Source: Acidobacteriota bacterium (GTDB taxonomy: Bacteria; Acidobacteriota; Blastocatellia; UBA7656). From it: a stretch of 51,390 nucleotides of DNA. The first letter of the stretch is position 1. The number at the start of each line of letters is the position of its first letter. Made by a program: the position numbers and the translations under genes. The notes beneath the pieces were generated by a model that did no database searches, had not been told where the DNA came from, and saw only the letters and a program-made list of their open reading frames with translations. This document shows, piece by piece, positions 1-51,390 of this stretch. The DNA lies in the NCBI GenBank assembly GCA_016201275.1, contig JACQDB010000047.1, forward strand, positions 1 through 51,390, read 5' to 3'.

Positions 1-23
1 CGCAGGCTAGACCGTCATGCTCC

Positions 24-136
24 TTTGCTACCCAGGGTTCCGCTGTGCGTCACCCTGGGCTATATGCTATCGCCCGCTTCGCGGACTAACGGATCAATTG
101 TTAATCACAAGCGCACAAGATATGGGTAAAAGTAAG
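24..136 (+). repeat. 113-bp contig-end repeat, left copy
   Basis: This stretch is identical, in reverse complement, to 51278-51390 at the other end of the window. It contains small hairpins (CCCAGGGT with ACCCTGGG; a GCCCGCTTCGCGGAC loop region). Beyond position 136 the two copies differ: the right copy carries an extra hairpin before both return to the shared motif ACGGTCGGGCTAC. It is a dispersed intergenic repeat, and its position at both extreme ends suggests assembly stopped there. Confidence 0.9.
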
Positions 137-203
137 CCCTCACGGTCGGGCTACTGACATTGGGTCGCAACCGACTGCAAACCGCTATAAGTCAACCGTG
201 CAG

Positions 204-261
204 CAGAAGCGGCAAGGCTGCAGAAAGAGTTCTCAACCTTTCTGCAGCCTTGCCGCTTCTG
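204..261. repeat. 24-bp perfect hairpin
   Basis: The arms 204-227 (begins CAGAAGCGGCAAGG) and 238-261 are perfectly complementary and leave a 10-nt loop. No T-tract follows on either strand, so it is not a classical terminator. It could be the core of a small palindromic repeat or a structured RNA. No gene is adjacent. Confidence 0.7.
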
Positions 262-274
262 CGGTTTCACCGTA

Positions 275-592
275 ACCACCCAGCCGTATTTGCCCCGCAA
301 GGGGTGTAGGAAATTAGCATAGGACGGTTGGCTTTTCGCTCTCGCCTGCTTTGCCCCGCAAGGGGTGTAGGAAATTAGCCAGTGCTACAGGCACTGGCAT
401 CATGTTGGGCAAACACTGCGCGCCCTGAAAGGGTGCAGGAGAGGCGATACCGCAAGCCTCCAGCGCTCTGCCAGAGCGCGACCATCAAGCCCCTTTGCCT
501 TCCCGTGGCTTTCCCACGGGCTAATCTTCTGTGCGCCTCTGGCGCAAAAACTAATTCCCCTTGAGCAGCGGTCTGAGACCGCTGGCTTGGCT
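275..592 (+). repeat. Modular mini-hairpin array 1
   Basis: This is a chain of short perfect hairpins whose stems differ while the linkers recur. Units include CCCCGCAAGGGG followed by TGTAGGAAATTAGC (twice, near 290 and 351), CAGTGCTACAGGCACTG, GCGCCCTGAAAGGGTGC, GCGCTCTGCCAGAGCGC, CCGTGGCTTTCCCACGG followed by GCTAAT, and TGCGCCTCTGGCGCAAAAACTA. The same units recur at 14788-15014 and, inverted, at 48590-48812. It ends in a hairpin, AGCGGTCTGAGACCGCT, resembling the core of the MITE family described elsewhere. Confidence 0.8.
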
Positions 593-822
593 CTACGGTG
601 CGCCTACGGTGCAACAACGAAGCGACCAGCAATGTTCAAACCGGCTGGGTCGTTACAGAAAATTTTCCAATACCAAGCTGACGGGCTGCTTGGTCGTGAG
701 CTTGCTGACCATTCAAGCCCCCGGCTTTTCCAATCTTGATTTTGTTTTTCTTTTGGCGGTTGCTAGAGTATCAACTGACCGCACGCCACAATTCATGAAG
801 TTTTGAAAACGGATGACGCCAC

Positions 823-1674
823 ATGAATATCGGCATCTTTACCAAACCGGAAGAACCGCGCGCCGCTGAACTGGTGGCGCGCATTGTCGCTTGGGGCGCG
901 GAAAAAAACTTACGGTTCTTCATCAACGAGCGCCTGCTGGAAAAACCCGATGGCACGATCTCCGCCTCGGATGTCGAGATTGCCGAAGTCGCCGATTTAA
1001 TCGTCACGCTGGGCGGCGACGGCACTATGCTGACGGTGGCGCGGCTGCTGGCCGGACGCTCGACGCCGGTCTTCGGCATCAACCTCGGCACTCTCGGTTA
1101 CCTAGCGGAATTCCCCGTCGAAGAAGCGCTACAGGCGCTCGGTGGCGTTATCGAAGGCCACTATCGCGTGGCGCGCCGCACCTTGATTGACTGGTCGGTG
1201 ATTCGCCAGCAAGAAGTTGTCGGCGCAGGTTCGGCGCTCAACGATGTAGTGGTCAACAAAGCCACCTTGTCGCGCATGATTGAAATAGCTTGCACCGTTG
1301 GCAGCCACTATGTGACCACTTATCGCGCCGATGGTTTGATTATCGCCACGCCCACCGGTTCGACAGCCTACAATCTTTCGGCAGGTGGCCCAATCATTCA
1401 TCCGAGTGTCGGCGCGATTGTCATCGCTCCTATCTGTCCGCATACGCTGACCAATCGTCCGCTGATTTTGCCCGATAAAAAGCGCATCAAACTGGAATTG
1501 AAGACCCGCGAACAGGAAGTCATACTCGCTTCCGACGGCCAAACCATCGTGCAATTGCTGCCCGATGATGTGATCGAAATCAAGAAGAGTCCCAACACCT
1601 TCAATGCGGTATTGTCCAAAGACAAAGACTATTTTCAGATCCTCCGCAGCAAACTGCGTTGGAGCGGCAGATAA
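823..1674 (+). CDS. nadK: NAD kinase
   Basis: This cytoplasmic enzyme phosphorylates NAD to NADP and so sets the NADPH supply. At 283 aa it has the usual family length. Visible signatures are the diphosphate-binding GGDGTML at residues 64-70, the INLGTLGYLAEF stretch at about 86-97, the Asn-Asp pair at 140-141 (LNDVVVNK) that contacts the nicotinamide ribose, and TPTGSTAY at 176-183 followed by LSAGGPI. The ATG start aligns with the family N-terminus; no strong ribosome-binding site precedes it. The next gene, a rhomboid protease, lies 110 bp downstream beyond a heptanucleotide repeat pair, so the two may not be co-transcribed. The assignment is secure. Confidence 0.97.
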   Translation: MNIGIFTKPEEPRAAELVARIVAWGAEKNLRFFINERLLEKPDGTISASDVEIAEVADLIVTLGGDGTMLTVARLLAGRSTPVFGINLGTLGYLAEFPVEEALQALGGVIEGHYRVARRTLIDWSVIRQQEVVGAGSALNDVVVNKATLSRMIEIACTVGSHYVTTYRADGLIIATPTGSTAYNLSAGGPIIHPSVGAIVIAPICPHTLTNRPLILPDKKRIKLELKTREQEVILASDGQTIVQLLPDDVIEIKKSPNTFNAVLSKDKDYFQILRSKLRWSGR

Positions 1675-1677
1675 AAA

Positions 1678-1779
1678 TAGTCCGTAGTCCGTAGTCCTTA
1701 GTCCCTAGCCCGGCTATAATGTCAGACGAAAAACGAGGCGAAGAAAAAATTAAGGACTAGGGACTAAGGACTAGGGACT
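1678..1779. repeat. Inverted pair of TAGTCCN heptad repeats
   Basis: Four tandem heptamers (TAGTCCG twice, TAGTCCT, TAGTCCC) occupy 1678-1705, and their reverse complement occupies 1752-1779, about 46 bp apart, forming a long imperfect hairpin. The right arm ends in AGGGACTCAACT directly before the ATG of the rhomboid gene, so the repeat itself supplies a purine-rich Shine-Dalgarno-like AGGGA at 7-nt spacing. Confidence 0.8.
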
Positions 1780-1784
1780 CAACT

Positions 1785-2537
1785 ATGCTATTACCGCTTT
1801 CCGACGACAACACCGGCAGACAATCAACCCCGTATATTGTTTATCTATTCCTCGCCATCAACATCGCCGTGTTTTTGCTGCAGTGGGTAGAGGGCGACCG
1901 CTTCACCCTGGGTTATGCGGCGGTTCCTTATGAAATCACGCACAACACCGATCTGATTGGCTCACGCGGCGGCATCCCGCAAGCGCCAGGCCCTTCGCCT
2001 ATCTGGTTGACGCTCTTCACCTCTATGTTCATGCATGGCGGCTTGATGCACATCGCCGGAAATATGCTCTTCCTGTGGGTCTTTGGCGATAACGTCGAAG
2101 ACAATTTCGGCCACATCAAATTTGTCATCTTCTATGTGATTTGCGGCCTGCTGGCGTCGTTTTCCCAAATCCTGCTCGAACCGAATTCGGTCATTCCCAC
2201 GCTTGGCGCATCGGGCGCGATTGCCGGAGTGCTGGGCGCTTACCTGGTCATGTTTCCCAAAAATCGCGTGCACTCGCTGTTGCCGCTGGGGATTATCTGG
2301 ACGATGGTGAACGTGCCCGCCTGGGTGATGATCGGGCTATGGATTGTGCTGCAATTTTTCAGTCAGGTGGCCGCTATCTCTTCGCACACGGCGCAAGCGC
2401 GCGGCGGCGGCGTCGCTTATATGGCGCACATAGGCGGCTTCATAGGCGGCATGGTTCTCTGCTTTCTGTTTCGCAATCGAGAGCGTGAATTCGTCCGCGT
2501 TGATGCAGACAACGACAGTTACCATCGCCCTTATTAA
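1785..2537 (+). CDS. Rhomboid-family intramembrane serine protease
   Basis: This polytopic membrane protein of 250 aa should cleave transmembrane segments of other proteins. The catalytic serine is in GASG (Ser143, start of a helix GASGAIAGVLGAY) and the catalytic histidine is His215 in AHIGGFIGG. The upstream conserved helix carries HIAGNMLFLWVFG at about 89-101, preceded by FTSMFMHGG, both typical of bacterial rhomboids. A first hydrophobic segment lies at about 17-33, and the short C-terminal tail is charged. The start is supported by the AGGGA contributed by the heptad repeat upstream. The natural substrate cannot be deduced from the neighbours. The family call is firm; the exact subfamily is not. 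Confidence 0.95.
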   Translation: MLLPLSDDNTGRQSTPYIVYLFLAINIAVFLLQWVEGDRFTLGYAAVPYEITHNTDLIGSRGGIPQAPGPSPIWLTLFTSMFMHGGLMHIAGNMLFLWVFGDNVEDNFGHIKFVIFYVICGLLASFSQILLEPNSVIPTLGASGAIAGVLGAYLVMFPKNRVHSLLPLGIIWTMVNVPAWVMIGLWIVLQFFSQVAAISSHTAQARGGGVAYMAHIGGFIGGMVLCFLFRNREREFVRVDADNDSYHRPY

Positions 2538-2585
2538 AAGCGGCAAAGCAGCAAAAAGGCCGTTTTTACAGGCATTTTTTCAATT

Positions 2586-3370
2586 ATGATTATTCTCGAC
2601 CAGCTTACGAAAATTTATGGCGACCCGCAGCGCGACGGTCTGTTGGCGGTTGATCAAGTCAACCTGACGATTCCTTCCGGGCAACTGGTCGGCTATCTGG
2701 GACCGAACGGCGCGGGCAAATCCACCACCGTAAAAATGTTGACCGGCACGCTGACGCCGACCCACGGAAGCGCCGAAATTTATGGCCTCGACATTCAACG
2801 CGACAATCTCGAAGTCAAACGCCTGATCGGTTATGTGCCGGATTCGGGCGCGGTCTATGAAACTCTGACCGGCAGCGAGTATCTGCAAATGGTCGGCAGG
2901 CTTTACGGTTTGGACGATGCACTGATTGCCAATCGCATAGTCAAATTCGGAGACTTTTTTGAACTTTCGCAGGACACCTTGAATCGCAAATTACTGTCGG
3001 CCTATTCCAAAGGGATGCGGCAGAAGGTGGTGATTTCGGCAGCTTTGATTCACAATCCGCGCGTCATTTTTTTGACGAACCGCTCAACGGCCTGGACGCC
3101 AGCACACAACTGATGTTCAAAACGCTGATTAAAAATCTCGCCGCCGAAGGCAAGACCATCTTTTATTGTTCGCACATTCTTGATGTCGTCGAGCGCACTT
3201 GTGACCGCATCGTTATCATAGACCACGGGCGCGTCGTCGCCGATGGCACGCTTGCCGAGTTGCAAGCCTCCAGCGGCGAGGGGTCGCTCGAACGCATCTT
3301 TAACAAATTGACGGCGCATACCGATCTGGAAGAACGCGCCGAAGAATTTTCCAAAACCTTTTCATTTTAA
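2586..3370 (+). CDS. ABC transporter ATP-binding protein, frameshifted at Walker B
   Basis: This is the ATPase subunit of an ABC exporter; the permease follows directly. In the first frame (2586-3113) Walker A is GPNGAGKST and a signature-like YSKGMRQK precedes Walker B. The frame then breaks in a run of seven T at 3067-3073 and would end as FLTNRSTAW. Reading one base back restores VIFLDEPLNGLD, and the protein continues as a normal D-loop, the H-loop (CSHILDVVE) and C-terminus, stopping at 3370 (261 aa if joined). The break lies on T TTT TTG, a textbook -1 slippery heptamer. The options are programmed frameshifting, transcriptional slippage, a recent inactivating deletion, or a homopolymer error. 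Without the second frame the product lacks the catalytic Glu and cannot hydrolyse ATP. Confidence 0.85.
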
Positions 3371-3379
3371 CGGCACACC

Positions 3380-5077
3380 TTGGCCGACGGGATTGATTTG
3401 GACAACACCAAGATTAACCTCCAACAATTAAAAGTATTGCTTGTGGTCTATCTCAAGCAGGACTTTCGCAGCGGCAAATCGTTTCTGCAAAATGACGCGA
3501 AAGAGTTTGCCGCCTCGAATCTCGCCTTGCTCTCCATGCTGGGGATGTACGTTTTTGTTGGCTTTTCCACGGCAATTTTCGCGTTTACCGGCGCTGACCT
3601 GTTTCTCTATTCCGTGGTCGCCATCAGCGTCACGCTGTTTCTGGTCGCGCTGGCCATCGTCGCCGAATCGAGCAACGTCATCTTCAACGAAACCGAACCC
3701 GACATCATCGGTCATCTGCCGATCAACTCCGCCACTTTGTTTGCCGCCAAGGTCGTCAATATTTTTATCTTCACCTTGCTGCTGGCGCTCGCGGCAAATC
3801 TATTGCCGACGATTGCCGGGGTGTGGAGTCAAGGCTCGAATTATTTCTTTCCGGTCGCCCATCTGATCGCGGCAATCAGTGCGGCATTTTTTTCGACCAC
3901 TCTGGTGATGACCAGTTACGGCCTGCTGATGCGCTATATCAGCAAAGAGCGGTTCAACAATTTCATTGCCTACGCGCAGACCGGGCTTTCGATGTTTTTA
4001 ATTCTCGGCTATCAATTGTTGCCGCGCCTGATGGATAAAAATCGTTTTGCGCTGCCGCCTGCGAGTCGCAAGTTTTTGCTGTTTTATCCCCCCGCCTGGT
4101 TTTCCGGGCTGGCGCTTGTTTTGATGGGAACGATCAACTGGTTTTCGCTGTCGCTTGCGGCGCTTGCTCTGATTTCATTGGCTTTTTTCACCTTTTTAGC
4201 CTTGCGAAAAGTAGCCGCCGGATATGCCGCCTTCGTTTCTCAACTGGCTTATGACAGCAATGTGAGAACCGGCAAAAAGCCGAGCGAGGCCGAAATCGCC
4301 GCGCCCAACAGAAAGCACAATCGCGCTTTGCTCCGTCACAGCCTCAAAACATTTTTGCTGCGAAGCCCGGTCGAGCGCGCTGCGTTCGATCTGGTTTCGA
4401 CTTACTTGAAGCGCGACCGCGAAATTAAAACCCGCCTCTATCCGTCGTTTGCTTATTTGATTATGTTTCCGCTGATCGGCATTTTCACGGGTGGTCTGGC
4501 CGACCCGTTTCTATCGAATGAGTTCATCTTTCACGCTTTGGCCGGGGCGGCCATGATTCCCTTCGTCGCCTCTGTGGCCGCCGAGACAGTGATTTTTTCC
4601 GAGCATTATCAAGCCGCCTACATCTTTCGCGTAGCGCCCATTCCCAGCCTCAGCCACATCCACAGAGGCTTACGCAAAGCCACGCAAGTTTACGTAGCGC
4701 TTCCCGGCGCGGTGATTCTGACAATTCTTTATAGCTTCTTGTGGAAGAATTTTCTGCACGCGGTGTTGCTGCTCGCTCCTTGGGTGATCTTGACTCCGGC
4801 GATCATGATGTTTTCGTTTTTCCGCCGCGAATTCCTGCCGCTGTCGCGCAAGTATCGCAAGGGGCAACAATCGGCGCGTTTGACCATGCTGTTTTTCGCC
4901 AGCTTCTTCTGCATCATGCTGGTCGGAACCGTGCAGAGCCTCAGCATAAAAGGGACGCTTTCCTATCGCTATTTCCTGCTTGGCACGCTCGTCTTTTCCG
5001 CTCTTATTTATTTCGTCTTGCGAAAATTGAGTGGCGAAATGCGTCCGCTGCTGGCCGCCAAAACGCTCGACGAATAA
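3380..5077 (+). CDS. ABC-2-like exporter permease
   Basis: This is a 565-aa integral membrane protein, the likely partner of the ATPase ending 9 bp upstream. Hydrophobic segments group in an N-terminal block (about residues 45-130), a central block (about 155-290) and a C-terminal block from about 360 onward. A polar, Lys/Arg-rich cytoplasmic loop (about 300-345) separates the last two. The most plausible start is a TTG at 3380; no ATG fits the frame near the end of the ATPase gene. No substrate-specific motif is visible, so the exported compound is unknown. The intact permease argues that the system is, or recently was, functional despite the frameshift in its ATPase. Confidence 0.8.
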   Translation: MADGIDLDNTKINLQQLKVLLVVYLKQDFRSGKSFLQNDAKEFAASNLALLSMLGMYVFVGFSTAIFAFTGADLFLYSVVAISVTLFLVALAIVAESSNVIFNETEPDIIGHLPINSATLFAAKVVNIFIFTLLLALAANLLPTIAGVWSQGSNYFFPVAHLIAAISAAFFSTTLVMTSYGLLMRYISKERFNNFIAYAQTGLSMFLILGYQLLPRLMDKNRFALPPASRKFLLFYPPAWFSGLALVLMGTINWFSLSLAALALISLAFFTFLALRKVAAGYAAFVSQLAYDSNVRTGKKPSEAEIAAPNRKHNRALLRHSLKTFLLRSPVERAAFDLVSTYLKRDREIKTRLYPSFAYLIMFPLIGIFTGGLADPFLSNEFIFHALAGAAMIPFVASVAAETVIFSEHYQAAYIFRVAPIPSLSHIHRGLRKATQVYVALPGAVILTILYSFLWKNFLHAVLLLAPWVILTPAIMMFSFFRREFLPLSRKYRKGQQSARLTMLFFASFFCIMLVGTVQSLSIKGTLSYRYFLLGTLVFSALIYFVLRKLSGEMRPLLAAKTLDE

Positions 5078-5267
5078 ATCATAGATTCGCGCTGGCAGCA
5101 AGAAAGGCCTTGTTGCTGCGCCTTCTGTGCGGCTGTTACACTATGATTTTTCGCGCACCGCCGGAACGCTTGGCGGCGGCAACGACAACCTGAAACCTGA
5201 CGCTTTACAAGCATCAGTCTAAAACCGCTCCGCCAAATTCGGAGGGGAAAAAGGAGCATCAAGAAGT

Positions 5268-5666
5268 ATGGAAGTTTTAGAAAATCTCGGACTGGTGATT
5301 GAAGAGACGCCGCCCGAAAAGATGAATCTCTTTCCGCTGGAAACCTTCGCTTACAAATACGTCGGCAAAGAGACGCGCATATCGTTCACCTCATCGGAAT
5401 TCACGGCGATCTGTCCGTTTTCGGACTTCCCGGATTTCGCCACTCTCAAAATCGAATACGTGCCAAACGAACGCTGCATCGAATTGAAGTCCTTGAAGCT
5501 CTACATCAATTCCTATCGCAACGTGAAGATTTTTCATGAACACGTAGTCAATAAATTTCTCGACGATTTCGTACAGGCGTGCGACCCCCTCGCCTTTGAC
5601 ATCGAAGGCGAGTTCAACGTGCGCGGCAACATCAAAACGGTGATTCGCGCTTCGTATCGAAAATAG
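5268..5666 (+). CDS. queF: NADPH-dependent 7-cyano-7-deazaguanine reductase
   Basis: QueF reduces the nitrile of preQ0 to the primary amine of preQ1 in queuosine biosynthesis. At 132 aa this is the short, YkvM-like type that works as a homo-oligomer. The thioimide-forming cysteine is Cys49 ([13 protein letters not shown]) and the proton-donating aspartate is Asp56, the standard seven-residue spacing. The QueF family motif [14 protein letters not shown] lies at about 72-85. The start has a good ribosome-binding site (AAAGGAG). No other queuosine gene is nearby. The leader showed no recognisable preQ1 riboswitch. Confidence in the function is high. Confidence 0.96.
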
Positions 5667-5670
5667 GAAT

Positions 5671-5797
5671 TAGAGCGGTTTTCATATGTGTGTACGGAAC
5701 GCGCTATCGTTGAGCAGCGGTCTTCGACCGCGCCAAGGTTTTCGACCGCCGCTCAACGGCTTTGAGGTTTCCGTAATCTCAAACCCAAACCGCTCTA
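5671..5797. mobile_element. TA-flanked MITE, copy 1
   Basis: This 127-bp palindromic element is bounded by TA on both sides. The outer inverted repeat is GAGCGGTTT...AAACCGCTC, and the core is a long hairpin built from GTTGAGCAGCGGTC and its complement GACCGCCGCTCAAC, with the TCTTCGACCG motif in the arms. Copies 2 and 3 (15015-15141, 51056-51191) share ends, core and the TA flanks. The TA duplication suggests mobilisation by an IS630/Tc1-mariner-type transposase, which is not encoded in this window. Confidence 0.8.
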
Positions 5798-5823
5798 AGT
5801 CCTAAATCCTAAATCCTAAATCC
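5796..5823 (+). repeat. TAAATCC heptad repeat
   Basis: Four tandem heptamers (TAAGTCC, then TAAATCC three times) start on the TA that borders the MITE and end 10 bp before the glycosylase start codon. The composition is unrelated to the neighbouring genes. Confidence 0.8.
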
Positions 5824-5833
5824 TGAGTTAATC

Positions 5834-6730
5834 ATGAACATCACCATACCAATGCCGCCGCTATTCAATTTCAAACGCACCGCCCTCAGTCACGGCTGGT
5901 ACGATTTGCCGCCGTTTGCTTTCGATAAAGCGTCGTGGACGCTGACGCGAGTGATTACTTTGAACAGCGGCAAGCCCATCAACGTGACCATCACCGCAGG
6001 CGCTGGCGCACTCCATGTGCAAGCGCCGCGCAAGCTCAGTCAGAGCGCCAACGAAAAAGTCATACGCGATGTGCGCCACGCCTTGCGCTTCGATGACGAT
6101 ATGACTTCGTTTTATGCGTTGGTCGCGGTCAACGAAGAGTTCGCGTGGATCGCGCAAAGCGGCGCGGGGCGGCTGCTGCGTTCGCCCGGTGTGTTTGAAG
6201 ATTTGGTGAAGACCATCTGCACGACGAATTGTTCGTGGGCGGCGACCGATAAGATGGTCAACGCTTTAGTCAACGAATTGGGCGTTGAAGCGCAAGGCGG
6301 CGGGCGCACTTTTCCAACCGCCGAAACGATGGCCTCGGTTGATGAGAACTTTTATCGGGAAAAGATTCGTGCAGGCTATCGCGCTCCGTATTTGAAAGAA
6401 CTCGCCGAGCGCGTCACGTCAGGCGAATTGAATGTTGAAGCTTGGCTGACTAGCGAATTGCCTACCGACAAACTCAAGCGCGAGATGCAGCAAGTGAAAG
6501 GCGTAGGCACTTATGCTGCTGAAAATTTATTGCGCTTAGTAGGTCGTTACGACGGACTGGCATTGGATTCGTGGGTACGCGGCAAATTCGCCAAACTGCA
6601 CAACAAAGGGCGCGCCGCCGAAGATAAAAAAATTGCACGTTACTATGCGCGCTTCGGCGAATGGCAAGGCTTGGCGCTGTGGTGCGATATGACCAAAGAT
6701 TGGCTCGAAGGCGAAGAAAAATTGTGGTGA
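5834..6730 (+). CDS. HhH-GPD superfamily DNA glycosylase
   Basis: This 298-aa cytoplasmic base-excision repair enzyme flips out and removes damaged bases. The helix-hairpin-helix is VKGVGTYAAENLL at about 221-233, and the catalytic aspartate is Asp245 in LALDSWVRGKF. The N-terminal domain (residues 1-100) resembles the AlkA/OGG1-type beta domain, and CTTNCSW at 129-135 belongs to the helical core. No FeS-cluster cysteines are present, unlike in endonuclease III. The substrate (3-methyladenine or 8-oxoguanine type) cannot be settled: no catalytic Lys is found in the hairpin, which favours a monofunctional, AlkA-like enzyme. The YhcG-type nuclease gene follows after 22 bp, so the two are probably co-transcribed. 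Confidence 0.88.
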   Translation: MNITIPMPPLFNFKRTALSHGWYDLPPFAFDKASWTLTRVITLNSGKPINVTITAGAGALHVQAPRKLSQSANEKVIRDVRHALRFDDDMTSFYALVAVNEEFAWIAQSGAGRLLRSPGVFEDLVKTICTTNCSWAATDKMVNALVNELGVEAQGGGRTFPTAETMASVDENFYREKIRAGYRAPYLKELAERVTSGELNVEAWLTSELPTDKLKREMQQVKGVGTYAAENLLRLVGRYDGLALDSWVRGKFAKLHNKGRAAEDKKIARYYARFGEWQGLALWCDMTKDWLEGEEKLW

Positions 6731-6752
6731 CTGTAGTTTCAGGAGTTCAGCC

Positions 6753-7811
6753 ATGAGTAAGAAAAAGACGGCTTTGAAACCCGTTGCCTCAACACCAACA
6801 CTGTTACAAGATTTGCGTGAGTTGATAGCCAGCGCCAAACAGGAAGTAGCGCGAACCGTCAATTCAACCCTCGCCATGTTGTATTGGAGCGTAGGGCAAC
6901 GCATCCGCCAAGACATCTTGAAAGGCAAACGCGCTAACTACGGCGAAGAGATTGTCGTTACAGTGTCGCGACAATTGGTGACTGAATTTGGCTCAGGATT
7001 CACAGATAAAAACCTGCGACACATGGTGCAATTTGCAGAGGTTTTTCCCGATACGGAAATTGTCTACGCACTGAGTAGACAATTGAGTTGGACGCATTTT
7101 CGGCGAATCATTTACCTTGATGATCCACTGAAACGAGATTTCTATGCTGAAATGTGTCGCATTGAAAGATGGAGCACTCGCACTCTTGAGAAAAAAATCG
7201 GCGGGATGCTTTTCGAGCGCACAGCGCTCTCGAAAAAGCCGGAAAAATTGATTGAGCAAGAATTGAAAGCGCTACGTGAAGAAGACAAGCTCACGCCTGA
7301 TCTAGTATTCCGCGACCCTTACTTTCTCGATTTTCTCGGCTTGAAAGATGCCTATAACGAAAAGGATTTGGAGTCCGCTATTCTGCGCGAGTTGGAAAAA
7401 TTCATCCTCGAACTCGGCGAAGGCTTTGCATTTGTAGGGCGACAAAAACGCATCACCATTGACGATGAAGATTTTTACATAGACCTGTTGTTTTATCATC
7501 GCAAGCTGCGGCGGTTGGTGGTCATTGAATTGAAGATGGATAAATTTCGCGCTGCTGACAAAGGGCAAGTCGAATTGTATTTGCGTTGGCTGGACAAATA
7601 CGAACGACAAGTAGGCGAGGAATCACCCATCGGTTTAATTCTTTGCGCCGGAAAATCTACAGAACAAATTGAACTGCTGGAACTCAACCGCAGCGGTATC
7701 CAAATCGCCAGCTATTTGACGGAACTCCCGTCACGCGAGTTGTTGCAGAAAAAACTACACGAAGCAGTATTGAAAGCAAGAGCGCGTTCAAAAGTCCAAA
7801 CGAGCAAATAG
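6753..7811 (+). CDS. YhcG/DUF1016-family PDDEXK nuclease
   Basis: This 352-aa protein has the two-domain layout of the YhcG family: an N-terminal helical DUF1016_N domain (about 15-165) that should bind DNA or partner proteins, and a C-terminal PDDEXK nuclease domain (about 185-335). The nuclease residues visible are Asp244 (FYIDLLFYH), Glu259 and Lys261 (VVIELK) and a following Gln272 (KGQVELYLRWL). Family members often occur in accessory islands beside restriction-modification or toxin-antitoxin genes. Here the neighbours are a DNA glycosylase upstream and, convergently, an Ntn-hydrolase cassette. The start has an AGGAG site. The biological role of the family is still unclear. Confidence 0.92.
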   Translation: MSKKKTALKPVASTPTLLQDLRELIASAKQEVARTVNSTLAMLYWSVGQRIRQDILKGKRANYGEEIVVTVSRQLVTEFGSGFTDKNLRHMVQFAEVFPDTEIVYALSRQLSWTHFRRIIYLDDPLKRDFYAEMCRIERWSTRTLEKKIGGMLFERTALSKKPEKLIEQELKALREEDKLTPDLVFRDPYFLDFLGLKDAYNEKDLESAILRELEKFILELGEGFAFVGRQKRITIDDEDFYIDLLFYHRKLRRLVVIELKMDKFRAADKGQVELYLRWLDKYERQVGEESPIGLILCAGKSTEQIELLELNRSGIQIASYLTELPSRELLQKKLHEAVLKARARSKVQTSK

Positions 7812-7888
7812 GATTTATGATGCCATCCAAGAGGAAATCCGGGGAAAACCCAAGTAAAAGATGGCTGAGTATTTATAGCATATTTGAA

Positions 7889-8674
7889 TCAACAACTAGC
7901 AGCTTCGGCTGCTATGCCTCTTTGCCTAGTCATACGATCAAATTCAGAATAACTGGTTGCAACTTTGGGCATAGCGAACTTAGCTGCCCCTTCCTTGGAG
8001 AGAGTAGACATATCATTTACAAAAACATCCAGTTGACCAAGACGAACGATACAAGTATGAAGATGAGGACTAATTCCTTTAGCTGGATTCTCACGCAGTA
8101 GGAAGGTTAATTTGCGCTTGATAAAATGCGCCGTGCCCGCTCCTTGATGTGACGCTTCCATGCGCCAAAAAAAATTTGGACTGTTATTTATCTGGCGAAG
8201 CATCTTCATGTAGCGATCAACTTTATTACCGATTCCTACAGAGACTAATTGCTCTGGCTTTGTATATAGTGGTTTGAAATAAGGCGCATACAGTCTATAG
8301 AGATAGGTTCTAGAGCCTAACTCGTTTTCCGTTCTCCTTGGGTCGGCACCAATAAACATCAATCTACAGTCCCGGTCTTTCTCTTCTTTGTCTGATTTTT
8401 CAAAGATATTCTGAGCCATAATCTGAAACATATTGACTACATACTCTGGGTGCCAAACATTACCAGGGGGCACGGCTTGTAAATACCGAGACAGTACATC
8501 AAGCATTGCAAATCCGATCTTAACCGATCCAGAGAAACCAAGGGCTATATAATCGCCGACTCCACATATCTTTTGCAGACAATCGCGGGTGGATTTGTTC
8601 TTGTAAGTTACCTGAATATCGGAAATTCCGAACGAATACCCAAATGCAGTTGTACCGCCAATAACCCAAGTCAT
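7889..8674 (-). CDS. HslV/proteasome-beta-like Ntn-hydrolase
   Basis: This 261-aa protein was recognised by layout rather than by an obvious named family. It begins Met-Thr-Trp-Val-Ile-Gly, so removal of Met exposes an N-terminal Thr, as in HslV. Asp19 (GISDIQVT) and Lys35 (CLQKICGVG) keep the 16-residue spacing of proteasomal Asp17/Lys33, and GFSGS at 46-50 matches the oxyanion region. Later, LMFIGADP with YLYRLYAPY, and VSVGIGNKVDRYMKML, match the usual AGYD and SIGSG strands. The body is longer than HslV (about 175 aa), with a C-terminal extension of unknown role. The gene starts 8 bp after a small gene and is AT-richer than its surroundings. An inactive or non-peptidase member of the fold is possible. 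Confidence 0.65.
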   Translation of the reverse strand: MTWVIGGTTAFGYSFGISDIQVTYKNKSTRDCLQKICGVGDYIALGFSGSVKIGFAMLDVLSRYLQAVPPGNVWHPEYVVNMFQIMAQNIFEKSDKEEKDRDCRLMFIGADPRRTENELGSRTYLYRLYAPYFKPLYTKPEQLVSVGIGNKVDRYMKMLRQINNSPNFFWRMEASHQGAGTAHFIKRKLTFLLRENPAKGISPHLHTCIVRLGQLDVFVNDMSTLSKEGAAKFAMPKVATSYSEFDRMTRQRGIAAEAASC

Positions 8675-8682
8675 AATGATAC

Positions 8683-8946
8683 CTACATCACAAATCTAAC
8701 TTCTTCATCGTCTTCATCAAGCATCCTGGCAGGGATATTTAAAGCATCTGTAACCTGTCTAGGCTTAGCAGTATGCCCATACCAACCCTCTATCGTTGGC
8801 CATAGTTCAAAGGCTCGCTTCATTGCTGAGAATTCAGCCTGTTCAAGTGAAGTTGTGATCGGTACAACTACATCATGTTCAATCGTATGATTCTTCTCGC
8901 CTTTTTCGATAGCTGCCAAAATTGAGACTACGTAGAGATTTTTCAT
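8683..8946 (-). CDS. Small protein upstream of the Ntn-hydrolase
   Basis: This 87-aa protein is of no recognised family. It starts MKNLYVVSILAAIEKGEK and is followed by a VVVPITTSLEQAEFSAMKRAFELWP segment and an acidic tail (MLDEDDEEVRFVM). A longer frame reaching 9075 would overlap endonuclease III by 71 bp, so the ATG at 8946 is preferred, although no good ribosome-binding site precedes it. It ends 8 bp before the Ntn-hydrolase start, so the two form a tight pair. An adaptor, regulator or substrate role for the hydrolase is conceivable but is only inferred from position. Confidence 0.6.
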   Translation of the reverse strand: MKNLYVVSILAAIEKGEKNHTIEHDVVVPITTSLEQAEFSAMKRAFELWPTIEGWYGHTAKPRQVTDALNIPARMLDEDDEEVRFVM

Positions 8947-9004
8947 AAAGCGAATTATATCAAGATAATCCAGAAAATTATGAATAAATTTCCCATATAA
9001 ACTC

Positions 9005-9652
9005 CTAATTCTTGAGCAACGATGAGGGGCAGAGTTTTTCGAGCGTACATCTATCGCATTGTGGACGACGGGCAATGCAGACAGCGCGTCCGTGATAAAT
9101 CAACAGGTGCGAAAAATCTATCCAATCTTTTTTCGGCACAAGCTCTATCAAATCGTTTTCTATCTTTTCGGGCGTGGTATTGCTGGTCAAACCTAACAAC
9201 TGCGTGAGGCGCGAAACGTGGGTGTCCACGACCACGCCGGAAGCGATGCCATAGGCGTTGCCCATCACGACGTTGGCGGTCTTGCGCGCTACACCGGGCA
9301 GGGTCAACAGGTCGTCGAAGTTTTGTGGCACGCGCCCGTCAAATTTTTCTACGATGAGTTTGCAAGCGCCTTGAATGGATTTCGCTTTGTTGCGAAAAAA
9401 GCCCGTAGAGCGAATGTCCTGCTCCAGTTTTTCAAGCGGCACTTGCAAATAATCTTCCGCCTTGCGGTACTTTCTAAATAAATCGGCGGTGACGATGTTG
9501 ACGCGCTCATCCGTGCATTGCGCTGAAAGAATCGTCGCAATTAATAATTCGAGTGGGCTGAAAAAATTCAAACTGCATCGCACATCAGGATAGGTTTTTC
9601 TGAGCAGGCTGATGATTTTTCCGGTTCGCGCTTTTTTTTCAGCAGTCGCCAA
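9005..9652 (-). CDS. nth: Endonuclease III
   Basis: This bifunctional DNA glycosylase/AP lyase removes oxidised pyrimidines. HhH plus catalytic Lys is LPGVARKTANVV (Lys124) and the catalytic aspartate is Asp143 in VVDTHVSRL. The [4Fe-4S] loop near the C-terminus has the correct C-x6-C-x2-C-x5-C spacing (CIARRPQCDRCTLEKLC). An ATG lies further upstream at 9694, inside an inverted repeat, but AGGAG sits 7 nt before a TTG at 9652. That gives a 215-aa protein with normal N-terminal length, so TTG is the likely start. It follows pepP on the same strand, with the 20-bp inverted repeat between them. Confidence 0.95.
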   Translation of the reverse strand: MATAEKKARTGKIISLLRKTYPDVRCSLNFFSPLELLIATILSAQCTDERVNIVTADLFRKYRKAEDYLQVPLEKLEQDIRSTGFFRNKAKSIQGACKLIVEKFDGRVPQNFDDLLTLPGVARKTANVVMGNAYGIASGVVVDTHVSRLTQLLGLTSNTTPEKIENDLIELVPKKDWIDFSHLLIYHGRAVCIARRPQCDRCTLEKLCPSSLLKN

Positions 9653-9669
9653 AGCTTCGCTCCTTTTTT

Positions 9670-9730
9670 GAACCACGAAGCACACAAAGAACACGAAGGT
9701 TTTTATTTTTCTTTGTGTGCTTCGTGGTTC
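9670..9730. repeat. 20-bp inverted repeat between pepP and nth
   Basis: The arms 9670-9689 (GAACCACGAAGCACACAAAG) and 9711-9730 are perfectly complementary across a 21-bp spacer. The right arm overlaps the pepP stop codon, and the left arm lies just before the AAAAAAGGAG ribosome-binding site of nth. The hairpin could end the pepP message or protect and regulate the nth leader. The ACGAAG words belong to the heptad-type repeats found elsewhere in the window. Confidence 0.75.
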
Positions 9731-11111
9731 AAAATTTATTTTGCTGCATCAAGGCTTCGATTTCTTCTATGGTTTTCGGCACGCGGGCAGACAGCACTTC
9801 ATTGCCTTCTCTGGTCACCAGCACATCGTCTTCGATGCGAACGCCGATGCCGCGATAACGCGCATCAACGTCCTCCACATCTGCAGCGATGTACAAGCCC
9901 GGCTCAATCGTCATCACCATGCCGGGTTCGAGTTTGCGCCATTCATCGGCGACTTTGTAAGGCGCTACGTCATGCACATCCATCCCCAGCCAGTGGCTGG
10001 TGCGGTGCATATAAAATTTTTTGTACTTCTCTTCTTTGATAATCTCTGCGGCGTCGCCTTCCAACAGCCCCAAACGCAACAGTCCTTCAACCAGCACGCG
10101 CACCGTTTCGTTGTGCGGGTCTTGAAAGGTTGCGCCGGGTTTCACCAGATTGATTGCCGCAATCTGGGCGTCCAACACCAGTTGATAAATCTCCGCCTGC
10201 GCTTTGGTAAATCGCCCGCTTGCCGGAGTCGTGCGCGTCACGTCGCCGGTGAAATAGCCATACTCTGCGCCCGCATCAATCAACACCAGATCGCCTTCCT
10301 TGATGAAAGAATTATTGGTGACGTAGTGCAGCACCGTAGCGTTTGCGCCGCTTCCAACTATCGGCGCATAGCCGTGACGCGGGCTTCCCAGTTTGCGAAA
10401 GACATAGCGCAACACCGCTTCGATTTCGTACTCGTAGAGATTCGACTGCAACGCTTTCATCGCTGCGATGTGACCTTCGCAAGTGATGTCAACGGCGCGG
10501 CGCAGCAATTGTAAATCATCGTCAGATTTGACGAGGCGCATTTCGTGCAGGGTTTCGGCGGGGTCAATAATGGCTTTCGGATGCGTACCGTTGCGCTGGC
10601 GTTCGCGTTGAAAACCGCGCATAAATCTGACGATGCGTTCATCGAACGCCGCATCGTTGAAGCGATAATAGAGGCGGTCGGCTTTGGCTGCGAGTTTCGG
10701 GAACTCCTCGTTGAATTTATCAAGAGTGAAAGCGGTATCGGCCAGATAATCGCGCTTTGCGCCTTCTTCACCAGCGCGCCAACCCGTCCACACTTCGCGC
10801 TCGCGGTCTTTCGGTTGCACAAACAAAACGAATTTATGTTCTTCGTTGTCGGGCGCAAGCACGGCAATTGCGCCGGGTTCTTCAAAGCCCGTCAGGTAAT
10901 AAAAGTCTGTGTCCTGACGATACTCGTGTTCGACATCGTTATTGCGTATAAACATCGGCGCGGCGGCAAACACGGCGACGCCGCCCGCGATGCGCTGCAT
11001 AAATTCTTCGCGCCGCTGCTTGGCTTGCTCGATGGTGTCAGCGAATGAAGTTTCTTTGATCATTTCAAACTGCCTGCTCTCAGCATTTTCAGGAGCTAAA
11101 TAAAAACTCAT
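9729..11111 (-). CDS. pepP: Xaa-Pro aminopeptidase (M24B)
   Basis: This 460-aa metallopeptidase releases N-terminal residues that precede proline. The N-terminal creatinase-like domain spans about 25-190, and the pita-bread catalytic domain about 195-450. All five di-metal ligands are visible: Asp279 and Asp290 (LIDAGAEYGYFTGDVTRT), His373 (HRTSHWLGMDVHD), Glu403 (TIEPGLY) and Glu427 (GVRIEDDV). No signal peptide is present, so it acts in the cytoplasm on peptides from protein turnover. Its start overlaps by 4 bp (ATGA) the stop of the small DUF5678-like gene upstream, which indicates translational coupling. Confidence 0.95.
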   Translation of the reverse strand: MSFYLAPENAESRQFEMIKETSFADTIEQAKQRREEFMQRIAGGVAVFAAAPMFIRNNDVEHEYRQDTDFYYLTGFEEPGAIAVLAPDNEEHKFVLFVQPKDREREVWTGWRAGEEGAKRDYLADTAFTLDKFNEEFPKLAAKADRLYYRFNDAAFDERIVRFMRGFQRERQRNGTHPKAIIDPAETLHEMRLVKSDDDLQLLRRAVDITCEGHIAAMKALQSNLYEYEIEAVLRYVFRKLGSPRHGYAPIVGSGANATVLHYVTNNSFIKEGDLVLIDAGAEYGYFTGDVTRTTPASGRFTKAQAEIYQLVLDAQIAAINLVKPGATFQDPHNETVRVLVEGLLRLGLLEGDAAEIIKEEKYKKFYMHRTSHWLGMDVHDVAPYKVADEWRKLEPGMVMTIEPGLYIAADVEDVDARYRGIGVRIEDDVLVTREGNEVLSARVPKTIEEIEALMQQNKF

Positions 11112-11335
11112 AAAACGAAAATAGAGTCTTCATCAAATTGCTTTACACATAAAATGGCGGAGTGTTTGGGGCGCAGTTCTCTGGCCTTGCGATACACCTC
11201 ATCACGATCTTGGCTATGGCAGAGAACCTCGCCGCCTTTGATTTCCAAAGACTCTGTAGCCACTGGATTTTTCAATAGCACCCATTCGGAATCAAAACGG
11301 GCTTCGATTTCTTTGATTGTCATGATTTCTTTCAT
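11108..11335 (-). CDS. DUF5678-like small protein coupled to pepP
   Basis: This 75-aa protein contains the pattern IEARFDSEWVLLKNP...LEIKGGEVLCHSQDRDEVYRKARELRP. It resembles the DUF5678 layout (W-V-x-L, short beta-hairpin with Gly, Ser, then E-V-Y-x-x-A helix) seen in two other genes here (28886-29479, 40835-41155). Its stop overlaps the pepP start by 4 bp, and its own start overlaps the end of the upstream lipocalin-sized secreted protein gene by 4 bp, so three genes form one unit. Function is unknown; the recurring pairing with peptidase genes suggests a role tied to proteolysis. Confidence 0.75.
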   Translation of the reverse strand: MKEIMTIKEIEARFDSEWVLLKNPVATESLEIKGGEVLCHSQDRDEVYRKARELRPKHSAILCVKQFDEDSIFVL

Positions 11336-11727
11336 AAGGTTTTCCTCACGACCAATGTTGCCTCGTAATCATCAGGCGCGATTGGCATTCCCGATTTACG
11401 CGGCGGATTGACGCGCACGAGTTTAATCGTGTAGCCCTTGAAGGCAAGCTCTCGCGGTTCCAGTGTGGTGTTGATTGTTGTCGTCAATTTCTTTTTCGCG
11501 CTCTTCAATGCCAGATTCAATTTGGCGTTGCCCGCCCACACGCAGGCGACATCTACGGGGCAACGCGAATCTTCCGGCACGCCCGAAAAAGTAAGCTTCA
11601 GATTGGCATCTTTGACCAGGACTTGCTCACCCGCTTGAATAGTGAATTCCTCACCGAGCGAAACTTCTTTGACCGGCGCGCCTGGCTGCCAGTTTACGAA
11701 CAACAGGAATATCAAAAGAAACTTCAT
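11332..11727 (-). CDS. Secreted protein of unknown function
   Basis: This is a 131-aa protein with a signal peptide (KFLLIFLLFVNWQPGAP) and a beta-rich body containing the two cysteines of SRCPVDVACVWAGNAKLNL, a spacing that suggests a disulfide or small metal site. A GGGAGGAAAG site sits before two consecutive ATGs (11730, 11727); the second has the better 7-nt spacing. A longer frame reaching 12009 crosses the divergent polymerase gene and is not credible. It is the first gene of the unit continuing into the DUF5678-like gene and pepP. I do not recognise the family with certainty. Confidence 0.75.
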   Translation of the reverse strand: MKFLLIFLLFVNWQPGAPVKEVSLGEEFTIQAGEQVLVKDANLKLTFSGVPEDSRCPVDVACVWAGNAKLNLALKSAKKKLTTTINTTLEPRELAFKGYTIKLVRVNPPRKSGMPIAPDDYEATLVVRKTL

Positions 11728-11865
11728 CATCTTTCCTCCCGAATCGGAAAACCGATTGCTTGATGCTGACGGCAATGCGAGAATTTTCACTATATCGGGC
11801 GTGTGTGACTTTCTCAAGACATCCGGTACGAGGCTGTTGAATCTGCAAACACAGGAGCAAACGAT

Positions 11866-13617
11866 TTGAGCGAGACCATCTTTACATTGATTACCAAACC
11901 GGAGACGCTCGATAAACTGATTGCGGCCATCGCCAATCAAACCGTAATCGGCGTGGACACCGAAACCACAGGGCTTGACCCTATGCGTAGCCGCGTGCGC
12001 TTGCTGCAAATCGCTACACGCGAACGCAATTTCGTGGTGGATTTATTCAAGGTGAAAGCCTTCGACCATCCAGCCCTGCGCGAAATTTTTACCGCGCCGC
12101 ACATCATCAAGATTTTTCACAACGCCAAGTTCGACATGAAGATGCTGCTCTATCACTTCAAACTCGAAGTGCGCGGCATCTTCGACACCATGCTGGCCAG
12201 TCAATTAATCGGCGGCGGACGCAGCGAAGGCGGCAACTCTCTGGCCGCTGTCACCGAACGCTATTTGAAAGAAGCGGTGGACAAGACGCAGCAGATGAGC
12301 GATTGGGCGAGCGACTTAACTGACGAGCAATACGAGTATGCAGCGAAAGATGCCGAGGTGTTGTTGCCGCTGCGAGAAAAACTGGCGCAGGTATTGGTCA
12401 AAGATAAATTGATCGAAGCGGCAAAAATCGAATTCGATTGCGTCTTGCCGTTGTGCGCGTTGGAACTTGCGGGGATGAATCTGGATGCCGGTTGCTGGCG
12501 CGAGGTGGCAAAAAAAATCGAAGCCGAGCATGAAGTTTTATCCTCGACCTTGAAGCGCGAACTGGCAACGGGCATTCAACAACTGTCGTTTTTTGACGAG
12601 CCGACGATCAATCTGGACAGCCCCGCGCAAGTGACCGATGCGTTACAGCGCATGGGCATCAAGGTCGAAGGGACGCGAGGCTGGCAACTGCAACCGCTCG
12701 CCAAAGAGTATCCGGTCATCGAAAAACTTTTGGAATATCGTCACGCGCAAAAGGCGCTTTCCAGTTACGGCATGAATTTTTTGCAACACCTACATCCAGT
12801 GAGCGGGCGCATACATTCGGACTTTCGCCAGATTGGCGCGACCGGCGGCAGAATGAGTTGCTCGGAACCGAATCTGCAACAGGTTCCCAACACCAAAGAG
12901 TATCGCTCGTGTTTTCGCGCTCCTGCGGGTTATAAACTCTGCATCGCCGATTATTCGCAAATCGAAATCCGCATACTCGCCGACTGGTCGCAGGATGTGG
13001 AACTAACCAAAGCCTTGATTTCCGGCGAAGATTTGCATTGCGTGACGGCGAGTCAAATGTTCAACCTGGCGCTTGATGAAGTGACCAAAGATCAACGCTC
13101 GGCGGCCAAGCAATTGAACTACGGTTTGATGTACGGGCTTGGCGCGCAAGGGTTGGCGGCGCGCATTGATTGCACGCAGGAAGAGGCCGAGCAGTTGATT
13201 AAAAAATATTTCGCCGCCTACAGTGGCGTCGCTGAATGGTTGCGCGAAGCCGCCAATCGCGCCGTACAAGACCGCGAGAGCCGCACGCGCTCCGGGCGTT
13301 TGATCTATTTCACCTTCGACGCCAACGACCGCTCACAGGTCGCCGCTACGCAGCGCTTCGGCAAGAATAGCCCGATCCAAGGGAGTTCGGCAGACATCAT
13401 CAAACGCGCTCTCGCATTAATTTATGACGCCATCAAAGGGCTGGACGCCCGCCTCGTCAATTGCGTTCACGATGAAATTGTCATCGAAGTCATCGAAGCG
13501 CAGGCCGCAGAATGCGCCCGCATCTTAGAGCATGAAATGGTCAATGCAGCGCGTGAATTCATACGCAGCGTGCCGGTCACGGTTGACGCGACGATCAGCG
13601 ATGCGTGGTTGAAATAA
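11866..13617 (+). CDS. DNA polymerase I-like (family A), no 5'-nuclease domain
   Basis: This 583-aa protein has a 3'-5' exonuclease domain (about 1-200) and a family A polymerase domain (about 290-583). The exonuclease residues are intact: Asp31/Glu33 (VDTETTG), Asp90 (FHNAKFD) and Asp162 (YAAKDAEVL). Polymerase motifs are A (IADYSQIEIRI, Asp362), B (Arg411, Lys415, Tyr419, Tyr423 in RSAAKQLNYGLMYG) and C (VHDEIVIEV, His535-Asp536-Glu537). The N-terminal 5'-nuclease of E. coli Pol I is absent and the thumb region is short. Tyr419 occupies the position of E. coli Phe762, as in T7 polymerase. The TTG start has AGGAG upstream; it is divergent from the secreted-protein gene. It may serve repair rather than Okazaki processing. 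Confidence 0.93.
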   Translation: MSETIFTLITKPETLDKLIAAIANQTVIGVDTETTGLDPMRSRVRLLQIATRERNFVVDLFKVKAFDHPALREIFTAPHIIKIFHNAKFDMKMLLYHFKLEVRGIFDTMLASQLIGGGRSEGGNSLAAVTERYLKEAVDKTQQMSDWASDLTDEQYEYAAKDAEVLLPLREKLAQVLVKDKLIEAAKIEFDCVLPLCALELAGMNLDAGCWREVAKKIEAEHEVLSSTLKRELATGIQQLSFFDEPTINLDSPAQVTDALQRMGIKVEGTRGWQLQPLAKEYPVIEKLLEYRHAQKALSSYGMNFLQHLHPVSGRIHSDFRQIGATGGRMSCSEPNLQQVPNTKEYRSCFRAPAGYKLCIADYSQIEIRILADWSQDVELTKALISGEDLHCVTASQMFNLALDEVTKDQRSAAKQLNYGLMYGLGAQGLAARIDCTQEEAEQLIKKYFAAYSGVAEWLREAANRAVQDRESRTRSGRLIYFTFDANDRSQVAATQRFGKNSPIQGSSADIIKRALALIYDAIKGLDARLVNCVHDEIVIEVIEAQAAECARILEHEMVNAAREFIRSVPVTVDATISDAWLK

Positions 13618-14094
13618 ACGGCGTGTTACAAACTGGATGACGGCAAAGAATGGTCTAGGGCTTGGCGTTTCCTTGGCGTCTTGGCGACTTGGCGCGACAT
13701 CGGTTTTTGATTGCACGAAACTGCGGTCTCGCGCCAAGTCGCCAAGATTCGTAAAGATTTTTTTTACCTCAACGCAGCAATTGTGAATGATGACCAAGAT
13801 CAGCACCGAGAAATCTTTATCCGCAAAATCTTACTCGCAGCGCGGAATAAATCACGGCGGTGCCGAATTGCAGAAGAAGAGAACGGCTCGCCTAAAAGAT
13901 CGTCAATCGGTATGATAAACAGGCGACGGTGAGCGTACTGGAGGCACCAGTACAGTAGTTTTCACTATCCTTGCGGATAACCCGAAAGATGGCGAAGCGG
14001 TCGGCAATCACCACGCAAACCGCTTTGTCATCGGTTGGGAACGAGTCATTCGCCAGTCATTTTAACATTCGGAGTTGAGACAGGAGATGCCTAT
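13618..14094. other. Intergenic region with CTTGGCG heptads
   Basis: No believable gene is seen. Near 13660-13695 CTTGGCG words repeat with about 7-nt phasing. CTTGGCGACTTGGCGC at 13680-13695 has its exact complement at 13731-13746, giving a 16-bp inverted repeat just after the polymerase gene that could act as a terminator (followed by TTCGTAAAGATTTTTTTT). The rest is unremarkable up to the AGGAG site of the glutathione peroxidase gene. Confidence 0.7.
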
Positions 14095-14691
14095 ATGAAA
14101 AAAAGTTTCGCGTTGATTGCATTCGTAATCGTAGCCATAGCCGCTTTGTCTGTGGTCAAGGCCATCGCTTTGAAAGCGGAGACACCTGCGCCCGAAAGCG
14201 CCTACACCTCGGTTTACGATTTCACGATGAACGATATTGATGGCAGGCCCGTCAAGCTGGACGCTTACAAAGGCAAGGTCGTATTGCTGGTCAACGTCGC
14301 CTCGAAGTGCGGCTACACGCCGCAGTACGAAGGCTTGCAAGCGACTTATATGAAATACAAAGATCGCGGCTTGGTCATATTGGGTTTTCCGGCAAATAAT
14401 TTCATGGGGCAGGAACCCGGCAGCAACGAAGAGATCAAACAGTTCTGCTCGTTGAAATACAACGTCACCTTCCCGCTGTTTGCCAAAATTTCCGTCAAGG
14501 GCGAAGACAAACATCCGCTCTATAAATTCCTCACCGAGAAAGCGACAGACCCGGAATTCGGCGGCGAGATCAGTTGGAACTTCAATAAGTTTTTAGTTGA
14601 CCGCAACGGCAAAATCATCGCCCGTTTCAGCACCAGCGATAAACCCGAAAGCGACAAAGTTACCCAAGCCATCGAACAGGCGCTGAAATAA
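14095..14691 (+). CDS. Glutathione peroxidase-family thiol peroxidase, exported
   Basis: This 198-aa protein has an N-terminal hydrophobic signal or anchor (about 4-26), so it probably works in the periplasm reducing hydroperoxides. The peroxidatic residue is Cys72 (NVASKCGYTPQYEGLQ), encoded TGC, so this one is not a selenoprotein. The other tetrad residues are Gln106 (NNFMGQEPG), Trp161 and Asn162 (SWNFNKFLV). The resolving Cys candidate is Cys118 (KQFCSLKYNV). Most such bacterial enzymes use thioredoxin rather than glutathione. The ATG at 14095 has AGGAG 8 nt upstream and begins the signal sequence, so it is preferred over an ATG-like start 60 bp earlier. A strong terminator follows. Confidence 0.93.
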   Translation: MKKSFALIAFVIVAIAALSVVKAIALKAETPAPESAYTSVYDFTMNDIDGRPVKLDAYKGKVVLLVNVASKCGYTPQYEGLQATYMKYKDRGLVILGFPANNFMGQEPGSNEEIKQFCSLKYNVTFPLFAKISVKGEDKHPLYKFLTEKATDPEFGGEISWNFNKFLVDRNGKIIARFSTSDKPESDKVTQAIEQALK

Positions 14692-14736
14692 GCAGCAAGA
14701 CAAAAATAAAAAAGCAGAAGTAAAAAAGCAAAAGGC

Positions 14737-14781
14737 AGCCGTGCCGCAGTGCCAGTCGCACTATAGCACGGCTCTTTTTTT
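14737..14781 (+). terminator. Rho-independent terminator of the peroxidase gene
   Basis: The 8-bp stem AGCCGTGC / GCACGGCT is followed by CTTTTTTT, 45 bp after the peroxidase stop codon. Confidence 0.85.
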
Positions 14782-14787
14782 GTAGCT

Positions 14788-15014
14788 ACCCAGCCTTCTT
14801 TGCCCCGCAGGGGTGTAGGAAATTAGCCAGTGCTGTAGGCACTGGAACCAAAGGCACTGGAAAAAGTTGAGCAAATTCTTCGCGCCCTGAAAGGGTGCAG
14901 GAGAGGTGATGCCGCCAGCCTCCGGCGCTCCTTCAGAGCGCGACCGTCAAACCGCCTGCGCCTTCCCGTGGCTTTCCCACGGGCTACTCTCCTGTGCGCC
15001 TACGGCGCAAAAAC
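14788..15014 (+). repeat. Modular mini-hairpin array 2
   Basis: It holds the same ordered units as array 1: a CTACCCAGCC border motif, CCCCGCAGGGG with TGTAGGAAATTAGC, CAGTGCTGTAGGCACTG, GCGCCCTGAAAGGGTGC, a GCGCTCCTTCAGAGCGC-type hairpin, CCGTGGCTTTCCCACGG with GCTACT, and TGCGCCTACGGCGCAAAAACTA. Loops and some stems differ from array 1, in places with compensating changes. MITE copy 2 is inserted exactly at its right end. Confidence 0.8.
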
Positions 15015-15141
15015 TAGAGCGGTTTGCATATGTGTGTACTGAACACCCTATCGTTGAGCAGCGGTCTTCGACCGCGCGAAGGTCTTCGACCGCCGCTCAA
15101 CGGGTTGGATATTTCAGTAATCTCAAACCAAAACCGCTCTA
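15015..15141. mobile_element. TA-flanked MITE, copy 2
   Basis: This 127-bp element has the same TA borders, GAGCGGTTT / AAACCGCTC ends, CATATGTGTGTAC motif and GTTGAGCAGCGGTCTTCGACCG core as copy 1. It directly abuts the hairpin array. The next 290 bp before the small membrane-protein gene hold no convincing gene; an open frame at 15154-15525 overlaps that gene and is rejected. Confidence 0.8.
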
Positions 15142-15433
15142 GACCTGCAATTTTCAACCAATCTGGGTAGTTACCTTTTTTTGGAAGAAATATTTTTGGC
15201 TCTCCGGGCGTAGCGTGTGAAAGCGCCTGGATATTGTATATCGTTGACCGGACACCTCAATATATTGTGTGCTTTTATGGAAGGTCGCAGAGAACCTCTT
15301 TTCCAGGCGCGGCGAAGGTTTCGGGCAGAGAGTCCAAAAAGTTTTGTGGTGGAGCGCGAGCTTATTGCCGCGTTCTGTCTTTGAGCGTTGACAAAATGAA
15401 GTTTGGAGTTCCGCGTCCACCCTCGGCGTATCG

Positions 15434-15826
15434 TCAACTGATGCCGAGCGCCGCTGCGGCAATGGTAAATGAATTGACCACGGCAACGCCGAAGCCGGAC
15501 AGTCGCTTTTTCCAGCTTGCGTCATGGGTGACGCTCGATAGATAAATCAAAATCCCTATTGCCAGCGATAGAGCCACCGGTACTAGCTTGTTGGTTTTGC
15601 CGAGCGGTTCATAAACGGCACCTAAGACTTTCCATATCGTCGTCACGGCAGCCACCGCGCCGGGAAAAGTAATCAAGGATTGGGTTGTGGTAAACACGCC
15701 AACTTGGTCTATTTTACTGGTATCCACATTGACCAGACTGCTGGCGGTGCCGGCAATCGTGCCGGTAGGCGTACTGGCGCGATCCGCATCGGGAACAGGT
15801 TCGGGAGCTGGGGCATTGCCTGACAT
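15434..15826 (-). CDS. Small membrane protein of unknown function
   Basis: This 130-aa protein has a Pro/Ala-rich N-terminal tail (MSGNAPAPEPVPDADRAS) followed by hydrophobic stretches at about 53-75 (TTQSLITFPGAVAAVTTIW), 84-100 (LVPVALSLAIGILIYLSS) and the C-terminal 20 residues. The ATG at 15826 is preceded by AGGAGG, with 11-nt spacing. A longer frame to 15892 has no such site. The neighbours (anti-sigma-like gene 256 bp away on the same strand) give no clear functional link, and I do not recognise a family. Confidence 0.65.
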   Translation of the reverse strand: MSGNAPAPEPVPDADRASTPTGTIAGTASSLVNVDTSKIDQVGVFTTTQSLITFPGAVAAVTTIWKVLGAVYEPLGKTNKLVPVALSLAIGILIYLSSVTHDASWKKRLSGFGVAVVNSFTIAAAALGIS

Positions 15827-16082
15827 CGTTTTACTTTCCTCCTGTGATGGAATTAATGGCTGACAACGGAATGAAGAAAAAATGGTAAGCAATCAATGAG
15901 AAGAGACGATTCGCAGTTTCGTCAGCAGGCGAAAGATTAGGCCGCCAAGGAATTTCACCTGATGGCGAGATGACAAAATTCATGCGCCAGAAAAGCCTGT
16001 CCTGAAAAGCTATCGTTTGCATTTCACGATGAGAAAGGTTTGGCTGTCACCAACAGCTTCGGCTAATGGCTAGCCGGTCTCT

Positions 16083-16439
16083 TCAAGCGGAAGAGTTGCC
16101 GAAATTGATTTCATCCTGGTCCAGCAGTGCCAACACCATATCGGTGAGATTTCGCAACTCCGGGTCTGCGGCTTCGAGTTGCCACCGAGCCTGCGCTTCC
16201 GCCTCATTATCGGCGACTTCGCTGAGTTGTAAAAACATGGCGAGAAATTCGATACAGCGATTGCACGAGGCAAGGTGCTGATACATTTCCTCATTCTCGT
16301 GAGCGGACAGATGATTTTCACAATAGGCAAGCAATCGAGCCTCTGTCGGACAGTGCAAAACCTCATTTGAGCGCGAAGCGGCAGCGTTCTCTGCTGCAAT
16401 TCGCTCGACTATGGATTTCACGACTTCTGATACATTCAT
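16083..16439 (-). CDS. Anti-sigma-factor-like zinc-finger protein
   Basis: This 118-aa cytoplasmic protein has the arrangement of the zf-HC2 anti-sigma fold: LHCPTEARLLAYCENHLSAHENEEMYQHLASCNRCIEFLAMF at about 31-72, with the His-x3-Cys-x2-Cys zinc site HLASCNRC. It lacks the transmembrane segment and periplasmic domain of classical anti-sigma factors and ends in an acidic helix (ALLDQDEINFGNSSA). No sigma-factor gene is adjacent, so the partner is unknown. The inner ATG at 16439 is chosen because homologous sequence starts there; the upstream in-frame extension to 16568 looks random. Confidence 0.7.
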   Translation of the reverse strand: MNVSEVVKSIVERIAAENAAASRSNEVLHCPTEARLLAYCENHLSAHENEEMYQHLASCNRCIEFLAMFLQLSEVADNEAEAQARWQLEAADPELRNLTDMVLALLDQDEINFGNSSA

Positions 16440-16664
16440 TGTTCTACGCTTTTCCCATGCTGGTATTCCATCAACGCTTTCCCTTGCCGATAGATTTCGG
16501 CATCCCTTGCAAAATGGATTCACAAAAGCTCTTTGAGGCAATTTACCAATACTAAACTTTACGGACAATGGAGGTGGAGAAATGCGCTGATACTCGTCCT
16601 CGTTACCTAGAGACGGAAAAAAAGCAGGGAGTGGTACAAAAAAAATAAAACCGCAAAAAAAATT

Positions 16665-16934
16665 TTATGTCCTTTGCATAGGAATTTTAGCGCAGGAATC
16701 CGAGCAGAAAACGTGGCTTCCCGACAGCACGGCGCTGCTTTCCGTGATGAACGTACCGCAAGCGGCACAGCGAATCATCAGCGCCGCAGAAGCGCGTTGG
16801 GGTCGTTGGCGCGGGGTTTGTCCGGCTCCAGCTTTGGCCACCTTGGGCTGGCCGTTGAGGCCAATCATCAAGCCTCTGACAAAGCGTATGACAACATAGG
16901 CGATCACACTAAACAAAAGAAACTTGAGCAACAT
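16665..16934 (-). CDS. PP0621-family membrane-anchored zinc-ribbon protein
   Basis: This 89-aa protein has an N-terminal transmembrane helix (MLLKFLLFSVIAYVVIRFVRGLM), a basic Gln/Arg-rich linker, and a C-terminal ribbon: IRCAACGTFITESSAVLSGSHVFCSDSCA, with CxxC and CxxxC pairs suited to zinc. It resembles the short PP0621-type proteins of proteobacteria. The ATG at 16934 follows a purine-rich GAGGGGCGGGG; an in-frame ATG at 16970 would add 12 residues and start 3 bp after the upstream TPR gene. It is probably co-transcribed with that TPR gene. Function is unknown. Confidence 0.7.
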   Translation of the reverse strand: MLLKFLLFSVIAYVVIRFVRGLMIGLNGQPKVAKAGAGQTPRQRPQRASAALMIRCAACGTFITESSAVLSGSHVFCSDSCAKIPMQRT

Positions 16935-16973
16935 CAGACCCCGCCCCTCTTTTTTCACCTCGCGGTTCATCGC

Positions 16974-17684
16974 TTACTCACTGGGAAGGGTAATCGCCTT
17001 CCCTGCCTTCACATCCGCAACTAAAGTTTGCAGCGCCGCAATGCGATTGTTGGCCGGCTCGGCCTCTTTCAGTTTGGCCAACGCCTCCTCAGCCGCTTTC
17101 GCATCCTTCTTCAACGCATAAGCCTCGACCAGGTGTCCGTAAGCGTGACCATTTTTGGGCGAGACTTTAATGGCGCGTTGCAAAGCTTGAATCGCTTTGT
17201 CGGGTTGCGGCGGCTGGCGCTGCATGAAAGTTTCGGCCAGGATGATGTGCGCGTCCGGTTCGTTGGGGTCGGCTTCCACGGCTTTATTCAACCACTTCTC
17301 GGCTTCCTCATATTTCTTCTGATCGAAATAATATTGGCCGATGAAACCTAGCGCGCCTTGTTTGGCAATCTCCGCAGGGTTGATGGCATAAGCCTTCTCA
17401 AGATATTCGACAGCTTCGCCGAATCGTTGGATTTGATAAAAGACTCTGGCGGCGGCGACCTGCGCGTCATAATCTTTGGGATTGCTTTTGGCTTTTTCGA
17501 TGGTCTGCGCCACATCGCCCATCATGGCTTTCTGGTCCCCGACGCCAGCGCTTGGCATTGCCGCAGTTGGTGCAGCGGCATTTTGCGTTCCCGCATTCGT
17601 AGTGTTGAAGGAGCGCGTCCAGTAAAAACTGATAATCACGCCTAAAGCCAGTCCCGCGACACCAAACAGATATTTTCTATTCAT
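16974..17684 (-). CDS. Membrane-anchored TPR protein
   Basis: This 236-aa protein has a signal anchor at about 5-24, a low-complexity Ala/Thr linker, and at least four tetratricopeptide repeats from about residue 60 to 205 (for example YDAQVAAARVFYQIQRFGEAVEYLEKAYAINP is two helices of one repeat, here quoted only in part: AVEYLEKAYAINP, AEKWLNKAVEADPNEPDAH, AIQALQRAIKVSPKNGHAY). The domain should face the periplasm as a protein-interaction scaffold. It resembles CcmH/NrfG-type TPR proteins in size, but no cytochrome maturation gene is close. The PP0621-like gene follows directly, and the RNase P RNA gene lies 53 bp upstream. Confidence 0.85.
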   Translation of the reverse strand: MNRKYLFGVAGLALGVIISFYWTRSFNTTNAGTQNAAAPTAAMPSAGVGDQKAMMGDVAQTIEKAKSNPKDYDAQVAAARVFYQIQRFGEAVEYLEKAYAINPAEIAKQGALGFIGQYYFDQKKYEEAEKWLNKAVEADPNEPDAHIILAETFMQRQPPQPDKAIQALQRAIKVSPKNGHAYGHLVEAYALKKDAKAAEEALAKLKEAEPANNRIAALQTLVADVKAGKAITLPSE

Positions 17685-17737
17685 CGGTATTCTGCTCTCT
17701 AAAAGTTAAGAAGTTCACATCCTGCAAAAAAGAATCT

Positions 17738-18261
17738 GGAGTGGGTCTGTAAGCCGAATTTTGTTCTCGCTCCGACTGACACACGCAAGCGCGAGTCGTA
17801 TCGAAAGCGAGTGACGATCATTCATCTAGGCCAAGGATTGCTCCTTTGCTCAAGCGACCTACCCGGAAACTGTAGCGCGCTTCTGGGCCGCGATCATTCG
17901 TCAAAGACGAACGACGATTTGCCGCAAGCGCGCATCGGGCGGGCAGCCCTGTTGACGTTTCCCTATTTGGTCTTGCACCGCGGAGAGTTTGCCTAGCCAC
18001 AAAGTGTCGCCACCTGTGCTGGTAGGCTCTTACATTAAGGCCTCGCAGCCCCTACCGTTTCACCCATCACCTGTGCTTCACATCGAGATGCAAAGCCATC
18101 GGCTGGTCTCTTCTCTGTTGCACTTGTCGTCGGGTCACCCCGCCCGGCCATTAGCCGGTCCGCTGCCCTGCGGTGTTCGGACTTTCCTCTCGCTCCAGCA
18201 CTCGCCGTTCTGAATTTCAGACCAACGACCGTTGCGAGCCAGCGACCGCCCGACCCACTCC
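17738..18261 (-). ncRNA. rnpB: RNase P RNA (type A)
   Basis: This is the catalytic RNA that matures tRNA 5' ends. Read on the minus strand it contains the universal core GAGGAAAGTCCGAACACC near the 5' side, GGGTGAAACGGT in the middle, CCTAGATGAATGATCG, and the diagnostic 3' end ACAAAATTCGGCTTACAGACCC. The ends pair to form P1 (GGAGTGGGTC near 18261 with GACCCACTCC at 17738-17747). At about 524 nt it is longer than common type A RNAs (roughly 350-450 nt); extra sequence lies in the P12 region and before the 3' end. Open frames over this stretch are artefacts. Confidence 0.97.
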
Positions 18262-18275
18262 AAAGAACCGCCAGC

Positions 18276-18281
18276 AGTATA
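18276..18281 (-). promoter_or_regulatory. Possible -10 box of rnpB
   Basis: TATACT on the minus strand lies about 15 nt before the P1 stem of the RNase P RNA, which puts the start point close to the expected 5' end. No good -35 hexamer is visible at 17-nt spacing. Confidence 0.4.
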
Positions 18282-18489
18282 GCACGACACGCAAAAGAAG
18301 TCTTGGGAGTCTTGAACGTCCGGCGTCCGGGGTCCGGCGTCCTGCTGAACCAGCTTGGTCTGCACTTGAGGGAACGAAATCCGCGTGACAGGCAAAGCAA
18401 AACCGTATCGTTGCGCCGCCGCCGATGACTGCGAATTCCGCCAGTCCCAGACCGCCTCTAAACCTTTGTTGATTAATTTTGTTCAGCGG

Positions 18490-18525
18490 AATAAAAATCA
18501 AAAGGGCGAGTCGAAACCCGCCCTT
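18490..18525 (-). terminator. Terminator of the IPT/TIG protein gene
   Basis: Read on the minus strand, AAGGGCG pairs with CGCCCTT across a 10-nt loop (GGTTTCGACT) and is followed by TTGATTTTTA. It lies 50 bp after the stop codon. Confidence 0.7.
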
Positions 18526-18575
18526 GATGCTTGCAGACGCCGAACCTCGGACGCCCGACCGAAAGACTGCCGTAG

Positions 18576-21257
18576 TTATTCATCGTTGCTAGTGGCCAGC
18601 GTTTCGTGCGCCACGTCTTTGGCGTTGGAATGTATATCGCCGGGGTTGATGACGCGCACTTCAAAATTTCCCAGAGCGGCAAGCTGCCGGGCCGCTATGA
18701 CCATCGTGATGCGATTGCCGCGCAAGTTGACCGGCGCTTGTTGGCGCACGACTTCACCGGCTTTCAAAAATTCGACCACCGCGCCTCGACGAAAGTTCGC
18801 GCCCTGAATCAGCAAACGCGAATTGGTGTCATCACCGTCAATCGGATTCACCAGCGCGTCGGCTATTTCCGGCGCAGCCACCTTCAGCATTTGCGTCTGC
18901 GAAACCACGCCATCGCCATCGTTTGGATTGACGACTTGAATCTGCACGATGCCGGGTTTGGCTAACAATTTTTTCAAGACCCCTGTAAAACTGATGATGA
19001 TTTGTTTGCTCGAAATGAAATGCACGCGGCGACTATTGACTTTATAGGTCACGCCTTTGCCATCGCCTACATAGACGCTGGCGCGACGGCGGAAATTCGC
19101 GCCGCGTAGTTCCACTCTTGCACCTTTGACTCCGGCAATGATTTGTTCAGGCGCAAAGGCGCTAATCTCCGGCGCGTGCGCGTCTATCTTCACGGCGTTC
19201 GAGTCTTCGCCATCGGGATTACGAACCGCCACCGATAATTTTCCGGCATCGCGTGCAAACCGGCCAGGCACATTGGCAATCAACAATTTGTTGTTGTACC
19301 GATGCGTGAGCGACAAAGGAATCGCTTCGCCGTTGATATGCAGCCGCACACCCTCGCGGAAATTGTCGCCGCTGACTCGTAATTGAAAACTTCTATCACC
19401 GGCCACGACCACCTCGTTGTAAGGCTTGATTTCATCAATCACCGGCCCGACGACGTTCAAAGTCTTGGCGTTGGAAACTAAATCGGGCGTCACCAAATCT
19501 TTTATCTCGATGGTGAATTGTCTGGCGGAGCGCGCCAACTCTTTGCTCACTTTGGCCTGCAATTCCGTAGCGTCATGCCTTAGCGTGTTCAAGGCTTCGC
19601 CGTTGATGAAAATGGCCGCGCTCGGTCGGAAATTACTGCCTTTCACACGAAGCGTAAACGCATTGGCCGGTGACGGCAGGCGCTCCGGGCTGATGGCATC
19701 AAGCAACGGCGCTTGCGCTTGCACCACTCGCAACGCCATCGGCAAAGACACCGAGCCATCAGTTCGTTTGATTTGCACAGAGATTTCGCCGGTCTGTTTG
19801 AACAACGATTTTGGCAATTGCGCCGCCAGGCCGTTGCCTTTGGCGAAGTCCGTAGCGACCTCCGCGCCGTTGATTAATAGCGCGTCACCTGCCGAAAGAT
19901 TTTCGCTCTGCACCATAACGCGAAGATTATTGGCATATCCTTGCTCGACCACATCGGGCTTGAGCGCGGTGATGGCTGGCGCATCGCCGTTGCGCGTTTC
20001 ACTTGTGGCGGTTTCAAAAGCCGTCAACACCACTTCATCGCCGCTCGCGCTGGAACGCACGGCGGCAACTTTTTTGCCTTTCTCGCTCAATACCAAGCGG
20101 CGAATTTCATTGCCGATGACTTGATAAGATTCCAACTCGCCGGTTTCGGTGCTGAACGCAAACAGCACGCCCGTGGTTGAGCCAACGAAAGCCGCAGCGC
20201 CGCTATCAGTAAAGACTACGTTGTTGGAGCGCGAAAACTCTATGCCGTCGGGCGGCGTGAATTCGCTTTGCAACATCAATTCTTTGCGTAGATGTTTGAA
20301 GATGGTGACGCCGCCGCGTTTGTTATTGACCGGACGGCGTATGCGGGTGACGCCGAGCATTTCGTAAGAGCCGCGAAACGGCGCGACGGTGAGGCGTTGC
20401 GGAGCCTCTACGGCACTGTCGCTGATCAATTCGCCGTTCCTGGCATTGATGGCAAACAGACGGTCGCCTTGTGCCGCAGCGATAAAGAGCGTGCGCCCAT
20501 CGGCGCTGAAGGCAGGATTGTTAGCCTCGTCAAAACGCCCTGCGGCGGGGCTGAAATTGCCGCTCGAAATCAATTGCCCTTGCTCGTCCACTTTGACCAA
20601 TGCGACATTGTTTGACACGGCGCTGGCGACGGCAAGGGTGCGCGTTTGGCCGTCATCAAAGAGCGCCACTTCCGAAGGTCGGCCCAGCAAAGGAAATTGC
20701 GACACGATTTCGCCGGTCTCGAGGTTGAATGAAAAGATTGTCGGTTCATCGAAACTCGAAGCGATCACACAAAACTTCACATCCTGCGTCATCAAGGCTT
20801 GCGTGGTCGGAGTAATCTGCGTAGTCGAAGGCAGCGCCAAAAGCGCGGCTACCTCCAGTTGTTTGGCCTTCGTTGCATCAACGATGGTGACGGTCGCCGG
20901 ATGATTGGCCAAAGGCAGATTGGCTGCCGGAACGGCGATCAAACGCCTGCCGTTGGCTTCTACCATAGAGATCGGCCCTACGCTTTCGCCAACGATAGTG
21001 GACGATAAAATTTTGCCCGAAGCGAGGTTGAACGAAATCAGCGAGCCGTCCGTGATCGAAGCGATGAAACCGATTTTGCCGCTGGCGCTAATCAACGGTT
21101 GGGCGTTTTCATCCAGCACCGAATACGATGGCAGTATGAGTTTGCGGGTGTCGCCAAAGCGCGTTTTATCACTGCTGGCTTGGACAATCACCATACTGAA
21201 AATCAGCAGAATAATCAGCGTATTGATCAACTTTTTATTAGGCTTCACAGATTCCAA
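18576..21257 (-). CDS. Secreted beta-propeller and IPT/TIG-repeat protein
   Basis: This 893-aa protein has a signal peptide or anchor (about 10-28, LINTLIILLIFSMVIVQAS). Residues about 30-420 form repeated WD/YVTN-like propeller blades (units such as SLISFNLASGKILSS, IFSFNLETGEIVSQF, FAFSTETGELESY). Residues about 425-880 hold four to five IPT/TIG immunoglobulin-like domains marked by repeats of the form LRVKGSNFRPSAAIFINGE, RVSGDNFREGVRLHINGE and LRGANFRRRASVYVGDG. Such proteins act outside the cell as binding or scaffold proteins; no catalytic motif is visible. The gene stands alone and is followed by a terminator. Ligand and role are unknown. Confidence 0.88.
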   Translation of the reverse strand: MESVKPNKKLINTLIILLIFSMVIVQASSDKTRFGDTRKLILPSYSVLDENAQPLISASGKIGFIASITDGSLISFNLASGKILSSTIVGESVGPISMVEANGRRLIAVPAANLPLANHPATVTIVDATKAKQLEVAALLALPSTTQITPTTQALMTQDVKFCVIASSFDEPTIFSFNLETGEIVSQFPLLGRPSEVALFDDGQTRTLAVASAVSNNVALVKVDEQGQLISSGNFSPAAGRFDEANNPAFSADGRTLFIAAAQGDRLFAINARNGELISDSAVEAPQRLTVAPFRGSYEMLGVTRIRRPVNNKRGGVTIFKHLRKELMLQSEFTPPDGIEFSRSNNVVFTDSGAAAFVGSTTGVLFAFSTETGELESYQVIGNEIRRLVLSEKGKKVAAVRSSASGDEVVLTAFETATSETRNGDAPAITALKPDVVEQGYANNLRVMVQSENLSAGDALLINGAEVATDFAKGNGLAAQLPKSLFKQTGEISVQIKRTDGSVSLPMALRVVQAQAPLLDAISPERLPSPANAFTLRVKGSNFRPSAAIFINGEALNTLRHDATELQAKVSKELARSARQFTIEIKDLVTPDLVSNAKTLNVVGPVIDEIKPYNEVVVAGDRSFQLRVSGDNFREGVRLHINGEAIPLSLTHRYNNKLLIANVPGRFARDAGKLSVAVRNPDGEDSNAVKIDAHAPEISAFAPEQIIAGVKGARVELRGANFRRRASVYVGDGKGVTYKVNSRRVHFISSKQIIISFTGVLKKLLAKPGIVQIQVVNPNDGDGVVSQTQMLKVAAPEIADALVNPIDGDDTNSRLLIQGANFRRGAVVEFLKAGEVVRQQAPVNLRGNRITMVIAARQLAALGNFEVRVINPGDIHSNAKDVAHETLATSNDE

Positions 21258-21610
21258 CTCCTATCGCGCACGGCTTGTTTGGTGAGGCTGATGACGGTAT
21301 CCCTGTCAGGCGGCAATCTTATGCTTTTCGTCGTCGCCTCGCAAGCGAAAATAGATTAGGCGTTGCCCGTTTTCGCCAATCAAGTTTGCAAGCATCGAAT
21401 CAAGCCGCTTCAAGGTTGCACGAAGCCGCAAGGCAAACGTCAAAAAGCTAGACCATCGCCGTGCGCCTTGTACTGGCTTGAGCTACCGAAAAACTTTTGC
21501 TCAGGTACTTACTTGTGGAGAAATCGCAAAACCGAAATTTGCAAACTGGCATTCTCTCACACGCGCATGGCAAAATGATGGTTCCTGAAATTCTATACGG
21601 AGGTCGAACA
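21258..21610. other. Intergenic leader region
   Basis: This 353-bp region lies between divergent genes (IPT/TIG on minus, rhodanese on plus). It should contain both promoters. I see no repeat, RNA or gene in it; GGAGG just before 21611 is the ribosome-binding site of the rhodanese gene. Confidence 0.5.
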
Positions 21611-22063
21611 TTGAATAGTAAAAAAGCTCTCTGGTTGCTGGTGCTGCTGGCGCTTTGCGTGCCTGCCCTTGCGGCACAAAAAAACCCTGGCAACACATCG
21701 TCGAAGGCTGTCGCGCCGAAAAAAGAGATCACGCCCGAAGAGGTCGAGCGCGTCTCGGTTGATGAATTGATTTTATTGATGGCCAAGAAAAAGCCCATCG
21801 TCATTATTGATGTGCGCGGCAAAGGCGGCTACAGCGAAAAAATCAAGGGCGCGGTGCAGATTCCTTTGGATGAAATCGAAGCGCGTATGAAAGAGATTCC
21901 CCGCGACAAAGAGATCATCACCTATTGTGCCTGACCGTCCGAACACACAAGCGCCGGTGCGGCGGTTAAACTTCTCGAACACGGATACAAAAAAGTGCGC
22001 GCCTTAAAAGGCGGCTGGAATGCCTGGAAAGAAGCGGCTGGAGCGACGGAACAAGCGCAGTAG
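21611..22063 (+). CDS. Exported rhodanese-like protein with in-frame TGA (candidate selenoprotein)
   Basis: This is a rhodanese-fold sulfurtransferase-like protein with a signal peptide (KKALWLLVLLALCVPALAA). A TTG start at 21611 has GGAGG 8 nt upstream. The domain runs IIDVRGKGGYSEKIKGA (from 65), then EIITYCA ending at catalytic Cys106, Ala107. The next codon is TGA (21932-21934). Reading on gives PSEHTSAGAAVKLLEHGYKK and VRALKGGWNAWKEA, the expected rhodanese C-terminus, to TAG at 22061-22063 (150 aa). Relatives normally read YCACP here, so TGA replaces a Cys codon, giving Cys-Ala-Sec. A SECIS-like hairpin follows at correct distance. Alternatives are a nonsense mutation or a base error. 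No sel genes occur in this window. Confidence 0.75.
21932..21967 (+). promoter_or_regulatory. Candidate bacterial SECIS element
   Basis: It starts at the in-frame TGA. The hairpin AAGCGCC / GGCGGTT (21949-21955 with 21961-21967, one G-G mismatch, four inner CG pairs) exposes a GGUGC loop at 21956-21960, beginning 22 nt after the UGA. Bacterial SECIS elements need a small apical loop with G at its start, about 16-37 nt after the UGA; the E. coli fdhF loop is GGUCU. An outer pairing UGACCG / CGGUUA is an alternative fold that uses the UGA itself. Confidence 0.55.
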
Positions 22064-22102
22064 CCACGCCTCTTTTCCCGCATCGCATTTTTCTCATCGC
22101 AC

Positions 22103-22157
22103 CCTTGATGGATGGCAGTAGCAGAACTTCATTTGCTGCTGTTGCCATTCCTCAAGG
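22103..22157. repeat. Imperfect inverted repeat
   Basis: Outer arms CCTTGA / TCAAGG and inner arms ATGGCA, TAGCAG / CTGCTG, TGCCAT form a long interrupted hairpin between the rhodanese and cupin genes. No T-tract follows directly, so the terminator role is uncertain. Confidence 0.5.
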
Positions 22158-22196
22158 GCGCAAGGGTTTCAACTCAATCACTCACAACAAGCAAAA

Positions 22197-22556
22197 ATGA
22201 AAATCATCAATCGGCAAAAGGCTGCGGTCATCAACACTCTGCACGGCTCGGAAATTCGCCCACTCGTTGATCGCACCACTTCGACCATCACGCAATGCAG
22301 TCTGGCGGAAGAGACCTTGCCGCCGGGGTGCGCTGTCACGCCGCATCGTCATCAGGCTATCGAAGAGATTTATTACATCATCGAAGGCCAAGGCGTGATG
22401 ACGGTTGGCAATGAACAACAAGAGGTACGCGCCGGTGATGCTATCTATGTGCCGCGCCTGCATCGCCACACTCTCGAAAATACCGGCAGCGCGCCGCTCA
22501 AATTGTTATTGGTTTGTGGCCCCGCCTTCTTTTATGAAGACGAAGTGAAAGGGTGA
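22197..22556 (+). CDS. Single-domain cupin protein
   Basis: This 119-aa cytoplasmic protein shows cupin motif 1, PHRHQAIEEIYYIIEGQG (metal ligands His51, His53, Glu57 region), and motif 2, GDAIYVPRLHRHTLENTG, about 20 residues later. Size and pattern fit the small cupin_2 proteins that bind a divalent metal, often as mannose-6-phosphate-isomerase-like or dioxygenase-like enzymes; the substrate cannot be told. No clear ribosome-binding site precedes the ATG. The gene lies 133 bp after the rhodanese and may be independent. Confidence 0.85.
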   Translation: MKIINRQKAAVINTLHGSEIRPLVDRTTSTITQCSLAEETLPPGCAVTPHRHQAIEEIYYIIEGQGVMTVGNEQQEVRAGDAIYVPRLHRHTLENTGSAPLKLLLVCGPAFFYEDEVKG

Positions 22557-22609
22557 ATCAGGTTCGGAGATCGCGGCAACCCTTGCGCCAAAGCCGCCAA
22601 GGCAACGCG

Positions 22610-23053
22610 TCATAAACCGGGCGGGATGTAATGAATGTAGGTGTTGAGCATTCGGAGTTCTTCCGCTTGTTCGTCCACTTCGACTTCGAGCAAATCGCGC
22701 AGCGAAATCAACCCTAAAAACTGATGCCCTTCCAGCACCGGCAAGTGACGACATTTCGCCTGGCGCATTTTGCTGATGCCCTCTTCGCAGGAGTCTTCAG
22801 GAAGTCCGGCGATAAGTTCCGTAGTCATCACTTCGCCCACCGTGACAGCGTTCGGGTCTTTGCCTGTGGCGATGACGCGACGCATCAAATCGCGCTCGGA
22901 AAACAAGCCCACCACGCGGTCGCCATCCACAATCGTCACCGCGCCGATGTTGCGCTCTGTCATATATTCAGCGGCTGTTTGCACGGTCGCACCACTAGCC
23001 ACTTTATACAATTCTCTGGCAGAGTTTTTTACGATTGAGCCGAGGGTCTTCAT
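22610..23053 (-). CDS. Two-CBS-domain regulatory protein
   Basis: This 147-aa protein consists almost wholly of a pair of CBS domains (about 10-65: ATVQTAAEYMTERNIGAVTIVDGDRVVGLFSERDL given in part as AAEYMTERNIGAVTIV and VGLFSERDLMRRVI; about 75-130: CEEGISKMRQAKCRHLPV and FLGLISLRDLLE). Such stand-alone modules bind adenine nucleotides and act as energy sensors, similar to the hypoxic response protein Hrp1. No fused effector domain is present, and its target is unknown. It is transcribed toward the cupin gene. Confidence 0.93.
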   Translation of the reverse strand: MKTLGSIVKNSARELYKVASGATVQTAAEYMTERNIGAVTIVDGDRVVGLFSERDLMRRVIATGKDPNAVTVGEVMTTELIAGLPEDSCEEGISKMRQAKCRHLPVLEGHQFLGLISLRDLLEVEVDEQAEELRMLNTYIHYIPPGL

Positions 23054-23350
23054 CGTCTATCCCTCCCGCCCCCGAACAGGGCTGGCAAAGAAAAGGTGAA
23101 TGGAGCGGACGCGTCTCTTGGCTTCGGTGGAAAGAACGCTTGCCAAAGAGCCTACGTCCAGAGTCGTTGCCAATTCAGCAACCATCGCTTAGGCGCGAAA
23201 CCCATCTTCGTATGAATCAATAAATCGTGATGGCTTGAGTCTAACCGCCGCTTTCCTTGCTTGTCAATTATTTCGATTCGTCCGTAGCGGACTCGAACCC
23301 TTGCGATGATTTTTTTTGCCAGAAGCAACCAACCGTCCGATACAGAACGA

Positions 23351-24142
23351 ATGACGAAGAACTACGGTCACTTCCATGCTAAACTTTCCGACGTGAATCA
23401 AGAAACCCTCAAAGCATTACTGGAAGAAGTGCAGCAGGGGCGCATCAACATTGACGATGCGACCGCAAAGTTGACCGGCTTGCCGTATGAAGATTTGCAG
23501 TTTGCCCGCGTTGACCATCACCGCGAATTGCGAGTAGGCTTTCCCGAAGTCATCCTCGGACAAGGCAAAACGCCTGAGCAAATTTGTCAGATCGCCGAAC
23601 GCATACTGGCCAACAGTCACAACCTTTTGATTTCCCGAACCACCGCAGAGGTCTTCGAACAACTTACGCCTCTTGCGCCCGATGCGGTGTTCAGCCGCGA
23701 GGCGCGCATGATTTCCGTCATACGCGACCATAGCGAACGCGGCGCGGGCGTCATCGCGGTTATCTCCGCAGGCACTTCCGACATACCAGTGGCCGAAGAA
23801 GCCGCGCTTACCGCAACCGCTATGGGCAATCGCGTGGCGCGCATTTACGATGTTGGTGTGGCGGGCATTCATCGCCTGTTTCAGGCGCGGGAAGAATTCG
23901 CCTCGGCGCGTGTGATTATCGTGGTTGCCGGAATGGAAGGCGCGTTGCCCTCGGTGGTCGGCGGCTTGGTTGCTGCGCCGGTGATTGCCGTGCCGACCAG
24001 CATAGGCTACGGCGCATCGTTTGGCGGCGTGGCGGCGCTATTGGGAATGCTGAACTCCTGCGCCTCCAATGTAGCGGTCGTCAATATTGATAACGGCTTC
24101 GGCGCGGGCTTTGTCGCCAGTTTGATTAATCGCGCCCGGTGA
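23351..24142 (+). CDS. larB: Nickel-pincer cofactor biosynthesis protein LarB
   Basis: LarB carboxylates and hydrolyses nicotinic acid adenine dinucleotide to pyridinium-3,5-biscarboxylic acid mononucleotide, the first step to the nickel-pincer nucleotide. The N-terminal helical segment ([22 protein letters not shown]) is typical of LarB, as is [20 protein letters not shown]. The PurE-like domain carries [18 protein letters not shown] and GVAGIHRL, then [16 protein letters not shown]. The length from 23351 is 263 aa; a GTG at 23393 would match many LarB N-termini equally well, and neither start has a clear ribosome-binding site. larC and larE are not in this window. Confidence 0.92.
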
Positions 24143-24148
24143 AAATTG

Positions 24149-24183
24149 AAAGGCCGACGAGATTGCTCCCGTCGGCCTTTTTT
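24149..24183. terminator. Bidirectional terminator
   Basis: The 11-bp stem AAAGGCCGACG / CGTCGGCCTTT has a loop of 10 nt and T-runs on both strands (TTTTTTT on plus). It lies between the convergent larB and AAA+ genes. Confidence 0.85.
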
Positions 24184-24206
24184 CATACTCGCTTTTTGCG
24201 CGAGTC

Positions 24207-25337
24207 TCAGGCAGCTATGCGCGCGCCTTCCTCGCTTCTACGCATTTCATAAATTGAATCCATGGTCGCCGCCGCAATACTGAATTCGGCTTCGTCGCGG
24301 TAGAATTCGAGTTTGCCGCTCTCTTCGTTCAAATCAATCCACACCACATCGCCGAGTCGCACCTGACGAGTCGCGGCAAGATTGGCCAGCGCGTTGACGA
24401 CAAAGCGTTCGATGGCGCGTTTCAAATGACGCGCTCCGTAGCGCAAATCCACGCCTTCGTTCAACAAGAACTCTTTGGTGGCGTCGGTCGCCTTGAAGAT
24501 AAAGCGCTCGCCCATACCTTCATCAATGCGACGTTGTACGGCGCGCAATTCCAGGTCAAGAATCTGGCGCAACTGTTCGTGCTTGAGGCTGCGAAAGACC
24601 ACAACTTTGTCTATGCGATTCATAAACTCCGGCGAAAACTTGCGTCGCGCCGCGTCCATCGCCGTGCGATAAATCTTTTGATCGAGTTCCGATTCTTCCA
24701 TACCGGATTTCTTGCTCGGCGCAAAGCCTATGGAACCGGTGATCATTTCGCTCATTTCTTTGGCACCCAGATTCGAGGTCATAATAATCATAGTCTGGGA
24801 AAAATCTACCTGACGATTATCGCCAAGCGTCAGTCGGCCTTTGTCCAAAACACCGAGCAGCAACTGCCACAGCGAATCGGAGGCTTTTTCGATTTCATCG
24901 AATAACACAAAGGTAAACGGATTCGCTTCGGTGCGATACTTGTCGAGATTTTCCTGCGACAGTAAAGGCGAAGTTTCGCGGTGTCCGAGATAGCCCGGCG
25001 GCGAACCAATCAGCTTGGCAATTTCGTGCGAGTGCTGAAATTCGGCGCAATCAATTTTGATGACCGAGTTCGGGTCGCCGAAAATCATATCGGCAGCCGC
25101 TTCCACGACGTGAGTTTTACCGGCTCCGGTTGGGCCTAAGAACAACATCGTTCCAATAGGCCGATTGGTATTGGTCATCCCTGCCTGAAACACTTGATAG
25201 AGCGAGGTGATGCTTCGCAAGGCGCGCTCTTGTCCAATCACACGGCTCTTCAAACCATTTTCAAAGCCTTGGGCGCGTGGGCTTTTGGCTTCGGGGTCAA
25301 GAATTATCATTCGTCGTCTTTGTTCGTTGTTGTTCAT
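24207..25337 (-). CDS. ClpB D2-like stand-alone AAA+ ATPase
   Basis: This 376-aa protein corresponds to only the second AAA+ ring of ClpA/B unfoldases. Walker A is GPTGAGKT (about 67-74), Walker B is FVLFDEIEKA, sensor 1 is TSNLGAKE, the arginine finger lies in FSPEFMNRID, and sensor 2 is YGARHLKRAIE in the C-terminal D2-small domain. The pore-type loop reads GSPPGYLGH. The N-domain, D1 and middle domain of ClpB are absent, and no ClpP-binding loop is obvious. The ATG at 25337 is preceded by GAAGGTG; the longer frame to 25379 is unlikely. It may unfold or remodel complexes with an adaptor encoded elsewhere. Confidence 0.88.
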   Translation of the reverse strand: MNNNEQRRRMIILDPEAKSPRAQGFENGLKSRVIGQERALRSITSLYQVFQAGMTNTNRPIGTMLFLGPTGAGKTHVVEAAADMIFGDPNSVIKIDCAEFQHSHEIAKLIGSPPGYLGHRETSPLLSQENLDKYRTEANPFTFVLFDEIEKASDSLWQLLLGVLDKGRLTLGDNRQVDFSQTMIIMTSNLGAKEMSEMITGSIGFAPSKKSGMEESELDQKIYRTAMDAARRKFSPEFMNRIDKVVVFRSLKHEQLRQILDLELRAVQRRIDEGMGERFIFKATDATKEFLLNEGVDLRYGARHLKRAIERFVVNALANLAATRQVRLGDVVWIDLNEESGKLEFYRDEAEFSIAAATMDSIYEMRRSEEGARIAA

Positions 25338-26031
25338 CTTACACCTTCTTTCAGCGCTCCCATTATTTTGCGCTCTCAATTGTCTTTACCAAGTTGCACG
25401 TTGGACTTCAGTGCAACTTTGATGCCGCCTGCGGCTTTTATCGTTCGCCTGCTCTTGCGGCAACTCTCTATGGTTTGAATGCCTGCGGTCATTTATGTTG
25501 CAGCAAAGCTTTTTATGATGCCGCGCCTCATCAAGCAAACTTCTCATCCTCTTGACCGCACCTGCGGCTCTTCGTTATGACATACGAAAGACGCGCTCCT
25601 GACAGATGAAGTTTTACAGATTTTGTCACCAATTTCAGTTCCGGCGTTGGCATAATCTGTCACCTCTCTAGGGTAGTTGGACGATTGAATTCGTCATTCC
25701 CGCGTTCGCTTCTCAAAGCGCCCAGGCCTTGCGCCTCTTGTCATTCGCTTACACGGTCTCAGCCTTTCATAGTCCCAAATCTGAATACCCCTGTTCCAAA
25801 AATTGGACACCTGGTGTTCCAAAAAAGTTCCGCATACGATTTGCACTTGGCCTTACACTATTTGCTTCACGGCCAAGAGCGGCGCTGTGCTGCTGTCAAA
25901 ATTGCCCGGCCTTTTCCTTTTTGCCTCACGAACGATTGGCCGCGCCTGCCGCAAGTGGCGGCTTGGTTGGCGCGCTGACCATGCGCTATGATTGGCGCTT
26001 CAATCCAATGAAATTCAAGGGGAGAGTAGCG
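25338..26031. other. Large intergenic region between divergent genes
   Basis: This region of nearly 700 bp separates the AAA+ gene (minus) from the SDR gene (plus). An open frame runs into the SDR gene from 25729, but its first 101 codons show no protein-like character. Two related words, CAGATTTTGTCACC and TAATCTGTCACC, occur near 25617 and 25650, and TGTTCCAAAAA occurs twice near 25792 and 25815. These may be operator-type sites, but this is weak. Confidence 0.5.
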
Positions 26032-26808
26032 ATGAAACTGGCAGGCAAAGTAGCAATCATAACCGGCGGCGGCAAAGGCATAGGTCGCGCCATCGCAATT
26101 TTATTCGCCCAAGAAGGCGCAAGCGTGGTCATCAACGGCACCACCCAAGAAGCTCTCGAAGCAGTCGCCGCAGAGATCAAGCACAGCGGTGGGCAGGCCA
26201 TCGCTGTTCAAGCGGACATCGCCGATGAAGCGAACGTCACACGACTGATTGAAACGACGCTGGCCACTTTTGGCAGGATAGATATACTGGTCAACAACTC
26301 CGGCATTGCCGGGCCGACGGCTGCGGTCGTCAACGTCAAACTGGAAGATTGGCAGAGAACCTTTGCCGTCAATCTGACTGGCGCTTTCCTGTGCGCCAAA
26401 CACGCGCTGCCCACAATGATCGCGCAGCAGAGCGGCTGCATACTCAACATCACCTCGGTTGGCGGCTTGGGCGGCTATGCTTTGCGAAGCCCTTATTCAG
26501 CCTCGAAGTGGGGCATGATTGGCCTGACCAAAACGCTGGCGTTGGAAGTCGGGCGCGACAACATCAACGTCAACGCCATCGCCCCAGGCCCGGTGCGTGG
26601 GCCACGCATCGCAGCGGTGCTTGAAAAACGCGCCGCCGAAATGGGCTTGCCTTATGAACAAGTCGAACAAGAGATGGTCGCTGGCACGGCGCTCAAACGC
26701 ATGGTCGAAAACGAAGACATCGCGGCGATGGCCTTGTTTCTAGCCTCTGATGAAGGCCGCAACATCACCGGCGAAACCCTCAACATTTCCGCAGGGATGC
26801 GCGTGTAG
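26032..26808 (+). CDS. Short-chain dehydrogenase/reductase
   Basis: This 258-aa NAD(P)-dependent oxidoreductase has the classical SDR layout: cofactor motif TGGGKGIG (about 11-18), NNSG (near 90) in place of NNAG, catalytic Ser in NITSVGG, and the YSASK pair Tyr/Lys (about 158-162), followed by NAIAPGPVRGPR. The C-terminal region GETLNISAGMRV is usual for the family. The closest functional types are 3-oxoacyl-ACP reductase and sugar or alcohol dehydrogenases; the substrate is undetermined. The ATG at 26032 has GGAGA upstream, which decides the start against a much longer frame. Confidence 0.92.
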   Translation: MKLAGKVAIITGGGKGIGRAIAILFAQEGASVVINGTTQEALEAVAAEIKHSGGQAIAVQADIADEANVTRLIETTLATFGRIDILVNNSGIAGPTAAVVNVKLEDWQRTFAVNLTGAFLCAKHALPTMIAQQSGCILNITSVGGLGGYALRSPYSASKWGMIGLTKTLALEVGRDNINVNAIAPGPVRGPRIAAVLEKRAAEMGLPYEQVEQEMVAGTALKRMVENEDIAAMALFLASDEGRNITGETLNISAGMRV

Positions 26809-27383
26809 AAAGGAAGGCAAAAGGTAAGTTGCTTGCCTTGCAGAAAATATTTTTAGCAGCAATAGCGAAGCGCGTTTCGTCGTTCCGCCTGCAAGTATAG
26901 GTGTCCGCTATCAAACGCTGCCGCTTGCGACGACAACATATTTTTTTCACGTCAATAACTGACGGCTCCACGCCGAGCGTCGCTTGCACTTTCAACCGTC
27001 CGCAAACTTGCGGCGCTACATCAAGATGCCAAGTCCTCAACACTTTCTAAAATAGTGAATCCATCATAGGTGTAGCGCCTGCTTGGTAATGAAACCGCCG
27101 CCCATTCCATTACATCAGGAAAATTTCTCGAAGGCTTGCAGCGCTCCATCATTGACCATATAGCGAATGTCATTTATCCATGACCACAATACCTGGTCGA
27201 GAGCCGATCTCTGACCACCATGCGGCGGTCAAAGACCGCCTCTCAACCAATCGCGCATCTCTGCAAATGGCTATAAGTTGCTGTCATCCCTATTGCCATG
27301 CTTGGTTGCCAATTCATTTGCCCTTCCCCGCCGGTCTCGAATATGATTGCATTCTGCTTAAAATTCAATATAAAGGATCATTC
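26809..27383. other. Intergenic region with a MITE-core-like hairpin
   Basis: No gene is visible in this 575-bp region. At 27195-27248, GGTCGAGAGCCGATCTCTGACC is followed by GGCGGTCAAAGACCGCCTCTCAACC, a diverged relative of the MITE core (GTTGAGCGGCGGTC). The remainder is featureless. Confidence 0.5.
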
Positions 27384-28136
27384 ATGAAAGGGATTGTACT
27401 TGCCGGAGGACTGGGTTCCAGACTTTCTCCCCTCACTCGCATCACCAACAAGCATTTGTTGCCGGTTTATGATCGGCCTATGGTTTATTATCCGATTCAA
27501 ACGCTGGTTGAAGCGGGTATGGATGACATATTGATTGTCACTGGCGGCTACAGCGCTGGGGATTTTTTGAAGCTCCTGCGAAACGGCGCGGAGTTTGGCT
27601 TGCGTCATCTGAATTATGCTTATCAAGAAGGCGAAGGCGGCATCGCCGACGCTTTGAAACTCGCCGAAGACTTTGCTGATGGCGGTCCCGTGTGCGTCGT
27701 GTTGGGCGATAATATTTTAGAGAACAGCATCGCCACCTTCGTCAAAAAATTCCGTCATCAAGGCAGCGGTGCAAAGATTTTGATGTGCAAGGTTCCCGAC
27801 CCGCAACGCTTCGGCGTCCCTATATTTGACGGCGAACGCATTCTCCGCATCGAAGAGAAACCGCAAGCGCCGCAATCGCCTTATGCTGTCATCGGTGTGT
27901 ATATGTATGACAACCGGGTTTTCGACATCATCAAAACGCTGGTGCCAAGTGGGCGCGGCGAACTGGAAATCACCGATGTCAACAACGCCTACATTCAGAC
28001 CGGCGATATAAGTTGGGAAGTGATAGACGGCTGGTGGACCGACGCCGGAACCTTCGACAGCCTGCTCAATGCCTCCAATCTGGTGGCAGAATTGAAAGCC
28101 CGAAGTGGCGAGAAAAAAGTAGCTATTGTCAAATAA
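27384..28136 (+). CDS. Sugar-phosphate nucleotidyltransferase (short RmlA type)
   Basis: This 250-aa enzyme transfers a nucleotide to a sugar 1-phosphate, most like glucose-1-phosphate thymidylyltransferase. The N-terminal nucleotide-binding signature is GGLGSRLSPLTRITNKHLLPV (here residues 6-26, only partly quoted: GGLGSRLSPLT and NKHLLPVYDRPM). The metal/product site is VVLGDNI, followed by PQRFGVP and EEKPQ. The C-terminus has ELEITDVNNAY and WWTDAGTFDSL. It is about 40 aa shorter than E. coli RmlA, lacking the C-terminal oligomerisation segment, as in the short class. The ATG has AAGGA 8 nt upstream. No other dTDP-sugar gene is near. Confidence 0.92.
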   Translation: MKGIVLAGGLGSRLSPLTRITNKHLLPVYDRPMVYYPIQTLVEAGMDDILIVTGGYSAGDFLKLLRNGAEFGLRHLNYAYQEGEGGIADALKLAEDFADGGPVCVVLGDNILENSIATFVKKFRHQGSGAKILMCKVPDPQRFGVPIFDGERILRIEEKPQAPQSPYAVIGVYMYDNRVFDIIKTLVPSGRGELEITDVNNAYIQTGDISWEVIDGWWTDAGTFDSLLNASNLVAELKARSGEKKVAIVK

Positions 28137-28192
28137 GGCTTGATAACTTGTAATGTAGCCATCACTGCGCGACCTTATATAAGGAGGGAAAA

Positions 28193-28855
28193 ATGTTTGA
28201 ATTTACTACCGAGCAATCTTCAATAACTTATCGCTGGACATACGCAACAATGCTTCCTTCTTTACCAGTTCCTAGCACACCAGCATTTGCTAAATTGTGC
28301 CGAGAATTAAAAGCCTACGGTATGTCACCAGCAGGTGTTTCTCTTGAAGCACCTACCGCTTGGCTTTCGGATGCTAATTTTCGCATATTATTACTCGAAG
28401 AACGTGCGAATCTGCGTTTTTCTTTTGCCTGGTTTGAGTTGTTCGTTAGTAATGTTTCTCAAGGAGATGAGTCTGCGATTACCAGTATATTAGAAGCCGT
28501 ATTCTCCGCGATTCGTGAATTAGATAAAGATAGTAACTTAGGGAACGCACAAATAAGTTGGAATGCTCACCTCTCTCTTTCTGCAATTGAGTCTGGTAAG
28601 TTTTTAACTACTCATTTGGAACACGGAAGTAATGAGCCAAAACTGATACCCGATGCTTTTGCTTATAAGTTAAAGCTAGAAAATACTCTGGAAAATCGAG
28701 AGCCTCGCGTAGTCGTTGCAAATTCTGCTGTATTTGAAAACGCCATATTTGTCAGTTTCTCTATTGTTTATGTCTCACCCAATGAACCGATACAACTATC
28801 TGAGCAGTTCAGCCAAGATACTAAATTGATGTTAGAATTACTTGAGCTAAAATAG
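28193..28855 (+). CDS. Protein of unknown function in AT-rich island
   Basis: This 220-aa soluble protein is not recognised. It is acidic, has no signal peptide or membrane span, and looks like a mixed alpha/beta protein with hydrophobic strands such as LRFSFAWFELFVSN, AIFVSFSIVYVS and RVVVANSAVFENA. The gene is AT-richer than the adjacent nucleotidyltransferase and has a strong AAGGAGG ribosome-binding site. It is followed after 30 bp by the DUF5678 gene and then by the retropepsin gene, so the three look like one transferred unit. Confidence 0.75.
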   Translation: MFEFTTEQSSITYRWTYATMLPSLPVPSTPAFAKLCRELKAYGMSPAGVSLEAPTAWLSDANFRILLLEERANLRFSFAWFELFVSNVSQGDESAITSILEAVFSAIRELDKDSNLGNAQISWNAHLSLSAIESGKFLTTHLEHGSNEPKLIPDAFAYKLKLENTLENREPRVVVANSAVFENAIFVSFSIVYVSPNEPIQLSEQFSQDTKLMLELLELK

Positions 28856-28885
28856 AAATATCCAGTTAGAAGGAGATTAGTCAAG

Positions 28886-29479
28886 ATGAACTATCAAGGA
28901 CTATTCGGCTCACCTTTGACAGGCTTACCTATCGATATAGGAATAGTAGAAAAAAGAAATTCTACACAGACACCTGCCAATATAAATCCGCTAGGTATTA
29001 TCGGTCTTCAGGAGGTTGGGGCGAAAAGTAAACCCTATAAAGCAAGGGTAGAATCGCCTATCCCATTAAGCGATCAGCTTGCTCATAATGTTGCCATATT
29101 TCCTAAAACGGACCGCGTGAAAATTACCAAAGATGGTGTTTATATTCCGCAAAATATTTTAGGCGAGAATGTAGAAATAGAACACCAAGAAAATTGCTAT
29201 GCAGATGGAAGCGTTCAAGTGACAATCTTTTCATACCCACGCCATAGAAAAGCAAAAGTTCGCGAGGTAAAAACCATAGATTGCACCCTTGAATTAAAGT
29301 GGCTGGATGAATATCGCGACCAGTACATAGGAACATGGGTAGCACTCAAAGGTAGCCAATTACTTAGCTATGGAGAAAATGCTCGCGAGGTCTATGAAGC
29401 AGCACGCAAAGCAGGAGTGGAGAGTCCCGTCTTAATTCAAGTTGAGCCTAAAAATGATTTGCCATTTGGAGGATGGTAG
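28886..29479 (+). CDS. DUF5678-domain protein
   Basis: This 197-aa protein has a poorly conserved N-terminal part (about 1-80), an AbrB-like or beta-rich middle (about 75-135, RVKITKDGVYIPQNILGENVEIE quoted in part as VKITKDGVYIPQ), and a C-terminal DUF5678 domain: WLDEYRDQYIGTWVALKGSQ, then LLSYGENAREVYEAARKAG, ending in VLIQVEP. The last codons overlap the start of the retropepsin-like gene by 7 bp, so translation of the two is coupled. AAGGAG precedes its ATG. A link between DUF5678 and aspartic proteases is supported by a second pair at 40435-41155. Confidence 0.85.
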   Translation: MNYQGLFGSPLTGLPIDIGIVEKRNSTQTPANINPLGIIGLQEVGAKSKPYKARVESPIPLSDQLAHNVAIFPKTDRVKITKDGVYIPQNILGENVEIEHQENCYADGSVQVTIFSYPRHRKAKVREVKTIDCTLELKWLDEYRDQYIGTWVALKGSQLLSYGENAREVYEAARKAGVESPVLIQVEPKNDLPFGGW

Positions 29480-29907
29480 AAGTGCAACATACCCTTACTT
29501 TTGCCAAGCGACATTCATACGATACTGTGCTGACAGGGATTACCATACCCGTAGAACTGTGTATCGGGCAAAACCGCGTAACGATTCCTCTTGCGAAGTT
29601 GGACACGGGCGCAAGTTTTTGTATCTTTCAAAAAGAATTTGGTGAGGCTTTAGAGATAGACATTGAAAGTGGCTCATCGGTGCGAATTGAAACGGCAACC
29701 GGCTCGTTTTCAGCCTACGGACACCAAGTAATACTTTCTGCCTTAGGTTTTGAGTTCGATGTGATGGTCTATTTTGCCACGCTGCCCGGTTTTAATCGAA
29801 ATGTGCTTGGCAGACTTGGCTGGTTGCATCAAATACGTCTCGGATTGATTGATTACGATGGAACGCTATTTGTCAGCCAATATAATGACTCGAACGAAAC
29901 AGATTAA
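29473..29907 (+). CDS. Retropepsin-like aspartic protease
   Basis: This 144-aa protein has the single-domain retropepsin pattern: catalytic LDTGASFCIF (Asp44 by the ATG at 29473), a flap-like region, and the second hydrophobic signature RNVLGRLGWL. One Asp-Thr-Gly per chain means it must dimerise to be active. It has no signal peptide and should be cytoplasmic. The start lies in GGAGGATGG, within the end of the DUF5678 gene. Substrate unknown; the coupled DUF5678 protein is the first candidate for substrate, inhibitor or chaperone. The gene is AT-rich like its two upstream neighbours. Confidence 0.85.
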   Translation: MVEVQHTLTFAKRHSYDTVLTGITIPVELCIGQNRVTIPLAKLDTGASFCIFQKEFGEALEIDIESGSSVRIETATGSFSAYGHQVILSALGFEFDVMVYFATLPGFNRNVLGRLGWLHQIRLGLIDYDGTLFVSQYNDSNETD

Positions 29908-29939
29908 AGGAACCTCCTCACAATCTTCAAATGGCAATC

Positions 29940-31208
29940 TTACTCATGCCGGAGCGCCGCAATCGGGTCGAGGTTGGCGGCTTTGACGGCAGGCCATAAA
30001 CCGAAGATGATGCCGACAGCGACCGAGCCGATAAATCCGAACGCGCCTGCCCAAAATGGAATCACCATCGCCAGTGACGGCACGAGCGCCATCACGCCTT
30101 TCGCAATCAACCAGCCGAATAACAATCCCGCGCCGCCGCCGAGTCCGGTCAAAGTCACCGCTTCGGTTAAAAATTGCCAGATAATATCCGCCTTTTTTGC
30201 GCCCACGGCTTTGCGTATGCCAATCTCTCGCGTGCGTTCGGTGACCGCCACCAACATGATGTTCATTACGCCTATGCCGCCCACCAGAAAAGCGATACCG
30301 GAAATAAACATGGTTACGACAAAGACGCCGCCGATGATGTCATCGAAAACCTTGATAAAGGAATCCGAAGTCATCATCTCGAAATCATTATCAGCCATAG
30401 GCGAAACCCCTCGATGTATTCGCAGGGCTTGCTCAATCTGCACCAAGCCCTCTTTCATCTGCCCTTCGCGCATACGCGCTACAATGAAGTTGTCGTCAAT
30501 GGTCGGCAACATTTTGCGAAACGTCCAATAAGGAATGATGAAATCGTTATCGTCCTGATTTTCGCTGCCGAAGGGGCCGGCTTTGAATTTAGCAAAAGTG
30601 CCGACGACGGTGAAATTCTGTCCCAGGCAATTCACCTGTTTGCCTATAGGGTCTTCGCTGGGAAACAACGCCTCTACGACATTGAAGCCCAGCACGCAGA
30701 CATTGGCGCGATGTTCGTTTTCCACATCGTTGAAGTAACGCCCCTGCGCCATACGCACATTCATCACCAGTTCGCCAACCGGAAAGCCGCCCATAAATTG
30801 TGGACGAATCATGGATTTATCTTTGTACTTCAATTCCGGCGGCGCAGGCGGCGGCTGTCCGGGAATCATAATCACATAGGCCAGCCCCGGCACTACGTAT
30901 TCAACGGCGGGTGCGGTCTCCCTGATAAACTGCGCGTCTTCGTAGGTCAGCGGCTTGCGGTTTTTGATGGCCGCAGGCAGATCGCCCGATTGCAGAAAGG
31001 GATAGCGCCACAGATAAACATTGCGCGTACCAAAGCCTTCCATCTGGTCAACAATGGTCTGGCGAAACCCATTCAACACGGCGGCCATTTCGACGATGAC
31101 CAACACGCCTATGAAGACGCCTAGTATGGTCAGCGCGGCGCGAAACTTATACTCCACCAGTGTCGCCATCGCCAGTTTGGTATTTTCTCTGATTCCTGAA
31201 AAATTCAT
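29940..31208 (-). CDS. MacB-type ABC permease, FtsX family (second of two)
   Basis: This 422-aa protein has the MacB layout: transmembrane helix 1 at about 24-46 (AALTILGVFIGVLVIVEMAAVLNG in part), a large periplasmic domain (about 50-280), and three C-terminal helices in an FtsX domain (about 290-415) with the signature VTERTREIGIRKAVGAKKADI. These permeases couple ATP hydrolysis to periplasmic mechanotransmission. It follows a paralogue by 75 bp, and no ATPase gene is adjacent. The ribosome-binding AAGGA 6 nt before the ATG is contributed by a TAGTCCN-type heptad repeat in the spacer. Confidence 0.9.
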   Translation of the reverse strand: MNFSGIRENTKLAMATLVEYKFRAALTILGVFIGVLVIVEMAAVLNGFRQTIVDQMEGFGTRNVYLWRYPFLQSGDLPAAIKNRKPLTYEDAQFIRETAPAVEYVVPGLAYVIMIPGQPPPAPPELKYKDKSMIRPQFMGGFPVGELVMNVRMAQGRYFNDVENEHRANVCVLGFNVVEALFPSEDPIGKQVNCLGQNFTVVGTFAKFKAGPFGSENQDDNDFIIPYWTFRKMLPTIDDNFIVARMREGQMKEGLVQIEQALRIHRGVSPMADNDFEMMTSDSFIKVFDDIIGGVFVVTMFISGIAFLVGGIGVMNIMLVAVTERTREIGIRKAVGAKKADIIWQFLTEAVTLTGLGGGAGLLFGWLIAKGVMALVPSLAMVIPFWAGAFGFIGSVAVGIIFGLWPAVKAANLDPIAALRHE

Positions 31209-31283
31209 GGTTAGTCCTTAGTCATCAGTCCGTAGCCCATAGTCCTTTGTCATTGGTTCCTGCGAATGACTGCCGACTGATGA
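31209..31283. repeat. TAGTCCN-type heptads between permease genes
   Basis: The spacer contains TTAGTCCTTAGTCATCAGTCCGTAGCC and further AGTCC words, the same repeat type as at 1678-1779. On the minus strand its end reads GACTAAGGACTAACC directly before ATG. Confidence 0.7.
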
Positions 31284-32564
31284 CTATTCCGATCTCAAGG
31301 CTTCAATCGGGTCGAGGCTTCCGGCACGCCGCGCTGGATAAATGCCGAAGAAGATGCCGATCACCGTTGAAAGCCCCAACGCTACTGCCGGGGCCCATAA
31401 GGGAAAGGCCGCCGGTAAAGGCGTGAACGTGCCGATCATCCAAGAGAAACCGTAAGCAATCGAAACGCCGATTGCGCCGCCGACGCTGCACAACACTACA
31501 GACTCAACCAAAAATTGCCTGACCACATCCTGTTGCCGTGCGCCTATGGCTTTGCGTATGCCGATCTCTTTGGTGCGTTCGACTACCGACACCAGCATGA
31601 TGTTCATAATCACTATGCCGCCGACGACCAGCGATATGCCGACGACAAACAGCGCTACGGAAAAAATCACCCGCGTCAAATTGTCGAATAATTGATTGAC
31701 GCCTTCCGAAGTTATCATGCCGAAGTCATCTTCGTCGTGATACGACAAGCTGTGCTGATTGCGTAGGATGAAGCGCGCCTGATCCTGCGCCTGCAACATC
31801 TGTCCGGCTTTGGCCTTGATGGAAATATTGACGGTGCGACGCGAGCCGTAAATTTTCTGAAAGGTGGAAAGCGGTATCTTGGCATAGTTGTCACGCGATT
31901 GCCCAAACACCGTGCCTTTCTTTTCGCCTATGCCGACGACGGTGTAATGATGGTCGTCTATCTGTATATCTTTGCCTATGGGGTCGCGCCCGCCGTAGAG
32001 TTTTTCGGCAATCTCCCAACCGATGTAAGCGACAAAACGCGAGTGGTCATTTTCCCAGTCGAGCAGGTTGCGCCCGGCCTCGGTTTGATGGCCTTCGATC
32101 TCCATGATGTTGGGAGTGATGCCGCCGACATCCACATTCTCTACGCTCTGGCCGTTGGCCTTCAACAACATGGTTTTATGGGTTTCCGCGCCCACCGCTT
32201 CGCAGGCGTCGCAATACCGACGCACCGCCTCAACTTCGCTGTTGTGAATTTCGGGATTGCGCTTGAGCATTTTGAAATACTCATCGGGATTGGTGACGAT
32301 GGGAAACTGCGTCACCACAAAAGTGTTGGGGCCGAAATTCGAGACCTTCTCTTTCCAGTAACGGTCAAGCCCTTCGATTATCGAAATCACCGAGATAATC
32401 GAAGTGATGCCGATAATGATGCCAAGCAGAGTCAAAAACGAGCGCAGCTTGTTAGCCCACAGCGAATCCAAAGCGATGCCTATGTATTCATAAACGCCAG
32501 CATTGCCGCTTGATTTCCGGCGGTCGGTTACGGTCTGGAGTTTCGTTAAAGAGGTGGTTGCCAT
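31284..32564 (-). CDS. MacB-type ABC permease, FtsX family (first of two)
   Basis: This 426-aa paralogue of the next gene has helix 1 at about 38-62 (SFLTLLGIIIGITSIISVISI), a MacB periplasmic core domain (about 65-290), and a C-terminal FtsX domain with VSVVERTKEIGIRKAIGARQQDV and DPIEALRSE at the end. The pair could form a heterodimeric permease. An ATPase and a periplasmic adaptor must come from elsewhere. The N-terminal 30 residues are polar and cytoplasmic. The substrate is unknown; MacB relatives export peptides, macrolides or lipoproteins. Confidence 0.9.
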   Translation of the reverse strand: MATTSLTKLQTVTDRRKSSGNAGVYEYIGIALDSLWANKLRSFLTLLGIIIGITSIISVISIIEGLDRYWKEKVSNFGPNTFVVTQFPIVTNPDEYFKMLKRNPEIHNSEVEAVRRYCDACEAVGAETHKTMLLKANGQSVENVDVGGITPNIMEIEGHQTEAGRNLLDWENDHSRFVAYIGWEIAEKLYGGRDPIGKDIQIDDHHYTVVGIGEKKGTVFGQSRDNYAKIPLSTFQKIYGSRRTVNISIKAKAGQMLQAQDQARFILRNQHSLSYHDEDDFGMITSEGVNQLFDNLTRVIFSVALFVVGISLVVGGIVIMNIMLVSVVERTKEIGIRKAIGARQQDVVRQFLVESVVLCSVGGAIGVSIAYGFSWMIGTFTPLPAAFPLWAPAVALGLSTVIGIFFGIYPARRAGSLDPIEALRSE

Positions 32565-32738
32565 GTCTATGTTGGTTTATAACCCCTCAACGGGAAGGGG
32601 TCAATAAACCGTGCCTTTTATTTTTCTGAGACGGGTCAGCAAACCGCTACGAACACTTCATACGCCAGACCGGACAGTTGAGTTGAAAGAAAGATGGCCT
32701 TTTGCAGAATTAAATTTATTGCCTATACTGAAATCATC

Positions 32739-33629
32739 ATGGCCTTAGTTGAACTTCGTAGAGCGGAAAATGTCGGCGGCGATTTTTTCGTTGACTCGAC
32801 CTGCATAGATTGCGACCTGTGTCGTCAGATTGCCCCTGAGACGTTTGCCCGCGCCGGTGAGCAATCGGCGGTTCATGGGCAACCGACGAATGCCGAAATG
32901 GAATTCGCGGCTCTCAAAGCGTTAATCAGTTGCCCGACCTCTTCGATAGGCACGATTGCACGCCACGACACCAAAGCGGCTGTGGCAGCCTATCCTGAGT
33001 CTTTGAGCGAAAATATTTTCTTCTGCGGCTTTGCATCCGAAGCGTCTTACGGGGCTTCGAGTTATTTCATCAAACGCGAGGTCGGCAATATCCTGGTAGA
33101 TTCGCCGCGCTTCGCCAAACCGCTCGCCCGCCGCCTGCACGAATTGGGCGGCGTCAAATTGATGTTCTTAACTCACCGCGATGATGTCGCCGATCATGAA
33201 AAATGGGCGGCGGAGTTTCACTGCGAACGCTTGATGCACTGCGACGACGCAGGGCGTTCCACCCAAGACCTTGAACGGGTCATCAGTGGCCACGAAGCGG
33301 TCGCTTTCGATGATGAAGTGCTGTTGATTCCCACGCCGGGACATACACGCGGACATACCGTCCTGCTCTATCAAAAACGCTTTCTGTTTGCTGGCGATCA
33401 TCTGTGGTGGTCGCCGAATTACCAGTCGTTACACGCTTCGGCCAATGTCTGCTGGTACAACTGGAACGAACAGACGCGCTCTATGGAACGGCTGTTGGAT
33501 TATGAATTCGAGTGGTTGTTGCCCGGTCACGGTCGCCGCTTTCACGCCGATAAATCGGAGATGCGCCGACATTTGATGGAGTGCATAACGCAAATGAAAG
33601 CCCATTCGCATTATGCACCTTGGTTATAA
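32739..33629 (+). CDS. Ferredoxin-metallo-beta-lactamase fusion protein
   Basis: This 296-aa protein joins two modules. Residues about 1-75 form a single-cluster ferredoxin: Cys22, Cys25, Cys28 (TCIDCDLCRQIAPETF) and Cys65 (ISCPTSS), the pattern of a [4Fe-4S] or [3Fe-4S] cluster. Residues about 85-296 form a metallo-beta-lactamase fold with THRDDVADH (His, Asp, His ligands), PTPGHTRGHTV, LFAGDHLWW and LLPGHGRRF. The fusion suggests a redox-linked hydrolase or sensor. The ATG at 32739 matches the start of the ferredoxin; an in-frame ATG at 32694 only adds 15 unlikely residues. Neighbours give no pathway. Confidence 0.88.
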   Translation: MALVELRRAENVGGDFFVDSTCIDCDLCRQIAPETFARAGEQSAVHGQPTNAEMEFAALKALISCPTSSIGTIARHDTKAAVAAYPESLSENIFFCGFASEASYGASSYFIKREVGNILVDSPRFAKPLARRLHELGGVKLMFLTHRDDVADHEKWAAEFHCERLMHCDDAGRSTQDLERVISGHEAVAFDDEVLLIPTPGHTRGHTVLLYQKRFLFAGDHLWWSPNYQSLHASANVCWYNWNEQTRSMERLLDYEFEWLLPGHGRRFHADKSEMRRHLMECITQMKAHSHYAPWL

Positions 33630-33642
33630 AAATTCCGCTACC

Positions 33643-36327
33643 TTATGGCTTCGCGCCGCCCAGCAGTATCGAATTGAAAATTAGCTTGAAAGTTCCCCAA
33701 GTCTGGCCGCGATGTTGTGGGCGAAAGCCGAATAAAACCACGCGGCCTTTGCCTAACGTCACATCCACCAGCGCCGATTTTCCGGCGACGTAGGGCGCTC
33801 CCAACAGCCAGCCCGAACGCAGCGGATTGCTGTCAACGTAGCGAGCGACTGAACGAGCGCGAGTCGTATCGGTAATCTCAAACGCCAGCGCACGAACCTG
33901 CGGCGCACGCGGTCTTGAATTCTCTTGCGCGTTGCGATTGGCATCGGGCATGTCGTCAAAACCGCCGCGTCGTCCGGCGACAAAATAGAGATCAGCTTCC
34001 TGCGGCATTCCGTAAGCGATGGGACTTGAAGTATCTATGACGGCGCGAAAGATGGAACCGGGCGCATAGAATTGATCGCTCGCTAAATTCGCCAGCACGT
34101 TCTTTACCGGCAAATCGAATTTCGTCATGGCAAGCTCCGAAGACGAATCGAAGCAGATCAACACGCCGCCCGCTTCGACAAAGGCTTTGAGGTTTGCCAC
34201 GCCTTCTTCGCCTATGCCGTCGGTGTATGCGTCAGGATAGGAACCCGGACGATTGCCTTGAATGATTTGATTCATATTCATGTCGGGCAAAATGATGACA
34301 TCGAATTTATCTTTGAGATGGCCAGCGCGAAGGTCTGCATCAAGAGCGCTCTTGTAATCAAACTTGAACTGCTCTAACACCCAGCGCGTCCAGCCTTCAT
34401 CCATCGAACCCGTCGCCGATTTATAGAGCGCCAGACGCGGCGGCGCAGCGATTTCTTCCATCGCAGACGAATCAACCTTGTCATTTTTTATCGGCTTTTT
34501 GCCGGGCTTTTGTTTGCCTTTACTACGTGATGGGGTTGGAGGATTCAATGATTTAAAAAATAAAGAACCAGCAGGAAAGGTATGATTCTTAATGTTCAAT
34601 TCTCTGCTTAGTCTATAAATCGTTCCCTTCTTCGGGTTGAAAGATTCATTGAGTGCTAAGTAAGCAAAATTAGAATTAGGTGATAGGTAGTCCCCCGTTG
34701 CATCTTCCACAATTTGCATTTCTTCATAAAAATGCTTTTTCGGTGATTGGTTAAGTTCTAGCTTTTCTAACTGAGCATCGAACAGCTTGCCTGCTTCAAC
34801 GTAATTCACGCCCATCTGCATAGGCAAAGTCCAGCCTGCGACATCGTAAGGCGGTTCGGCGGGGCCGCCGGGATAGACTCGGCGATCCGGGTATTTCTGC
34901 GCTTCAAACAAACATTTCACGTTGGCGCGATACGGTTGCGCGAGCAAGACCACATAACTTCCCGCGCCGTATTTTTTGCCGTCAATTTCAAAATTGCTTT
35001 TGGCGCGGTGAACTTCAACGCCTTGCTGCAATAAAATTTCAAGCATCTTGTCGGCGGTCGGTTTATCGAGTTGTTCGGCAGGCACGATGTAGGCAAAAGG
35101 CGCGTCGGTCTTCCCTGCTTCGATGGCTCGCGCCGCTACGTTGACGAAATTGGTCAACAACTCATCGTGATGCAAAGCGGCTTCTTCCAAAGCCGTGCGC
35201 GTGGTTATCAATTCCATATCCATGATGTCGCGCATACGCCAAACGCCGCCTTCCCACACCGATGGGAAATTGGTCGCCGCCTGCAAAGGGTCTGGCAAAC
35301 CTCTGGTCGGCGAACGCAACTGCTCACGTTTAATTTCGATAGGTGTAGCAATCCGCACCGATGCCGCTTCGGTCAAAATTCCAATCGCGTTGTGATAATA
35401 CGGCGCGCTTCGCAAGCCGCCGTGCCACCACGTATCATAGGTCGAATTGGTGACGATACCTTGGTATCCGGCAGCCATCAACTTGGTCGCCATGCGATAA
35501 CCGATAGCGCCGACTTGCCGCAAAATCAACGGGTCTATATTGGGATTGGACGGATCAAAGAACGGCGGCACGCACATACGGGAACCGTTCGAGCCTTGTT
35601 GATGCACATCGTAAACGATTTCCGGAAACCACTCCTGCCAGAATAATTTTGACAACATCTGGGTTTCAACCTGCGTCAACATAAACCAGTCGCGGTTGTT
35701 GTCGTGTCCAGTGTAGTGATGATAAAGCTCCGGCGGGGCAGTGCCTTCGTACTGCGTACCCAGCGTTTTCTGATACCAGTGCGAAACAATATCTATGCCG
35801 TCGGGATTAACGGACGGAACCAAAATCAACACGACTTTATCGAGCATCTCCTGCGTGGCTTTTGAATCATCACTCGCCAAACGATATGCCAACGCCATAG
35901 CCATCTGCGACGCGACGATTTCCGTCGAGTGAATCGAGCAGGTGATGGCGACGATAGCCGGTGTCTCGCTGATTAATTTGTCGCGTTCGGCATCCGTGGC
36001 CATCAAGCGCGGGTCTGCAAGTTTGCGTTGATTCGCCTGAATTTTCGCCAGATTTTTAATATTCGCTTCGGAAGAAATAAAGGCAACGAGGAAGGGGCGC
36101 TGCAAAGTTGATGGCCCCAACTCGCGCACTTCAACGCGCGCGGATGAAGCATCGAGTTTTTTAAAGTAACTATTAATCTGCGCCCAATCGGCGAGCTTGC
36201 GATCATCAGCAGGACTGAAGCCGAGAACGTCAAAAGGCTTCGCTACGTTTTGCGCCTGTACCGCCGCAACCAAGGGTAAAGCAAATAGAAAAGCAACAAG
36301 CAAAAGAAGGAGAAAACGCTTTATCAT
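33643..36327 (-). CDS. Secreted M14-family zinc carboxypeptidase
   Basis: This 894-aa protein has a signal peptide (about 1-26). The peptidase domain (about 45-400) carries the zinc site His133-x-x-Glu136 (CSIHSTEIVAS) and His242 (VYDVHQQG), NPDG, GHDNNRDWF and the catalytic Glu in GILTEAAS. The C-terminal half resembles a class I glutamine-amidotransferase-like fold with a beta-sandwich end (GVANLKAFVEAGGVLICFDSS in part: FVEAGGVLICFDSS). A Lys/Pro-rich linker (PPTPSRSKGKQKPGKKP) lies near 625-645. Codons around 34530-34780 are markedly AT-rich compared with the rest of the gene. It probably degrades peptides in the periplasm or outside. Confidence 0.9.
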   Translation of the reverse strand: MIKRFLLLLLVAFLFALPLVAAVQAQNVAKPFDVLGFSPADDRKLADWAQINSYFKKLDASSARVEVRELGPSTLQRPFLVAFISSEANIKNLAKIQANQRKLADPRLMATDAERDKLISETPAIVAITCSIHSTEIVASQMAMALAYRLASDDSKATQEMLDKVVLILVPSVNPDGIDIVSHWYQKTLGTQYEGTAPPELYHHYTGHDNNRDWFMLTQVETQMLSKLFWQEWFPEIVYDVHQQGSNGSRMCVPPFFDPSNPNIDPLILRQVGAIGYRMATKLMAAGYQGIVTNSTYDTWWHGGLRSAPYYHNAIGILTEAASVRIATPIEIKREQLRSPTRGLPDPLQAATNFPSVWEGGVWRMRDIMDMELITTRTALEEAALHHDELLTNFVNVAARAIEAGKTDAPFAYIVPAEQLDKPTADKMLEILLQQGVEVHRAKSNFEIDGKKYGAGSYVVLLAQPYRANVKCLFEAQKYPDRRVYPGGPAEPPYDVAGWTLPMQMGVNYVEAGKLFDAQLEKLELNQSPKKHFYEEMQIVEDATGDYLSPNSNFAYLALNESFNPKKGTIYRLSRELNIKNHTFPAGSLFFKSLNPPTPSRSKGKQKPGKKPIKNDKVDSSAMEEIAAPPRLALYKSATGSMDEGWTRWVLEQFKFDYKSALDADLRAGHLKDKFDVIILPDMNMNQIIQGNRPGSYPDAYTDGIGEEGVANLKAFVEAGGVLICFDSSSELAMTKFDLPVKNVLANLASDQFYAPGSIFRAVIDTSSPIAYGMPQEADLYFVAGRRGGFDDMPDANRNAQENSRPRAPQVRALAFEITDTTRARSVARYVDSNPLRSGWLLGAPYVAGKSALVDVTLGKGRVVLFGFRPQHRGQTWGTFKLIFNSILLGGAKP

Positions 36328-36472
36328 GAAAACTCGAAACCTTTCTTGATGAATAGCGAAGAACGCACTGGCCACTGGTTTAAGGCGGCGCTATCTTATT
36401 GCTTTCGGGTGTGACATTCAAGTTTGGTGAAAGCAAAAATGAGGTCGTGGAGAAGTGGATTAATATTGAGAA

Positions 36473-36506
36473 GGTCGCTGGCATTTTCAGGCCAGCGACC
36501 TTTTTT
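36473..36506. terminator. Hairpin terminator after the beta-helix gene
   Basis: The 10-bp stem GGTCGCTGGC / GCCAGCGACC has an 8-nt loop, with TTTTTT on the plus side. It lies directly after the stop of the minus-strand beta-helix gene and could end transcripts from either side. Confidence 0.7.
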
Positions 36507-36512
36507 GGCGGT

Positions 36513-38504
36513 TTAGAAACGCGTCACTTTTATCGTCAGCGCCTGCGTATCGCTAGCCGCAGGTGCTTGACTATCGCGCAAGCTAACCACAAAACTCCAA
36601 GTGCCTTTCTTTACGGGCGTGCCGCTGATGATGCCGGTCGCGCTGTTGAGCGTCAACCCCTTTGGCAAACTCCCTGACGCAAGCGCCCAGAGGTAAGGCG
36701 CGACGCCATCGCTTGCCGCAAGCGTTTGACGGTAAGCGACACCGACTTTGCCATTCGGTAAACTGGTCGTGGTGATATTCGGGGGCGCAGTCGGAGGCGC
36801 ATTGATGCTTACGGTAAATTGTCTGGTGTTCGTATCGGCTGGCGTTTGCGAATCATTAACGCGAATCGTAAAGGTGAAACTTCCGGCGGTCGCAGGCGTG
36901 CCGCTGATGACGCCCGATGCCGCATTCAAGGTCAATCCGTTGGGCAAATTTCCGGCAACCAACGACCAGCCATAAGGCGTGAGGCCGCCGCTTGCCGCCA
37001 GCGTCGCAGCATAAGCCGCGTTCACCGCGCCGCCAGGCAAACTCGTTGTCGTAATCGCTATGGGCGCAGGCGTCGAAGAGCCGCGCTCAAATGCACCGAT
37101 GTCTAAAGCGCCGCTTGTCGGGCGGTCTTGCCCACCTTGATGCTTCACATACTGGCGCAGCAAATTATTCGAGGCCGCCGCATACGGATGCAGCAACGTC
37201 CCCGCATTGACGCAACTTGACGCCGCTGCGAGTGTGAAATTCTGTCCCGCTTCATCAACGAAACCGGGCGATGAACCGAGCACCGAAGTGCCGTCGTTAT
37301 TGATCGTGCCAGTCATGGCGCTGAACGAATTGACGAACCCCGGCTTGAACCAGTTGTGCGTCAAATTCAAAACGCCGGTGTCATCAACGAGCGACAAAGT
37401 ATTTCCCGCCGCCGTCACATAAACGATGTTGTTGCGAAAATCACAACTCTCTTCGTTGCTCGACAAACGCAAGATGGTTGTGCGATCCGTGCGCGTCGAG
37501 ACGATGGTGTTGTTGTAAAAATAGAGCGTGCCTTTGCGATAATTCGCCGTCGTGCCGCTGTCGCCGCCGTAGTGAGCAATTTGCCGGTTGCCTGCCGCTG
37601 CCGGTTCAATCAATACATTGCCATAGACAAAAGCTTCACGATAACGCGGCTCGTTGCGAATCAACACGCTGTCTTCGCCATCCACCAAGTCGAGTTGGCG
37701 ATTGCCACTTTCGATCCAGTTGTAGCGCACGATGAGTCCGGCGGAGCGGTCTTTCAAATTGTTGCCCAGGCATCCGGCGCGCAGCGGGCCAAAGCGATTA
37801 TACTGAAAAGTGATGCCGATAACGGCAGTGTAGTTGTTGTGTTCATAGATGCTGTTGACAATGCCATTGTCATAAATGTAGTTGCCTTCAACGAGAAAGT
37901 GGCGCGACGCCAGCGCATCGCTTGACGCGACAAAAAAGCCGTTGCCGCAATCGTGCATGATACAGTTGCGAATGATGATGTTTTCGCCCTTTTCCACATA
38001 AATAGCCGAAGCGTTGTTCACATAAGTTTTCACTGTGCCATCAGCGGCGGTGAAGGTATAAGGCGGACGGGCGCTGCGTATCTCCAGATTTTCTATGGTG
38101 ATGAATTGCGGCACGGTGTCGGGCGGATTGTTTGCGCCGCCGATTTTGATGACGCCGCGTTCCTGATTCCAGTAATTCAACGCCGTGCGCGTGGTTGCAT
38201 TGTTGCCGTCAATGAGGGGAAGCTCGCCGTTTGGCCCGGCGACGCCGCGCACCGTGATAGGCGCGCTTGCCGTGCCTTGCCGACACAGCACCCATTTTTC
38301 CTGATACGGCGTCGAGCGCCAGTAAATCAACACCGTGTCGCCGGCCTGCAACGCTTCCCAAGGCACCGCGCCTATCGAGGCGTAAGGTTTATTGGGGCCG
38401 ACTTCATAAACCGTTGGCGCAAGGCTTGCGGTCGAACGAGCGGCAAAAAAAGCGAGCGACAAAATCAGCAGAGCAAATAGAAAAAGCGCAGAAGTTTTCT
38501 TCAC
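36513..38504 (-). CDS. Secreted right-handed beta-helix protein with putative Ig domains
   Basis: This 663-aa exported protein has a signal peptide (KKTSALFLFALLILSLAFFA in part). Residues about 45-440 show the repeated short-strand pattern of right-handed beta-helix polysaccharide-active proteins (ITIENLEIRSA, IIIRNCIMHDCGNGFFV, FLVEGNYIYDNGI, FVYGNVLIEP, LYFYNNTIVST). Two He_PIG-like domains follow (about 480-570 and 580-663), each ending GxxSGTPxxxGxxxFxxxxxDSQxP. GTG at 38504 has GAGGAG at 9-nt spacing, whereas the ATG at 38513 directly abuts it, so GTG is the better start. Likely role: carbohydrate binding or cleavage at the surface; no catalytic residues can be assigned. Confidence 0.87.
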   Translation of the reverse strand: MKKTSALFLFALLILSLAFFAARSTASLAPTVYEVGPNKPYASIGAVPWEALQAGDTVLIYWRSTPYQEKWVLCRQGTASAPITVRGVAGPNGELPLIDGNNATTRTALNYWNQERGVIKIGGANNPPDTVPQFITIENLEIRSARPPYTFTAADGTVKTYVNNASAIYVEKGENIIIRNCIMHDCGNGFFVASSDALASRHFLVEGNYIYDNGIVNSIYEHNNYTAVIGITFQYNRFGPLRAGCLGNNLKDRSAGLIVRYNWIESGNRQLDLVDGEDSVLIRNEPRYREAFVYGNVLIEPAAAGNRQIAHYGGDSGTTANYRKGTLYFYNNTIVSTRTDRTTILRLSSNEESCDFRNNIVYVTAAGNTLSLVDDTGVLNLTHNWFKPGFVNSFSAMTGTINNDGTSVLGSSPGFVDEAGQNFTLAAASSCVNAGTLLHPYAAASNNLLRQYVKHQGGQDRPTSGALDIGAFERGSSTPAPIAITTTSLPGGAVNAAYAATLAASGGLTPYGWSLVAGNLPNGLTLNAASGVISGTPATAGSFTFTIRVNDSQTPADTNTRQFTVSINAPPTAPPNITTTSLPNGKVGVAYRQTLAASDGVAPYLWALASGSLPKGLTLNSATGIISGTPVKKGTWSFVVSLRDSQAPAASDTQALTIKVTRF

Positions 38505-38899
38505 GATAATCATCTCCTCGAACAGACATCGGGCAACGAGACCGGTAAACAACAAACCTGGTGAAGAAGAATGCTGTGAGATGGATTGAGACAACGCGGG
38601 GACAGTGCCACAACGCCAATCGCTTTTCGCCTGGTGAGGAACTGGCTGGCGTGGATTGTACCAGAACGAAGGCGACAGGCAATAGAAAACTGTTTGGGGA
38701 AACGGAACGCGCTGTCACCCCGTTGAGCAGCGGCCTCGGATCGCAAGGTCGGCGGTCAAAGACCGCTGCTCAACGGGGAAAAATGGATTTTATTTTCTTC
38801 CTCTACCTCCGATGTTGCGGATGACAGGTCGCCGTTTATTTGATACCCTAGCGGCTTCTTCAATGCAGTCCATTTCACGTATCGAGGTGCAGTCTTCGA
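38505..38899. repeat. Intergenic region with a 16-bp MITE-core hairpin (38718-38778)
   Basis: Within this 395-bp gap, CCCCGTTGAGCAGCGG (38718-38733) and its exact complement (38763-38778) flank 29 bp containing GGTCGGCGGTCAAAGA. It resembles the MITE core without the GAGCGGTTT ends or TA borders. The rest holds the divergent promoters of the beta-helix gene and plsC. Confidence 0.7.
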
Positions 38900-39661
38900 A
38901 TGCTGGCGAAACTTCGCGGTCTCTTTCTGGTCACCTTCTGGTTCACTGCCATAGCCTTGGGCGGACCGTTTCTGATTCTGGCTTGTTACCTCACGAAAAA
39001 TGAAAACGCCATCTTTGCGCCGGTGCGACTGTTTGTCAAAATCGGCCTGGCCTTGGTTGGCGTGAGGGTTGAAGTAAAAGGTCTGGAACATCTGGACGCG
39101 CAGCAAGCCTACATCTTTGCGCCCAATCATCAGAGCTTCATCGAAGTGCCGCTGTTTCTCACGTACCTGGGGCGCAATCCCGGCTACCTGGCAAAAAAAG
39201 AGGTCTTCAAATATCCGGTCTTCGGCCCCGGCATACGCATGATGGGCGTCATTCCGGTGGATCGCAGCAATTCGGTTTTAGCCGTAGAGAGCGCCAAACG
39301 GGCTACGGAAAAACTGCGACGCGGCAAATCCTACATGGTTTACCCGGAAGGCACGCGCTCGAAAGACGGGCAGTTGCTGCCGTTCAAAAAAGGCGCGTTT
39401 ATGATGGCAATTGAAGCAGGCGTGCCGGTCGTACCGGTGACGGTGTCGGGGGCGACCAAAATCATGCCGAAAGGCGCATTCAAAGTCTTTCCGTCAACCG
39501 TTCACATCATCATTCATGAACCGCTGAGTACCACTGGCTATGCCAGAGACAACGTCAACGAGTTGATGCAACGCACCCGCGAGAAAATTTATTCGGCGTT
39601 GAGCGATGAGGAACGGGCGACCCGGGATGCCAATCAAAAAGGAGCGATGACAAACGCCTGA
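38900..39661 (+). CDS. plsC: 1-acyl-sn-glycerol-3-phosphate acyltransferase-like (PlsC)
   Basis: This 253-aa membrane-associated enzyme should acylate lysophosphatidic acid to phosphatidic acid. An N-terminal hydrophobic segment (about 8-31) anchors it. Motif I reads NHQSFIE, so the catalytic histidine (His77) is followed at +5 by Glu82 where nearly all family members have Asp (HX4D). Motif III is YPEGTRS (148-154), motif II is the basic IPVDRSN region, and motif IV is VPVVPVTVSG. The substrate could also be another lysolipid. It is followed 42 bp later by the DUF433 antitoxin gene, which has its own AGGAGG site. Confidence 0.9.
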   Translation: MLAKLRGLFLVTFWFTAIALGGPFLILACYLTKNENAIFAPVRLFVKIGLALVGVRVEVKGLEHLDAQQAYIFAPNHQSFIEVPLFLTYLGRNPGYLAKKEVFKYPVFGPGIRMMGVIPVDRSNSVLAVESAKRATEKLRRGKSYMVYPEGTRSKDGQLLPFKKGAFMMAIEAGVPVVPVTVSGATKIMPKGAFKVFPSTVHIIIHEPLSTTGYARDNVNELMQRTREKIYSALSDEERATRDANQKGAMTNA

Positions 39662-39703
39662 TGATATAATCAACGCGCACACCCAATCACAGGAGGTAGC
39701 TTG

Positions 39704-39934
39704 ATGAAATCCATCCATCATCTGATCGTAAGTGACCCGGAAATTCTCAGCGGTATGCCGGTCTTCAAAGGCACACGAGTGCCTGCCAGAACACTGTTTG
39801 ATTATCTGGAAGCGGGCAACAGTATTGATGATTTTCTGGATGACTTTCCAACCGTGAAGCGCGAACAAGCCGTAGAATTGCTGGCCATCGTGCGTGACAA
39901 TTTACTGGCGGAAAATTATGAGAGTGCTGCTTGA
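39704..39934 (+). CDS. DUF433 antitoxin
   Basis: This 76-aa protein matches DUF433 (VapB45-like antitoxins): VSDPEILSGMPVFKGTRVPARTLFDYLEAG followed by SIDDFLDDFPTVKREQA is the family hallmark, here quoted in two short parts (GMPVFKGTRVPARTLFDYL; DFLDDFPTVKREQA). The helix-turn-helix should bind the operator. AGGAGG sits 7 nt before the ATG at 39704. The gene overlaps the toxin gene by 17 bp, the usual coupling of toxin-antitoxin pairs. Confidence 0.92.
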   Translation: MKSIHHLIVSDPEILSGMPVFKGTRVPARTLFDYLEAGNSIDDFLDDFPTVKREQAVELLAIVRDNLLAENYESAA

Positions 39935-40235
39935 TGAATGTTTGCCCAGAAAACTGAAGCGCGAACTTTCGCAACACCAGGTTGTAACCGTCCCGGAAGC
40001 AGGCTGGGCGAGCCGAAAGAATGGCGACCTCCTGCGTCTTGCTGAAATCAGTTTCGATGTTTTCATCACGATTGATCAAAACATTCCTTCGCAACAAAAC
40101 CTTGCGAGTTTTAATTTGGCATTTATTGTTCTGCTGGCCGCCAACAATCAGTTGGATACGCTGAAACCGCTCATGCCAAAAGTCGTTCAAGCATTATTCT
40201 CCATTCAACCGGGCGATGTCATTGTGGTTTCTTAA
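39918..40235 (+). CDS. DUF5615 PIN-like toxin
   Basis: This 105-aa protein begins MRVLLDECLPRKLKREL, the DUF5615 signature: the first acidic residues of a PIN-like ribonuclease active site (Asp6, Glu7). A second acidic group follows in RLAEISFDVFITIDQN. DUF5615 proteins pair with DUF433 antitoxins as the overlapping gene here. The ATG at 39918 is preferred over an ATG at 39894, as homologues start with the LLDE strand. Its stop codon abuts a remnant of the cupin gene on the opposite strand. Confidence 0.9.
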   Translation: MRVLLDECLPRKLKRELSQHQVVTVPEAGWASRKNGDLLRLAEISFDVFITIDQNIPSQQNLASFNLAFIVLLAANNQLDTLKPLMPKVVQALFSIQPGDVIVVS

Positions 40236-40321
40236 TCCGCATCGTAACGCACGGCGGGGCTGCCTGCCGGATAAAACACGCCAAGCAAACGCAACTCGCG
40301 GTCGCCAGCGTTTTCGATGCA
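40236..40321 (-). pseudogene. Duplicated 3' end of the bicupin gene (86-bp direct repeat, left)
   Basis: These 86 bp match 41266-41351, the last codons of the bicupin gene, with three differences near one end. On the minus strand it encodes GDRELRLLGVFYPAGSPAVRYDAD then TAA (shown here in part: LLGVFYPAGSPAVRYDA). The copy has no upstream coding sequence. With the intact gene end it brackets the retropepsin/DUF5678 pair as direct repeats 1030 bp apart. From 40322 to 40434 nothing else is recognisable. Confidence 0.85.
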
Positions 40322-40434
40322 AGAGAGCCGTTGATTCGATAAAAATGCAAACCTGAGTGAGGTTGGCGGGGGCAGTTTGATTCAGCGTTGCGTGCAGCAG
40401 AAGCCGCTCCCATCAGATCGCGGACACTAACTGC

Positions 40435-40869
40435 TCACCTTTCTTCAATCGTGTAATAGTGCCTTGGTCGCAGCAGGCAAACCACGTCTGAAGGGCGGTC
40501 AACCATCACCGCAAACAAATCCAGAATGTCCCGCCCCAACACACTGATGTCGAGTGCTGTTGTCGCGGTGACAGCGGTGAACTTGCCCCGAAAAGAGAGG
40601 GGTTCTCCCGTATCACGAAGGAAGCGAATCCGGGTCTCGATGACTACCGAATCAACCGTACCGCCAAGTCCGCCGATGGCTTCTTGAGTCCGCATCGGCG
40701 TCAGGCCAAGACTGCTGAACACTGCCTCATTCAAAACCGTTCGGTCAGCGCCGGTGTCCACCAGAAATTCTACCAATTCCCAGGAGCCGTTTACGGTTTG
40801 GATGTCGCCGACCAGCAGCGGTCGCAGAATTCCATCATCGCACCATGACCATTTCCCATTGATTTGCAT
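40435..40869 (-). CDS. Retropepsin-like aspartic protease, second copy
   Basis: This 144-aa protein has the catalytic LVDTGADRTVLNEAVFSSLG with the Asp-Thr-Gly triad at about 37-39, a flap-like glycine-rich AIGGLGGTVDS, and SVLGRDILDLF as the second signature. The ATG at 40869 overlaps the DUF5678-like gene end by 35 bp; an ATG at 40917 would overlap by 83 bp. Its length equals that of the protease at 29473-29907, but sequence identity is low, so the two pairs are not recent duplicates. No signal peptide is present. Confidence 0.8.
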   Translation of the reverse strand: MQINGKWSWCDDGILRPLLVGDIQTVNGSWELVEFLVDTGADRTVLNEAVFSSLGLTPMRTQEAIGGLGGTVDSVVIETRIRFLRDTGEPLSFRGKFTAVTATTALDISVLGRDILDLFAVMVDRPSDVVCLLRPRHYYTIEER

Positions 40870-41155
40870 AGACACGCGCCAACTTTTTCTCGTAGATGTA
40901 GCGGACGATTCTGCCATCGTCTTCGGGATGCGCGGCTTTCGCCTGTGCGGCTACCTCTTTGGAGGTATCGGCGACGAATAATTCTTGACCGGCAACACAA
41001 AAGAACTTGCCGCGATAGTGCGTATAAATTTCCGCAGCGTGTTGCTCCAACCACGCCAGGTTACGTTGATAGCGTTGCTGTCGCAGCCGGGTTTCAGTAC
41101 CGTCTTCCAGATCGGTACTCTCTTCCATGACGATATCTATGTTTTGCAATGCCAT
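40835..41155 (-). CDS. DUF5678-type protein coupled to retropepsin
   Basis: This 106-aa protein has NLAWLEQHAAEIYTHYRGKFF followed by CVAGQELFVADTSKEVAAQAKAAHPEDDG and IVRYIYEKKLARVYA. This matches the DUF5678 layout of the 28886-29479 protein (helix, G-K/T-W/F strand, beta-hairpin, E-V-x-x-A helix). GGAGG lies 6 nt before the ATG at 41155. The gene is upstream of, and overlaps, the protease gene, the same order as at the other locus. A role as specific partner or substrate of the protease is inferred from this repeated order. Confidence 0.75.
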   Translation of the reverse strand: MALQNIDIVMEESTDLEDGTETRLRQQRYQRNLAWLEQHAAEIYTHYRGKFFCVAGQELFVADTSKEVAAQAKAAHPEDDGRIVRYIYEKKLARVYANQWEMVMVR

Positions 41156-41261
41156 CGTTGACCTCCACAGCCAAACTTATCATGACTTCCCGTTCTCTGC
41201 GAAATCAGTCGCGAGCATCAGGCTTTCATTTCCCCATCGAACATCCCGCGAACGGAAAGTT

Positions 41262-42026
41262 TCACTCCGCATCGTAACGCACGGCGGGGCTGCCTGCCGG
41301 ATAAAACACGCCAAGCAAACGCAACTCGCGGTCGCCAGTGTTTTCGACACAATGAATTTGTCCTTGCGGCAGATAGACGCACGACCCTGCGGCAATCGGC
41401 GTGTGACTTTCTCCTGCCCACATACGCCCTTCGCCGCGCAAGATAAACACCACCTCTTCGTATTTATGAAAATGGTCGGGAGCGCGCCCCGGTGGAATTG
41501 AGCCGATGAACTGCGTGACTTGTGTGCTACCAATCTCCTCATCCACCAAGACGCGATACCAACGGTCAGCCGTAGGCAAAGCCTTGCGGTCTGCGAGCCT
41601 GACCAGCGGCGCGACTTTTTTTGCTTTCACAGGTGGCGTTGACAACCTCGACGCCGCAATCAACTCCGTAGCACTTCCCGGCTCCGGGCAACGCGAACTG
41701 ATAAAGACGAGCGGCTCACGATGAGGATTCTCAACCGCGAAAGTTTCACCAGGCCGAACATAAACGCCCGTCTCCGGTGCGACCTCAAAGCCGTGTCCGT
41801 CAATGAACATCGTGCCGCTGCCTTGCAATACGTACAACACTTCGTCGCACTCCGCATTGCGAAGTTCCGGCGACAACCCTTGCGCCAGTTCCATCACGCG
41901 CAGGGAAATCGCTTTGGCTCCCGTATCGCGCCCGACCTGCTGCCAGACCTTCAGCGTCCCCGCACCTCGCGGCTCGCCTTCATTCATCGTCGTCACCCGA
42001 CAACCGCCTTCCAACAACACCGCCAT
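41262..42026 (-). CDS. Bicupin protein
   Basis: This 254-aa protein has two cupin barrels. The first (about 40-110) includes RNAECDEVLYVLQGSGTMFIDG, a weakly metal-binding version; the second (about 170-245) has a full motif, PDHFHKYEEVVFILRGEGRM with His, His and Glu ligands, then PQGQIHCVENTGD. Bicupins include oxalate decarboxylases, quercetinases and (S)-ureidoglycine aminohydrolase; the substrate here is not determined. An AAGGAG site precedes the ATG. Its last 86 bp are duplicated beyond the retropepsin pair, so that module sits at the 3' end of this gene. Confidence 0.88.
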   Translation of the reverse strand: MAVLLEGGCRVTTMNEGEPRGAGTLKVWQQVGRDTGAKAISLRVMELAQGLSPELRNAECDEVLYVLQGSGTMFIDGHGFEVAPETGVYVRPGETFAVENPHREPLVFISSRCPEPGSATELIAASRLSTPPVKAKKVAPLVRLADRKALPTADRWYRVLVDEEIGSTQVTQFIGSIPPGRAPDHFHKYEEVVFILRGEGRMWAGESHTPIAAGSCVYLPQGQIHCVENTGDRELRLLGVFYPAGSPAVRYDAE

Positions 42027-42042
42027 TTTCGCTCCTTCGATA

Positions 42043-42576
42043 TTACTTCTTGCCTTCCAAGCCGTCTGTCACCCAAGCGAAATGCTGTCGCGCATGGTCG
42101 CCGTTGATGGCAATGATGCTGCCCACTGTCGCATCGCCCCACGGCGCGCCCGGTACTTTTTCATTCAACTGGTCATCGCTTAAACCGGCAATCAACGCCA
42201 AGGTTTCGGCGCGCACTTTTTGGCCGAGCGCGACGATTTCCACCAAGCTTTTCTCGTGATGCTCGTTCACCCATTTTTCATTCATCACATGAACCACTTC
42301 CATGATCTCTTCTTGCGAACGGCGCGAGCCATCTTCGTTGATGGCGATCCCTATAGCATGGGCATTGCCTTCGAGGTGGCGCTGAATGATGCCGTTGAAA
42401 GCGACTTCGATGCCGATCAAATGTGCCAGATGATCTTTGGCGCTCCAACGCGCTTGGGGATTCACCCGACTTGTCGTGATGCCGCGCTGTAAATCGTCTT
42501 GTGACAACTCGGCAAATTGTTCCAACAACCAGGCGCGATCCTGATTGAGTTTGATTTCCAATTCGATTCGATTCAT
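42043..42576 (-). CDS. DinB-superfamily protein
   Basis: This 177-aa protein is predicted to be a four-helix DinB/YfiT-like metal-binding protein. The typical pattern is the N-terminal helix with LLEQFAELSQDDL, ARWSAKDHLAHLIGIE (first histidines), and GDHARQHFAWVTDG near the C-terminus with the second metal-binding His pair. Members act as thiol-dependent S-transferases or maleylpyruvate-isomerase-like enzymes. AGGAG precedes the ATG. It lies 16 bp upstream of the bicupin on the same strand, so the two are co-transcribed and may share a pathway. Confidence 0.85.
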   Translation of the reverse strand: MNRIELEIKLNQDRAWLLEQFAELSQDDLQRGITTSRVNPQARWSAKDHLAHLIGIEVAFNGIIQRHLEGNAHAIGIAINEDGSRRSQEEIMEVVHVMNEKWVNEHHEKSLVEIVALGQKVRAETLALIAGLSDDQLNEKVPGAPWGDATVGSIIAINGDHARQHFAWVTDGLEGKK

Positions 42577-43223
42577 ACACTCTCCTTTTTCTCATCGCTC
42601 ATCGTGATAGCAAACGGCCAAACAAACATAACTCCCCAGCCAGTGCTTGCGGCTGTGCCGCTTTGAGGTACGGAGAGGCTACGCCTTTCCGTAAGCTATG
42701 CTCCCCACTCTCGCGGCTCTGCCGCCAAGCTTTTCTGAGGCACAGCCTCCTGAGCGGTGCAGCCGCGAACAAGGAGAACCAGCCTGCCGAAGAGTCATAG
42801 ACTCTCCGCACCTCAAAGCGGCACAGCCGCACAAAGTTCAACCCTCACAAACAAGTCGGGTAGTTAGAGCGTGTTGCATCAACAGATGTTCTGTCCAGAT
42901 ATTGTATGCGATGGTTTGATTATCCACAACATATGGGCGGTTGCTGGAATTCTGCGACCCGCTCTCGTTACCAACAAACAGCGAAGCCCGTTGTTGAGCA
43001 GCAGTTTTTGAGCGCACCTTCCGGCGGTCAAAGGCCGCATCTAAACGCATCTGATTTTTATTCGGCCATGGGCCATTCGATAGACCATTAAATTTTAGTT
43101 CCGCGCTTTTGCCAAGCTCGCTCAACACATCAACACGCCAATTAACTCTCCCCGTCTCCCTGTCTCCCTTTCCCCCCTTCTCCCCTTCTTCCCGTCTCCC
43201 CTTCTCCCTGTCTCCCCCACTCT
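42577..43223. repeat. Intergenic region with nested inverted repeat and polypurine tract
   Basis: No believable gene is visible. A 22-bp perfect inverted repeat (42648-42669 with 42810-42831, containing TGCGGCTGTGCCGC) encloses smaller hairpins such as GGAGAGGCTACGCCTTTCC, GCGGCTCTGCCGC, GAGGCACAGCCTC and GCGGTGCAGCCGC. Another MITE-core-like fragment lies near 42990-43030. At 43147-43220 lies a pyrimidine-only-like tract of about 70 bp built from CGTCTCC/CTTCTCC heptads, directly before the end of the S15-like hydrolase gene. Confidence 0.7.
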
Positions 43224-45104
43224 TCAATGCAGGCCGGTGACAACAGGCAGCCGGATGCAGGAAGCGAAGCTCTTAGAGCGAAACACTCGTTGAGTGGCGG
43301 GGATATAGTCGCTGTCTTTCGCCTTGAAAATATTTTCGACGTACTTCTGCGGGTTGCGGTCAATCACCGGAAACCAGGTGCTTTGCACTTGCACCATGAT
43401 CTTGTGACCTTTTTTGAAGCAGTGGTCTTTGTGAATCAAAAAGACATTAAACTTAGTCACTTTATTCGGCACCAAAGGTTCGGGGGCTTCAAAACTCTTG
43501 TGATAACGTCCGCGCAAGACTTCGCCTGCGACCATTAATTGATAGCCGCCCATGCGATAATTGTCCGGCCACTCTTCGGGATAAACGTCTATCAATTTCA
43601 CCACCCAATCGCTGTCGGTTCCCGAAGTCGAAGCGAACAACTGCGCGATGATTTGCCCCGACACCGTTACATCTTCCGGCAAAGGCGCGGTCTCCCAAGT
43701 CAACACATCGGGGCGTCTGTCCACGAAGCGCTGGTCTTCGGTCAACCAGGTGTACCAGCCCGAACCTTTTTGAAAATAGGTCGGTTCTATCGGGCGTTTG
43801 CGATACGGCACAGGATGCGCTGGGTCGGAAACATAGCTGTCGAATTCTTTCTTGCCATCGGCGGTCGGTGCATCAAACGACAATTTGCCATTGGCATGAA
43901 AATAGAGTTTGCGCTCGGTGGTGAGATTGGTCGGCGGCCATTGCGTGTAGCTCTTCCATTCGTTGCTGCCGGTTTGAAAAGTAATCGCTTCGGGCTGTTT
44001 CAACTCGCCTTGGTCTTTCAGGTAATAGGCAAAAAACGGTGCTTCGATTTTCTCGCGAAAGTATTTGCCGGTGGCGTTTTTGAATTCGATGTTGCCAAGT
44101 CTATCGCCATCGCCGCCGCGCCAGCCGCCGTGATTCCACGGCCCTACAACGAGAAAGTTGTGGTGCTGCTGATCATTTTTCTCCATCCTCATATAAGCTT
44201 GCATGGGGCCGAAAAAATCTTCCTGATCGAACCATCCGGCAACCACCAGGGTCGGCACTGTAGGGGCTTGCAAATAATGCGAAGCCGAACGCGCTTGCCA
44301 GAAATTATCGAACGTCGGATGGGCGATGAAGTCTTTCCAGGTCGGCAAGGTCGGCGTCAGAAAATTCGCCAACGCGCCCTTCTTCAAATACCACTCATAC
44401 ATATCATAGGTGTCGAATTTCGGCTCGGCTCCGCCTTTGGCGCTCTCGACTCCGTAAACGTATTCGTAACCATAGCTCAAACGAAAGCCGCCTTGATGAA
44501 AGAAGTCGTCGCCTAACCAGGTGTCGCCCATCAAGGCTTGCGGCGATAGCGCTTTCAAAGCCGGATGCGGCTCGGTCAACGGCACGACCGCCAACCAGCC
44601 CGGATACGAGACGCCGAAGATACCCACCCGCCCGTTGTTGTTCTTGACATTTTTCACCAGCCAGTCAATGGTGTCGTAAGTGTCGGACGCTTCGTCAACG
44701 GATTTCGCATCGCTCTTGTCACGCGGCGGACGATTCATGCGAAACTCGCCTTCGGATTGGTATTTGCCGCGAATGTCCTGAAAGGCAAAGATGTAGCCAT
44801 CAGCGTCCAACTCTTTATAAGCGAAGGGCAGAAAGTTGGCGAGGCGCGGACTGGAGCCATAAGGGGTGCGCTGCATCAGAATCGGCAGAGCAGCGCTTTG
44901 ATTTTTCGGCACGCAAATCACGGTGTAAAGTTTGACGCCATCGCGCATGGGAATCATCGCTTCGATGGCCTCGTATTTCGCCGCTTGCAGCGTTGGCGGT
45001 TGGTCTTGCGCCCCTGCGGTTACAGCAAAAACCGCGAGCAAAATTGCCGCGCAAACCAGGCGATACAGTTTGACTCTACGCCTCAAAATTCGTTCGATGT
45101 TCAT
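43224..45104 (-). CDS. Secreted CocE/NonD-type hydrolase (S15 family)
   Basis: This 626-aa exported protein has a signal peptide (about 14-32). The alpha/beta-hydrolase domain (about 45-370) has the triad Ser166 (GVSYPGW), Asp293 (AGWFDQED) and His325 (GPWNHGG), and a C-terminal jelly-roll domain (about 400-620) typical of X-Pro dipeptidyl peptidase, cocaine esterase and alpha-amino-acid ester hydrolases. The oxyanion region PYGSS and the D-IRG motif (FQDIRGKYQSEGEF) are present. The actual substrate (peptide, ester or beta-lactam) cannot be told. AGGAG precedes the ATG. The gene stands alone. Confidence 0.92.
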   Translation of the reverse strand: MNIERILRRRVKLYRLVCAAILLAVFAVTAGAQDQPPTLQAAKYEAIEAMIPMRDGVKLYTVICVPKNQSAALPILMQRTPYGSSPRLANFLPFAYKELDADGYIFAFQDIRGKYQSEGEFRMNRPPRDKSDAKSVDEASDTYDTIDWLVKNVKNNNGRVGIFGVSYPGWLAVVPLTEPHPALKALSPQALMGDTWLGDDFFHQGGFRLSYGYEYVYGVESAKGGAEPKFDTYDMYEWYLKKGALANFLTPTLPTWKDFIAHPTFDNFWQARSASHYLQAPTVPTLVVAGWFDQEDFFGPMQAYMRMEKNDQQHHNFLVVGPWNHGGWRGGDGDRLGNIEFKNATGKYFREKIEAPFFAYYLKDQGELKQPEAITFQTGSNEWKSYTQWPPTNLTTERKLYFHANGKLSFDAPTADGKKEFDSYVSDPAHPVPYRKRPIEPTYFQKGSGWYTWLTEDQRFVDRRPDVLTWETAPLPEDVTVSGQIIAQLFASTSGTDSDWVVKLIDVYPEEWPDNYRMGGYQLMVAGEVLRGRYHKSFEAPEPLVPNKVTKFNVFLIHKDHCFKKGHKIMVQVQSTWFPVIDRNPQKYVENIFKAKDSDYIPATQRVFRSKSFASCIRLPVVTGLH

Positions 45105-45672
45105 TCGTCCATTCTCCTACGGTGAATATATAGCGGTTTTCAAATAGGTACGACCTTTAGCTCAAAATTTGCTTGGCGTTACGTTGCGCCTTTGCGAGAA
45201 CTGATCTCGCGCAAAGGCGCAAAGCCGCCAAGTAACGCCAAGGTCGCACTCAATTGTAATGCGCCATAATAATGAAAAATGGCTGGGTGAAATTGGCTTA
45301 CCACGGAGCATTGAGTTTAGGGATTGCCAAGCAATCCGTCTTTCTGCCAGCGGTCAAATAAAAATTCCCAGAAGCCGCGCCGTCTGCCCAATTGACGAAC
45401 CACTTCCAGCCCAATTCGCCACGCTTCCGGCGGCGTGGTGAATTTCCAGACCTCGGTATCCCGCGCTCCACGCAACACTTTCGCCAGCAAACGATGGGGT
45501 TCCGCTGCCGAAGCGGTTAGGCGTCGCCGCTTCAACTACGCAACGGTCGTCGGCTCGTCCCATAAAAAATCAGGCATCGCCAAAGGGTCATCCAGTTGTG
45601 TTGACAGTGGAATGCTCAAAAACCGTCTCCCTGTTTTTTTTGCTACAAGGCGAACTTCCTCGGCAAAAATCA
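45105..45672. other. Intergenic region with inverted repeat and doubtful short frames
   Basis: Arms 45173-45182 (TTGGCGTTAC) and 45186-45196 (GCGCCTTTGCG) pair with 45232-45241 and 45210-45220, a nested inverted repeat built from TTGGCG/TTTGCG words. On the minus strand, a 45-codon frame starts in the overlap with the PQQ gene stop (ATGATTTTTGCCGAG, 45676-45536), followed by a TTG frame of 72 codons (45535-45317, WKFTTPPEAWRIGLEVV). They could be a decayed or coupled small gene; I do not recognise them. Confidence 0.4.
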
Positions 45673-47739
45673 TCATGGCAGAGCGAAAATAATTACGGTA
45701 GATGAGCCAGGTCGCGCCTGCCAGAAAGCGGTGGCGTTGCCGCTCATCACCGCGACATATTGTTTGCCGTCCACCGCATAAGTAATCACGCCGCCATTGA
45801 TTGGGCCGCCGGTGTTGAAGCGATACAAAACTTTGCCATCGCGTCCGTCCAAGACAATGAAATCGCCGGTGAGTTCGCCTGTAAAAACCAAATCCGTCGC
45901 AGTCGTCGTCACCGCCGCGACCATCTGGCGGTTGGATTTGTAGCGCCACTGAATCTGGCCGGTCGCCGCGTCCATAGCCGTCACCCACCCCCTGGCCTCT
46001 TCAACGGGGTCCAGCCGCGCAAACCCGCCCATATAAAATTGGCCTTCCACATAGCGCAACTCTTTGGCGACCCCAAAGTGCCCGCACCACTCTACGGAGT
46101 TGACATAGAGCATATTGGTGCGCGGATTGAAGGCTGGCCCATTCCACAACACGCCGCCTTGTATGCCCGGGCAGACGCGCACGCCTTGTGTGGTCAACGG
46201 CACATCGGTATTCAATTGACTCGACACCGGCACCGCATAAACTTTTTCATGAGTGTCGCGATCAACGACGTGCAAGACGCCGCTCTTGCCGACGCTGGCG
46301 ACCAGCTTGCGGGTTTTGCCATTCACTGTAGTGCGAAACAAGGGGCTGGCCTGCGTCAAATCCCAATCGTGGGTATCGTGCGGCACCACCTGATAGTACC
46401 ATTTCAATTTTCCGCTTCGCGCCTCCAACGCCAACAGCGAATTGCTGTAGAGATTCGCGCCCGGTCGCGCTTCGCCATAAAAATCGGGCGCGGGATTGGC
46501 GACCGCAAAATAGACCAAGCCTTGTTCGGTATCCAGCGAAATCGGACTCCACAACGAGCCGCCGCCTTTGAGTCGCGCATCGGTTTTGCCCCAGGTCTCC
46601 GCCCCCGGTTCGCCGTCATCGGGAATCGTGTTGAAGCGCCAGACCTCTTTGCCGTCCTGCAAACGAAACGCCCCTATCCAGCCTTTGACGCCGAGTTCGC
46701 TACCCGCAGGGCCTATGAAGATGAGGTCTTCATAAATCAGTGGCGGCATGGTAAAACCGCCTTCGTTTTTGGTCATATCCACAATCGCTCTGTCCCACAG
46801 TAACTTGCCGGTCGCGGCATCCAAAGCGATCAAATAACCATCGTGCGTGCCGCGCACCACATAGCCGTCTTTGATGGCGACGCCGCGTTGCACAGGCCAG
46901 CCGGGTTTGCCTTTCACGCGCCAATCGTAGCGCCATTTCAACTGCGCGGTTGCGGCGTCAAGCGCGATGGTGGCATCGGCTGTGGTCAAATACATCACGC
47001 CGCGATAAACCAGCGGGTTGGTATGAAAGGTGTTGGTATCACCGGCTTGATACATCGCCACGGGTCGCAGAGCAGCGACGTTTTGTCGGGTGATCTGCTT
47101 GAGACCAACGAAGCGTTGCCCTGCATAATCATGATTGGTCAACAGCCAATCGCTGGAGTTGGTTTGCGCCGCGTTCAATTCTGTTTGCGATGGCGCGGCG
47201 GTGGTTGGGCGCAGCGTGCCGCCGGTCGCGGTTGCGGATTTTGTCGAGTCATCGGCTGGCGTTTCTATGAGATCAGCTGTGGTTGCGCCTTGCGGTTGGA
47301 TAAGAATTTTTTTCAAGGCGGCGGCATCGCTCGACAAAGGTGTAGCACCGGCGTGATAGCCGTTGGCTTTGAGCAGATAGGCCACGATCTCAAGGTATTG
47401 CGAATTGGTCAGGGTTCCGGCAGCGCCATAGGGCATCTGCGTGCGTGTGATGAAATACAACTCTTCAACATTGTGATTGCCTTGCCCCCATTTCGCCATG
47501 AAGCGTGCGCCCACAAGTGGCAACGACGAGCCGCCCGTCAATTGCGCGCCGTGACAAGCGGCACAGCGTTTTGCATAGAGGCTCGCGCCGCGTTGCGCCT
47601 GCGCTTCGGTGTAAACGCCGCTCTGCTGGCCGCGCACCGTGTGCGACAAAAACCGCGAGGCGAACATCATCAGCGCCAGGATGACGATCAGTTTGATATG
47701 CCAGTTGGATCGCCAAAGCGTTGGTTGCAGTTTCTTCAT
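45673..47739 (-). CDS. Cytochrome c-PQQ quinoprotein dehydrogenase-like
   Basis: This 688-aa periplasmic protein has a signal anchor (about 15-33), an N-terminal class I cytochrome c domain with heme site CAACH (Cys59, Cys62, His63) and axial Met102 (TQMPYG), and a C-terminal eight-bladed PQQ propeller (about 190-680). Propeller signatures include LIALDAATGKLLWD, GPAGSELGVKGWIGAF, RFNTIPDDGEPGAETWG and YYQVVPHDTHDWDL. The order heme then PQQ differs from soluble quinohemoprotein alcohol dehydrogenases, in which heme is C-terminal. It should oxidise an alcohol, sugar or aldehyde and pass electrons through the heme. The ATG at 47739 has GGAG 7 nt upstream; the longer frame to 47820 is unlikely. 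Confidence 0.9.
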   Translation of the reverse strand: MKKLQPTLWRSNWHIKLIVILALMMFASRFLSHTVRGQQSGVYTEAQAQRGASLYAKRCAACHGAQLTGGSSLPLVGARFMAKWGQGNHNVEELYFITRTQMPYGAAGTLTNSQYLEIVAYLLKANGYHAGATPLSSDAAALKKILIQPQGATTADLIETPADDSTKSATATGGTLRPTTAAPSQTELNAAQTNSSDWLLTNHDYAGQRFVGLKQITRQNVAALRPVAMYQAGDTNTFHTNPLVYRGVMYLTTADATIALDAATAQLKWRYDWRVKGKPGWPVQRGVAIKDGYVVRGTHDGYLIALDAATGKLLWDRAIVDMTKNEGGFTMPPLIYEDLIFIGPAGSELGVKGWIGAFRLQDGKEVWRFNTIPDDGEPGAETWGKTDARLKGGGSLWSPISLDTEQGLVYFAVANPAPDFYGEARPGANLYSNSLLALEARSGKLKWYYQVVPHDTHDWDLTQASPLFRTTVNGKTRKLVASVGKSGVLHVVDRDTHEKVYAVPVSSQLNTDVPLTTQGVRVCPGIQGGVLWNGPAFNPRTNMLYVNSVEWCGHFGVAKELRYVEGQFYMGGFARLDPVEEARGWVTAMDAATGQIQWRYKSNRQMVAAVTTTATDLVFTGELTGDFIVLDGRDGKVLYRFNTGGPINGGVITYAVDGKQYVAVMSGNATAFWQARPGSSTVIIFALP

Positions 47740-48498
47740 AGAGTCTCCGGTATGCCCAGTTGCCGGAGTCAACCGGCAGGTAAAAAGTCCTGAAACGGGT
47801 ATCGTTGTCATCACGCCCATAAGCCTTGAAACCGGCTACTGTAGCCAGTTTCGTGGCTATCACCATGTTCGATAAAAACTATGTGACCGATAGGCTCTGT
47901 CATGATGGAGTTTGATTTCGAGTTCCGTTCGATTCATTGCGTGCTTTCTTATTATATGCAGCTTAAAAATTTTTACCAAACTCCGGCATCTGGAAAGTTT
48001 GGCAGGTCGTAAATCATTGTCAAAATAAGGGCGGCTGAGAACTCCTCATTTACCAACCCCAAAGCCAATCATGACAAGACCAATTCGTTAGCCTGCGGTC
48101 AACTCTCTACAGCGAGAAGATGAAAGAAGCATTGATTTGACGGCGGCATTATAGCGTCATTGCTTGGATATTCAAATGATCCCGTCGGGGATTTGCACAT
48201 CGCCTGGCAAAACTTTCGGCCCCCTCACGTTGATGGCCTGCCCAGGTGGTGACGCCAAATTTACCGCCGAGCGCGCAACCCCGTCGGATGGCGTTGCGCG
48301 CTCGGCATTTTCTCAGCGACTCCATACCTGTGGTGCTAACTCACCGCAGATGCAGAGCCGATGTCCTGATGCTTGCCTCCAAGATTTCCCCCCGCAGTCG
48401 CACTTTTCGTTTGCCCCCAATCTATAAGGCTCATCCTATACAGATTTGATTTAGCCGACGGTAATCAATAAACTCATTTTTTCTGCAAGCTTTCGCGT

Positions 48499-48863
48499 CT
48501 AAGTGAGTAGCCAAAAGTTATGTCAATCAAGATTTTATTTTAGCCTGTATTTATTAACCGATTGACAATTATTTTGTCACTACCCAGCGTGGTTGAAAAT
48601 TGCTGGTCGCTTCGTTTTTGCGCCGTAGGCGCAGAGGAAATTAGCCCGTAGGAGCGCCACGGGAATTCGTTTTTGCGCCAGAGGCGCACAGGAGATTAGC
48701 CCGTGGTGAAGCCACGGGAAGGCGCAGGCGGCTTGGCGGTCGCGCTCTGAAAGAGCGCCGGAGGCTTGCAGCAATCCATCTCCTGCACCCTTTCAGGGCG
48801 CGCGGGGCAAAGAGGGACGCGTCATTACATTATTTTTGTAAAAACTTTTGGCTACTCACTTAG
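48499..48863. mobile_element. 365-bp element with 21-bp perfect terminal inverted repeats
   Basis: The left end 48499-48519 (starts CTAAGTGAGTAGCC, ends AAAGTT) and the right end 48843-48863 are exact reverse complements over 21 bp. Between them lie AT-rich flanks (about 75 and 35 bp) and hairpin array 3. No transposase is encoded, so it is a non-autonomous element or a structured unit. No clear target-site duplication is visible at the borders. Confidence 0.7.
48590..48812 (-). repeat. Modular mini-hairpin array 3 (inverted)
   Basis: Read on the minus strand this repeats the units of arrays 1 and 2: GCGCCCTGAAAGGGTGCAGGAGA, a GCGCTCTTTCAGAGCGC hairpin, CCGTGGCTTCACCACGG with GCTAAT, TGCGCCTCTGGCGCAAAAAC, a further CGTGG-type hairpin and a TGCGCCTACGGCGCAAAAAC. 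It ends in AACGAAGCGACCAGCAAT, which is also found just beyond array 1 (near 617-634). The complete array lies inside the TIR element. Confidence 0.8.
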
Positions 48864-48933
48864 TTCAAAAACCAGCCCCTCGTTGATAAACCAATCATCA
48901 AGTCTCAACAGAGCAAGTGAGGTGGAGTAATTT

Positions 48934-50937
48934 ATGCAACCGGAAGATTCAGCCGAAGTAATGGAAGCGCTCAAAGCGACGCGGCAGCCTTCGGCACTGA
49001 GCCTAGCACCCAACCGGCTTTTTGCCTGGCTCGATCATTTGTCGGTAAAGAAAGTGATTCTACTTTTATCTCTGGCTGCCTGCCTGGCCTACGCGCATTC
49101 TTTGGGCGGCGATTTCGTTCACGATGATCTTGATGAGATCGTCAATAATCCCAACCTACGCTCGTGGGATAAGTTGGGCAACGCCTTCACCACCCACTTC
49201 TGGCAGTTTTATGAACTACAGACCCAAGGTCGCGTAAAAATGGCGCACTACTATCGCCCCTTGGTTACGGTGCTGCTGACGCTTGAATATCACGGGTTTG
49301 GCTTATGGCCGCAAGGCTGGCATCTGGTCAGTCTGTTGCTGCACCTGTTGAGTAGCTTCATGGTTTATCTGGTGCTGCGACATTTATCCCATAAGCCATC
49401 TCTGGTGGTCATCGCGGCAATCCTATTTGCAGTCTATCCGACTCAAGTAGAAACGGTCAGTTGGATTAGTGGATTGCCCGATCCCCTAATGGGAATCTTT
49501 TATCTCGGCTCATTCTATTTTTACTTGCAGTTTCAAAAGGCGAAAAGACCAAGGCATATGATTGGCTCGCTGGTGCTGTTTCTGCTTTCCACTCTGGTAA
49601 AAGAATCGGCTTTGAGCTTGGTGGTACTGGTGTTTTGCTTCTCCTGGATGACGGCAAAAACCGCGCACCAGCAAGCCGCAGCAGCGGCTCAGGTTGGCGT
49701 AAGCATAAAGCGAAGATGGGAGCAGGCCATCACGCTTTCCCTGCCCTATGCACTTGTCGCAGGTATCTATCTGGCGCTGCGAGGCTGGGCGCTTGGCAGT
49801 CTGTATCTGAGTCATGAAGCCAATGCCTACAAGGTGCCAACGCTAGAGGTATTATGGACAGTGCCTTGGGTTCTCTGCACTTACATTCTGCACCTTGTTT
49901 ATCCGGTAGATTTAAGCATCGCCTACAACACCAGCTTTGTCACAAGCCCGGCAACCCTGCGTTTTCTCCTCCCCGCTGCGACGCTTCTGGTGTTGGGTTT
50001 GGCCTTGTTGATTTTCCGCAAAAAAGTAAAGACCGAGATATGGTATGCGCTGGCATTATTTTTAGCACCTTTGGTGGTCGCCTTAAATCTCAGAAGTTTG
50101 CTGGCGGAATATTTAATCGCTGATCGCTACCTGTACCTTCCGACTATAGGTTGGGCCTACTTGCTGGCGCTGGGGTTGGATAAGCTGGCGGCTATCGAAG
50201 CGCAATGGCCCAAGAGAACGCTGGCAAAACTTTCCCGCCGACAACCATTCTTGGCTTCAGCAATCGCGGTCAGCTTGATCGTTTTATTATCTCTGGCCAC
50301 CTGGCGTGAAAGTAAAGCCTGGGAAAGTTCGGAGACGTTGTGGAATCAGGCAATTCGCGTTCGCCCTGACTATTGGATTCCTTACTACTACAAAGGGGAT
50401 TTGCTGTTGCGAGCGGGGCGTTTGCCAGAAGCTCGCGACGCTTTGATATTGGCCGCCGAACACAATTCGCAACAGGCCACCGTTTACGCGGCGCTCGGAC
50501 AAACGTATGCGGAATTAGCCCAGTTTGATCTGGCGATTGAAACGTACCAACAGGCTCTCAACCTGAATCCCAAAATGATAAAAGCTTACGACGGCTTGGG
50601 GAGCATTTTTTTTAATGCCAAAGATTTTCAAGCGGCAGAAAAATATTTCCAAGCCGCTGTTGCCTTGAATCCAGACGCTACCGATGAGCTTTTTCATTTG
50701 GGATTGACGTATAACTATCAAGGGCGATTTGCGGAAGCCATCCCGATATTGGAAAAGGCATTGCGTAGCGCACCCCTAGAGGCTGAACCGACTTATCAAC
50801 TCGGCAAAGCTTACGGGGAAACCGGCAGAAAAGACGAAGCGCGAAATCTGTTGCAGCGCCTTTTTACGCTGCATCCTTCGGAAGACCTGAAAGCCAGAGC
50901 CACCGCTTATCTGGAAAAACTGAGACCTGCTCCCTGA
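48934..50937 (+). CDS. TMTC-like membrane protein with C-terminal TPR repeats
   Basis: This 667-aa protein has about ten predicted membrane helices (about residues 35-470) followed by at least five TPR units (about 480-660; for example LAIETYQQALNLNPKMIKAY, AEKYFQAAVALNPDATDEL, AIPILEKALRSAPLEAEP). The first luminal loop contains GGDFVHDDLDEIVNNPNLRSW, with an acidic HDD-type site and the YYRPLVTVLLTLEY motif, both typical of the DUF1736/TMTC-type C-type glycosyltransferase fold; the eukaryotic relatives O-mannosylate proteins. The acceptor is unknown. The start has GAGGTGGAG upstream. The gene is alone. Confidence 0.85.
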   Translation: MQPEDSAEVMEALKATRQPSALSLAPNRLFAWLDHLSVKKVILLLSLAACLAYAHSLGGDFVHDDLDEIVNNPNLRSWDKLGNAFTTHFWQFYELQTQGRVKMAHYYRPLVTVLLTLEYHGFGLWPQGWHLVSLLLHLLSSFMVYLVLRHLSHKPSLVVIAAILFAVYPTQVETVSWISGLPDPLMGIFYLGSFYFYLQFQKAKRPRHMIGSLVLFLLSTLVKESALSLVVLVFCFSWMTAKTAHQQAAAAAQVGVSIKRRWEQAITLSLPYALVAGIYLALRGWALGSLYLSHEANAYKVPTLEVLWTVPWVLCTYILHLVYPVDLSIAYNTSFVTSPATLRFLLPAATLLVLGLALLIFRKKVKTEIWYALALFLAPLVVALNLRSLLAEYLIADRYLYLPTIGWAYLLALGLDKLAAIEAQWPKRTLAKLSRRQPFLASAIAVSLIVLLSLATWRESKAWESSETLWNQAIRVRPDYWIPYYYKGDLLLRAGRLPEARDALILAAEHNSQQATVYAALGQTYAELAQFDLAIETYQQALNLNPKMIKAYDGLGSIFFNAKDFQAAEKYFQAAVALNPDATDELFHLGLTYNYQGRFAEAIPILEKALRSAPLEAEPTYQLGKAYGETGRKDEARNLLQRLFTLHPSEDLKARATAYLEKLRPAP

Positions 50938-51055
50938 ACTGATGCAAGGTAATTCTGGTAGGGCGAAAAAAGTAAGGCTCGACCGGCAACCCACTGCGCC
51001 GGTTTAACTTTGTAAGCGCGACCTGCCTATAGAAGGTAGCGAAAAATAAATTGCC

Positions 51056-51191
51056 TAGAGCGGTTTTCATATGTGTGTACGGAACGCGCTATCGTTGAGC
51101 GGCGGTCTTCGACCGTGCGAAGGTCTTCGACCGCCGCTCAACGGGTTTGGGGTTTCAGTAATTGCAAAAATTTCAAACGAAAACCGCTCTA
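51056..51191. mobile_element. TA-flanked MITE, copy 3
   Basis: This 136-bp element has the same TA borders, GAGCGGTTT ends, CATATGTGTGTACGGAACGCGC motif region and core as copy 1. It is longer by 9 bp because of an insertion near the right end (CAAAAATTTC). The core pairs GTTGAGCGGCGGTC with GACCGCCGCTCAAC without mismatch. Confidence 0.8.
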
Positions 51192-51229
51192 AGAGCGTGT
51201 CTGCAAGCCGCGAAGCGTGGCCGTAGCCC

Positions 51230-51278
51230 GACCGTAAGGGAGGGTTTTACTGGTGCCAGCAAGCCCTCCCTTACGGTC
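51230..51278. repeat. 15-bp hairpin inside the contig-end repeat
   Basis: GACCGTAAGGGAGGG (51230-51244) pairs with its exact complement (51264-51278) across 19 nt. The left-end copy of the repeat lacks most of this hairpin and has only CCCTCACGGTC, so the two copies differ by this module. Confidence 0.8.
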
Positions 51279-51390
51279 TTACTTTTACCCATATCTTGTG
51301 CGCTTGTGATTAACAATTGATCCGTTAGTCCGCGAAGCGGGCGATAGCATATAGCCCAGGGTGACGCACAGCGGAACCCTGGGTAGCAAA
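51278..51390 (-). repeat. 113-bp contig-end repeat, right copy
   Basis: This stretch is the exact reverse complement of 24-136. It runs to the final base of the window. Confidence 0.9.

Follow-up and report, generated by a model that had tools for sequence, protein, structure and literature searches.

A predicted selenoprotein with a Cys-x-Sec active site: a rhodanese of an Acidobacteriota bacterium and its relatives

We propose that a gene in the 51,390 nucleotides of DNA analysed here (contig JACQDB010000047.1 of an Acidobacteriota bacterium, called the window below) encodes a single-domain, probably exported rhodanese in which an in-frame UGA is read as selenocysteine (Sec). That the product is a selenoprotein with the rhodanese fold we predict with high confidence from comparison of sequences. 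An earlier note on this DNA had arrived at the same central reading, and this reading is now supported by the Sec machinery of the genome, by an alignment column that holds TGA or a Cys codon, and by a conserved hairpin downstream. The kind of protein is already known, in that rhodaneses with a CxU motif are treated as predicted selenoproteins in reviews; what is added is an Acidobacteriota branch of this predicted family.

The features of the gene are collected in Table 1. The earlier note was right about the frame, which begins with TTG, meets one TGA and then stays open for 42 codons up to the TAG at 22061-22063, with the segments PSEHTSAG and VRALKGGWNAW present in its translation. If TGA is written as U, the active site reads ITYCAUPSEHTSAG, that is, a YCA-U-P motif. 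A standard gene call would stop at the UGA and so lose the active-site half of the protein. The open stretch after the TGA is unremarkable when taken alone: 27 of the 114 TGA-ended frames of 80 or more codons in the window are followed by 42 or more open codons. Judged by eye, the N-terminus suggests that the protein is probably exported.

Table 1. Coordinates in the window of the Sec-rhodanese gene, its parts and its neighbour
Feature	Position	Strand	Remarks
Sec-rhodanese gene	21611..22063	+	From TTG to TAG; encodes 150 residues if UGA is decoded
Likely ribosome binding site GGAGG	21599..21603	+	7 nt 5' of the TTG at 21611; read from the sequence
Probable signal peptide	21611..21673	+	KK, hydrophobic stretch, ALAA; judged by eye from the translation
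Rhodanese domain	21758..22036	+	PF00581 match spanning the TGA
TGT, Cys106, catalytic-loop Cys of the rhodanese fold	21926..21928	+	Invariant in the 19-row alignment A2
TGA, predicted Sec108	21932..21934	+	TGA or Cys codon in relatives; Sec machinery in the genome
Predicted bacterial SECIS hairpin, loop GGUGC at 21956-21960	21949..21967	+	Within published bSECIS limits; core conserved in TGA relatives
Cupin gene (context, outside the system)	22197..22556	+	Adjoins the rhodanese gene in three genomes of the family

The Pfam Rhodanese model (PF00581) matches residues 50-142, across the TGA, at 66.2 bits against a cut-off of 22.2, and it is the sole Pfam family found in the protein at E 0.01. AlphaFold2, run on alignment A2 for residues 38-150, returns a rhodanese fold with a mean pLDDT of 94.7, and rhodanese-domain chains top the list of PDB structures that resemble this model. 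At E 1e-6 a sequence search of solved structures gave 14 distinct sequences, which include rhodanese-like proteins and also flavoenzymes that contain a rhodanese (NADH oxidase, CoA-disulfide reductase and related ones). Unlike the open frame or a lone hairpin, a rhodanese homology that runs across the TGA and is conserved in relatives is not a matter of chance. Cys106 is invariant in the 19 rows of A2; that the Sec column of this alignment does not vary either is uninformative, since all of its rows were picked for TGA.

What would such a protein do? We take Cys106 to be the catalytic Cys from what is generally known of rhodaneses. The loop Cys is kept and Sec stands two residues further on, and hence the simplest reading is a persulfide on Cys106 that is resolved by Sec108. 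In this scheme Cys106 would take up sulfane sulfur as a persulfide, as ordinary rhodaneses do; Sec108 would then attack the Cys106 persulfide, leaving a Cys-Sec selenylsulfide, which a periplasmic thiol reductant would re-open. From fold and motif we are thus inclined, tentatively, towards a persulfide or disulfide reductase or transferase acting outside the cytoplasm rather than a classical cyanide rhodanese. It is also conceivable, if rather unlikely, that the protein is a real selenoprotein with another role, in peroxide or metalloid detoxification or in selenium delivery, and that Sec108 is peroxidatic and does not resolve a persulfide. Redox roles are expected for most predicted selenoproteins, as a passage of PMC9312934 has it. 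The Sec domain is, less expectedly, also part of larger proteins with a VTT or a Na+/H+ exchanger domain, which leaves the choice of substrate wide. The rhodanese-loop Cys, invariant beside Sec in A2, nevertheless points to sulfane sulfur chemistry and so to the persulfide scheme. A broader picture may be drawn, though we would sooner doubt it than believe it. Here CxU rhodaneses would belong to the main and most diverse selenoprotein groups in Acidobacteriota and in several other phyla of soil and sediment. They would act as a redox module for persulfides and selenylsulfides, placed outside the cytoplasm or linked to the membrane, which has been joined to membrane proteins of the VTT/DedA and Na+/H+ exchanger types; in one Acidobacteriota branch the window protein would represent the free form in the periplasm, and its activity would be new for any rhodanese. 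In any case the window gene is a compact target for studying the function of a Cys-x-Sec rhodanese.

Insertion of Sec requires a machinery, and the search for selA, selB, selC and selD that the earlier note had proposed found the complete set in the genome of the window (6.84 Mb in 162 contigs, 98.7% complete). selA is present at E 2.2e-141 and selB at 364 bits against a cut-off of 242. The tRNA-Sec, which within the family was sought in the window's genome alone, scores 66 bits with the Rfam model, whose gathering score is 47, and ARAGORN also calls a tRNA-SeC. The latter call matters because the Rfam model also matches Ser tRNAs and control genomes: it matches all 14 control genomes, 5 of them over its cut-off, and those lower-scoring matches that were checked proved to be Ser tRNAs. 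The selD gene itself carries one in-frame TGA. In each of the seven genomes of the family that we examined, the window's own included, selB is over its cut-off, and so is a selD with TGA (L053-L059), which suggests that SelD is likely a selenoprotein itself in this family. SelB and tRNA-Sec would decode the UGA of the rhodanese gene under the direction of the hairpin, the loop of which lies 22 nt downstream.

The NF041203 profile was searched against 396 genomes of the phylum and 14 control genomes. It has matches at E 0.001 in 356 of the 396, and below its cut-off it also matches 10 of the 14 controls; most matches are hence other rhodaneses. DNA was taken for all 53 listed TGA rows without a locus and for the best-scoring 27 of about 67 listed non-TGA rows without one. 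The A2 profile applied to loci L014-L040 and L065-L254 gave 229 rows, 13 of them with a gap at the column. The other 216 hold TGA (160), TGC (21), TGT (18) or another codon (17), and these last rows are mostly ordinary rhodaneses with a different loop. After removal of the pattern-selected loci, of the rows with another codon, of a single row that has no first Cys and of duplicates at the DNA level, there remain 113 distinct copies not chosen by any DNA pattern, of which 75 have TGA, 21 TGC and 17 TGT. In relatives of the CxU type the Sec column thus holds TGA (75) or Cys (38), which bears out what the earlier note had expected of the homologues.

Closer to the window, five of the seven genomes of the family have TGA at the CxU column (G000, which is that of the window, G001, G006, G002 and G003). 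In G004 and G005, both of which have selB, we found distant rhodaneses alone (best E 5.1e-5 and 1.4e-4). The TGA-bearing relatives in two other genera of the family are 61% and 59% identical to the window protein, and the same TGA lies at syntenic loci in these two genera (G001 and G006). G001 has in common with the window the downstream cupin, the CBS gene and the next gene, while G006 has in common the large upstream gene and the cupin. A single sequencing error becomes untenable as an explanation, because the same TGA occurs in syntenic genes of separate genera.

The hairpin calls for more caution. The earlier note had described four inner pairs and a GGUGC loop in a hairpin starting 22 nt after the UGA; the four core pairs and the loop are indeed there, but it is the loop and not the hairpin that begins at that distance. 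The predicted hairpin spans approximately 21949-21967, and its core pairs join 21952-21955 with 21961-21964. For bacterial SECIS elements a passage of PMC13188914 gives a loop of 3-9 nt with G in the first two positions, a stem of 4-16 bp, a distance of 16-37 nt from the UGA and an energy of -7.5 kcal/mol or lower. The window hairpin falls within these limits (spacing 22, loop GUG, 7 pairs in the automatic count, -8.7 kcal/mol). Compared with shuffled sequences, the window hairpin alone is not significant (z from -0.11 to -0.42 in three foldings), and we accordingly do not count the fold of this one sequence as evidence by itself. Synonymous recodings of the window gene tell much the same: of 2000 such sequences, 1234 satisfy a loose bSECIS rule, and the four-pair core survives in 305.

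The comparison of TGA copies with Cys copies gives a different picture. Of the 75 TGA copies, 74 can form the three inner pairs and 66 the four-pair core, and all 75 have the loop G; the corresponding numbers for the 38 Cys copies are 9, 2 and 9. The automatic bSECIS folding rule is satisfied by 62 of the 75 TGA copies (13 fail it) and by 11 of the 38 Cys copies, or by 56 and 10 once the energy limit is applied. From the TGA alignment RNAalifold derives a four-pair hairpin, to which covariation contributes little (0.35 of 4.98); from the Cys alignment it derives none.

Codon choice in the TGA copies points the same way. At the Ala of the stem, 73 of 74 TGA copies use GCC, a codon taken by 103 of 273 Ala residues elsewhere downstream. 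For the residue (Ala, Val or Leu) whose codon has its end in the stem, the third base is G in 73 of 73, compared with 232 of 646 elsewhere. The following Ala is encoded by GCG or GCA in 57 of 59 copies, whereas 130 of the 273 Ala codons elsewhere are of this kind. In copies with Cys these three positions are free of bias: the figures are 7 of 18 (elsewhere 46 of 116), 17 of 30 (133 of 307) and 14 of 25 (55 of 116). The first two bases of the loop Arg codon have no bias in either group (48 of 52 against 127 of 146 with TGA, 6 of 6 against 70 of 78 with Cys). The third bases of a Ser and an Ala codon, which pair with each other in the stem, covary: the 52 TGA copies with AGY and GCN comprise 42 with AGC/GCG, 9 with AGT/GCA and a single AGT/GCG (Fisher p 2.7e-9, a value that ignores relatedness), and the combinations are mixed in the 17 Cys copies of this type. 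Over the full sets, these two bases can join as the outer pair (21-33) in 67 of the 75 sequences with TGA; 21 of the 38 with Cys have the pair as well. Among 80 copies selected by a pattern that left both bases free, the counts are 54 AGC/GCG, 18 AGT/GCA, 5 AGT/GCG and 3 other, and the 36 distinct copies beyond those listed in the pattern scan give 25, 8, 2 and 1, respectively. Judging from these aligned copies, the predicted SECIS-like hairpin is conserved, with covariation, in the TGA relatives.

Given these data, it is very improbable that we are dealing with a dead rhodanese, that is, a pseudogene or a sequencing error in which a Cys codon (TGC or TGT) was mutated or misread to TGA. TGA is one base away from both Cys codons, Cys relatives do exist, and the length of the frame after the TGA is within chance, so that the gene of the window by itself would sit well with such an accident. 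But an accident would hardly recur at syntenic loci in three genera or in 75 distinct copies that were not chosen by DNA pattern, nor would it be accompanied by downstream synonymous constraint and covariation and by a full Sec machinery; this explanation is largely refuted. Decoding of TGA as Trp or some other standard amino acid, through an altered code or general suppression, would likewise keep the frame open, but we reject it as scarcely credible, since 4 of the 13 window genes checked end in TGA, 9 of the 13 have in-frame TGG, and TGG occurs at the column in 0 of the 216 aligned rows of relatives.

How does the gene relate to families already described? Its best match is NF041203 (rhodanese_LYCAU, 'rhodanese-related (seleno)protein', an equivalog), whose active site is C-x-U or C-x-C and with which it has in common the C-x-U motif (YCAU in the window), the size and, by eye, the hydrophobic N-terminus. 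Unlike members of that family it scores 103.8 bits, under the cut-off of 115, and its nearest relatives score 100.2 (G001) and 92.4 bits (G006). The TGA copies of Desulfopila, Desulfofustis and a Nitrospiraceae MAG, by comparison, reach 168.6, 172.3 and 166.6 bits, and on the tree they form a separate well-supported clade, whereas the window copy groups with other Acidobacteriota copies. Being below the cut-off, the window gene is best placed in the broader CxU Sec-rhodanese kind, as a related branch and not as the NF041203 equivalog. A table in PMC13188914 lists 'rhodanese form 3, NF041203, CxU' (TKB26178.1) as a predicted selenoprotein, citing Zhang and Gladyshev 2005, and 'COG0607 form 2, CxU' is listed likewise in PMC9312934; domain and Sec motif of both entries are the same as in the window protein. 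The term Acidobacteri has no occurrence in the main text of either article. Other predicted Sec-rhodaneses in the PMC13188914 table are forms 1, 2 and 4 (UxxS, UxxG) and form 5, TsoB (UxxxxU), which have a rhodanese domain with Sec as in the window but motifs other than CxU. The TsoB model gives the window protein 23.4 bits against a cut-off of 805. GlpE and PspE have the fold in common with it, and the GlpE structure 1gmx matches the predicted model; their own models give 38.6 and 30.2 bits, under cut-offs of 102. Both proteins have one active-site Cys and are not known to carry CxC or CxU.

The NF041203 cut-off is passed in 1 of the 396 phylum genomes, and at least 60 hold a TGA copy among the matches listed, so annotation pipelines may truncate most of these copies. 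Co-occurrence with selB is strong: of the 104 genomes among the matches listed, 60 have a TGA row and 44 have non-TGA rows alone, and selB (E 1e-70 or better) is found in 58 of the former and 11 of the latter (Fisher 2.4e-15, again ignoring relatedness). The non-TGA rows were partly checked for Cys, and such genomes may hold a TGA copy outside the matches listed. In two TGA genomes, G060 and G247, selB was not found at E 1e-70; selA, sought in these two and in the window genome, is present in both, and with assemblies of 370 and 950 contigs, respectively, their selB may be broken or have been missed. A selB match exists in 254 of the 396 genomes, which means that many selB genomes are without a listed TGA rhodanese.

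A DNA pattern of motif plus stem matched at least 117 stretches in genome records. The titles of the 80 listed matches, a few of them less precise, name Acidobacteria, Deltaproteobacteria, Desulfo- groups, Chloroflexi (including Anaerolineae and Thermomicrobiales) and Rokubacteria, and further Nitrospiraceae, Myxococcota, SAR324, Pseudomonadales and Nevskia. In viral contigs 14 stretches matched a pattern and none was confirmed as a relative; 100 plasmid records had a match, all below 60% identity and none covering 80% of the query.

The tree of 190 rows and 109 columns is rooted at the midpoint; many of its forks are unresolved, and its bootstrap values had not settled. It requires 15 changes between Sec and Cys, at least 11 of which are forced by well-supported branches (14-15 in bootstraps, with a shuffled mean of 35). 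The window copy groups with G001 and G006 with support of 100/98. Sec and Cys alternate among relatives, for instance with Cys in G202 beside Sec in G002, and one clade consists of 14 Cys rows, all from genomes of family f15 that are without a selB match. Such pairs, scattered over the tree, lend themselves to studies of why some lineages retain selenium and others lose it.

As to the fusions, more than 260 open codons precede the TGA in 32 of the 160 TGA rows, and many of these frames are cut by the ends of short loci. In one copy (L018, G003:C275) the CxU Sec-rhodanese forms the C-terminal domain of a membrane protein of the VTT/DedA type, with Pfam matches to VTT at 53.7 bits and Rhodanese at 46.6; this is the Pfam-confirmed case, and by eye the same arrangement is seen in L087, L091, L078 and L182. 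Another (L073, G030:C21) lies at the C-terminus of a Na+/H+ exchanger; here too Pfam confirms this one copy (136 and 37.8 bits), and L080 and L184 have the arrangement by eye. A literature search of limited extent with the term DedA found no VTT or exchanger fusions of a Sec-rhodanese, and the words DedA and antiporter are absent from the main text of PMC13188914 and PMC12013277. A tandem pair of Sec-rhodanese genes, each with TGA and the hairpin motif, lies at G162:C19:110909-111670 (L084, L146). Finally, some animal glutathione peroxidases have Sec at a position where the glutathione-peroxidase-like protein encoded at 14035-14691 of the window has Cys (SKCGYTPQY, by eye), and this in a Sec-capable genome.
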